DNA of 39,202 bases from Vampirovibrio sp. (GTDB lineage: Bacteria > Cyanobacteriota > Vampirovibrionia > Vampirovibrionales > Vampirovibrionaceae): contig JAHQWC010000145.1 of the NCBI GenBank assembly GCA_019634025.1, forward strand, positions 1 through 39,202, written 5' to 3'. The notes under the pieces were generated by a model. That model searched no databases and was not told the origin of the DNA. It was given only the letters and a program-made list of their open reading frames with translations. This document shows positions 1 to 39,202 of this stretch, in pieces. The position numbers were made by a program, and so were the translations under genes. Each line of letters starts with the position of its first letter. Position 1 is the stretch's first letter.

Positions 1-1
1 C

Positions 2-148
2 TTTGAAGAATGGCAAGATCAAGCTGCTATTGACGCCCATTTTGAAATGCCTCACTTTAAAAACTTCCAAGCGAAGATGCTAAGCCTCATAAGCGATGTT
101 GAACCTGAACTGGTCATTTACGAAGTGAGAGCAGCAGTAACAGTTTAA
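2..148 (+). CDS. antibiotic biosynthesis monooxygenase (ABM)-like protein, 3' end only
   Basis: This is the last 48 codons of a gene that begins before the window; the frame opens at base 2 and stops with TAA at 146-148. The visible peptide starts FEEWQDQAAIDAHFEMPHF, which matches the conserved end of ABM/YgiN-type proteins (an E-x-W motif, an alanine-rich turn, then a H-x(4)-H spaced histidine pair). Members are small ferredoxin-like dimers that oxidise quinols or polyketide-type aromatics, or have unknown substrates. The domain assignment rests only on this C-terminal motif. A second protein that I believe belongs to the same fold superfamily (DUF3291, 5844-6353) lies at the other side of the AT-rich block. 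Confidence 0.6.
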   Translation, partial: FEEWQDQAAIDAHFEMPHFKNFQAKMLSLISDVEPELVIYEVRAAVTV

Positions 149-212
149 ATACCGAACATGCTCTCAGCTTAAAATAAAGATAATCTATTTATCTTACCCT
201 AATAAGCAAGAG

Positions 213-584
213 TTATATAGGTACCTTACTGTCAATATGTTCACTAACTTTTTGAATTAAGGTTGTGACAGTAAACGGTTTTAAAAGGTAGTCTTTCACA
301 ATTACAGATTGCTGTTCAATGTATCGTAGTAAGTCTTTTTGACTCAAAGCAGAGGTAACGAAATAAGGAATAGTATAATGATCTAAAGATGGAATAAGGC
401 TTAACCCATTTCCGTCTGGCAAAAGTACATCCAACATGACCAAATCTATTTTTGTTTCGATAATTGACGTATTTGCTTCCCCTAAAGTAGAAACAACTTG
501 TACCTGATGATGGAAATGCTCCAAAATATCCTTATTAATGGTTAAGGAATTTGGATCATCGTCGATAATTAGAATATTTGCCAT
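213..584 (-). CDS. single-domain response regulator (CheY-like receiver)
   Basis: A 123-residue stand-alone receiver domain. The acidic pocket is D8-D9-D10 (IIDDDP), the phospho-acceptor is D52 in VMLDVLLPDG, a T/S-A switch is seen in FVTSALS, and the conserved lysine is in LLKPF. There is no output domain, so it probably passes phosphate on or acts by protein contact. It lies 23 bp downstream of the histidine kinase at 608-2227 on the same strand, which suggests a kinase-regulator operon. Start ATG at 582-584 gives the canonical MANILIIDDDP opening. Assignment to the receiver family is secure; its partner and output are inferred. Confidence 0.9.
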   Translation of the reverse strand: MANILIIDDDPNSLTINKDILEHFHHQVQVVSTLGEANTSIIETKIDLVMLDVLLPDGNGLSLIPSLDHYTIPYFVTSALSQKDLLRYIEQQSVIVKDYLLKPFTVTTLIQKVSEHIDSKVPI

Positions 585-607
585 GTTATTAATATGAAGT
601 TCTTTAC

Positions 608-2227
608 TTATAATGGAGGTGTAGTGAGAAGAATACTTTCTTCTTCAAGTTTATTTACATCCTGGAAGACAGGTAGGTAAATAATAAAAGTGCTGCCTTG
701 TCCAAGTTTAGATTGAACTAATATTCTCCCTTTATGATAGTCAATAATATTTTTAGTAATGGGTAGGCCAAGACCTGTTCCCTGTGTATATTCTTGGTTT
801 TGATTTCTTGTTTGTTCAAAAGGAAGAAAAATTCTATCAATATCTTTTTCAGGAATACCAGATCCTTGATCTGAAACAGAAATTATCAATTCATTATCAT
901 CAGATAACTGTGCTGAAATGAGAATTTGTGTATGTTCGGATGAGAACTTATGAGCATTTGTGAGAAGGTTAATGAGTGCTTGTTTAATTTTTATGCGATC
1001 AATATACATATAAGGTAGATTAGGATCAATTTTTTTGATTAAAACCTGGTTTTTATTTTGAATAAGAGGCTCTATAAGATGACAAGCCTGATCAATAATA
1101 ATTTCGATACGATTTTTATCGCAGTTTAGAAAGTATTTACCGGATTCTATTTTTGCGATGTCAAGAAGCTCATCAATCAACGATAATACATGTTTTCCAC
1201 TTTCATTCATTCTGTAAATATAGGAGGATTGCTTGTCTGAAAGCTCACCAGTAACCCCTTCTAGCATAAAATCAGATGATGTAATAATGGTACATAAGGG
1301 TGTTCTTAATTCATGGGTAATGCTGGATAGAAATTCGCTTTTCTTTTGACTTGCTTCCTCCGCTTGAATTTTAGCCTCCATCAATTCCATTTCAAGCTTT
1401 TTCTTTTCTGTAATGTCTCTAATAATACCAATAAGCCCAACAACTTCTCCGTCATTATCAAAACAAGGTGCTTTCATTGCCATATAATATTTTTGCTTTT
1501 CCCCATGAGTAGAATTGAGTGTAAATTCAACATCGCTTGGCAAGCGACTATTAATGACAGCAATATCTGAGGCTTTAATTTTTTGATACGCATCGGGCAT
1601 AAATATATTTTTATCATCTTCGCCTATGATTTCTTCAATTTTCTTTCGGTGAAAAGTAGCACCTGCTTGATTAATATAATCATATTTACCGTTTAAATCT
1701 TTAGACCAAATAACATCTGTTGCAATATTCTCAAACGAATTTAAAATAAAGCGGGTTTTTTGTGAGAATGTCTCTTTATTTGGACTTTTGTGTAGCTTTC
1801 GCTCTAATAATTGTTTAATAGCATAGGCAAAAACCTTATATTTGGATTTATGAAAAATATTATCAATTTGCAATGAGAATAAATATTGAGCTTGATCGAT
1901 AAAATACTCTTCTACCAAAACCCAAAACGTAACTTTATCGTTTAAGAGAGAGCTTCTTACTCTAGATAGTGTTTCTAGGCCAAATGTTGTCAAGTCATAA
2001 ATAACAACCGTGTGTATACTTTCCGAAAGCTTGTCATCCAGCTTACCCAAATAATCGACATGTTGAAGCTTAACTTCCAGGTGGAAGCTCCTTAATTGTT
2101 TAGCATAGTCAACCAACAATTCTTTATCTTTGGTGAGGACCAGACATTGACAGCCTGAATCTTTAGTGGGGCTTGTTATCATAACAACCTTTTGAATTTT
2201 TAAGGTTTTTTCTATCTTTTGATACAT
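608..2227 (-). CDS. PAS-domain sensor histidine kinase with N-terminal pseudo-receiver-like region
   Basis: A 539-residue soluble-looking sensor kinase with no obvious membrane helix, so probably cytoplasmic. Order of parts: residues 1-150 have alternating hydrophobic strands and helices (VVIYDLTT near 75-81) resembling a degenerate receiver domain; residues about 160-275 form a PAS/PAC unit ending GIIRDITEKKK; a short coiled coil leads to the HisKA H-box SITHELRTPL with H305; then the ATPase domain with N-box LINLLTNAHKFS and G-boxes SDQGSGIP and GTGLGLPI. All catalytic motifs look intact. AAAGG lies about 10 nt upstream of the ATG. It is divergent from the glutamate-synthase-like gene at 2311 and followed by a receiver gene, so the pair may govern the neighbouring metabolic genes. 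The signal sensed is unknown. Confidence 0.92.
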   Translation of the reverse strand: MYQKIEKTLKIQKVVMITSPTKDSGCQCLVLTKDKELLVDYAKQLRSFHLEVKLQHVDYLGKLDDKLSESIHTVVIYDLTTFGLETLSRVRSSLLNDKVTFWVLVEEYFIDQAQYLFSLQIDNIFHKSKYKVFAYAIKQLLERKLHKSPNKETFSQKTRFILNSFENIATDVIWSKDLNGKYDYINQAGATFHRKKIEEIIGEDDKNIFMPDAYQKIKASDIAVINSRLPSDVEFTLNSTHGEKQKYYMAMKAPCFDNDGEVVGLIGIIRDITEKKKLEMELMEAKIQAEEASQKKSEFLSSITHELRTPLCTIITSSDFMLEGVTGELSDKQSSYIYRMNESGKHVLSLIDELLDIAKIESGKYFLNCDKNRIEIIIDQACHLIEPLIQNKNQVLIKKIDPNLPYMYIDRIKIKQALINLLTNAHKFSSEHTQILISAQLSDDNELIISVSDQGSGIPEKDIDRIFLPFEQTRNQNQEYTQGTGLGLPITKNIIDYHKGRILVQSKLGQGSTFIIYLPVFQDVNKLEEESILLTTPPL

Positions 2228-2293
2228 GTCAAATGTACCTTTCGATACATTTTATTCTAATCGAATTCCATTGAAAATAGGAATAGAGAGTAA

Positions 2294-2309
2294 TAGTACT
2301 TTTTTACTA
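2294..2309. promoter_or_regulatory. small dyad in divergent kinase / glutamate-synthase-like control region
   Basis: The 83-bp divergent spacer contains the inverted repeat TAGTA-N6-TACTA directly before the GTG at 2311. Its position fits an operator or a short 5' leader hairpin, but the arms are only 5 bp, so chance is possible. Confidence 0.2.
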
Positions 2310-2310
2310 G

Positions 2311-3933
2311 GTGACTTATTGGGATAAGTATTCAGAATTTAAAAAGGGGAAATTAGTGAGCTTATTGCCTGAAAAAACAGAACATATGGGATCTGACGGA
2401 ACAGTATTGAAGAGTGGTAATAGAAGTAGTGTTCTGGCTCGCTCTGGCTATTGGTCTAATCGACCAGTTTTTGAAAAAACATTATTAAGAGATACAACGA
2501 GTTATCAATCTCGCCCTAAGCCCATTTCTGAGGAAATATGGAACCTTATTACCAGACGGTCAGACGGTTTGAAAGATCTGGAAGTACTAGGTAGCGCTAC
2601 TGATGTGTATGCGGTTGGTTATGAGTCCCTTATTCCAGCTTATGTGAATCCGGAGATCAAGAATACTGCTTATCGCGTCACAATTGGCAGTAAAAAATGT
2701 AAAAAACCCTATGAAGCTTCTATCTTTAACTGTTCTGCCCTTAGTTATGGGCCTTTAAGTAAAAATTTTATTATGGCCATCAATAAAGCTGCATCAAAGG
2801 GCGAATTCTACCAAAACACTGGAGAGGCCGGGATTAGCCCTTATCATTTTGGCATCGATCTCGACATTGAAGATCCGGATTTTGAAATAGATAGGTTTAT
2901 TGAGGATCTTTCTGAAATACCTATAGATATGCTGCCACAGATAGGGGATATTGTTTGGGAAATTGGTAACGGATACTTTGGATGCCGCACAAAAACAGGT
3001 GAATTCGATCCCGTCAAGTTTCAAAAAATTGCTCAACTCCCCTACGTCAAAATGATTGAAGTGAAAATTTCGCAAGGAATGGCACCGAATAAAGACCTTC
3101 CAATGCCAAGCCTGACTACAGGATTTGCAAAGATTTTGAATGTTGATCTGGATACTCGAGTTAAGTTGTCACCAGGGCATTCGGAGTTTTCGACGCCGAA
3201 AGAGCTTGTTGAGTTTATTGATAAACTTCGGACATTGTCTGGCGGTAAACCTGTTGGGATTAAAATGTCGCTGGGGCGAAAACATGAATTCTTAGCTATT
3301 TGTAAGGCAATGGTCAAGTTAGGGTTGCCGATTGATTTTATAACCCTGGATGGAATGGAGGCAGGGACCTCAGGTAGTGCAAGAGGAGTTGCTGGTTTTT
3401 GTGGTGTTGCCCTAGATGATGCCATTGTTTATGTTCATAATGTTCTTTCTGGATTAAATATTAGAGAACAGGTAAAAATTATTGCATCAGGGCGAGTTTT
3501 TACCGAGCGGGAAATTATTCTTAAGCTTGCAAGAGGAGCGGATATTTGTGCGACAGCTCGAGGAATTATGGTTGCTGCGGGCTGTGAGCAGCAGCGTGAC
3601 TGTTATAAAGGAACATGTGCTAAGGGTATTGCAACACAGGATAAAACATTACAAAACAGGTTGGATCCCTTTCTGACTGCTGAACGTATCTATAGCTATC
3701 ACGAGATTACGATGAGAGAAGTGACCGAACTACTTTCTATTGCTGGCCTTACTCATCCAAGTCAACTGCGCCCTCATCATGTGTATAAACGGATTAGCTA
3801 TACCGAAGCAGTTCCTCTGGACAACGTTTACGACTATATAAAACCTGGACAGTTGATGTCAAAAATAAATTGGCGTCTTCCAAAGCAATATCGTAAAGAT
3901 TGGTTTAGGGCAGATATTCACACCGCATTTTAG
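2311..3933 (+). CDS. FMN-binding glutamate synthase-like protein (stand-alone GltB central/FMN domain with 3Fe-4S cysteines)
   Basis: A 540-residue protein matching the FMN/Fe-S synthase part of glutamate synthase, without the N-terminal amidotransferase or C-terminal GXGXG domain. Hallmarks: NTGEAGISPYH near residue 170, VKISQGMAPNKD (family VKxSQGAKPG), TLDGMEAGTSGSAR (family DGxxGGTGAAP), ASGRVFTEREI, and the 3Fe-4S motif C425-x5-C431-x4-C436 followed by GIATQ. Such stand-alone proteins often act as reductases or amidation enzymes on substrates other than 2-oxoglutarate, so glutamate synthesis should not be assumed. The glycine-rich FMN motif is modified (EAGTSGS), which may indicate a different substrate. 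The GTG at 2311 has no Shine-Dalgarno; the in-frame GTG at 2356 has AAGGGG 6 nt upstream and may be the real start (525 aa). The GRAS-like gene follows 21 bp later. Confidence 0.85.
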   Translation: MTYWDKYSEFKKGKLVSLLPEKTEHMGSDGTVLKSGNRSSVLARSGYWSNRPVFEKTLLRDTTSYQSRPKPISEEIWNLITRRSDGLKDLEVLGSATDVYAVGYESLIPAYVNPEIKNTAYRVTIGSKKCKKPYEASIFNCSALSYGPLSKNFIMAINKAASKGEFYQNTGEAGISPYHFGIDLDIEDPDFEIDRFIEDLSEIPIDMLPQIGDIVWEIGNGYFGCRTKTGEFDPVKFQKIAQLPYVKMIEVKISQGMAPNKDLPMPSLTTGFAKILNVDLDTRVKLSPGHSEFSTPKELVEFIDKLRTLSGGKPVGIKMSLGRKHEFLAICKAMVKLGLPIDFITLDGMEAGTSGSARGVAGFCGVALDDAIVYVHNVLSGLNIREQVKIIASGRVFTEREIILKLARGADICATARGIMVAAGCEQQRDCYKGTCAKGIATQDKTLQNRLDPFLTAERIYSYHEITMREVTELLSIAGLTHPSQLRPHHVYKRISYTEAVPLDNVYDYIKPGQLMSKINWRLPKQYRKDWFRADIHTAF

Positions 3934-3954
3934 CATTTAAAGAGGTAGTCACTC

Positions 3955-5064
3955 ATGAACACCTATACAAAGACCTATAAACCTTATGAACGTATAAAAA
4001 ATATTGTATCTCTATTGCGAAGTTCGCAAGTTAAAAAAGCTTCTGAAGAAATAAGAACTTTTCCTAAAAATGATCTTATAGGCTCATCAAACGAAAAGCT
4101 TTTGGAACAGTATTTTCTAGACACTATCCATCAGTATATTGAGAAAAATGCCTGGGAAGTTCCTAATTTGTATCTCATTGATGATAATCATGAGCAAATT
4201 AAACTTTTTAACCTCATGGCAAAAAAATTTATTCTTGTTACAGAAGCACAGGAAATGGTCAATCGACTGATTAGAAATCAATTGACTCTAGAGTCTTGTC
4301 AGTCAGACACAATTTCTATTATGGATATTGGGATTGGATCTGGACAGCAATTGTGCAAGATACTAAAGCTATGGTATGAGAGTCACATAGTATTTCCAAA
4401 ATTAATATACGTTTATGGTATTGAACCTTCAGTGGAGAGCCTAAGTTTAGCTCAAGAGCGTTTGGAGAAAATAGCTATAGATTATGGGTTTCTTCTAAAG
4501 TTTATTCCTTTTAACATGACAATAGAGGAAATGATGGTTGAAAACTGGTCTAATATTAATGAGATGGTTTATTTAACGGGTAGTCGACTGGTTGTCAATG
4601 CTTCTTTTTCTCTCCACCATATTCCTATCAAAGATAGGGATAAAATATTTATTCGATTACAAAATCTAAAACCAAGTCTATTTACCTTTATAGAACCTTA
4701 CGCAGACTATATAACCGAAGATTTAATGACTAAATTTAACAGTGCATGGCAGCATTATTTAATGACTTTTAGTGTGATTGATGATATGAGTGTTACAGAG
4801 GAAGAAAAATTATCAATTAAAACAAAGTTTTTTGGGCGGGAAATTCAAGATATATTCTCTGAAAATAGTATTGAACGGTATGAAACAGCTGAAATGTGGC
4901 TTATGAGAATGGAGTTGATGGAATTCTGCACTTACAACTATCATAAGGCAATTACGGACTATGATAAAGATCCCCGTCTAGACTATGAATTTCGTCCTGG
5001 TTATGTGACCTTGGGTGTTCATAATGTTCCAATAGTAACAGTTGGAAGCGTCTTCTCAGAATAG
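3955..5064 (+). CDS. bacterial GRAS-family protein, predicted Rossmann-fold SAM-dependent methyltransferase
   Basis: A 369-residue protein with the ordered landmarks of GRAS proteins. A leucine-rich first part (FNLMAKKFILVTEA..VNRLIR) precedes the VHIID-equivalent IMDIGIGSGQQL at residues 122-133, which is also a glycine-rich SAM-binding motif I. Then come YGIEPSVESL, VVNASFSLHHIP at 213-224 (plant VN-x-LHHL), FIEPYAD (plant VEQEAN), FNSAWQHYLMTFSVIDDM (plant RF-x-YYSAxFDSL), GREIQDI at 294-300 and RYETAEMWLMRM from 308 (plant R-E-R-H-E-x-W-x-x-R-M). Plant GRAS proteins include DELLA and SCARECROW regulators; bacterial members have been proposed to be small-molecule methyltransferases. AGAGGTAG sits ahead of the ATG and the gene is probably cotranscribed with the glutamate-synthase-like gene. 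The substrate is unknown. Confidence 0.8.
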   Translation: MNTYTKTYKPYERIKNIVSLLRSSQVKKASEEIRTFPKNDLIGSSNEKLLEQYFLDTIHQYIEKNAWEVPNLYLIDDNHEQIKLFNLMAKKFILVTEAQEMVNRLIRNQLTLESCQSDTISIMDIGIGSGQQLCKILKLWYESHIVFPKLIYVYGIEPSVESLSLAQERLEKIAIDYGFLLKFIPFNMTIEEMMVENWSNINEMVYLTGSRLVVNASFSLHHIPIKDRDKIFIRLQNLKPSLFTFIEPYADYITEDLMTKFNSAWQHYLMTFSVIDDMSVTEEEKLSIKTKFFGREIQDIFSENSIERYETAEMWLMRMELMEFCTYNYHKAITDYDKDPRLDYEFRPGYVTLGVHNVPIVTVGSVFSE

Positions 5065-5066
5065 TA

Positions 5067-5693
5067 CTAGGAAACTAGTAAATTGTGGTTTAAAGCTATA
5101 GAGGCTGCATGCGCACGGTTTTCAGCATTAAGCTTTTTCCGAATATTCATGACATGCGTTTTAACAGTTCTTTCGGTTATAAAAAGCTTTTCCCCAATGT
5201 ATTTGTTGCTTTTGCCTTCAATAATATACTTTAAGATCTCTTTTTCTCGAGGACTAAGAAGATCTTGAGGGTATTTATTCTGATAATGGCCAGACCATTT
5301 ATATTCCTTTTTTATAGTCTGATGTTGCCACATAGCCCGACGTCCAAGAGATTCTATATAAGCAAGCATAACGCTAGATTCATAAGGTTTTGTAAGGTAG
5401 ACATCTGCCCCCTTTGATAAACCTTCTACTGTATTTTGCTGAGTTGTTTTAGAAGTAAGCATAATTATAGGAAGGCGGCATATATAAGGATCTTCTCTAA
5501 TAGTTTTTAAGACGCCTATGCCATCTAAACCTGGCATTACAATATCAAGAATCACAAGATCATATTTTTCTTTATCTTGATTAAGAATTTCTAACCCTTG
5601 ATAACCATTTACAGCAACATCCACATTATAACCATGGAAAGTGAGCAAGTCACAAACGGCATCTGGCTCATCATCAACAACGAGAATATTCAT
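5067..5693 (-). CDS. NarL/FixJ-type response regulator (receiver + LuxR HTH)
   Basis: A 208-residue DNA-binding response regulator. Receiver: D7-D8 acidic pair in MNILVVDDEP, phospho-acceptor D50 in LVILDIVMPG, MLTSKT switch, and lysine in LTKPY. After a linker, the LuxR-type HTH reads LSPREKEILKYIIEGKSNK then ITERTVKTHVMNIRKKL. I place the start at the ATG 5691-5693, because GGAGG lies about 11 nt upstream and a TATAAT at 5724-5729 predicts transcription starting near 5717. The upstream in-frame GTG at 5709-5711 would leave almost no leader. It is convergent with the GRAS gene (2 bp gap) and has no adjacent kinase of its own; the kinase at 608-2227 is a candidate partner. Confidence 0.93.
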   Translation of the reverse strand: MNILVVDDEPDAVCDLLTFHGYNVDVAVNGYQGLEILNQDKEKYDLVILDIVMPGLDGIGVLKTIREDPYICRLPIIMLTSKTTQQNTVEGLSKGADVYLTKPYESSVMLAYIESLGRRAMWQHQTIKKEYKWSGHYQNKYPQDLLSPREKEILKYIIEGKSNKYIGEKLFITERTVKTHVMNIRKKLNAENRAHAASIALNHNLLVS

Positions 5694-5723
5694 AGAGCTT
5701 TTTACCTCCACTCCAAGAGGGGT

Positions 5724-5748
5724 ATTATAAGTTCGTTACGTGAACTTA
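5724..5748 (-). promoter_or_regulatory. promoter with embedded dyad for the LuxR-type regulator
   Basis: On the minus strand a perfect -10 TATAAT (5724-5729) lies 30 nt upstream of the ATG. A 21-bp dyad, TAAGTTC-N7-GAACTTA (5728-5748), overlaps the -10 edge and fills the spacer toward -35, where no good -35 hexamer is seen. That arrangement suits regulator-controlled expression, possibly autoregulation. Confidence 0.4.
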
Positions 5749-5843
5749 AGTATAACAAATGATTTTATTTAGTTAAAGTTTACTAAAGATGTGTTAAACC
5801 TCTATGTATTTTATCCTAAAACTTGATGGGTAGAGATTAAATG

Positions 5844-6353
5844 TTAATGGGAGACAAAAATTTTGTTATTACTACTAGGTTTAAATCTTCTTTCAAATGT
5901 GAATGCATGTTCATTGGGACCTATTTCCGTAAGCAACTTTAGACGCTCTTTTGCCTCTTTAAGTGTTGGTCGTATATCTTTGCTGATCCACCATAGAACA
6001 TAGTTGGGAGTGCTCATTTCACAAAACCATTCTCTGCGTCTATCCATCATTTTAGTATGTTCTGGACTGCGAGTGTAATCCCATAGTGATTCAACAGATT
6101 CCCAAACAGAAAGATTAAAAAGCATTCCAGGTTCGCCATACATTGTAAGGTCATCAGGGTTATTAATATCAACTTTAAGATGCCAGACAAACCCTGGACT
6201 CTCATAAGCTAATTGGTTAACACGAGGTAAATTTTCGACAAAACCAGCCATAGGTTTGTCATGAATATAAGCAACTGCTGGTGCTACATTTAGATGGCAC
6301 AGATGATAAGCACTTGGTTTCAAATTTTCATTTTCAGGAATTGGGCTGCTCAT
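5844..6353 (-). CDS. DUF3291 domain protein
   Basis: A 169-residue protein matching DUF3291 along its length. Recognisable family signatures are YHLCHLNVAPAVAYIHDKPM near the start, FVENLPRVNQLAYESPGFVW, LFNLSVWESVESLWDYT, MMDRRREWF, YVLWWISKDIRPTLKEAKER and NEHAFTF close to the C-terminus. The family is uncharacterised; I believe it is a dimeric ferredoxin-like barrel related to ABM monooxygenases, which would make it a small enzyme or ligand-binding protein. The gene stands alone on the minus strand with 190 bp upstream before the next divergent gene. The family call is firm, the function unknown. Confidence 0.82.
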   Translation of the reverse strand: MSSPIPENENLKPSAYHLCHLNVAPAVAYIHDKPMAGFVENLPRVNQLAYESPGFVWHLKVDINNPDDLTMYGEPGMLFNLSVWESVESLWDYTRSPEHTKMMDRRREWFCEMSTPNYVLWWISKDIRPTLKEAKERLKLLTEIGPNEHAFTFERRFKPSSNNKIFVSH

Positions 6354-6543
6354 TTCCTGTTTCCTTTTATTTAAGGCGTACCAAATGCTAGAGTTTATGA
6401 CAGCGTGAATAAATCTATCGAATTATAGCCTAAAAACAAAATAGCACTTTGGGATTGTTAGTCCTTTTGATACATATAAAATTTTGATTTATGAGTGTAC
6501 TCTAAATATTATATGATAAAGTAAGTGAGGCTATATTTAAAAA

Positions 6544-6765
6544 ATGAAAGCAACACGTAAATATTTCAAGTGCCCAAAATGCTCTGAAGTATTTTGGGTT
6601 CCTTTATCTAAAGGCGAAATAGCAGTTGAGCTAACGCTTTACAGAGGGCATGAAGGGATGTTTCAATTTTGTACAAACTGTGAATATGTTAATTTAATTG
6701 AAAACTACCCTGAATCTTCTTATAAAGAATTTGCACGGTATGTTGCAAAACAAGGCGTGGGATGA
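6544..6765 (+). CDS. small zinc-ribbon-like protein
   Basis: A 73-residue protein with two Cys pairs, CPKC at about residues 9-12 and CTNC near 46-49, spaced as in a zinc ribbon. The rest is unremarkable. The ATG at 6544 is preceded by GTGAGG, but 13 or more bases away, a poor ribosome-binding arrangement. It lies 39 bp upstream of the O-methyltransferase on the same strand and may be cotranscribed with it. I do not recognise a specific family; a metal-binding adaptor or transcription-related role is guesswork. Confidence 0.6.
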   Translation: MKATRKYFKCPKCSEVFWVPLSKGEIAVELTLYRGHEGMFQFCTNCEYVNLIENYPESSYKEFARYVAKQGVG

Positions 6766-6804
6766 CTTATTCTATTAGGCAATTGCCAGGCAGAAAGGAA
6801 TATA

Positions 6805-7857
6805 ATGCCAGAGCTAACCATTAATCAAGATACTCAAAGTGATCACTGCCAAAAAGCGCTTTCTTCTCAATTCATGCAAATGTTAACCGGTTACTGGGTC
6901 TCTCAAAGTATTATGACGGTTGTAAAGCTTAACATCGCTGACGAATTGAAAGAGCAGCCCCAAGATATTCACATGCTCTCAAAATCTGTAGGGGCACACC
7001 AAGATAGTCTATACCGGCTTATGAGAATGCTCTCAAGCATTGGTATTTTTAAAGAGTCAGAATCTCAAGTGTTTGGACTGACACCATTGGCTGAGCTTCT
7101 ATGCTCCGATTCTCCGAACTCTATGAAACCAATGGTGATGATGCTTAGTGGTGAAAACTATACTGCCTGGGAGCATTTGTACGAAGGTGTGAAATCGGGT
7201 GAATCGCCTTTCGAAAAAGTATTTGGTATGGAAATTTTTCAATACTTTAATACTCACCCTAATGCTCAGCAGGTTTTTAATAATGCAATGGCAACTCTAA
7301 TTAGAAGTGATAGTACTGCCATTATTAACGCTTATAACTATGATCAACACCAAACGCTTGTTGATGTTGGTGGTGGCAATGGTATGTTACTGACCACACT
7401 CTTGAGCCATTACCCAAGCCTATCTGGTGTATTGTTTGACTTACCTTCAGTAATAAATGGTGTAACAGAGAAACTCCGCGCTGAATTTGAGGATAGGTGC
7501 CATACTGTTTCGGGAGATTTCTTTGAATCTGTGCCTGCTGGCGGTGACTGCTATGTTCTTTCTAGAGTGATTCGTGGTTTTGATGATGAACGCGCTCTTA
7601 AAATCTTAAATAACATCTATAAGGTTATGCCTGTTCAAGGTAAGCTCTTGCTTATGGAATTTATATTAGAGTTGGGCGATGATCCTTCAACGGCTACAAC
7701 GAAGTTGATGGATATCAATATGATGGTATTCGCGCCTGGCGGAAGAGACCGGACAGAGGAAGAGCATCAAACTCTTCTTCAAAAAGCTGGCTTTGAGTTA
7801 ATCAAAGTGATATCAACAGAAAATGATATCTGTATTCTTGAAGCGATAAAGAAATAA
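6805..7857 (+). CDS. SAM-dependent O-methyltransferase (class with N-terminal dimerisation domain)
   Basis: A 350-residue methyltransferase of the plant-COMT/hydroxyneurosporene type. Residues about 20-100 form the winged-helix dimerisation domain (LTGYWVSQSIMTVVKLNIAD, then SVGAHQDSLYRLMRMLSSIG). SAM motif I is LVDVGGGNGMLLTTLL near residue 185, followed by FDLPSVI, the motif RVIRGFDDERALKIL where typical members have H-x-W-x-D-E, and LLLMEFILE. The usual catalytic histidine in L-x-x-x-I-H-x-W-x-D is replaced (RVIRGFDDE), so methyl transfer may use another base or the protein may be specialised. AAAGGA lies 6 nt before the ATG. Such enzymes methylate phenolic or polyketide-like small molecules. 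It ends 19 bp from the convergent GNAT gene. Confidence 0.88.
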   Translation: MPELTINQDTQSDHCQKALSSQFMQMLTGYWVSQSIMTVVKLNIADELKEQPQDIHMLSKSVGAHQDSLYRLMRMLSSIGIFKESESQVFGLTPLAELLCSDSPNSMKPMVMMLSGENYTAWEHLYEGVKSGESPFEKVFGMEIFQYFNTHPNAQQVFNNAMATLIRSDSTAIINAYNYDQHQTLVDVGGGNGMLLTTLLSHYPSLSGVLFDLPSVINGVTEKLRAEFEDRCHTVSGDFFESVPAGGDCYVLSRVIRGFDDERALKILNNIYKVMPVQGKLLLMEFILELGDDPSTATTKLMDINMMVFAPGGRDRTEEEHQTLLQKAGFELIKVISTENDICILEAIKK

Positions 7858-7876
7858 TCTTTTTACACGTAAACGC

Positions 7877-8899
7877 TTAATTTTTTGCCCATAGATGCTT
7901 AAGCTTAGCTTTAATTCTTGGAATATGATAAAGCCATTTTGTGTATAAACGCCCTTTTACAGATTTTGGATTGGGTATTACCAAACTATAACAATCATTG
8001 GTGTGTGTGGTAATTTTTAATTTATAGGGGTAGTCTCCGTAACACATGTTCACTTCTGTAATACCCCACTCCGGTGCTATTTTCAAAATTTCATACATAC
8101 ACAGAATAGATGGATAGTGATCCAAGTATTTACCGGTGTTAATCCCTAGAACTGAATACAGGGTATTTCCAGAGATAATATCCACATCCATAGAAGCCAC
8201 CTCATCCCCAAGCCGGTATTCATAGAGGTGCAGGAGTCCAGCCTCTGCCAATTCCTTTGCCCAGGCTACCATAAATTCCTGTTCTTCAGGGTCTTTAAAA
8301 TAGGAATAACCGGCTTTTTCTTCCCAGTATTCAATGTGGAGCTCAAAAAACTTTTTAAAAAACGCATCAATATTTTGTTCGCCCTCAATACGAACCAATT
8401 CCGGGTTTAAATTTTCAACAGCTTTAAATTTTCGCTTAATATTCTTTTGACGGCTTTTGCTCTTTCCAGATAAATAGCCTTCCCAGCCTCCGGTTAAATC
8501 AATCACGTGCTCTGACGGGATGGGTAGTTGATAAAGAGTATACCCTTGGCTTTCCAGCAGGTTAAACGCTTGTTTACTTCGGCGGTGGTTCCCCCATTGA
8601 ACCATCATATAATCCCATTCCACATTGTCAGCATAGGGTTTAAATTCACTTACCCGTTTCAGGTTAAAGTCTTGGCAGTATGCGTTATTCCATCCCGCAA
8701 TACGTATTTCTTTCAGTGTTGTCAATTTTTTTAAAAACGGCTTATGGTGCACACAAAAATCTCCTTGGCGATGGGAGATCAAAAATTTAGGCGCCAAGTG
8801 CTGCCACCAGCACTGATGAAAGCTGTCTGATTCATATAGATATTCATCAACGGGTGCTTGTACATCACCAATCGAGATAGGTGTAGTCGTTGCGGTCAT
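7877..8899 (-). CDS. CelD/BcsL-like (BioF2-type) GNAT acyltransferase
   Basis: A 340-residue protein whose C-terminal half matches the Acetyltransf_6/CelD group of FemAB-like GNATs. Evidence is the basic segment GKSKSRQKNIKRKFK near 145-160, an aromatic helix (FFELHIEYWEEKAGYSYF), EYRLGDEVASMDVDII, and the closing CYGDYPYKLKITT motif. This group acylates polysaccharides or peptides; one member is associated with bacterial cellulose synthesis. No signal peptide, so cytoplasmic. CAGGT is placed about 10 nt before the ATG. A GH8 glycanase of the type seen with cellulose operons is present 10 kb away (19104), but no synthase gene is visible, so the link is weak. Confidence 0.78.
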   Translation of the reverse strand: MTATTTPISIGDVQAPVDEYLYESDSFHQCWWQHLAPKFLISHRQGDFCVHHKPFLKKLTTLKEIRIAGWNNAYCQDFNLKRVSEFKPYADNVEWDYMMVQWGNHRRSKQAFNLLESQGYTLYQLPIPSEHVIDLTGGWEGYLSGKSKSRQKNIKRKFKAVENLNPELVRIEGEQNIDAFFKKFFELHIEYWEEKAGYSYFKDPEEQEFMVAWAKELAEAGLLHLYEYRLGDEVASMDVDIISGNTLYSVLGINTGKYLDHYPSILCMYEILKIAPEWGITEVNMCYGDYPYKLKITTHTNDCYSLVIPNPKSVKGRLYTKWLYHIPRIKAKLKHLWAKN

Positions 8900-9131
8900 T
8901 GCTGTTTACCTGAGTGTCCATCAACATTGCAAGGATGAATGCTTTCATCTGATTGACCTCATAAAGTTGATCCAGGAGTAAAATTGATCACTTACAGGAG
9001 ATTATTTGCAAAAATTAATATTTAGGCGTTATCCATACAGAGTAACACGGGTATTACCCAAGCGGACAATGAAGTACACAGAAGGCTTTTCTATAATAAG
9101 AAGATACGGTGTATAAGAGAAAAGGGTACTT

Positions 9132-9545
9132 ATGATGAAATTGATAGAGGCCATATCTGATTTAAGGTTGAGTAACATACAGCGTATGGGTGGATGGCTG
9201 ATGGTCATGTTGCTGCTGCTTTCTCCTACGGTCGAGGCTAAAAAATCGATTTCCGGTGTGGATCTGGATACCAGCCATGTTCAGAAGATATACCTAAAGA
9301 AAGAGGTCTTTGGTGGAGATAAAAAATCCTCGTTGAAGCTGTTAAACGATAGCCTGCACCAAATTCAAGAGGATACCGGCTGTGCGATGGAGTGGCGAGA
9401 AGCTCCTGCTGCCGGCCCAGGCTTGCAGGCCACAGATCTGCCGGGCAAAACCGAAGCTCAGCCTCGATTAATGCTGGAGGTGGACATCCCCTTGCCTTCT
9501 CCGCCTGCCTGTATACAGCGGTTAAAAGAACTTGGCGGAGAATAA
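9132..9545 (+). CDS. secreted hypothetical protein
   Basis: A 137-residue protein of unknown family. Residues about 17-36 form a Sec signal (GGWLMVMLLLLSPTVEAKK), with likely cleavage after VEA, leaving a mature chain of about 100 residues with two cysteines (CAMEW and ACIQ) able to form a disulfide in the periplasm. AAGGG lies about 6 nt upstream of the ATG and a TATAAT-like CTATAATAAG lies near 9097, supporting expression. It is convergent with the esterase gene. A long open frame also exists on the other strand here, but only this frame has a signal peptide and ribosome site. Confidence 0.6.
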   Translation: MMKLIEAISDLRLSNIQRMGGWLMVMLLLLSPTVEAKKSISGVDLDTSHVQKIYLKKEVFGGDKKSSLKLLNDSLHQIQEDTGCAMEWREAPAAGPGLQATDLPGKTEAQPRLMLEVDIPLPSPPACIQRLKELGGE

Positions 9546-9600
9546 CCATAGAGTGGATCTTGTTCTTTGAAAAGAGCCGGATCTTGGATCTTATTGTGGA

Positions 9601-10446
9601 TTATAGGCTTTCAAAAATAAAATCCATGACGTCTTTTTCTGCGTTGGGATCTTTCTTGCTGTAGAACGGGAACCAGTGAAGCTTTCTGTTGAGCACCTGC
9701 AGTTTGACCGGTGCGCCTGCCTCTTTCAGTTTTTCAGCCATAGAGACGGATTGGGAGACATCCACAATTTCGTCCCAGCTGCCATGAAATAGATAAACCG
9801 GTGGCGCATCAGCGTGGGCGTAATTGATGGGAGAGGCTTCCTCGGCGGAAGCGCCTCTTAAAAACAGTTTTTTACCTGTGGTGCATAGCTTGCAGGATTT
9901 TCGGGTGGTTAAATCAGTAGGGCCCGCCAGGCTAATGATACCGGCGATGGGTAAGTCTTTCTCTTTGAGACCTACCAGCAGAGAAAGATGCCCTCCGGCA
10001 GAGTGGCCTACCAAGACAATTTGTTCGCCGTTGAAGGGATATTCTTTCGAGCCGAATTCTGCAATATGGTTTTTAATCCAGAGAATGGCGTCTTTTAAGT
10101 CATTGGGTGCTGCGGGGTAGGCATGTCTGGGAGACAGGCGGTAGCTCATGGTGGCAGAAGGATTGCCCTGCCGGGCGGCATATTTGCAGTGGCCATAAAA
10201 ATCCCAACGGCTCCCAAATCCTTTGGTCCATGCGCCGCCATGGACAAACAGAATAAACGGCTTTTGGGCTTGTTCTTCAGTTTGCTGGCGAGGCAGACAG
10301 AGCACCATTTTTTGGTTGTGGTCGTTATACGTGACTTTTTTGATGATGGGCTTGTTGGTGTCTTTGGCAAGGGCTGTAGTTGAAAGGAGGACTGCCAGGC
10401 CCAGGGTGTAAACACAGGCACAAGTAGCTTTTCTTAGTATGGACAT
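9601..10446 (-). CDS. secreted alpha/beta hydrolase (esterase/lipase, BD-FAE/HSL-like)
   Basis: A 281-residue serine hydrolase with a Sec signal in residues 1-27 (AVLLSTTALA). The oxyanion motif LFVHGGAW is at 66-73 and the nucleophile elbow GHSAGGH carries S149. The likely acid is D225 in HGSWDEIVD and the base H257 in KLHWF, so the triad appears complete. The N-terminal HGGAW and the C-terminal architecture match carboxylesterase/BD-FAE type enzymes rather than true lipases. Probable location is the periplasm or outside the cell. The divergent gene at 10568 encodes a second secreted GHSAG hydrolase, so the pair may share a substrate or regulation across the 121-bp spacer. Confidence 0.88.
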   Translation of the reverse strand: MSILRKATCACVYTLGLAVLLSTTALAKDTNKPIIKKVTYNDHNQKMVLCLPRQQTEEQAQKPFILFVHGGAWTKGFGSRWDFYGHCKYAARQGNPSATMSYRLSPRHAYPAAPNDLKDAILWIKNHIAEFGSKEYPFNGEQIVLVGHSAGGHLSLLVGLKEKDLPIAGIISLAGPTDLTTRKSCKLCTTGKKLFLRGASAEEASPINYAHADAPPVYLFHGSWDEIVDVSQSVSMAEKLKEAGAPVKLQVLNRKLHWFPFYSKKDPNAEKDVMDFIFESL

Positions 10447-10567
10447 CCTGCGTACAACTCCTTTTATCGATTCACTTTAATGCCAGAAGGCCCTCAGTAT
10501 AACAAAGCTTTAAAAATATTTTATGTATAATGCGCCTACCTAACTGTAAGTAGAACGGAGCGCGCTG

Positions 10568-11788
10568 ATGAGAGGTTTACTGGTACTTGTTCTATTTGTA
10601 GGTGTGTTATTCGGAGGGCGAACTGCCATGGCGGGGGATGAAAAGGTGATTGATTTTATCTATATTCACGGCGTGAAGTATAGCGGTGAAGGCCGCGAGG
10701 ATGACTTTGCCGAGCAGGTTTCGGAATTACATACCTATGTTTTGGAGGAAGCTGCCCAAAGCGAAATCTTTCAACAGAATGTGTTGAAAGACGGTCAGTA
10801 TTCTCTAAATTCAGATCCTATCGCTTTTTACTGGGGAGACCAGTTTGGGGAGTCTGAGTTGAACTTTTTGGATGTGCAACTGGCCTGGTTAAAAGAGTCA
10901 AAGTCCGGACTGGTGAGTGGTATTCAAAAAACCGTGGCCCACGTCATGCGAGACGGATTTTGGCTGGCAAAACCTCAAAATCACCGAAAAGTCAGCCTCA
11001 AGCTCCATCAGACCATTCAAGCTAGCCTGGATAAAGGACATCAGGTTGTGATTTTGGGCCACAGTGCCGGGTCTATTGTGACCCATTACTATGCACTTTA
11101 TCACTTGCCCTATATTGATCTGCATGAGGTTGCGTCTCAAGATCCCGAGACACCTCCAGAAAGCTTGGATGCCTTAAAAGATCCGAAAGTCCGGTACAGC
11201 TGTATTGAAGCCCTTATAGAATCAGATCTGGTCCGATTTGATAAAAACGGTAACCTCACTGCCTTTTTGGATGGGGTTGATATGAAAGATAAAGATCAGC
11301 TTCAGCAATTTGAGCAAGCTTATACTCAGGAAAAAGTTGCTCAACTCGCAGACTACAATCAGAAATTTTGTATTCCCAAAGATCGCCTGAAGGGCTTGGT
11401 AACCTTTGGCAGCCCTAATGCTATATTGTCTTCCAAAGGGGGACAGTCCGAAGGGGACTTGGGGCTAAGGCTTTTTAAACATGCCTTTGAACAAAACATT
11501 TTCTGGCTGCATATTAACCATCATGATGATGTGATTGGTTTTCCGTTTCCGTTTAAAAATGAGGAAGTGCTTCGGATTGTTGAAAAAGTGGAAGGGATTA
11601 CTGTGACCCCGAAGGGTGGATTCTTTTTCAACTACTCCGGTATTAAAAAAGGCGCCAATTTCTTAAATGGCCACTTTTGGTATTTTAAAAAACCTAAGAA
11701 GTTTTCTAAAGCGATTATTGACGCCTATGAGCAAGGCTATTATCAATGGGTTCACCCGATTCAAGCGGATGCAATGAGCCACAGGTAG
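10568..11788 (+). CDS. secreted alpha/beta-hydrolase fold protein (lipase-like, GHSAGS)
   Basis: A 406-residue protein with a Sec signal (LLVLVLFVGVLFGG, cleavage near AMA22). It opens with FIYIHGVKY, has the nucleophile elbow VVILGHSAGSIVTHYYALY with S166, then LVTFGSPNA typical of lipase-like folds, and INHHDDVIGFPFPF with NGHFWYF near the C-terminus offering the acid and base. No closer family is recognised; it could be an esterase of membrane or host lipids. The start is supported by GGAG upstream and a TATAAT at 10526-10531 about 37 nt before the ATG. It is divergent from the esterase gene at 9601. Confidence 0.75.
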   Translation: MRGLLVLVLFVGVLFGGRTAMAGDEKVIDFIYIHGVKYSGEGREDDFAEQVSELHTYVLEEAAQSEIFQQNVLKDGQYSLNSDPIAFYWGDQFGESELNFLDVQLAWLKESKSGLVSGIQKTVAHVMRDGFWLAKPQNHRKVSLKLHQTIQASLDKGHQVVILGHSAGSIVTHYYALYHLPYIDLHEVASQDPETPPESLDALKDPKVRYSCIEALIESDLVRFDKNGNLTAFLDGVDMKDKDQLQQFEQAYTQEKVAQLADYNQKFCIPKDRLKGLVTFGSPNAILSSKGGQSEGDLGLRLFKHAFEQNIFWLHINHHDDVIGFPFPFKNEEVLRIVEKVEGITVTPKGGFFFNYSGIKKGANFLNGHFWYFKKPKKFSKAIIDAYEQGYYQWVHPIQADAMSHR

Positions 11789-11899
11789 CCAGATGAGGAA
11801 TATTTGACAATAGTGAGAAGAGCCCATCTCTCAAAATATGTTTTGGCTATAATCGGCAGATTACAAAGCACCTTGGAAAATAGGTCCAAATAACCCTTT

Positions 11900-14362
11900 A
11901 TGTGCCTGTCTGCTTCTAGACTCTTTCTATCATTTTTGGCTGCGTGTATTCTTATCACGCTGAGTGTTATACCGTTGCAAGGGTTTGCCCAGGTCAATCA
12001 TTTCTCTGCAAATTCTGTGTGGGGGCTGACGCCGATAAAACCTAAAACCATTGCCGTCATTCAGGACGGGCCGTCTTCCAGGTTGAACCAATACCTGACA
12101 TTAATGAAAAAAGAATTAGCAATACTGACGGATGATAAGTTGACGGTGCGGTATAAGGTTTTTACGCCGACTCAGGCTAAATCGTTGCCTGCCATTAAAC
12201 AATCGTTGAAACAAGCTTTACGGGATCCAGGGGTGGACTTAATTTTTGCCAACGGAATTCTAGTGTCCGGATTGGCGTTGCAGCCGGATGTGGTATTGAC
12301 CAAGCCGGTGATTAGCAATGTTTTGCTGAACCGAGATATGGTGGAAGAGCTGCCGATTCTAGCCAAGACCGGGCGAAAGAAAAATCTGGGGCTGGTCCTT
12401 AGTCAGCGTCAGCTTTCCAAAGATATTCAACTGTTTCAGGACATGGTGGGGTTTAAGCAGCTTTATATTGTGGGGAACCCGGATGTAATCAGGCTTTTCC
12501 CGGGGATTGACGTGCAACTGCAGCAGATGACTGCCGACCAAGGTATTACCATTGCAATATTACCGGAGCAAAGTAGCGCTCAGGCAACTCTTGGACAATT
12601 GCCGACAGATGCTGAGGCAGTCCTGCTGACTCCGTCCATCATGATGACAGATGCACAGCAGCAGGCCTTTATTGATGGCCTGAATGCCCGAAAAATACCA
12701 ACATTTACCTTTGCCGGGCGTGACATTGTGGAAAAGGGTGTGTTGGCGACCATGCAACCGGACCTGATGGAGCGGATGTCTCGCCGGGTAGCGTTGAGCT
12801 TGTACCGGGTGATGGTGCTGGATGAAATTCCGGCGGATCTGCCGTTATATTTACCCATGAACGAGCAATTGCTGATTAATGCGGCGACTGTACAGAAACT
12901 GGAACTCTCCTTAAAAAATGAGTACTGGTTGAAAGCTGAGGTGCTAAATTGGCAGGGCGCGTATTTATACCAAGGAGAACGGTTAACCCTGGATGAAGCG
13001 ATGAAAACGGCGAAAGAAAGCCAAATTGATGTGACCATTGCTAAAACCCAAACAGAGAGCTTGCGGCAAGAAAAAAATATTGCGACTACCCGACTGCTAC
13101 CTCAGGTGACAGGGGAATTCCAGGAATCTCAAATTGATAAAGATCAGGCCCAAGCCACCGCCGGGGCACAGCCCCAACAATCCGGCACCCTTTCATTGAC
13201 GGTTCAGCAAATGATTTATGACGACAGCTTGGTCAGCAATTTACGGGCATTGATGAAAAACGTGAAGGGGCAGGAATGGCAGCAGGCGTCTACCCAGTTA
13301 GATGCCATGCAAACTGCCGGTAAACGTTTTATCGAGGTACTCTCTGCTCAGCGGCTGTTGCAGATTGAAGTGGACAACTTGAATTTGACCCGGGAAAACT
13401 TGAACCGGGCAAAGCTCCGTCAGCAAATTGGATCTGCAGGACCTGAGGAGGTGTACCGGTGGGAAGTAGAAATAGCCCGGCAGCAGGGGAATGTGATTGA
13501 ACGTGCCGCTGCAGTCGATCAATCTCGGGTGGCTTTGAATCAATCTTTAGGCCTTACCCAAACCACAAAATGGACCTTGGAAGATTTGGCAAAAAAGCAG
13601 GAACAGTTTTATTTCCTTGGCAAGGCGTTGGCCCAAATAGTGACCAATGAAGATGATTTCAAGGTGTTTGAAAACTATGCCGTTCAGGTCGCTTTTGATA
13701 AATCCCCTCAATTAAAGGCGTTGGGCAAAAACATTGGCGCGCAAAAAATTCTGGTAGGGCAAGCCCGGCGAAAGTTTTTTGTCCCCAACGTTAATTTTCA
13801 AGGCCAGTGGAATTACCGTCTTCACGAAAACACCTCCGGTATTTCGGCTGCCAGCCCAATTATTGCTGCCAATCAAAATACCATGCGGGTTGCTGCGGTG
13901 GCGTCTTATCCGATTTTTCAGGGCGGAGGCCGGGTATTTGGGGTGAAGAAGGCCAAGGCCGATTTGAATCAACAGTTGGCCAACTTGGAAAAGGCCCGCC
14001 AACTCATTGAGCAAGAGGTCCGCAGCCGGTCCTACACCATGGATAGTGCTGCCGCCAATATCAAGCTGCAACGTCTTTCTGCCGAAAGTGCCCAGCGTAA
14101 CCTGGAGGTGATTCAGCAAAAATATGCCCAGGGGGCCGAAGACATTATTAAATTGATTGATGCTCAGAATGAAACGTTTACGGCCAATCAGCAAGCCGCC
14201 ATTGCTATCTATGGTTTTTTACAAGAGTGGATTGACTTCCAGCGGGCCATCTCGTGGTTTGAAACTGATATGACTGATGAGGAGAAGATAGCTTGGATCG
14301 ATACCATTCAGCTTCAGCAGAACCAACAACAACAGCCTCAAGGCACAGGAGCTACACCCTAA
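11900..14362 (+). CDS. TolC-family outer-membrane efflux protein fused to an N-terminal ABC substrate-binding-like domain
   Basis: An 820-residue fusion. Residues 1-31 are a Sec signal. Residues about 45-340 look like a type I periplasmic-binding domain of the ABC_sub_bind type (KTIAVIQDGPSSRLNQYL, DLIFANGILVSGLAL, KPVISNVLLN, KNLGLVLSQRQL, LYIVGNPDVI, AVLLTPSIMM, IPTFTFAGRDIVEKGVLATM). From about residue 358 (GERLTLDEAM) the chain is a TolC/OEP protein with two long helical repeats (KTQTESLRQEK; LNRAKLRQQIGSAGPEEVYRW; KARQLIEQEVRSRS; QRNLEVIQQKYAQGAEDIIKLIDAQ). The C-terminus ends in a Gln-rich tail. TATAAT at 11848-11853 may be its promoter. The stop overlaps the next ATG, so it heads the RND operon. 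It is about twice normal TolC length, and a role for the extra domain in substrate capture or gating is inferred. Confidence 0.85.
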   Translation: MCLSASRLFLSFLAACILITLSVIPLQGFAQVNHFSANSVWGLTPIKPKTIAVIQDGPSSRLNQYLTLMKKELAILTDDKLTVRYKVFTPTQAKSLPAIKQSLKQALRDPGVDLIFANGILVSGLALQPDVVLTKPVISNVLLNRDMVEELPILAKTGRKKNLGLVLSQRQLSKDIQLFQDMVGFKQLYIVGNPDVIRLFPGIDVQLQQMTADQGITIAILPEQSSAQATLGQLPTDAEAVLLTPSIMMTDAQQQAFIDGLNARKIPTFTFAGRDIVEKGVLATMQPDLMERMSRRVALSLYRVMVLDEIPADLPLYLPMNEQLLINAATVQKLELSLKNEYWLKAEVLNWQGAYLYQGERLTLDEAMKTAKESQIDVTIAKTQTESLRQEKNIATTRLLPQVTGEFQESQIDKDQAQATAGAQPQQSGTLSLTVQQMIYDDSLVSNLRALMKNVKGQEWQQASTQLDAMQTAGKRFIEVLSAQRLLQIEVDNLNLTRENLNRAKLRQQIGSAGPEEVYRWEVEIARQQGNVIERAAAVDQSRVALNQSLGLTQTTKWTLEDLAKKQEQFYFLGKALAQIVTNEDDFKVFENYAVQVAFDKSPQLKALGKNIGAQKILVGQARRKFFVPNVNFQGQWNYRLHENTSGISAASPIIAANQNTMRVAAVASYPIFQGGGRVFGVKKAKADLNQQLANLEKARQLIEQEVRSRSYTMDSAAANIKLQRLSAESAQRNLEVIQQKYAQGAEDIIKLIDAQNETFTANQQAAIAIYGFLQEWIDFQRAISWFETDMTDEEKIAWIDTIQLQQNQQQQPQGTGATP

Positions 14363-15492
14363 TGCGACTTACCCCTCTCTGTTTTCTCTTCGCGCTCATT
14401 GTATCGGCAACGCTATTAACTGGCTGTGCGCCTCAAGCGCCTGGGTTTGAGGAAAAGGATATTATTCGTCCTGCAATGGTGCAACAGGTGGGTCAGGCGT
14501 TGAGTACCGGCGTCAGAACCTTTTCTGGCATCACTCAAGCAACTCAAGATGTAAAACTTAGCTTTCGAGTTGGTGGTCAGTTACAAAATTTGCCCATTAA
14601 GGTAGGCCAACGTATCCGTCAGGGGCAAATTATTGCCCGGGTCGATCCCATTGATTTTGATCTGGAGGTTAAGCAGCAGGAGGCAACCCTGGCCAATGCC
14701 ATGGCCCAGTTCCAACAGGCAAAATCTGAATACGATCGTCAACTATTGCTGTATGAATCCAACAACGCCAGTAAAAGTGATTTGGATCAAACCCAGGCCA
14801 GTTATCTGTCTGCAAAGGCGCAACTAGAGGCAAACAAAAAAGCCTTGCAGCTTAATAACCAGCAACGCGCATACACAGTGTTACGGGCAAAATCCTCCGG
14901 GGTCATTACCACTGTGGAAGTGGATGATTATGAAATGATAACGGCCGGGCAAACCATTGCGACCATGGCAGACTCTACCAGCTCAAAGGTGGCGTTGGGC
15001 GTGCCGGCTACGGTGGTAAATCGCATTTCGCAAGGGGATATAGCCCAGGTGTTGATTGAAGACTTGGGGGATGCTCCGATGCCTGGCAGGATTACTGAAA
15101 TTGGGATTCAGCCCGACGGATCCAGCACCTATCCGGTGACGATTAAATTAAACAAACCCAACCCTTATGTACGCCCCGGCATGGTGGCGGATATTACCCT
15201 ACCCCTCAAAAAATCTGTTGAAGAACAATCCACGTTGTTTGTGCCGTCTCAGGCCGTTCAAGGGTTATCTGGAAATCGGCATCAGGTTTGGATCATGAAC
15301 CCCAAAACCAATATTGTTTCTCCTCGAAACGTATCTGTGGGGGTGATGACCTCAGAAGGGTTACAAATTCTATCCGGACTTCAGCCCGGGGAAACCATTG
15401 TGGTCAGGGGGATTCACCGACTGAAGCCGGAGCAGCAAATTAACCCTCAACTCTTGAAACAATCTTCTACAGGTAAAACAAACCCGCGATGA
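14362..15492 (+). CDS. RND efflux periplasmic adaptor (membrane fusion lipoprotein)
   Basis: A 376-residue adaptor. I choose ATG 14362, which overlaps the upstream TAA (TAATG) with AGGAG at 14347-14351, giving MRLTPLCFLFALIVSATLLTGC, a signal with lipobox LLTGC and lipidated Cys. The frame is open further upstream (to 14293), but that would bury the signal. The mature part has a barrel-sandwich hybrid half (LSFRVGGQLQNLPIKVGQRI, ARVDPIDFDLEV), a helical hairpin (QQEATLANAMAQFQQAKSEY and back), the returning half (LRAKSSGVITTVEVDDYEMI), then a beta-barrel and membrane-proximal domain (VRPGMVADITLPL; VVRGIHRLKPEQQI). It bridges the pump at 15489 to the TolC protein. Confidence 0.93.
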   Translation: MRLTPLCFLFALIVSATLLTGCAPQAPGFEEKDIIRPAMVQQVGQALSTGVRTFSGITQATQDVKLSFRVGGQLQNLPIKVGQRIRQGQIIARVDPIDFDLEVKQQEATLANAMAQFQQAKSEYDRQLLLYESNNASKSDLDQTQASYLSAKAQLEANKKALQLNNQQRAYTVLRAKSSGVITTVEVDDYEMITAGQTIATMADSTSSKVALGVPATVVNRISQGDIAQVLIEDLGDAPMPGRITEIGIQPDGSSTYPVTIKLNKPNPYVRPGMVADITLPLKKSVEEQSTLFVPSQAVQGLSGNRHQVWIMNPKTNIVSPRNVSVGVMTSEGLQILSGLQPGETIVVRGIHRLKPEQQINPQLLKQSSTGKTNPR

Positions 15493-18400
15493 ATATCTCT
15501 GAATGGTGTATCAAGAATAATCGAACGGCCGGACTGTTTTTTATCGTCGTTATTTTTGCCGGCATTTTTACGTTCCAATCCATCTCTAAATTAGAAAGTC
15601 CCGAAGTGCCTGTGCGGGCTGCCACCATTATTACCCAATTTCCCGGCGCCTCTCCGGAGCGGGTGGAACGGTTGGTGACGGACAAAATTGAAAAGAAAGT
15701 CCGGGAAATTAGCCAGATTGATGAGGTAACCTCCCAGTCTATGACTGGCGTGTCTATCATCACGGTGATGTTGGAGGATAAATATAAAAATCTTCAACCT
15801 ATTTGGACGGTGTTGCGCAACAAGGTGGACGAAGTTGCGGATGATCTGCCGGAAGAAGCCTTGACGCCGGAGGTGAATGATGAGTATGGCGATGTGTTTG
15901 GCACGCTCTTCACAATTCAGGGAGAAGGGTACTCCTACCGAGAGCTGAAAGATTATGCTGATGATGTGCGCGATGCCTTGCTCAAGGTCGATTTGGTGGC
16001 CAAAGTAGATTTATACGGCACACAGCAAGAGCAAATTTTTGTGGAATTCTCTAACGCCCGGCTGGCCGAATACGGGGTAAACCCGGATAGTCTGGCCAAT
16101 ATTTTAAGCTCCCAAAATATTATTCAGCCCAGCGGCAGCATTCAGGTGGGACCGGAACGCATTATTATTGAAGCGTCTGGTGAATACCAGGATGTAGAAG
16201 CGATTAAAAACACCACTCTTGCCAGTCCCGGCAGCAGCGAGTCCATTTACCTGAAAGATATTGCCAAAGTAACCCGAGGGTATGCTGACCCGCCTAATAC
16301 TATGGTGCGTCATAATGGGCAAAAAGCCATCTTAATGGCAGTCAGTATGGCCAAAGGCGGCAACATTGTGGCCATGACCGAGGGGGTAAAAAAGCGGCTG
16401 ACGGAATTGGAATTGACCATGCCGGTGGGCATTACCTTTGACATGATGTATGAAGAGGCTAAGTTCGTTGAAAACAGCATCAGCGAGTTTATGGGGAATT
16501 TAATGCAGTCTTTTGGCTTTGTGGTGCTGGTGTTGTTGCTATTTACCGGCATTCGAATGGGACTCATTGCCGGGGCATTAATCCCGTTGGCCATTGCAGG
16601 ATGCATTACGTTACTGCCCCTATTCAACATTGCCATTGAACAGGTGTCTATTGCTGCCTTGATTATTGCCCTGGGCATGATGGTGGATAACGGTGTGGTG
16701 GTGAGTGAAAACATTTTGGTGCGGATCAGCAACGGGCAAAGCCGGATTGACGCCATTCGGGAAGCCAGCGGCGAATTATTCATTCCGCTGTTAGCAGCTT
16801 CCTTAACCACCATTTTTGCGTTTATGCCCATCGCCACGGCCCAGTCTGCGGTGGGTGAGTTTTGCTATTCCATGTTTATGGTCATTACTCTCACCTTAAT
16901 CTGTTCGTGGGCGTTCTCTCTAACGGCTGTGCCCCTGATGTGCTACTTCTTTTTAAAGCCTCAAAAAACCCAGCAATCCTTTGATGGCCCCTTTTATACC
17001 CGCTACCGCAACTTTCTCATTCAAATGTTGAAAAAGCCCAAAATCTTTGCCGCAGCTATTTTGGGGTTGTTTGTTCTGGCAGTGTTCATGTTTCAGTTTG
17101 TGCCCCAGGTCTTTTTCCCGGCAAAAGATCAGGAGACGGTGCTGGTGGACTTTTGGAAACCTTACGGCACCGATATTACCGAAACGGCAGAATCTATTAA
17201 GGCGCTGGAAACCTATTTGCTTGATGATGAGGCGGTGACGGATGTGGGAATTGTGATTGGAGAAGGCGGCCCCCGGTGGAATTTAGGAGCTTCGGGCGAA
17301 CAAAAAAATGATAACTATGCCTTTTTGATGCTGGAAACCAACACCCCTGAAGATGTGGCGGCGGTAATTCATCGCACCAAAGAATTTATGAAATCGGCTT
17401 ACGCCAATGTTCGTTATACGGTTCAGCGGCTGGACAGTGGCCCGGCGGTGGCTGCCGACATTCAAATAAAACTTTCCGGAGATGATCTCCCGGCCTTATT
17501 TGCTGCCAAAGACAGGATTATCCAGTTGATTGAACCCCTGGACGGGGTCACCAATATTCGCGATAACTGGGGTGAGTGGATTAAAAAACTGGTGGTGGAT
17601 GTGAATCAGGAGCAGGCCAAACGGGTGGGCCTGACCAGCCAGGATGTGGCAAAATCCCTTAAAACCCAGATGAGTGGCCTGGTAGCCACAGACTACCGGG
17701 AGGATAATGACGCCATCCCCATTCGCTTGCGGGCCAAAAGTGCTTACCGAAATGATTTGGGGAATATTGAAGGCTTAAATGTCTATTCCTACACCCAGAA
17801 CGTTTCAGTTCCCTTGGTCCAGGTGGCCAAAACCAAACTGGTCTGGCAGCCCAGTAGCATTCGCCGGGAGGATCAAACCCGGACGTTAACCATTGAAACA
17901 GATGTCACAGAAGGGACCACTGCCACAGAGGTTCTGGAAAAGATCCAGAAAGCATTGAACACTTACATTGGCTCTGAAGATTGGCCGGCAGGGTTTGGTG
18001 TGGAATATGGCGGAGAAGACGAGTCCAGTAAAGAGGCCAACGAATCCATTGCCGCCGGGCTGCCGTTGGCATTTGGCTGCTTGTTGCTGGTGCTGGTGGG
18101 GCAGTTTAACTCTATCCGCCGCACGGCCATTATTGTGCTGACCATTCCGCCCATGATGATTGGCATTACTCCAGGCTTGCTGGCGACTCAGGCGCCTTTT
18201 GGGTTTATGGCTATGTTGGGGCTCATTAGCTTGATGGGCATTATTGTGAATAACGCCATTATGCTGATAGACCGCATTGAGACTGAACGCAAAGACGGCC
18301 TGGAGGTTGAAGAGGCTATTGTGTCTGCCGCCCAACAGCGCCTTCGCCCTATTGTGATGACGGCCACCACCACCATCATTGGCTTGATTCCGTTGGCGTT

Positions 18401-18581
18401 ACAGGGCGGAGAAATGTGGCGGCCCATGGCCAACACCATTATTTTCGGCCTGGCCTTTGCCACGGTGCTGACCCTGGTGCTGTGCCCGGTGTTATATGCC
18501 TTGTTTTTTGGTGCTAATTTCTCTCGGTGGGCAGTTGAAGAGGCCCCTGTTGAGACGGACCCTGAGATAGAGTTAGGTTAG
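15489..18581 (+). CDS. RND-family multidrug efflux transporter (AcrB/HAE-type)
   Basis: A 1030-residue inner-membrane pump of normal RND length with the usual two-fold repeat: TM1 near 14-32 (FFIVVIFAGIFTF), a large periplasmic loop (FPGASPERVERLVTDKIE), TM2-6 about 335-480, TM7 near 520, a second loop, and TM8-12 from about 855. In TM4, GMMVDNGVVVSEN carries D400 with N401 where AcrB has an Asp pair; the partner motif IIVNNAIMLIDRIETER is in TM10. The single Asp is seen in other HAE subfamilies and is compatible with proton coupling. The ATG overlaps the adaptor stop (ATGA), indicating translational coupling. Substrates cannot be deduced. Confidence 0.95.
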   Translation: MNISEWCIKNNRTAGLFFIVVIFAGIFTFQSISKLESPEVPVRAATIITQFPGASPERVERLVTDKIEKKVREISQIDEVTSQSMTGVSIITVMLEDKYKNLQPIWTVLRNKVDEVADDLPEEALTPEVNDEYGDVFGTLFTIQGEGYSYRELKDYADDVRDALLKVDLVAKVDLYGTQQEQIFVEFSNARLAEYGVNPDSLANILSSQNIIQPSGSIQVGPERIIIEASGEYQDVEAIKNTTLASPGSSESIYLKDIAKVTRGYADPPNTMVRHNGQKAILMAVSMAKGGNIVAMTEGVKKRLTELELTMPVGITFDMMYEEAKFVENSISEFMGNLMQSFGFVVLVLLLFTGIRMGLIAGALIPLAIAGCITLLPLFNIAIEQVSIAALIIALGMMVDNGVVVSENILVRISNGQSRIDAIREASGELFIPLLAASLTTIFAFMPIATAQSAVGEFCYSMFMVITLTLICSWAFSLTAVPLMCYFFLKPQKTQQSFDGPFYTRYRNFLIQMLKKPKIFAAAILGLFVLAVFMFQFVPQVFFPAKDQETVLVDFWKPYGTDITETAESIKALETYLLDDEAVTDVGIVIGEGGPRWNLGASGEQKNDNYAFLMLETNTPEDVAAVIHRTKEFMKSAYANVRYTVQRLDSGPAVAADIQIKLSGDDLPALFAAKDRIIQLIEPLDGVTNIRDNWGEWIKKLVVDVNQEQAKRVGLTSQDVAKSLKTQMSGLVATDYREDNDAIPIRLRAKSAYRNDLGNIEGLNVYSYTQNVSVPLVQVAKTKLVWQPSSIRREDQTRTLTIETDVTEGTTATEVLEKIQKALNTYIGSEDWPAGFGVEYGGEDESSKEANESIAAGLPLAFGCLLLVLVGQFNSIRRTAIIVLTIPPMMIGITPGLLATQAPFGFMAMLGLISLMGIIVNNAIMLIDRIETERKDGLEVEEAIVSAAQQRLRPIVMTATTTIIGLIPLALQGGEMWRPMANTIIFGLAFATVLTLVLCPVLYALFFGANFSRWAVEEAPVETDPEIELG

Positions 18582-18598
18582 GTACGGGGCAACAACTT

Positions 18599-18631
18599 AA
18601 AAACCGCTCTGGTCAATCACAAAAGCGGCTT
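18599..18631 (-). terminator. intrinsic terminator after tRNA-Ala
   Basis: Read on the minus strand, AAGCCGCT pairs with AGCGGTTT around a 15-nt loop, followed by TTTTTAAG. It lies 19 nt past the tRNA 3' end. It could also act weakly for the RND operon on the plus strand. Confidence 0.55.
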
Positions 18632-18649
18632 ATTACATCAATATAAAAA

Positions 18650-18725
18650 TGGTGGAGGTGACTGGATTCGAACCAGCTGCCTTCTGCGTGCAAAGCAGAC
18701 GCTCTGCCAATTGAGCTACACCCCC
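18650..18725 (-). tRNA. tRNA-Ala (anticodon TGC), CCA encoded
   Basis: A 76-nt tRNA on the minus strand. The acceptor GGGGGTG pairs with CACCTCC (one G-T wobble), followed by discriminator A and genomic CCA. The D arm contains TAGCTCAATTGGCAGAGC. The anticodon stem TCTGC/GCAGA closes the loop TTTGCAC, giving anticodon TGC. The T arm is GCTGGTTCGAATCCAGT. It is a single isolated tRNA, not inside an rRNA operon. Confidence 0.97.
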
Positions 18726-18741
18726 ATACGGCAGTTGAGAT

Positions 18742-18770
18742 AGCATATCGTAAATCGGCCATAGGGTAAA
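18742..18770 (-). promoter_or_regulatory. candidate promoter for tRNA-Ala
   Basis: On the minus strand TTTACC (18765-18770) and TATGCT (18742-18747) are separated by 17 bp. The predicted start is about 10 nt before the mature tRNA 5' end, a reasonable leader for a tRNA. Confidence 0.4.
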
Positions 18771-18810
18771 CCGGTCAGGTGCAGGAGAGGGCTAAGTGCC
18801 AGTGGGCACA

Positions 18811-18840
18811 AAATAAAAAGCACGGTCGTCCAGACCGTGC
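18811..18840 (-). terminator. strong intrinsic terminator
   Basis: On the minus strand GCACGGTC and GACCGTGC form a perfect 8-bp stem with a 5-nt loop, followed by TTTTTATTT. No protein gene lies upstream of it on that strand, which points to a short non-coding transcript. Confidence 0.75.
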
Positions 18841-18903
18841 AGCGCTATGAGGAGTTAACTGTCGAATGAGTAAAGTTGTAAAGCTTGAGAGAGAGGAGGA
18901 TCA
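18811..18903 (-). ncRNA. candidate small RNA with CU-rich anti-Shine-Dalgarno 5' end
   Basis: A minus-strand promoter-like pair (18910-18938) predicts a start near 18903, and a strong intrinsic terminator ends at about 18811, giving a transcript of roughly 90 nt. There is no convincing reading frame in it. The 5' part reads TGATCCTCCTCTCTCTC, with CCUCCU complementary to Shine-Dalgarno sequences, a feature of some small RNAs that block translation starts. It lies between tRNA-Ala and the GH8 gene. This is inferred from promoter, terminator and motif only; no known family was recognised. Confidence 0.4.
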
Positions 18904-18909
18904 GGAGGT

Positions 18910-18938
18910 TATATAATATATATCGATTATATTGGCAA
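18910..18938 (-). promoter_or_regulatory. candidate promoter for the small RNA
   Basis: On the minus strand TTGCCA (18933-18938) and TATATA (18910-18915) have an optimal 17-bp spacer in an AT-rich stretch. The hexamers are near consensus, but AT-richness raises the chance of a false match. Confidence 0.4.
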
Positions 18939-18991
18939 AATGCTTTAGAATTGGGCTTAAACTCAGAGTAGAAAAGGGTTTTGCTGGGGTG

Positions 18992-19016
18992 AAAAAGGGT
19001 AAAAATAGCCCTTTTT
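18992..19016. terminator. bidirectional terminator-like hairpin
   Basis: AAAAAGGG (18992-18999) and CCCTTTTT (19009-19016) pair around a 9-nt loop, with T-runs in either direction. It separates the candidate small-RNA promoter from the GH8 promoter region (TATAAT at 19044-19049). Confidence 0.45.
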
Positions 19017-19103
19017 TGATAAAGTTTTGTAACAAAAACGGGCTATAATTGAAGAAACTGACAGAAGCGAGTCAGTCTAGTGAGATGAAGGTTACGTTTT
19101 TAG

Positions 19104-20348
19104 ATGAATAGTTTGATGACACCCTCCTGGGTTCGTAAGGTCCTCATCCTTATCGTGGCCGTTGTCCTCTTTTCTATTGAGGGACTTACAGCCGGGGCCG
19201 AGTCAAAAGATGCTGATTTGCTGAAAGAAACCTGGCAGGCATATAAACACCGCTATATTCAACAAGACGGGCGGGTCAAAGACCCCGGCGCCCAAGACGT
19301 TTCTACCTCAGAAAGCCAGTCTTACGCCATGCTCCGGGCGGTGTGGATGGATGATCGCGCGACCTTTGATAGAACGTACCAATGGTCCATCAATAACCTT
19401 CAGGTACGAGGCGACAAGCTGTTTGCCTGGCGGTGGGGAAAACAACAAAACGGCAATTGGGGGCCGTTGGACCGTACTGCTGCTTCAGATGCCGATGAAG
19501 ACATTGCTTTGGCTTTGCTGATGGCGCATCAACGCTGGCAAGTAGAACAATACCGTACTGATGCCTTGGCCCTCTTAAACGACCTGTGGGAAAAAGAAAC
19601 CGTCCAAACCCCGTTGGGCCCTGTCTTGTTACCAGGCGACTGGGACTGGTCGAAAATTCCGGTGAAAAACGATGAGGGAAAGCGTCATCAGCGCCTTAGA
19701 AAACGGCGGATTAATCCATCATACTTTGCCCCCTATGCCTACCGGGTGTTTGCCCAGGCAGATCCTCGCCATCCCTGGATGCAGTTGGTGGACAGCTCTT
19801 ATGAAATTTTGAGGCGTAGTACCTATCAATCTTTTACCCGGCTTCCATCAGACTGGATAGAGCTGGATTTGGTGAGCAGCACTCTTACGCCTTATGATGA
19901 CCCACGGGATACCCGGGGGGATTTTGGCTACGAGGCGTTTCGGACGTTTTGGCGCATTGGCCTGGATAAACTTTTAAACCCCACAGAGCAACGCGCCTGG
20001 GCTTTTTTAAAGAACGGCACTGTTTTGCGGGACTATTGGGTGATTCACAATACTCTGCCGGGTCCGCTCAGCTTATCGGGTGTGCAACGGGGGCGCTTAA
20101 CGTCTCTGTCTATTTATGGGGGCGTTTTACCGGCGCTTCAATCCTCAGATCCTGCCATTGCAGAAGCGGTTTACCAAAAGATTTTTCTATCCAATTTAAA
20201 ATCCGGCATCTGGCAGCCCTCTAAAGATTACTATGCGCAAAACTGGCTCTGGTTTGGGGTATTGACGCATCATGCATCTATAAAACCAACCTCAAAAAGC
20301 TCTAAACAGTCCGTGTTAACCCGAATACTCTTGTTGCATCAGGACTAA
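19104..20348 (+). CDS. glycoside hydrolase family 8 (endoglucanase/BcsZ-like), secreted
   Basis: A 414-residue secreted glycanase. A Sec signal spans about residues 11-33 (VLILIVAVVLFSIEGLTAGA). The catalytic acid is likely E70 in STSESQSYAML. The family signature is exact: ASDADEDIALALLMAHQRW at 127-145, which includes the conserved catalytic-region aspartates D129 and D131. GDWDW, WIELDLV and DDPRDTRGDFGYEAFR near the end are also typical. GH8 enzymes cut beta-1,4-glucan, chitosan or related chains; BcsZ members trim cellulose during synthesis. A TATAAT lies at 19044-19049; the only purine-rich site (AAGG) is about 13 nt before the ATG. No cellulose synthase gene is in the window, so the substrate is open. 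Confidence 0.92.
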   Translation: MNSLMTPSWVRKVLILIVAVVLFSIEGLTAGAESKDADLLKETWQAYKHRYIQQDGRVKDPGAQDVSTSESQSYAMLRAVWMDDRATFDRTYQWSINNLQVRGDKLFAWRWGKQQNGNWGPLDRTAASDADEDIALALLMAHQRWQVEQYRTDALALLNDLWEKETVQTPLGPVLLPGDWDWSKIPVKNDEGKRHQRLRKRRINPSYFAPYAYRVFAQADPRHPWMQLVDSSYEILRRSTYQSFTRLPSDWIELDLVSSTLTPYDDPRDTRGDFGYEAFRTFWRIGLDKLLNPTEQRAWAFLKNGTVLRDYWVIHNTLPGPLSLSGVQRGRLTSLSIYGGVLPALQSSDPAIAEAVYQKIFLSNLKSGIWQPSKDYYAQNWLWFGVLTHHASIKPTSKSSKQSVLTRILLLHQD

Positions 20349-20502
20349 GGTGCGCACTCATAAATTCAGGCGCTTGTGGGATATGGTTGCCGGGGATCTG
20401 TGCCAAAGTGAGTAAAAACGGCTAAAAACGGGTATTTACTGTATAGAGTCATAAAGCCGTCCATTCTTACTGAAGCCGTATAACGTTTGACGGGAACAGC
20501 GC

Positions 20503-21861
20503 ATGAGTCATCCTACTCCTCCTCCCTTTGCACAAGTACCGCCGCCACAAGGTGTGGGAACGCCTGAATCTTCTGGCGGCAATGCTGCTGAAGATAAAAT
20601 GTTTAAACCCACCGTCCCCAATGTCTTGGAAGATACGGGACTGAATGATCTACTGGTGGAAGACCTGATTTTTAAGCTGCTTCTCAGTAAAGGGGTTCTC
20701 ACAGGCCGGGAAATCTCTAAAGAGTTATGCTTGCCTTTCCGAATTATTGATCCCATGTTGATGGATCTGAAAAATCGATTGTTGTTGGCCCATAAAAACG
20801 CCTCAGAAATGGGCGATTTTATGTACATGATGTCGGAACAAGGCCGAGAGAAGGCATTAATGGCCATGGAATTCTCTGCGTACATTGGCCCGGCCCCAGT
20901 ATTGTTTAAGGACTACCTAACCAGCTTTGAAACCCAAACCATTCGAACCGAAAAACCGGGTGAAGATCAGTTATTGGAGGCCTTCCAAGACCTCTTGCTA
21001 GACCCGACTATGTTTAATACTCTGGGTCCTGCCATCAACTCAGGACGAGGGCTCTTCCTGTTTGGGGAGCCGGGGAATGGAAAAACCTCCATTGCCGAGC
21101 GAATCTGCAAGTGCTTCCATAACCACATCTATATTCCCAAAACCCTCCTCATTGAAGGTCAGTTGGTTCAGTTTTATGATCCTCAATGCCATGAAGCAGC
21201 GCCTGGTGAAGAGAGCCTGCTTGCCGAATACGACCAGCGCTGGATCAAAATCAAGCGTCCGGTGGTCATGGTGGGGGGCGAACTGGTGATGGAAAACCTG
21301 GAAATTCAGTACAACAGCATCACCAAGGTATGCGAGGCCCCGTTACAGCTTAAAGCTAACTGCGGCGTGTTCTTAATTGATGACTTTGGCCGTCAGCGTG
21401 TACATCACGCAGACTTGCTGAACCGGTGGATTGTGCCGTTGGAAAAGCACATCGATTTCCTGTCGCTGCCCAACGGAAAAAAGATTGAAGTCCCATTTGA
21501 CGAATTGATCCTGTTTTCCACCAACCTGGATCCCAAAGACCTGGTAGACGATGCATTCTTACGTCGGATTCCCTATAAAATCCATGTCACCGACCCGTCA
21601 GAAAAAGAATTTCAGGCCCTATTTAAGTTTATGGCCGAGCGTAAAGGCATTACCTACGATGAAGAGATGTTCCAGTATTTGGTTACAACTCACTACCATG
21701 GTAAGCGTCCTTACCGGGCATGTCAGGCGCGGGATATTTTGGATCAGGTCATTAATGCCGCGAACTACCACCGGGTGGAACCAAAAATGACCCGAGAGTT
21801 TTTAGACGCCGCTTGCCAAAATTATTTTGCAGCAATGGAGTCCTCTGTAGACCACCTCTAG
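20503..21861 (+). CDS. AAA+ ATPase with proline-rich and helical/winged N-terminal region
   Basis: A 452-residue cytoplasmic ATPase. Residues 1-30 are a Pro-rich flexible tail; about 40-125 look helical, with KGVLTGREISKELCLPFRII resembling a winged-helix segment; the ATPase core follows, with Walker A GEPGNGKTS at 188-196, Walker B FLIDDFGR at 290-297, sensor-1 FSTNLDPKDL and the arginine motif DDAFLRRIPYKIHV. The core resembles MoxR/AAA_5-like remodelling ATPases, but I cannot assign a named family. GGGA lies upstream of the ATG. It stands alone between the GH8 gene and a pilin-like gene facing it; a role in secretion or pilus control is only positional speculation. Confidence 0.8.
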   Translation: MSHPTPPPFAQVPPPQGVGTPESSGGNAAEDKMFKPTVPNVLEDTGLNDLLVEDLIFKLLLSKGVLTGREISKELCLPFRIIDPMLMDLKNRLLLAHKNASEMGDFMYMMSEQGREKALMAMEFSAYIGPAPVLFKDYLTSFETQTIRTEKPGEDQLLEAFQDLLLDPTMFNTLGPAINSGRGLFLFGEPGNGKTSIAERICKCFHNHIYIPKTLLIEGQLVQFYDPQCHEAAPGEESLLAEYDQRWIKIKRPVVMVGGELVMENLEIQYNSITKVCEAPLQLKANCGVFLIDDFGRQRVHHADLLNRWIVPLEKHIDFLSLPNGKKIEVPFDELILFSTNLDPKDLVDDAFLRRIPYKIHVTDPSEKEFQALFKFMAERKGITYDEEMFQYLVTTHYHGKRPYRACQARDILDQVINAANYHRVEPKMTREFLDAACQNYFAAMESSVDHL

Positions 21862-22018
21862 ATTAAATTTGAGGATTCTTGAATATTTGTTAGGTTTAAA
21901 ATGCTTCGATGGTGACAGGAACATCCTACCAAAGTAGTCTGGGCAGTTTTGCCAGTCGCATTAATACTATTAATGGTGACTGAAGGGAATTTGCCCGGAG
22001 CTATTAAGAGGTGTTTGA

Positions 22019-22225
22019 ATGCCGCCACGCTGGATGAAAGAGCTGAATACCATTGATAATGGTAGCTTGGTGTCCTATACCCTCAGCCGTCTGGAAGAAG
22101 CAGAGGATTTAATGCTGAACCAGAACTACCAATTGGGACTTTTAGAAATACGGCAGTCTGCCCAAGCCTTGGCACAGTTAGAGCAAAGATCTTCTTTTCA
22201 AAATGTCCGCAATGATCTTCGGTGA
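22019..22225 (+). CDS. small hypothetical protein
   Basis: A 68-residue predicted mainly helical protein (LSRLEEAEDLMLNQNYQLGL and LEIRQSAQALAQLEQRSSF), with pattern LEEAxxLMxxxxYxLALLEI reminiscent of a single TPR-like hairpin. AGAGGTG sits about 5 nt before the ATG, a good ribosome site. It is on the same strand as the AAA+ gene 157 bp upstream and converges on the pilin-like gene (11-bp gap). No family is recognised; it could be a small partner of the ATPase. Confidence 0.5.
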   Translation: MPPRWMKELNTIDNGSLVSYTLSRLEEAEDLMLNQNYQLGLLEIRQSAQALAQLEQRSSFQNVRNDLR

Positions 22226-22236
22226 GACGTGGGATG

Positions 22237-23199
22237 TTATAGACAGGTATAGTTTTGGGATTGATGATTACCGGCCTGACAGATACCAGAGGAATCAAAG
22301 TGGACGGTTTCTGACGCTAAAGCAGAATCACTCATTAAACCCATATCATTCTGTACAATGGACTGCACGGCTCCGTGCTGAACGACTTCACCTAAAAATA
22401 AAATCTCGCAGGCAAACTCTTCAATCAATGCTTTAACGCCAGGATCGTTCATGGCCCCACTAGCTTCTGCTTGGTGGTATAAATCAATGAATGCTTGAGT
22501 CTCTGGAAAAGCTAAGGGAGCACTAAAAGGGTCTGGTCCAACATCCTCCGGCCCGACCACAATATTTACGCCACCATAGCCGACAGCATTAATTAAATCT
22601 GCTGTTGTGTAGTATTTTCCATCAATGGTGACATAAGAGCCTTGAAACTCGCCAACAGTGTGGGCGCTATCTGCAATGGTTGCCAAGTGCCCTTGAATTT
22701 TCCCCATAAAATGTCCCTGATTGGCCAAGGCCATGAGTAATGATTGCTGGTTCTTGTCAATTTCTCCAGACCTTGCCAAAGCTTTTGCTAATGCTTTCAT
22801 TTGGTTGGCTAGTTTCATCGTTACCCCGTTGGCACCTGTGGCATCAATTTCTGCCTTTAGGGATTTGGGGAGCTCAAAACTGAGAGATTGACCGTTGCTA
22901 AGGGTGATTTCAACCTGATGAGAACTGGATGTGCTCGTAGACGTGCTGGTTGATCCTGTGGCAGAAGTGCCGGATGTGTTTGTGCCATTTGGTATTCCGG
23001 TGGTAGCTGGCTGATTGGCTTGTTGGTTTGAATTCATTCGGTCAGCCATGTCGCTGCTATATGTTTCCAAGCTTGAGGATAAACCTCCTACAGAAATAAA
23101 GGCAAAGAGGGCTACCATGGCGCCCATAAAGCTGTATTCGACCATTCCCTGTCCTGAATTAGAGAAAGTTCTCATCAACTGCATAGACCTCTTCAGCAT
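22237..23199 (-). CDS. Flp-type pilin-like protein with long C-terminal extension
   Basis: A 320-residue protein. The N-terminus SNSGQGMVEYSFMGAMVALF matches Flp/TadE-like prepilins: possible cleavage after G16, Glu at +5 (E21) and Tyr at +6, then one hydrophobic helix (19-42). Ordinary Flp pilins are 50-80 residues; here a Ser/Thr/Gly linker (about 75-92, TSATGSTSTSTSTS) leads to a 220-residue domain with TLSNGQSLSFELPKSL, a helical part, and a C-terminal segment with three cysteines (C264 region, C305 region, penultimate-but-one C). The ATG at 23197-23199 lacks a ribosome site; ATG 23182-23184 has AAGAGG just upstream and may be the real start (315 aa). No tad secretion genes are in the window. 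I infer a surface pseudopilin or adhesin. Confidence 0.68.
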   Translation of the reverse strand: MLKRSMQLMRTFSNSGQGMVEYSFMGAMVALFAFISVGGLSSSLETYSSDMADRMNSNQQANQPATTGIPNGTNTSGTSATGSTSTSTSTSSSHQVEITLSNGQSLSFELPKSLKAEIDATGANGVTMKLANQMKALAKALARSGEIDKNQQSLLMALANQGHFMGKIQGHLATIADSAHTVGEFQGSYVTIDGKYYTTADLINAVGYGGVNIVVGPEDVGPDPFSAPLAFPETQAFIDLYHQAEASGAMNDPGVKALIEEFACEILFLGEVVQHGAVQSIVQNDMGLMSDSALASETVHFDSSGICQAGNHQSQNYTCL

Positions 23200-23250
23200 A
23201 ATTAAGGTGATTTGTTAATCCATTACATGAAGAATCGACAAAATACCCGA

Positions 23251-23280
23251 TTGGTTAATAGTGATGTAAAGAGATATAAA
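23251..23280 (+). promoter_or_regulatory. candidate promoter of a short plus-strand transcript
   Basis: TTGGTT (23251-23256) and TATAAA (23275-23280) are 18 bp apart. About 40 nt further on is an intrinsic terminator with no gene between, so the pair would make a roughly 60-nt RNA. Confidence 0.3.
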
Positions 23281-23320
23281 CTCTCTATATCCGTATAAAG
23301 AGGTAAAAAAATAGTTACAT

Positions 23321-23347
23321 TTGCCCGTCAACGGGCATGTTTTTTTG
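23321..23347 (+). terminator. intrinsic terminator
   Basis: GCCCGT (23323-23328) and ACGGGC (23331-23336) form a tight stem followed by ATG and a run of seven T. It lies 119 nt upstream of the amino-acid permease, so it may end a leader RNA (attenuator) or a separate small RNA from the promoter at 23251-23280. Confidence 0.55.
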
Positions 23348-23465
23348 TAGGCTGTGTTTCATAGGGGTGTAGGCCGTTATACTGTCTAATTTAATTGCTC
23401 AGGGTTGAGGATAGTATAGCCAAGGTTTTCACCATTATTTTGTACTGTAATATTGGGAGATCTCA

Positions 23466-25052
23466 ATGTCAGGCGTCGCTGAAGCTCAACAGCCATCACT
23501 TATCTCCAAGCTTTTTCGGACCAAGAATCTGGATAAGATTCTGACGGATGCCGAGAATCAAGAACATAAACTCAAGCGGACGTTAAGCGCGTTTGATTTG
23601 GTCATTTTTGGTGTTGGCGCCATGATTGGCGCCGGTATTTTTGTGCTGACCGGGGCTGCAGCAGCTGGCTCTGTGGGCCACCCTGGTGCTGGCGGCGCAT
23701 TGACCCTCTCCTTTATGCTCACCGGCATTGTGTGTTCTTTTTGCGCCCTTTGCTACTCCGAATTTGCCGCCATGGCGCCTATTTCTGGGTCTGCTTATAC
23801 TTATGCGTTCTCCACTATGGGGGAATTTGTGGCCTGGATTATTGGTTGGGCGTTGGTGTTGGAATATGCCGTTGGTAATATGGCTGTGGCTGTGGGGTGG
23901 ACCGGCTCTGTGAAGGAGTTCATGATTCAAAACTTCAATATTACCTTGCCTGCCACCCTTACCAGTAATATGCTGGACACGGTGGAAAGCTTGGAACAGG
24001 TGAAAGACCCGTCTATTCTAATTAACGCCTTTCCCTTCACCATTCCCTTCTCAGATACCAGTATGTATCTCTTGCTGCAAAGCGCCTTTAACTTACCGGC
24101 TTTTATTATTGTGGCCTGCATGACACTGTTGCTCATTGTGGGTGTGTCTGAGAGTGCTAGAAGCGCAGCAGTTATGGTGTTTATTAAAACCGGCGTAATT
24201 CTGCTGTTTATCGGCGCAGGGGCATTGTTCCTGTTTGGCGGTAATATGCATGTGCTGGAGCACAACTGGTTTGCTGACGGGTGGAACAGCTTTGCCCCTA
24301 ATGGATTTGAAGGGATTAAAACCGGAGCCGCTACTATCTTCTTTGCCTACATTGGCTTTGATGCTGTGTCTACGGCTGCTGAAGAAACCAAAAACCCGCA
24401 ACGGGATATCCCTATTGGGATTATTGGTTCTTTAATTCTCTGTACCATTCTCTATATCTTAGTGACTACCGTTATTACCGGAATTGTCCCCTTGAATGAG
24501 ATTAACAAGGAAGCCGCTGTGGTTGGGGCCATGAACTTTATGGGCTATCCCTGGGCCACCTTTGTGGTGGGAATTGGCGCTATTGCAGGCTTAACGTCTG
24601 TGTTGCTGGTACTGCAAATGGCTGGCACCCGGATCTTCTACGCCATCTCCCGGGATGGCCTGTTACCCGAGGCGCTCTCTAAAATTCACCCCAAATTCCA
24701 AACCCCTCACATCTGTACCATTATGGTAGGTATCTTTGTGGCGTTGGGCGCTGGATTATTGCCCATCAATCTGTTGGCTGAAATGTGTAACATCGGAACT
24801 CTAGGCGCCTTTATTGTGGTCTGTCTGGGTATTACGATTCTCCGGTTCTCAGACCCTGATCGAGAACGGCCGTTTAAAGTTCCCTTTGGTTTGACCTTCC
24901 CCCTTATTGGGATGTTGGGTTGTATCTATGTGATGAGCGGTCTGCCTATGGTCACCTGGGTGGTTACCATCGGTTGGTTCCTGCTGGGTATGGCCCTCTA
25001 TTTTGGTTATGGTTTCTGGAACAGCAAGCTGAACCAAGAGTTGCCTTCTTAA
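23466..25052 (+). CDS. APC-superfamily amino acid permease (cationic amino acid transporter type)
   Basis: A 528-residue inner-membrane permease with 12 or more hydrophobic segments. TM1 has the unwound substrate motif FGVGAMIGAGIFVLTG at about 48-63; other APC/CAT signatures are CYSEFAAMAPISGSAYTYAF, FFAYIGFDAVSTAAEE-x-NPQRDIPIGI and ISRDGLLPEALSKIHPKFQTP. The last motif and a loop between TM4 and TM5 holding extra residues fit the cationic amino-acid transporter (CAT/YfnA-like) branch. GGGAG lies about 6 nt before the ATG. The gene is alone and may be controlled by the hairpin and T-run at 23321-23347 if its transcript starts upstream of it. The exact substrate is not deducible. Confidence 0.92.
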   Translation: MSGVAEAQQPSLISKLFRTKNLDKILTDAENQEHKLKRTLSAFDLVIFGVGAMIGAGIFVLTGAAAAGSVGHPGAGGALTLSFMLTGIVCSFCALCYSEFAAMAPISGSAYTYAFSTMGEFVAWIIGWALVLEYAVGNMAVAVGWTGSVKEFMIQNFNITLPATLTSNMLDTVESLEQVKDPSILINAFPFTIPFSDTSMYLLLQSAFNLPAFIIVACMTLLLIVGVSESARSAAVMVFIKTGVILLFIGAGALFLFGGNMHVLEHNWFADGWNSFAPNGFEGIKTGAATIFFAYIGFDAVSTAAEETKNPQRDIPIGIIGSLILCTILYILVTTVITGIVPLNEINKEAAVVGAMNFMGYPWATFVVGIGAIAGLTSVLLVLQMAGTRIFYAISRDGLLPEALSKIHPKFQTPHICTIMVGIFVALGAGLLPINLLAEMCNIGTLGAFIVVCLGITILRFSDPDRERPFKVPFGLTFPLIGMLGCIYVMSGLPMVTWVVTIGWFLLGMALYFGYGFWNSKLNQELPS

Positions 25053-25072
25053 GCCCAACATAAAAATACTCT

Positions 25073-25106
25073 AAAAAAATGCCTTCCTGGTTTATCAGGA
25101 AGGCAT
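25073..25106 (-). terminator. intrinsic terminator of the 53-residue gene (minus strand)
   Basis: ATGCCTTCCTG and CAGGAAGGCAT form a perfect 11-bp stem with a 6-nt loop; on the minus strand it is followed by seven T. It can also end the plus-strand permease transcript, although the T-run there is weak. Confidence 0.75.
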
Positions 25107-25132
25107 TAGAGTTTACTTGCGGGTGAAAAAAC

Positions 25133-25294
25133 TTAAAATTTGCGATGGGCACGTTGCATAGGCTGTTGGCGGACATACAAATATGCAGGTTCAAGCTGGC
25201 GGCTATCCATTGTGCCAACAGATTCCAGAGTGTTAACACGATTTTCCCCAAGCTGAATTAATGCAGTCCATAAGCGCCTGAAAAACAGGTTCAT
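25133..25294 (-). CDS. small basic hypothetical protein (53 aa)
   Basis: A short gene of 53 codons that begins MNLFFRRLWTALIQLGENRV and ends MQRAHRKF before TAA at 25133-25135. Support: AAGGGG about 10 nt upstream of the ATG, a clean stop, and a strong intrinsic terminator 27-60 nt downstream in the same orientation. The N-terminus is amphipathic and the whole peptide basic; the opening loosely recalls short DUF1127-type proteins, but no true family match is claimed. Confidence 0.5.
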   Translation of the reverse strand: MNLFFRRLWTALIQLGENRVNTLESVGTMDSRQLEPAYLYVRQQPMQRAHRKF

Positions 25295-25417
25295 TGTGTG
25301 TATGCCCCTTCGATTAGTCTCTTTTCTCAGTTATTGTCTAGTAAAAAGGTCCTGGCAACCTACAGAACAAGATTTTGCGGGTGTTGCAGGTGTTGTTCTA
25401 TGTATTTAATATAGCGG

Positions 25418-25450
25418 CCCCTGAAATTGGCTGTATCGTTTTTTCAGGGG
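25418..25450. repeat. 9-bp inverted repeat downstream of rsmG
   Basis: CCCCTGAAA and TTTCAGGGG flank a 15-nt loop. There is no T-run on either side, so it may be a Rho-dependent 3' end stabiliser for rsmG or an upstream element of the small gene at 25133. Confidence 0.3.
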
Positions 25451-25503
25451 AGATTCTATGGTAAAGGCGTCTTTACAGTCTCAGGCTAGCATTGAGCAGG
25501 ATG

Positions 25504-26274
25504 CTATAGCGGGTTTTTACCTGGGGTGCCTGGATTGCGAGGGTATACGCCCAGAGTTTGCTTTTCTTTGCTAAAAATTGCTAAGGTAGATCCCCTTAAC
25601 GCTTTTTGGGTCAGCTCATGCACATTATCCAGTTTAACGGATAACGTCGTTATTGCCTTTTGAGCCGTCGAGAGTTCTTGCTGGCAGGACTCTCCTTTCA
25701 TTGCAATAATGCGCCCTTTTACTTTGACCATAGGGGCAGATAATTCCAGCAGTACCGGAATCTTTGCAACGGCCCTGGATACAGCAACATCAAACTGCTC
25801 TCTACTTGCACTCCCTTTTCTTCCAACTATTTCTGCTCGATCATTGATGACAGTTAAACGGTTTTCCAGTTGAAACGACTCCCGAATCAAGTCTATAAAC
25901 CGGCATTTTTTCCCCACAGACTCTACAGCGGTTACGTGAATATCTGGCCGGGCCAGTACCAAAGGAATGGCCGGAAAGCCGGCGCCACTCCCAATATCGA
26001 TGACCTTGGCGTTTGTAGGAATCCACGGCAGGAGACTTAAGGAATCCAGCACATGGCGGAATAAAAAACCATGAGGGTCTGTAATCCGGGTTAAATTAGT
26101 ATGTTGGTTATAGGTCACCAACTCCTGATGAAGCTGAACGATTTGATCAAACAGGGCTTCTGGAGAAGCGTCGGGTTGAAACTCAGCAATCGCCGCCAGC
26201 CATTGGTCACGATAATCAGATATCGGCAGTTCAGACGTTGGTTCAAGGGGGGTAGGGTTCGTATAATCAGTCAT
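25504..26274 (-). CDS. rsmG: 16S rRNA (guanine-527-N7)-methyltransferase
   Basis: A 256-residue SAM-dependent methyltransferase (GidB family) that modifies G527 in 16S rRNA. Motifs: YNQHTNLTRITDPHGFLFRHVLDSL, the SAM loop VIDIGSGAGFPAIPLVLA near residue 90, VESVGKKCRFIDLIRE, DVAVSRAVAKIPVLLEL and a C-terminal KQTLGVYPRNPGTPGKNPL, which is characteristic of the family. Length is slightly above the usual 205-240 because of about 30 extra N-terminal residues. It does not sit beside mnmG or parA here, unlike in many bacteria. A palindromic element lies between it and the next gene. Confidence 0.96.
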   Translation of the reverse strand: MTDYTNPTPLEPTSELPISDYRDQWLAAIAEFQPDASPEALFDQIVQLHQELVTYNQHTNLTRITDPHGFLFRHVLDSLSLLPWIPTNAKVIDIGSGAGFPAIPLVLARPDIHVTAVESVGKKCRFIDLIRESFQLENRLTVINDRAEIVGRKGSASREQFDVAVSRAVAKIPVLLELSAPMVKVKGRIIAMKGESCQQELSTAQKAITTLSVKLDNVHELTQKALRGSTLAIFSKEKQTLGVYPRNPGTPGKNPL

Positions 26275-26294
26275 AGGATCAATAGTACAATAAG

Positions 26295-26441
26295 TTAGGA
26301 CTTACGGAGAACGCACTCTGGCTCGTATCTACTTCGTCACTGTGCTGCTCAGCAGCGTCACGTACTACACAGTACGCTCCTTGCTTCCGCTGCTCGTTCC
26401 TCGTATCTGCGTCGCCACAGCACATTCTCCGTAAGTCCTAA
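26295..26441. mobile_element. 147-bp palindromic MITE-like element
   Basis: Perfect 17-bp terminal inverted repeats TTAGGACTTACGGAGAA (26295-26311) and its complement (26425-26441) bound a 147-bp element. The inside has further imperfect internal symmetry and a pair of related blocks (CTCGTATCTACTTCGTCAC and CTCGTATCTGCGTCGCCAC). It encodes no protein and lies between the rsmG start and the next gene. Short non-coding DNA with terminal inverted repeats is typical of a MITE; no clear target duplication was seen. It may also carry promoter or RNA-folding activity. Confidence 0.6.
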
Positions 26442-26483
26442 GCCAATGGTTATAAGACTCATACACATCGGATAGGGAAACCC

Positions 26484-29279
26484 ATGGGTACGCCAACGTT
26501 TATCCACTACAAAATTATTCAACGTCTGACAGACGGGTCGTTTGTGGCCAACCGTCGTTCTAAAGCGGGCTCGGTTGGCATTCAAGACCGCCGGGATATG
26601 GTTTCTCCCTTGGCAGTTACCAAGCGGTGTGTTCGGTATGAGCCTAATGTGTTTGCCAACCGCAAGCCCCTGATCATTAAAATGGCCAACACCTTGAACG
26701 ATTCGGCGAAAAAACTGACCTTGGTATCTGGTTCTCAGGGCTGTGGAAAGACGTCTCTGGTTCGAGGTGTGGTGGAGCTGATGGGGGGCGGTGAAGAGCA
26801 GGTGCTGTGGTTTGATGTAAGTATCCACACCGGCTTTGAAGAAATTATAGATTTCTTGATCCAATACATTGCCTATATCTGCAAAGCGCTTTCTGTATCC
26901 GGCTCAACTACAGAAGTAATGACCAAAATGCAATCTCAATCAACAGAAGTTCCTCACGATCTAGCTCAACTCAAAGCCATGCTGGATTCAGTGGCTCAAG
27001 TTCCACTGTTACTGGTTGTAGACAACATGGAACACATTGTTGATCATGATTTTGCCTTGCGGTCTCAGCCGTTTAAAGAGCTCTTAAACTTTCTGTTGTC
27101 GTTCCCCAATATTAAAATGGTCTTATTGGGAGAGCGTTTGCCGGTGTCGGATATGAGTAGCCGTCCGGAACTTTTGACCAGCATTAAGTTAGGAGGGCTG
27201 GAAGAATCTGACTTTATGGAGATTCTAGCCGGACATACTTTGAAAGCAGAAGATGCAGATCTAAATGCCCAACATTGGCAAGAGGTGTATCAAAAAACCC
27301 ATGGCGATCCCTGGCTCATCCGTATCTTGTTGCGACTGTCCAGGTGGACGGATGGGGATGCAGAAAAAACGTCTCAAGTATTGGAAATATTTGACAGTCA
27401 GCCGGATATCTTGCTGGAACAATTGGTGTGGTTTATTTACCAACAGCTGGCGCCGTTAGAACAGCAAGTAGTAAGGCTATTGTGCTTTTTACGCCACCCT
27501 ACGGATCTCTCCGCCGTCATTGCGATGTCTCGGTTCTGCTTGCCGGATTTCCCTGTTGCGGATGAACGTCAGTTTCAACAACAACTTGAAAAATCTCTCC
27601 TCATCTCGCTGATGAAAAGAACCTTCCCCCCTCAGGCGGTGTTGGCCCATGTGCAAGAACGTCACCAGTCTCCCAAGACGTTTCATCCCTGGTATGAGTT
27701 CTACCGACAGGTCAAAAAAGTAATTTATCGTCAGCTATTCCAGGAAGAACGCTCGAGAATTCACCAGCAGTTACAGGAATTTTACCTGCTGGAAAAGAAC
27801 AAGCCTTTTGCCCAAAGGGTGTATCGGGTAAAAAGTGCTGATCTGATTGAAGAGGCACGGCATCACGGCAACGCCATGCGTAAACGCCGGGCGACCATGG
27901 AGTCTTCTCAGGCCATGATGGATACCAAAGCTTATTTCTACAAAAGTATCCAGCCCGGCCCCAGTCCAAAACTGTATACCTTGGGTGATTATCGAGAGAT
28001 GGATCTCCCTGAAGATCTGTCTGAACGCGAGGCAATCCCAAAAACCTTACCTCCAACCCCTGAGAAAGAAGTGTTTCAAGCCGTTGGCGAAGACCCCTGG
28101 GATGTTTCCAGCTCAGATGATCTTGCCCTGACTGAGGAAGAAAAACAGCTCCTTTATGGCGAAGAAAGTCCTTTGAAGGAAGAAATCTCGCCAAAGCCCA
28201 ACTTGTTTCATAATACTCAGGTTTCTGAACCTGAGGTATACCAACATAGCGAAGATATAAACCTAGCTGAGTCGCCGTCAGGACATACTGATCCGATGGA
28301 AACTCAGATTAAGCAGGCCTTGGCTCAGGCGGTGGCGTCTCAAAACCGAGGGCAAATGGCGGAGCAGCTTATTGCTTTGGCACGGCATCGAATTTCTAAG
28401 GGGCGGCATTCAGCCGGAAAACATTGTCTGGAAAAAGTCCTGGCTATGGCAGCCGAGATTCCAGTGCTTCAGGCCGTTAACGCGCATCAGTTGTTTGCAG
28501 ATATTTATCGAGAACACCAACAACTGGAGCCCGCTCAACAGCATTTACAGCAGGCTGTTGAGCTATTAGAAGCCGGCTCTCTCACGGAACCAGAGGTACT
28601 GGATCAACTAGGGGATCTTTATCAGGGACTCGGGCTGCTCTTAACAGCAGACAACGACCCAGCATCTGCTATTCCTTATTATGAAAAAGCCTTAGCGTAT
28701 TTCACTCAGGCCAAAAATCCCTACCTAACTGCAGAGCTGCATTTTCATTTGGCAGAAACATACGACAGATTAAAACAGCCGGAACAAGCCTTAATTCAGT
28801 ATCAACAGTCTTTAGTGTTGGATGAAAGCAATGGTAATACGGCCTCTTGTGCTGTAACACTGGCCAACATGGGCAGTATTTATTTAGAGCAACGCAGCCG
28901 TACCGGGTATGAAAAAGCACTGGCTTGCTTTGAAAAATCTTTGGCGTTTGATCGAGACATTGGCAACTTGGAAGGCGCTTTTAAAACTCAGGATTTAATG
29001 GCCAGTACCTACAGCGCCTTGCGGCAGCCGGAAAAAGCAGAAGAAATATATAGTCGTTTGTTGGCCTTGGCGTTGAGGGAAAACAACGACACGTGGAAAA
29101 CCTTGGTGTATTTAAAGTGGGGGCACCTAGCGCACCACTTAAAAAACTGGACCGGCGCCCTGGAGAAATACCAATCGGCCCTGGTGTTTGCACCTCAGGT
29201 GCTGACGCAAAAGGGGATTGATCTGTTACAGCAAAAAGTCCGGGAGGCCGAACATGGCTTGCAGCACCACACACTTTAA
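26484..29279 (+). CDS. P-loop ATPase with C-terminal TPR array (STAND-like)
   Basis: A 931-residue multidomain protein. After an 80-residue N-terminus comes Walker A GSQGCGKTS (about 81-90) and Walker B LLLVVDNMEHIV (about 174-186), then GLEESDFMEIL and a helical C-terminal lid region as in AAA/NACHT-like STAND ATPases (LEQQVVRLLCFLRHPTDLSAV resembles their winged-helix segment). Residues about 480-620 are low-complexity and acidic. From about 650 to the end are some seven TPR-type helical repeats (SAIPYYEKALAYFTQAKNPY; QALIQYQQSLVLDESNG; KALACFEKSLAFDRDIGN). Such proteins are signalling switches or regulators. The 3' end overlaps pyrE by 26 bp, so the two are likely translationally coupled. 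Confidence 0.8.
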   Translation: MGTPTFIHYKIIQRLTDGSFVANRRSKAGSVGIQDRRDMVSPLAVTKRCVRYEPNVFANRKPLIIKMANTLNDSAKKLTLVSGSQGCGKTSLVRGVVELMGGGEEQVLWFDVSIHTGFEEIIDFLIQYIAYICKALSVSGSTTEVMTKMQSQSTEVPHDLAQLKAMLDSVAQVPLLLVVDNMEHIVDHDFALRSQPFKELLNFLLSFPNIKMVLLGERLPVSDMSSRPELLTSIKLGGLEESDFMEILAGHTLKAEDADLNAQHWQEVYQKTHGDPWLIRILLRLSRWTDGDAEKTSQVLEIFDSQPDILLEQLVWFIYQQLAPLEQQVVRLLCFLRHPTDLSAVIAMSRFCLPDFPVADERQFQQQLEKSLLISLMKRTFPPQAVLAHVQERHQSPKTFHPWYEFYRQVKKVIYRQLFQEERSRIHQQLQEFYLLEKNKPFAQRVYRVKSADLIEEARHHGNAMRKRRATMESSQAMMDTKAYFYKSIQPGPSPKLYTLGDYREMDLPEDLSEREAIPKTLPPTPEKEVFQAVGEDPWDVSSSDDLALTEEEKQLLYGEESPLKEEISPKPNLFHNTQVSEPEVYQHSEDINLAESPSGHTDPMETQIKQALAQAVASQNRGQMAEQLIALARHRISKGRHSAGKHCLEKVLAMAAEIPVLQAVNAHQLFADIYREHQQLEPAQQHLQQAVELLEAGSLTEPEVLDQLGDLYQGLGLLLTADNDPASAIPYYEKALAYFTQAKNPYLTAELHFHLAETYDRLKQPEQALIQYQQSLVLDESNGNTASCAVTLANMGSIYLEQRSRTGYEKALACFEKSLAFDRDIGNLEGAFKTQDLMASTYSALRQPEKAEEIYSRLLALALRENNDTWKTLVYLKWGHLAHHLKNWTGALEKYQSALVFAPQVLTQKGIDLLQQKVREAEHGLQHHTL

Positions 29280-29814
29280 AGAACGTTTATTCCAAGAAAT
29301 TCAGACCCGCTCTTTCCGTAAAGGAAAATTCACCCTGGCTTCCGGTAAAACATCTGATTATTATATCGACTGCCGCACGACCACTCTGAGTGGAGAAGGC
29401 GCTTATCTCATCGGTCATCTGCTCACCCCTATCATACAAGAACTCCAGGCAGACGCCGTAGGCGGGATGTCTATTGGAGCAGACCCTATTGTCTCGTCAG
29501 TCCTATACCATAGCGCTGCCATGGGTAAGCCGCTAGAAGGCTTTCTGGTTCGTAAAGAGGTCAAAAAACACGGCGCCCAACGTCAAGTGGAAGGGAACCT
29601 GCAACCTTGGATGCGCGCCGTTCTGGTAGAAGATGTTATTACCACTGGCGGCTCCACATTACAAGCCATTGAGGCCATCCATAAGAGCATGCCTTCCGTA
29701 CAAATCGTTAAAGTACTGGCGTTGGTCGATCGATCTAATGGAGATAACCTGATTACGCAGAATGGGATTCCGTTTCAGGCGTTGTATCCGGTGAGCCAAT
29801 TTCTTCAAGGCTAG
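29254..29814 (+). CDS. pyrE: orotate phosphoribosyltransferase
   Basis: A 186-residue enzyme of pyrimidine synthesis that makes OMP from orotate and PRPP. I choose ATG 29254 because GGGAGG lies 6 nt upstream and it yields the typical MACSTTHFKERLFQEIQ start; an open frame runs further upstream to 29218 inside the previous gene. Signature parts are FTLASGKTSDYYIDCR near 26, GMSIGADPI, LVRKEVKKHG and the PRPP motif VLVEDVITTGGSTLQAIE. The start lies within the upstream P-loop/TPR gene (26-bp overlap) and the end overlaps the convergent gene at 29753 by 62 bp. Confidence 0.95.
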   Translation: MACSTTHFKERLFQEIQTRSFRKGKFTLASGKTSDYYIDCRTTTLSGEGAYLIGHLLTPIIQELQADAVGGMSIGADPIVSSVLYHSAAMGKPLEGFLVRKEVKKHGAQRQVEGNLQPWMRAVLVEDVITTGGSTLQAIEAIHKSMPSVQIVKVLALVDRSNGDNLITQNGIPFQALYPVSQFLQG

Positions 29815-30193
29815 GGTCTTCAGATGTAATCTCTTCAGGCATGAGCTCTTTGGGGATCATACTCTGCCAGTTTTCATCCAGCCCCTGGAAAAACTCGTGG
29901 GCATCCAGCACATCATCTTCCCGGATGGGGGGCAAGGCGCCTAAACGTTCAAAATCTTCTTCGGTAAATTCAGGATCCTTGAACTCATAGAGATCATCAG
30001 CGCCGTCCTGAACCTCAACACCCACAACTGCAACGCCGGCTTCTCGCTCACAGTGATGGCAATTTACCTTCACCACAAACACGCCTTCGTTTTCCTGCAT
30101 CAGTTCGACGTCGGCTTCTTCAAAGTTTTGCATGCAAAAATTACACCGCATCCGGGTAAAAAAGCTTTGTATCATTTCAAACGCGTGGTTCAT
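29753..30193 (-). CDS. acidic protein with CxxC-CxxC zinc-ribbon-like motif
   Basis: A 146-residue protein starting MNHAFEMIQSFFTRMRCNFC, with the Cys pairs CNFC at about 17-20 and CHHC at about 44-47, spaced like a zinc ribbon. The C-terminal half is strongly acidic (EEDFERLGALPPIREDDV, then PEEITSEDPSLEEIGSPD). The frame stays open upstream to 30340, but the ATG at 30191-30193 follows a GGA site and gives a tidier protein; a longer 195-residue start cannot be excluded. No family recognised. The 3' end overlaps the pyrE 3' end on the other strand by 62 bp, so antisense pairing of the two transcripts is possible. Confidence 0.62.
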   Translation of the reverse strand: MNHAFEMIQSFFTRMRCNFCMQNFEEADVELMQENEGVFVVKVNCHHCEREAGVAVVGVEVQDGADDLYEFKDPEFTEEDFERLGALPPIREDDVLDAHEFFQGLDENWQSMIPKELMPEEITSEDPSLEEIGSPDTTPETESHSA

Positions 30194-30395
30194 TTTCCGT
30201 ACTCTTAAATTTTCTATTCCCGGCAAGCAGCGGCTTGCTTCAACCTTGTATAGGGTTCTTTCACCTGTCCCTATTGTAACGGTGTTTTGGGATTTTGGCA
30301 GGGATTTTATAATTTTATAAGATTCCAAGCCCGTCGCCACAGGTAAACAGAGCTGTTACAATGCTAAACGTCCCTTTAGGTAGAGAGGTATCCTT

Positions 30396-30833
30396 TTGTC
30401 TTCCAACACTTCACTAGAGACAGATGAAACTAAAGCTGTTGAATATATTTTTGAGGTGCCGGTACATATTTTTGACACCGATTGCTATGGCGTGATGTGG
30501 CACGGCGCCTATACGAAATGGCTGGAGATGGGGCGGGTGGATTTATTAAAATCCGTGGGCATCTCTTTACCCAAGCCGGAACAAGCCGACGGTTACGTAT
30601 GTCCCGTGGTGGATCAGCATTTTACGTTTAAACACCCCGCCAGAATGAACGACGTCTTGATCCTAACCTCTCGAATGACCCAAGAGGGTCGTCGACTGGT
30701 GTTTCAGCAAACCTTTACCCAAAAAGACTCTGGTAAAACCGTCATGATTGGCACCACCAAGTGTGTCCTGGTGGATCAAAAGTGGAAGCCTCTCCGGCAA
30801 CTGCCAGAAGAGATTCAGAGGCTATTCAATTAA
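30396..30833 (+). CDS. acyl-CoA thioesterase, hotdog fold (YbgC/4-HBT family)
   Basis: A 145-residue thioesterase that hydrolyses acyl-CoA or related thioesters. The 4HBT signature VHIFDTDCYGVMWHGAYTKWLE has the catalytic Asp (DTD) and the H-x-x-Y of the family, followed by VDLLKSVGIS, DQHFTFKHPARMND and the closing strand VMIGTTKCVLVD. The start is TTG 30396, preceded by GAGAGGT 6-7 nt upstream; the next in-frame ATG comes after the catalytic motif, so TTG is required. It is followed at once by the long inverted repeat 30834-30949. The natural substrate is uncertain. Confidence 0.9.
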   Translation: MSSNTSLETDETKAVEYIFEVPVHIFDTDCYGVMWHGAYTKWLEMGRVDLLKSVGISLPKPEQADGYVCPVVDQHFTFKHPARMNDVLILTSRMTQEGRRLVFQQTFTQKDSGKTVMIGTTKCVLVDQKWKPLRQLPEEIQRLFN

Positions 30834-30949
30834 CGTGTCATTCCCGCGAAGGCGGGAATCCATCCTCAGCACTTGAATAAATGTATGACCAGGGTTCTGC
30901 ATCTACTTAACTCCGCACAGTGGATTCCCGCCTTCGCGGGAATGACACG
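30834..30949. repeat. 116-bp element with 29-bp perfect terminal inverted repeats
   Basis: CGTGTCATTCCCGCGAAGGC (first bases of the left arm, 30834-30862) is the exact complement of the right arm 30921-30949. Each arm holds its own hairpin TTCCCGC-GAAG-GCGGGAA. It begins immediately after the thioesterase stop and ends 12 bp before the stop of the convergent glcG-like gene, so it probably serves as a bidirectional transcription barrier. The TTCCCGCxxxxGCGGGAA core resembles widespread bacterial repeat elements. Confidence 0.75.
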
Positions 30950-30961
30950 AGGGTTTGTACT

Positions 30962-31378
30962 TTAAACCGCTGCTAAAGCGCCTTCAAAGGCTTTTACGCC
31001 GGCTTCGGCTACGGCGTGATCCTGATCGCCGGATCCACCACTTACGCCAATGGCGCCAATGACTTTCCCGTCGCGTTTGAGGGGAATGCCGCCGGCAAAC
31101 ACCATGATTTTGCCGCTGTTAGAAGCATGGATGCCAAAAAACTGCTCGCCGGACTGGCTGTGCTGGGCCAAGTCTTTGGTGGCAATGTCAAATGCCCGAG
31201 AAGTGTAGGCTTTTTTGATGGAAATATCAATGCTGCCAATCCAGGCGTCATCCATCCGCACATGGGCCACCAGGTTTCCCCCGGCATCGGCCACGGCAAT
31301 ATTCATGGGCTGGCCAATTTCCACCGCCTTCTTCTCCGCTGCGTCAATCACTTTACGGGCATCTTCAAGGGTAATCAT
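30962..31378 (-). CDS. GlcG/HbpS-family protein (DUF336)
   Basis: A 138-residue protein. Typical family pattern: ITLEDARKVIDAAEKKAVEIG at the start, MNIAVADAGGNLVAHVRMDDAW, then SIKKAYTSRAF, FFGIHASNSGKIMVFAGGIPL and the glycine-rich GAIGVSGGSGDQDHAVAEAG near residue 110. Members include GlcG, linked to glycolate use, and HbpS, which binds haem or senses redox outside the cell. This one has no signal peptide. AAGGAG lies 9 nt upstream of the ATG and a candidate promoter is at 31417-31441. Its specific role is unknown. Confidence 0.92.
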   Translation of the reverse strand: MITLEDARKVIDAAEKKAVEIGQPMNIAVADAGGNLVAHVRMDDAWIGSIDISIKKAYTSRAFDIATKDLAQHSQSGEQFFGIHASNSGKIMVFAGGIPLKRDGKVIGAIGVSGGSGDQDHAVAEAGVKAFEGALAAV

Positions 31379-31416
31379 CTCTCTGTTCTCCTTAAACGCT
31401 TTACAAGACTGGGGTC

Positions 31417-31441
31417 ATTATAACAAAGCCCAAACTTTGGG
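31417..31441 (-). promoter_or_regulatory. candidate promoter and dyad for the GlcG-like gene
   Basis: On the minus strand TATAAT lies at 31417-31422, and where the -35 would begin (about 31440) there is the 13-bp dyad CCCAAA-C-TTTGGG (31429-31441). A repressor or activator could bind there. Three copies of TTTGGGATC occur nearby at about 31436-31490. Confidence 0.35.
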
Positions 31442-31646
31442 ATCCTGGTTAGGAATTTTAATTTGGGATCTTTGGGATCTTTTGGGGAGCGTTGGCATAG
31501 TATTTTAGATCTTTGTTGAGAGGGTAGCCGGATTTGGGTGGGTGTCAACGATGTTGGTTATTACGCCCAAGGTAATAGTATCAACAGGTCCATTTGGATC
31601 CATTCCTCGGTTGGGGTAGGCTTTTAAGGAATGGCGAGAACGATTT

Positions 31647-32453
31647 GTGATTGTTGGGGAATTGCGTTTGATCACCTTGGATCAGGTCTCCAAATCTTTT
31701 GATGGCGGCAATACATTTGCCGTCAATAAACTGTCTTTGCAAATCCTACCCGGAGAACTCTTTGTTCTCCTGGGATCTTCCGGCTGCGGTAAAAGCACCA
31801 CCATGAAAATGATTAATCGCCTCATTGAACCCACTTCGGGCCGAATTGAGGTGAACGGTCAAAACGTGTTGGATCAGGATCCGGTTAATCTAAAACGCTC
31901 CATTGGCTATGTGTTTCAGGGCATCGGCCTGTTTCCCCATATGACCATTGAAGAAAACGTGGGTATTGTCTTAAAGCTATTGGGGTTCGATAAAGCCAAA
32001 CGATACGAGCGCTCTAAAGAACTGTTGGACATGGTCAGTCTGCCGCTGGAAACCTATGGCAAACGTTTCCCCAAAGAACTCTCTGGCGGACAACAACAGC
32101 GTGTCGGTGTTGCACGAGCCTTGGCCGCAGATCCTGATATTCTGCTGATGGACGAACCTTTTGGCGCCCTGGATGCCCTGACCCGTGATGACTTGCAGCA
32201 AGAAATACTGCATCTCAAGCACACCCTCAATAAAACCATCGTCTTTGTGACCCACGACCTTTTTGAGGCATTGGCCTTGGGTGATCGCATCGCCATTATG
32301 CATGCAGGCCAGTTGGAGCAGGTAGGCACCAAAGAAGAGGTGCTTCAAAATCCAGCCACTGATTTTGTGAAAGATCTGTTTGAAAAGCCTGCCAAACAAC
32401 TCGCCGCCTTCCAAGAAATCCAGCAAGAGCTTCAGGAGGGACTGGGTGAATGA
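31647..32453 (+). CDS. osmoprotectant (betaine/choline-type) ABC transporter ATP-binding subunit
   Basis: A 268-residue ABC ATPase of the ProV/OpuCA type. Walker A GSSGCGKST near residue 42, Q-loop VFQGIGLFPHM, signature LSGGQQQRVGVARAL, Walker B ILLMDEPFGALD and the switch histidine in VTHD are intact. It is shorter than OpuCA/ProV (about 380-400 residues) and lacks the C-terminal CBS domains that sense ionic strength. GTG 31647 is a possible start; TTG 31668, with GGGGA 7 nt upstream, gives MITLDQVSKSF, as in relatives, and may be the real one. The stop overlaps the next ATG (ATGA), coupling it to the permease/binding protein. Confidence 0.92.
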   Translation: MIVGELRLITLDQVSKSFDGGNTFAVNKLSLQILPGELFVLLGSSGCGKSTTMKMINRLIEPTSGRIEVNGQNVLDQDPVNLKRSIGYVFQGIGLFPHMTIEENVGIVLKLLGFDKAKRYERSKELLDMVSLPLETYGKRFPKELSGGQQQRVGVARALAADPDILLMDEPFGALDALTRDDLQQEILHLKHTLNKTIVFVTHDLFEALALGDRIAIMHAGQLEQVGTKEEVLQNPATDFVKDLFEKPAKQLAAFQEIQQELQEGLGE

Positions 32454-34003
32454 ACGATTTTGACTGGATTGCTTTTGTCTCTGAACGCTTCCCGGAACTG
32501 ATTCAACGGCTTAACGAACACTTGTTGCTTACCGGTGTTTCCACGGGTCTGGCCGTTGTTATCGGCCTTCCTATTGGTCTGTTGGCCTTCCGCTATCTCT
32601 GGCTCCGCTCAACCATCATGGGGCTGGTGGGCATGCTCCAGACCATTCCCAGTCTGGCCATGTTGGTGATGCTGTTGGCCTTGTTCCAAAAAATCGGCAC
32701 CCTCCCGGCGCTGATTTCCCTCACGCTCTACGCCCTTCTCCCCATCGTCCGAAATACGCTTACCGGATTGCAGGGTGTTGCGCCTGCCGTCATGGAAGCT
32801 GCGCGCGGCCTGGGGATGAATCGCTTCCAACAACTCTGGATGGTTCGACTGCCCTTGGCCATGCCGGTGATTCTCGCCGGTATTCGTACCGCTGCTGTTG
32901 TTGGGGTGGGTATTGCGACGTTGGCGGCTTTTATCGGCGCCGGTGGCCTGGGTCAGTTTATCAACCGGGGGTTAAGTTTATCTAACACGCCGCTTATTTT
33001 ACTGGGCGCCATTCCTGCAGCATTGCTGGCCTTGCTTGTGGATTTTGCTATTGGATGGCTGGGCAAAATTCTGGACAGCACTCAAACCCCTGCCTCTCAG
33101 CGTAAAACCGTCGGTGTTGTTGCAGGTGTATTGGCTTTGCTTGTTGCCGGCTTGGCTGTGTTTAACAGTGTGAGTCAGGCAGGGAACACACAGGGGGTGA
33201 TTCGTATTGGCAGCAAGCAATTCTCCGAGCAGCTTATCCTCGGTGAAATGATGGCGCAGCTCATTGAAGCCAACACGGATCTTCGAGTGGAAAAAAAGTT
33301 TAATTTAGGCGGCACCTTAATTACCCACGGCGCATTAATTAATCGTGAAATCGATTTGTACCCGGAATATACCGGCACGGCCTTGTCCGTCATGCTGAAG
33401 ATGGACCCCATTACTGATTCGGAAGAAAGCTTCCGTGTGGTTCGACAAGGGTATCAGGAGAAATTTAACGTGGTATGGTTAGACTCTTTAGGGTTTAACA
33501 ATACCTATGCTCTGGCTGTTCGCCAGGCAGACGCGAAAAAAAATGGCTGGTCTAACATTTCGGATCTTGCTGTTCCTGCTTCGCAACTTAGTGTTGGCCT
33601 TCCTGCCGAATTTACCGAACGAGAAGATGGGTACCCTAATTTCAAAAAAACCTACTTTGACTTTGGTGAGGAGCGTGATTTGTTTTCTGCGCTGATGTAC
33701 GAAGCGGTGGCGAAAAGCCAGGTAGACGCCATTTTTGCTTACTCCACTGATGGCCGGATTAAGGCCAATAACCTGCTGCTCTTAAAAGATGATAAAGGGT
33801 TTTTCCCTGTTTATACATGCGCACCGGTCATTCGACAGCAGGTGCTCGATGAGCATCCTGAACTCACCGGCATTTTGACAAGCTTGGCAGGCGCCCTTGA
33901 TGAAGACACCATGATGGCCTTGAACTATGACGTGGATCTTAATCAACGATCTCCGGCCGTAGTGGCCAAAGAGTTTTTGGAAAAGAAGGGCCTTCTTCCT
34001 TAA
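32450..34003 (+). CDS. osmoprotectant ABC transporter permease fused to substrate-binding protein
   Basis: A 517-residue fusion. Residues about 15-215 are the OpuCB-type permease with about six membrane helices and the coupling motif EAARGLGMNRFQQLWMVRLP; a further helix lies near 222-240. From about 247 to the end is a ProX/OpuCC-like binding domain (VIRIGSKQFSEQLILGEM, NLGGTLITHGALINREIDLY, YPEYTGTALSVML, YALAVRQADA, VDAIFAYSTDGRI, YTCAPVIRQQVLDEHPELT). This domain is held outside the membrane by the last helix, so no separate lipoprotein is needed. ABC permease-binding fusions of this kind are known in the osmoprotectant family. It imports compatible solutes together with the ATPase at 31647. 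Confidence 0.93.
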   Translation: MNDFDWIAFVSERFPELIQRLNEHLLLTGVSTGLAVVIGLPIGLLAFRYLWLRSTIMGLVGMLQTIPSLAMLVMLLALFQKIGTLPALISLTLYALLPIVRNTLTGLQGVAPAVMEAARGLGMNRFQQLWMVRLPLAMPVILAGIRTAAVVGVGIATLAAFIGAGGLGQFINRGLSLSNTPLILLGAIPAALLALLVDFAIGWLGKILDSTQTPASQRKTVGVVAGVLALLVAGLAVFNSVSQAGNTQGVIRIGSKQFSEQLILGEMMAQLIEANTDLRVEKKFNLGGTLITHGALINREIDLYPEYTGTALSVMLKMDPITDSEESFRVVRQGYQEKFNVVWLDSLGFNNTYALAVRQADAKKNGWSNISDLAVPASQLSVGLPAEFTEREDGYPNFKKTYFDFGEERDLFSALMYEAVAKSQVDAIFAYSTDGRIKANNLLLLKDDKGFFPVYTCAPVIRQQVLDEHPELTGILTSLAGALDEDTMMALNYDVDLNQRSPAVVAKEFLEKKGLLP

Positions 34004-34070
34004 TCAACACGGTTTTTATGGTATTCATATGCTCAACAATCGTGTTCCTTATTCCTGTTGAGTAACTGTT

Positions 34071-34733
34071 ATGAATCCGCTACTGGCCTATTTTATCGGC
34101 TCCTTTATTTCATTGGCCTCTATCGTGAATCCGCTGATGGCGGCGCCGATTTTTGTCACCCTGACCACCCAGATGGACGCTAAAGAACGTCGGCACGTGG
34201 CCTGGAAGTCTACCCTTAATGTCCTCATCATTCTGCTGTTATTTTTTGTGGCCGGTAGCCTGATCCTAAGCTTTTTTGGCATCTCCATTCACGCTTTGCG
34301 AATTGCCGGTGGCATCATGATTCTGAACTCCGCCTTCGGCATGCTCAACAAACGCGACCGCCTGTCGCCTGATGAACAAAAAGAAGCCGAAGACAAAGAA
34401 GGCATCGCCTTCTCTCCCCTGGCCATGCCGCTGATGAGCGGTCCCGGCGCCATTGCTGTCCTCATTGGGATGACGGCTGACGCCACCAGTCCGGCGCATT
34501 ACCCCTTAATCCTTCTCATTATTCTGTTGGTGAGCCTGGGCTGCTATATTACCCTTCGGGGCAGCCACTTCCTGATGGATAAGCTGGGGCCCACGCTGAT
34601 GAAAGCGTTTACCCGGATGATGGGGTTTATTCTGCTTTGCGTGGGGGTACAGTTTATGGTGAACGGCATCCAGGGGGTGGTGTTGGATTTGTGGCCTTTA
34701 CTGTCTACCCAGCTTTCCAATAGCAAGGGTTAA
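34071..34733 (+). CDS. MarC/NAAT-family membrane protein
   Basis: A 220-residue inner-membrane protein with about six helices. It opens FIGSFISLASIVNPLMAAPIFVTLT, as in the MarC family, followed by HALRIAGGIMILNSAFGML, FSPLAMPLMSGPGAIAVLIG (the conserved PLMSGPGA), and a C-terminal FTRMMGFILLCVGVQFMVNGI. MarC was once linked to antibiotic resistance, but its function is not established. A loose hairpin (CTCAACA/TGTTGAG, 34032-34062) lies between the osmoprotectant operon and this gene. The gene could be read through from that operon, 67 bp upstream. Confidence 0.93.
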   Translation: MNPLLAYFIGSFISLASIVNPLMAAPIFVTLTTQMDAKERRHVAWKSTLNVLIILLLFFVAGSLILSFFGISIHALRIAGGIMILNSAFGMLNKRDRLSPDEQKEAEDKEGIAFSPLAMPLMSGPGAIAVLIGMTADATSPAHYPLILLIILLVSLGCYITLRGSHFLMDKLGPTLMKAFTRMMGFILLCVGVQFMVNGIQGVVLDLWPLLSTQLSNSKG

Positions 34734-34776
34734 GCGTATAATAAGCCTCATCCATTTCTGATCAGGGTATTTTTTC

Positions 34777-35901
34777 ATGCATCTCACACCAACATCGGCT
34801 TTGGGGCGTGGGCATTCTATTTCTCCAAAAGCCTCCACTCCTTCAGCACCTGTTCCAGATACTATCGCAAACCAACCCCTGCGGTTTGGGTGCCGTGTTA
34901 TGGCTGTGTATGCTCCTAAAGATCTCTCTCAAACAGAACAGCAAGAGATGATCCAGACGAATAGGGATCTATTATTAGATGGTGAACACTCTTTGGCCTC
35001 TCAAAGCAAGCCTAAAAAACAAGTGAAAAATGGTTTTACCTGGATCCAAACGCAATTTACTCCTAGAGAAAAAGATACATGGTTACATGGCCATGAAGAG
35101 GGTTATGGGTTTCTAGGGTTTAATAAGCACAATATGTTAGGGCCTTTTAAGCAAGGCAAAACAGCTCATGAAGATATTTCGGATTATCGCAAAATGATGG
35201 GGAAAGTATTACATACAAACCCATTGATAGGTCATGTTCGCCACGCAACTCGAGAAAACGGTATGTTTATGCCGATGCAGGAACAAATGGCTGCTCATCC
35301 CTATATTTATAAGAACTGGGCGTTTATGCACAATGGCGCAATTATTTCATCTGGTAAGAAGGTTCCAGAGATTGCTAATGACTTAAAACAACATGAAAAA
35401 CGTTTAGGTCTTCAGGTAGAAGGCGCAACTGATAGCGAAAGGGGTTTCCATTATATAGTGGGAAATATTTTGGAAAAAACGGGTTCTCTTGATAGTAAAA
35501 AGATCTCATTAGATATACTTAAAAAGCATTTTAAAGATGCTGTTGACCAGCTAATCATGCACAGCAAACCTCATACTGAGATTGGCATTATGGTAATGAC
35601 CGACGGTAATGTCATGCTTGTCCATAGCGATGAGCGAAATAATGCCTATTTGGGCATTAAAACGCTTCAATCCGGACGGCAGGTTCCCATCATTGCTTCA
35701 GAACCGGCGCTGCTGACACAGGGCGAGAATAGCTTGCGCTGGTCTAAAACACCGTTGACAAAGCATGTCGTCCACACCATTCGATGGGATGACGCCACGC
35801 GTCAGGTGTTGCTCAACGAAAAGCCGGTATCAAACGCTGCTGATGTACCCGTTTCTTTACCGGTGGCGCCGGCTAAAACTACTGTTGCCGTTGCTGGTTA
35901 A
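34777..35901 (+). CDS. class II glutamine amidotransferase-like (Ntn) protein with long N-terminal extension
   Basis: A 374-residue protein whose body matches class II (Ntn-type) amidotransferases such as YafJ/EgtC. Signs are HGHEEGYGFLGFN, GHVRHATRENG (the conserved G-H-x-R-x-A-T), MAAHPYIYKNWAFMHNGAI (HPF-x-x-x-x-HNG) and EGATDSERGF (TDSE). In this family the nucleophile is an N-terminal Cys exposed after processing; here a 38-residue Ser/Pro-rich leader precedes GCRVMAVYAP with C39. That suggests a propeptide, or a fold without activity. The tail after about 340 is disordered. It lies in locally AT-richer DNA, with AGGGT about 8 nt before the ATG, and converges with the EF-hand gene (23-bp overlap). 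The acceptor substrate is unknown. Confidence 0.78.
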   Translation: MHLTPTSALGRGHSISPKASTPSAPVPDTIANQPLRFGCRVMAVYAPKDLSQTEQQEMIQTNRDLLLDGEHSLASQSKPKKQVKNGFTWIQTQFTPREKDTWLHGHEEGYGFLGFNKHNMLGPFKQGKTAHEDISDYRKMMGKVLHTNPLIGHVRHATRENGMFMPMQEQMAAHPYIYKNWAFMHNGAIISSGKKVPEIANDLKQHEKRLGLQVEGATDSERGFHYIVGNILEKTGSLDSKKISLDILKKHFKDAVDQLIMHSKPHTEIGIMVMTDGNVMLVHSDERNNAYLGIKTLQSGRQVPIIASEPALLTQGENSLRWSKTPLTKHVVHTIRWDDATRQVLLNEKPVSNAADVPVSLPVAPAKTTVAVAG

Positions 35902-36511
35902 GAAGGGGTAGCATCTGCAACATCAGCTGTAAAAACTGGTTCATCATCTGAATCATACCCTGTTGATTCCCCATACCAGGGTTGCCTGGTTGTTGCGGGT
36001 ATTGAGGGTACTGGGGGGGATACTGTGGGGGTGCAGGTGGGTATCCTGGCCCTGGTGTTGGGGGCATACCAACCGGCGGCTGACCCGGAAAATACGGATT
36101 GGAAGGCCGACTTAATGGATTGCCTGCCTGGTAGTTTGGTCCGGCAATGAGCTGAATCTCATTTAGGTTTACGCCACGGCCACCTTGGGTATTTTGGCCC
36201 GGAAAAGCAGCCTGGAAATCCTGACCGCTAAAGCTTTGGTCGTTTCCGTCCATGGCAGCCAATTGTTCCATCTCGTTCAGCTGCACTTTGCCATCCTGGT
36301 TGGGGTCAAAAAACAGGCCAAAGCTGTCGTTGCCACCCACCAAAAAGGTGGACAAAAGTCCGGCAATGCTTCTGTCTACCGGGTTACCGGTCGTGTTGTG
36401 GTCTAAAATAGCTTCTGCTATCTCTGTGCGGTCTAATCCATCCTGCTCATCATCATACCGAGTAAAAACACTGTTAAATTTGCTCAGAATATAAGAACTA
36501 TTCAGTTCCAT
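35879..36511 (-). CDS. EF-hand calcium-binding protein with Pro/Gln/Tyr-rich tail
   Basis: A 210-residue protein, with start chosen at ATG 36509-36511 (GGAGGAG 5 nt upstream); the open frame continues 21 codons further. One canonical EF-hand loop is at residues 69-80 (DPNQDGKVQLNE, with D1, N3, D5, G6, V8, E12). An earlier loop at 20-31 (DDEQDGLDRTEI) and a later one (DGNDQSFSG) look degenerate. Residues about 130-195 are Pro/Gln/Tyr/Gly-rich with repeats of PPQYP and PQYPQ, then a hydrophobic Met/Leu-rich end (MNQFLQLMLQMLPLLNQ). No signal peptide. It overlaps the amidotransferase-like gene tail to tail. Probable Ca-dependent scaffold or regulator; function unknown. Confidence 0.7.
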   Translation of the reverse strand: MELNSSYILSKFNSVFTRYDDEQDGLDRTEIAEAILDHNTTGNPVDRSIAGLLSTFLVGGNDSFGLFFDPNQDGKVQLNEMEQLAAMDGNDQSFSGQDFQAAFPGQNTQGGRGVNLNEIQLIAGPNYQAGNPLSRPSNPYFPGQPPVGMPPTPGPGYPPAPPQYPPQYPQYPQQPGNPGMGNQQGMIQMMNQFLQLMLQMLPLLNQQRQQ

Positions 36512-36597
36512 AAACACTCCTCCTATCCATCTGTAATATAATAAAAACATGTTATTGAGGAAAATTGCCCCCAAATTTGAAATAATTTATATCGAGT

Positions 36598-36615
36598 GAT
36601 AGCAGAACTGCTATC
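36598..36615. promoter_or_regulatory. 18-bp dyad, possible operator
   Basis: GATAGCAG-AA-CTGCTATC is a perfect 8-bp palindrome with a 2-bp centre in the 231-bp divergent spacer between the EF-hand gene and the ArsB/NhaD-type transporter. With no T-run it is more like a protein-binding site than a terminator. Confidence 0.35.
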
Positions 36616-36742
36616 CATCAGATGCTTATCAGGGCTATTCCAGGGATCAAAGGGTTTTTCTAATCAGGGTTTTAAACCATAAACAGGTATGGTACATATA
36701 CGAGACGGATAAACACGTTTTGATTCAAGAAAGTCTTCTTCT

Positions 36743-38035
36743 ATGTCCGCTGCTGCCACCCTGTCTCCTCAAATGGCCATGCTCCCCAACATTGTGTTGG
36801 TTCTGGCGTATATCTTCATCTCTTTAGAAAAAGTCCCCAAAGTAGTTATTGCCCTGCTGGCAGCCTCCCTGATGATGATCACGCACGTGGTGAGCCAGGA
36901 AGAAGCCTTTGCCTCGGTAGACTGGAACGTCATCTTCCTGTTGGTGGGGATGATGATTATGGTCAATATCCTGAAGGAAACCGGCGCTATTCGTTATTTG
37001 GCCTTAATGGCCGCCAAAAGCGTTGATGGCAGTGGGATGAAGTTGATGCTGGTGTTTGCCACCATCACTGCCGTGCTCTCCGCTTTTCTGGATAACGTCA
37101 CCGCCGTCCTCCTCATTGGCTCTGTGACCACCGCCATCGCCAGCCGCCTCAATATTTCTCCGGTTCCCTACCTGGTGGCGGTTACTCTGTCGTCTAACAT
37201 TGGTGGGACGGCTACCCTTATTGGCGATCCGCCTAATATCATGGTGGGTAGCGCATCTGGCCTGAGTTTTTACGAGTTTCTGGTCAATCTGGCCCCGGTC
37301 ATTATTGTCATCTACCCAATTTGTATGGCCGTGGTGGCCTGGATCTATCGTAACGATCTCAAACTACCGGATGCCGCCAAACAGGAGATGGCAGACATCA
37401 GTCTTCATGGCGTCATTACCGACAAAGGTTTGATGATCAAATCCATCCTGGTCTTGCTTCTGGTGGTCAGTTGCTTTGTGGTCCACCATATCTTTCATCT
37501 TGAACCCGGCACTATTGCACTGGCTGGCGCCTCAATCCTGCTGCTGTTTGAAAACAAAAAACACATCTGGGATGACGTGGAATGGACGACGATTTTCTTC
37601 TTTATTGGCCTCTTTATTCTGATTGGCGCGGTTGAAAAAGTGGGCACCATTGAATATCTGGCTGAACGGTTTTTTGACGTTACCCAAGGCGACTTTACCA
37701 TTATGACCATCGCCTTGCTCTGGATGTCCGGCGTGCTGTCCGCCATTATCGACAACATTCCCTACACCGCCACCATGATTCCTTTGGTCAAGCAGTTGGG
37801 TATTCACAACCCGGAAATTACCCTGGAACCCCTCTGGTGGTCTTTGGCTCTGGGCGCCTGCCTGGGCGGCAACGGCACAATGATCGGCGCCAGCGCCAAC
37901 GTTCTGGTGGCCGATATGGCCCACCGCCACGGGCATCCGATTTATTTTTTACAGTTCATGAAAATCGGTGGGCTGATTATGGTGATCTCGCTGGCCATTA
38001 GCTCCGTGTATATGTGGTTAAGATACCTGATGTAA
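36743..38035 (+). CDS. ArsB/NhaD (SLC13/IT superfamily) membrane permease
   Basis: A 430-residue transporter with 10-12 helices and the inverted-repeat signatures of the ion-transporter superfamily: FLDNVTAVLLIG with SSNIGGTATLIGDPPNIMVG in the first half, and IDNIPYTATMIPL with LGACLGGNGTMIGASANVL in the second. These are found in ArsB arsenite pumps, NhaD sodium/proton antiporters and P-protein-like permeases. The lack of neighbouring ars genes argues against a dedicated arsenic pump; Na+/H+ exchange is a reasonable guess. It is the first gene after a dyad-containing spacer. Confidence 0.9.
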   Translation: MSAAATLSPQMAMLPNIVLVLAYIFISLEKVPKVVIALLAASLMMITHVVSQEEAFASVDWNVIFLLVGMMIMVNILKETGAIRYLALMAAKSVDGSGMKLMLVFATITAVLSAFLDNVTAVLLIGSVTTAIASRLNISPVPYLVAVTLSSNIGGTATLIGDPPNIMVGSASGLSFYEFLVNLAPVIIVIYPICMAVVAWIYRNDLKLPDAAKQEMADISLHGVITDKGLMIKSILVLLLVVSCFVVHHIFHLEPGTIALAGASILLLFENKKHIWDDVEWTTIFFFIGLFILIGAVEKVGTIEYLAERFFDVTQGDFTIMTIALLWMSGVLSAIIDNIPYTATMIPLVKQLGIHNPEITLEPLWWSLALGACLGGNGTMIGASANVLVADMAHRHGHPIYFLQFMKIGGLIMVISLAISSVYMWLRYLM

Positions 38036-38127
38036 CGTTTTATGTGAAAAAAAGCATATATTGTCACGTTTATACTTTTTATAACGGATAATACGTTGCC
38101 AATATATTATAGCTAAGTAGTTTTTCA

Positions 38128-38700
38128 ATGTTTATATCTGCTTCTCATCATGGTTCTGTGAGATTTTCCGCAACCTGTCATCTTCGAGCATCCGAGTCTC
38201 TTCCTACTACTCCAAAAAAAAGAAGAATATTAGCTAAGAACAGTATTAGAGTAGTTTTGCCTAGAACAACTATTCCAGAATGGCACCGCTTACCTCGTGA
38301 GCAACCAAAGATTCACTCTCATAATCGTGAATCACGTTTTCCTTCTGGGCCGCTACATAGAATTATTAATGAGCTTTCTATAAGAAGTGGTATATCAGAT
38401 TTAATGATAACCCCATCTGGAAGAGGTATAGGTTTATTAGAAAGAAGAAGAGTTTGTGACTGGAGAGATAATGATGCAATAAAATTAACAAGAGCTGCAA
38501 AAGCTATGCACTTGATTGCAGAGGCTACACAGTGGGGAGATTGGTTTAATACTCAAACCACAAGATTACGAATGAAAGGTCGCCGTGTTGCAAAGCATCA
38601 ATATAAAAAAGTAAAAGCTCGCCGCGCTCTTAAAGGTATAGAAAACACATTTGCAGTTGTTATTGCTCCTAGCTTAAGACGTACATCACGCTTAAGATAG
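38128..38700 (+). CDS. highly basic AT-rich orphan protein
   Basis: A 190-residue protein rich in Arg, Lys and His, with few acidic residues. Basic clusters include TTPKKRRILAKN at 27-38 and GRRVAKHQYKKVKARRALKG near 150-170; a short Trp-containing stretch (QWGDWFN) interrupts them. Codon use favours AGA and A/T-ending codons, unlike the adjacent genes. No signal peptide or membrane helix. The ribosome site before the ATG is weak. I recognise no family; DNA or RNA binding would fit the charge, and the PKKRR sequence resembles a eukaryotic nuclear localisation signal, which is only a hint. Possibly horizontally acquired. Confidence 0.55.
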   Translation: MFISASHHGSVRFSATCHLRASESLPTTPKKRRILAKNSIRVVLPRTTIPEWHRLPREQPKIHSHNRESRFPSGPLHRIINELSIRSGISDLMITPSGRGIGLLERRRVCDWRDNDAIKLTRAAKAMHLIAEATQWGDWFNTQTTRLRMKGRRVAKHQYKKVKARRALKGIENTFAVVIAPSLRRTSRLR

Positions 38701-38751
38701 ATTTTATTATTAAAATATCAACTTTATGCTTTCTGCTACAATCAGCAAGCC

Positions 38752-39202
38752 ATGTACCTCTATCTCCACATCCCTTTCTGCAAGTCCAAATGCATCTACT
38801 GCGACTTCGCCGTCGTTCTCTACAAATACGGTGGCCAACAAGCCTATGTGGATGCTGCCTGCCAAGAGATTCAAGCTCGATTTAAAAACATACCGCCTCA
38901 ACCCATTACCACCCTCTATGTCGGCGGTGGCACCCCGTCTCTATTACCTGCCTCTCTTTATCAGCAGATCTTTGACTGCCTAAATCAATACACAACCTCT
39001 GCTGACAATGTCGAGATCACCTTGGAAATAAATCCTGAAGCCATGGCCGATGATTCTGCTGCTTATCGGGCACTCGGCTTCAACCGGGTTAGTGTCGGTA
39101 TTCAAAGTTTTGACGACGCTGAGCTAAAAAAACTTAGCCGTATTCATACGGCCCAGCACGCTATCGATGCTATTCATCGGTTGAACAAGGCAGGGTTTAA
39201 CA
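38752..39202 (+). CDS. hemW: radical SAM protein HemW (5' part)
   Basis: The gene runs off the window end; 150 codons are visible from ATG 38752. MYLYLHIPFCKSKCIYCDF carries the radical-SAM cysteines C10-x3-C14-x2-C17 plus the conserved Y-C-D-F of HemW, followed by TTLYVGGGTPSLL, VEITLEINPEAM, GFNRVSVGIQSFDDAELKKL and GRIHTA-like RIHTAQHAI. HemW is a haem chaperone long misannotated as oxygen-independent coproporphyrinogen oxidase; the C-x3-C-x2-C motif with no fourth Cys right after favours HemW over HemN. Full length would be near 370-390 residues. Confidence 0.92.
   Translation, partial: MYLYLHIPFCKSKCIYCDFAVVLYKYGGQQAYVDAACQEIQARFKNIPPQPITTLYVGGGTPSLLPASLYQQIFDCLNQYTTSADNVEITLEINPEAMADDSAAYRALGFNRVSVGIQSFDDAELKKLSRIHTAQHAIDAIHRLNKAGFN

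Follow-up and report, generated by a model that had tools for sequence, protein, structure and literature searches.

In plants, GRAS proteins have central roles in gibberellin, root-patterning and symbiosis signalling. They are believed to derive from bacteria, and no function is known to have been established for any bacterial member. The existence of bacterial GRAS proteins is itself already known from Zhang, Iyer and Aravind (2012, Bioinformatics 28:2407), and the passages on that work in three later papers (PMC5332381, PMC4279901, PMC5834537) present the bacterial proteins as proposed members of the Rossmann methyltransferase superfamily, with most plant GRAS proteins described as thought to lack methyltransferase activity (PMC5834537). 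In glutamate synthase, hydride transfer from FMN reduces 2-iminoglutarate (PMC8097209). The window, i.e. the whole stretch of 39,202 nucleotides that was analysed (contig C139 in our set), comes from a 2.48 Mb MAG that is 79% complete. The GRAS-bearing MAGs closest to it carry the labels Vampirovibrionales, Vampirovibrio and cyanobacterium, and the source genome is a Vampirovibrionales-like MAG from the basal, non-photosynthetic Cyanobacteriota, a lineage that includes the algal predator Vampirovibrio chlorellavorus, predation being a trait of that species (PMC4451040). The features at issue lie near the start of the window:

213..584, minus strand: CheY-like response regulator made of a receiver domain alone, downstream of the kinase gene (PF00072, 1.4e-14)
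608..2227, minus strand: histidine kinase with an N-terminal pseudo-receiver-like region, PAS_4, HisKA and HATPase_c (Pfam), divergent from the GltS-like gene
2311..3933, plus strand: protein with a stand-alone Glu_synthase domain (FMN, [3Fe-4S]-type), a member of the GRAS-linked clade (PF01645, tree, alignment)
3955..5064, plus strand: GRAS-domain protein, predicted SAM-dependent small-molecule methyltransferase (PF03514, AlphaFold2 model, profile search)
5067..5711, minus strand: LuxR/NarL-type response regulator (Response_reg and GerE), convergent with the GRAS gene
5844..6353, minus strand: DUF3291 protein (PF11695, 1.7e-43) with weak resemblance to ABM monooxygenases (E=0.2)
6805..7857, plus strand: COMT-type O-methyltransferase (Dimerisation and Methyltransf_2, Pfam)

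A sequence-only reading of this locus had claimed that the product of 3955-5064 (369 amino acids) is a GRAS protein with the plant landmarks in order, and this was borne out. The product matched the Pfam GRAS profile PF03514 at E=4.1e-22 (79 bits, against a curated cut-off of 27 bits), the profile alignment being limited to positions 93-333 of 374, and the quoted motifs are all present: IMDIGIGSGQQL at residues 122-133, VNASFSLHHIP at 214-224, FIEPYAD at 245-251, GREIQDI at 294-300 and RYETAEMWLMRM at 308-319. Many residues of these five motifs are invariant in an alignment of six bacterial GRAS proteins. Of the five plant subregions (LHR I, VHIID, LHR II, PFYRE and SAW), the central three are clear in the window protein and the LHR I-like N-terminal and SAW-like C-terminal ends have diverged; the N-terminal end is better in the relatives G008 and G010 than in the window copy. 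By sequence, the protein matches the solved structures of SCL3 and SHORT-ROOT and, more weakly, DELLA RGA, and a profile made from the six bacterial proteins matches plant DELLA1 (2e-27) along most of its length. The AlphaFold2 model has a mean pLDDT of 68, with values mostly between 80 and 95 in the Rossmann core (residues 121-250), and when it was compared with the PDB by Foldseek the 12 best matches were all plant GRAS structures (1e-15 to 3e-11), ordinary methyltransferases coming next at about 1e-7, the first of them at 8.5e-8. With profile, sequence and fold matches in hand, the assignment rests on more than motif reading, and these data clearly show that the product is a true GRAS-domain protein.

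Both ORFs were confirmed where the earlier reading had placed them: the GltS-like gene ends at 3933 and the GRAS gene starts at 3955, on the same plus strand and with a gap of 21 bp. GRAS genes were found in four of the 18 sampled genomes of the order (that of the window, G008, G010 and G014), in the same four among 289 genomes of the class sample, and in one, the window's own, among 386 genomes of the phylum sample. These four genomes span four genera and two families, and in every one the GRAS gene adjoins a member of the same GltS-like clade. The pair thus recurs in these relatives, and it stays adjacent even though the GRAS proteins are only about 35% identical and the surroundings differ. 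The two genes are co-directional in the window and convergent, overlapping tail to tail, in the other three genomes, and for this reason the adjacency, not an operon, is the conserved unit; the operon of the sequence-only reading is plausible in the window but was rejected as the conserved arrangement. Members of the GRAS-linked GltS clade score 894-914 bits, as against at most 561 bits for other relatives in the order, with or without GRAS, and no member was found in the 14 GRAS-negative genomes of the order.

Outside the phylum, where the chromosomes of other phyla were covered unsystematically, GRAS genes were seen on two Skermanella plasmids; these were the only two GRAS genes found on plasmids, and neither has a GltS-like neighbour. 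In both (L030 11719-16420 and L031 11617-16290) the GRAS gene is convergent with a PAS kinase gene and an OmpR-type regulator lies near, an association of GRAS with a kinase that is independent. A scan of genome contigs for further GRAS genes returned only the three known relatives, by short peptide patterns that would miss distant GRAS proteins. A weak, sub-threshold GRAS match (18.6 bits) lies at L006 1501-1752 in G029, a genome from another family of the class. Viral contigs and phages held no GRAS relative, and a viral or phage origin was rejected.

The product of 2311-3933 (540 amino acids, with an uncertain GTG start at 2311) had been described as a stand-alone GltB-like FMN protein with an intact C-x5-C-x4-C cluster, and it is one: it matched PF01645 (Glu_synthase) at E=2.4e-51 and solved glutamate synthase structures at E 5e-15, and the cluster cysteines C425-x5-C431-x4-C436 are in place. 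PF01645 was the sole Pfam match above cut-off in this protein, and no glutaminase domain was found. In the tree, the GltS-like proteins linked to GRAS group together, all four in a single long-branched clade with a support of 100. We compared them with 15 homologues (ten paralogues from the order and five plasmid proteins), in all of which site 258 is lysine, site 276 is arginine and the GAKPGHGG loop is kept; in the four GRAS-linked proteins site 258 is alanine or glutamate, site 276 is leucine or methionine, and another loop, shorter by two residues, takes the place of GAKPGHGG. These four also differ in the TGEGG and EGGTG segments, the three cluster cysteines are retained across the clade, and an insertion of about 30 residues is common to the clade and two paralogues. 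Sites 258 and 276 align with Lys937 and Arg957 of the solved Azospirillum GltB chain, which by their spacing we take to be the equivalents of Lys972 and Arg992 of ferredoxin-dependent glutamate synthase; these residues, together with the GAKPGHGG loop, are credited with 2-oxoglutarate binding in glutamate synthase. An AlphaFold2 model of the protein (pLDDT 45) was too poor for pocket inspection and was discarded. The parsimonious reading of the alignment would be that the cofactors are unchanged and the substrate is different; the redox enzyme beside GRAS appears to have lost its glutamate-making pocket.

In the GRAS protein the pattern D124-x-G126-x-G128-x-G130, a complete SAM-binding motif, is invariant across the six aligned bacterial proteins, and an acidic residue follows strand 2 (E157, with aspartate at this position in Skermanella). 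The same alignment has N215-A216 and H221-H222 after strand 4 and also E247-P248-x-A250-D251, and the aligned plant DELLA keeps the fold and has the SAM glycine motif only in part. This pattern agrees with the published Rossmann methyltransferase proposal for bacterial GRAS proteins, and a SAM-type motif, in line with the proposal quoted in the sequence-only reading, is supported; the window protein is predicted to be a SAM-dependent small-molecule methyltransferase.

The pair does not stand alone. The four best matches of the window O-methyltransferase in the order come from exactly the four GRAS-positive genomes, and DUF3291 was found in each of these four and in two of the 14 GRAS-negative genomes; the chance of hitting the same four of 18 genomes is 1/3060, and that of six DUF3291 genomes covering all four is 15/3060, figures that overstate the surprise because of shared ancestry or co-transfer. 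The N-terminus of the window kinase (pseudo-receiver-like region plus PAS) is of a type that recurs in two relatives, in a kinase adjoining GRAS in G008 and in one adjoining DUF3291 in G014. This type is present in three of the four GRAS-positive genomes and a profile of it gave no match at 1e-15 in the 14 GRAS-negative ones, of which only the absences are informative because the profile was built from those same three kinases. In G010 the order is O-methyltransferase, DUF3291, a glyoxalase-like gene, receiver, histidine kinase, GltS-like gene and GRAS, the placing of a receiver downstream of the kinase being similar to that in the window; in G014 the O-methyltransferase adjoins the GltS-like gene, and a different contig carries DUF3291 and a kinase. 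The G008 contig breaks off within DUF3291, immediately past the GltS-like gene, and the remainder of that gene opens contig C136, with the O-methyltransferase about 9 kb on; since two contigs of this one MAG (C43 and C136; L034 15538-15678 and L059 1-406) meet in the DUF3291 gene, the module was split by assembly. The LuxR/NarL-type regulator was not seen beside GRAS in G008, G010 or G014. In the window O-methyltransferase Arg257 replaces the usual catalytic histidine, which is present in 12 aligned homologues, so this copy may be inactive or of another mechanism. The two-step modification by the pair alone that had been suggested is thus incomplete, because the pair belongs to a larger set with DUF3291, the O-methyltransferase and the histidine kinase. 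Promoter and terminator scans were near shuffled expectation and were left unused, and a defence-system reading was dropped after PADLOC gave no matches.

Third-position GC is 26-39% in the genes between 213 and 8899 and 45-66% in those from 9132 onward, and overall GC is 36.6% over the first 9 kb (213-8899) and 47.7% after it (9132-39202). This contrast indicates that the module probably entered the window lineage by horizontal transfer, as an imported island that the contig start truncates on the left. The module is AT-rich in the window only; in G008, G010 and G014 its composition matches the surroundings. The GltS-like tree, which sets the window apart from its family member G008 and groups the latter with genomes of the other family, is consistent with transfer at modest support, and the GRAS tree is poorly resolved (56%). 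The contig start also truncates an antibiotic biosynthesis monooxygenase gene (ABM, PF03992, 1.1e-5), of which the C-terminal part remains at 1-148 on the plus strand and which may belong to the same island. Inside the island, 6544-6765 encodes a small, zinc-ribbon-like protein with paired CxxC motifs and no significant Pfam match. Elsewhere in the window, the protein encoded at 22237-23199 on the minus strand has a Ser/Thr-rich stretch after its pilin-like N-terminus (GQGMVEYSFMGAMVALFAF).

We give about an even chance to the explanation that these genes form a kinase-linked cassette that modifies a small molecule, through methylation by GRAS and oxidation or reduction by the re-purposed FMN enzyme. 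Such a cassette would be a small set of Vampirovibrionales genes that moves horizontally and is controlled by the PAS histidine kinase. GRAS would bind SAM in its Rossmann core (D124-x-G-x-G-x-G130, E157) and methylate a small substrate, and the GltS-like protein would use FMN and its three-cysteine iron-sulfur cluster for hydride or electron transfer on the same or a related molecule, its own substrate being something other than 2-oxoglutarate. The COMT-like protein might add or recognize a further methylatable group, and DUF3291 may serve as an ABM-like accessory enzyme. For this explanation speak the GRAS identity, the invariant SAM motif, the adjacency in 4/4 genomes, the companion genes, the changes in the GltS pocket and the AT-rich island; the catalysis, the common substrate and the regulation by the kinase are inferred. 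Against this cassette count its presence in four genomes only, which are mutually non-independent, the scattered DUF3291 of G014 and O-methyltransferase of G008, the missing catalytic histidine of the window O-methyltransferase and the Skermanella GRAS genes without a GltS-like neighbour. An extension of the idea has the cassette producing a methylated small-molecule signal that its PAS kinase perceives, a bacterial GRAS-based signal pathway akin to the chemistry that gave rise to plant GRAS hormone signalling; this is speculative and, in our judgement, quite improbable.

The Skermanella context is also the best argument for a different role, in which GRAS is a non-enzymatic, ligand-binding regulator as in plants, acting with the PAS kinase and the response regulators, while redox state is supplied or sensed by the FMN protein. 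A PAS histidine kinase adjoins GRAS in G008 and Skermanella, and in the window and G010 a kinase is one gene away, past the GltS-like gene; response regulators are beside or near it in the window, G010 and Skermanella, and the view that most plant GRAS proteins lack methyltransferase activity points the same way. However, the SAM motif is complete and invariant in 6/6 bacterial copies, GRAS carries no fused DNA-binding or signalling domain, the GRAS gene of G014 has no adjacent kinase and kinases are common genes, and we consider such a regulator rather unlikely.

That the genes merely hitch-hike, their adjacency reflecting co-transfer on a mobile island and no common pathway, would fit the sporadic distribution (4/18), the grouping of G008 with genomes of another family and the AT-rich composition seen only in the window; we nevertheless hold this to be unlikely, as the GltS-GRAS adjacency survives inversion in four diverged genomes. 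The sequence-only reading had offered an amidation or redox enzyme as the partner of GRAS. Spelled out, this would have the GltS-like protein carry out reductive amidation or glutamate-type amination and GRAS methylate the product, comparable to N-methylglutamate chemistry. Membership of PF01645 and the cluster cysteines speak for it, and the involvement of a redox flavoprotein is supported; the amidation is not supported and is unlikely, because the lysine, the arginine and the GAKPGHGG loop attributed to 2-oxoglutarate binding are replaced in 4/4 GRAS-linked proteins and kept in 15/15 homologues. In addition, there is no glutaminase domain and no adjacent GltD or MgsA/B gene, and glutamate-type amination was rejected as very improbable. 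N-methylglutamate synthase (MgsABC) itself was set aside, with no MgsA or MgsB neighbours in the window or the relatives' regions.

The cassette and the altered GltS clade appear to be new, no prior report of either having been found in a literature search that covered few subscription papers. The same small gene set in every sampled GRAS-carrying relative offers a concrete route to GRAS function outside plants, and a conserved partner with a changed active site, together with the linked genes, provides a defined set for assaying ancestral-type GRAS activity; the cassette further suggests that one branch of the glutamate synthase FMN family has been re-purposed. Compared with that family of stand-alone domains, the GltS-like protein shares the domain and the C-x5-C-x4-C cluster and is about 40% identical to paralogues and plasmid homologues, but its clade is separate and long-branched, with the 2-oxoglutarate-attributed residues and loop replaced. 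With the large subunit GltB it shares the homologous FMN/[3Fe-4S] synthase domain; unlike GltB it has neither the glutaminase nor the C-terminal beta-helix domain, and the substrate lysine and arginine are lost. The Skermanella plasmid GRAS proteins (pSM-3 and pSR-3) are 24% identical, and their genes are convergent with a PAS histidine kinase gene and near a response regulator, with the GltS-like gene absent nearby. Like the bacterial GRAS-domain proteins of Zhang et al. (2012), the window protein has a Rossmann methyltransferase core with a complete SAM motif, and what sets the present case apart is its occurrence in Vampirovibrionales with a fixed GltS-like neighbour and recurring companions. 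With the plant proteins (DELLA RGA, SCR, SHR, SCL3 and OsSCL7) the bacterial ones share the fold over most of their length and the VHIID, LHR II and PFYRE-like landmarks, whereas the glycine-rich SAM motif and the acidic residue after strand 2 are carried by the bacterial proteins and not by the aligned plant DELLA.
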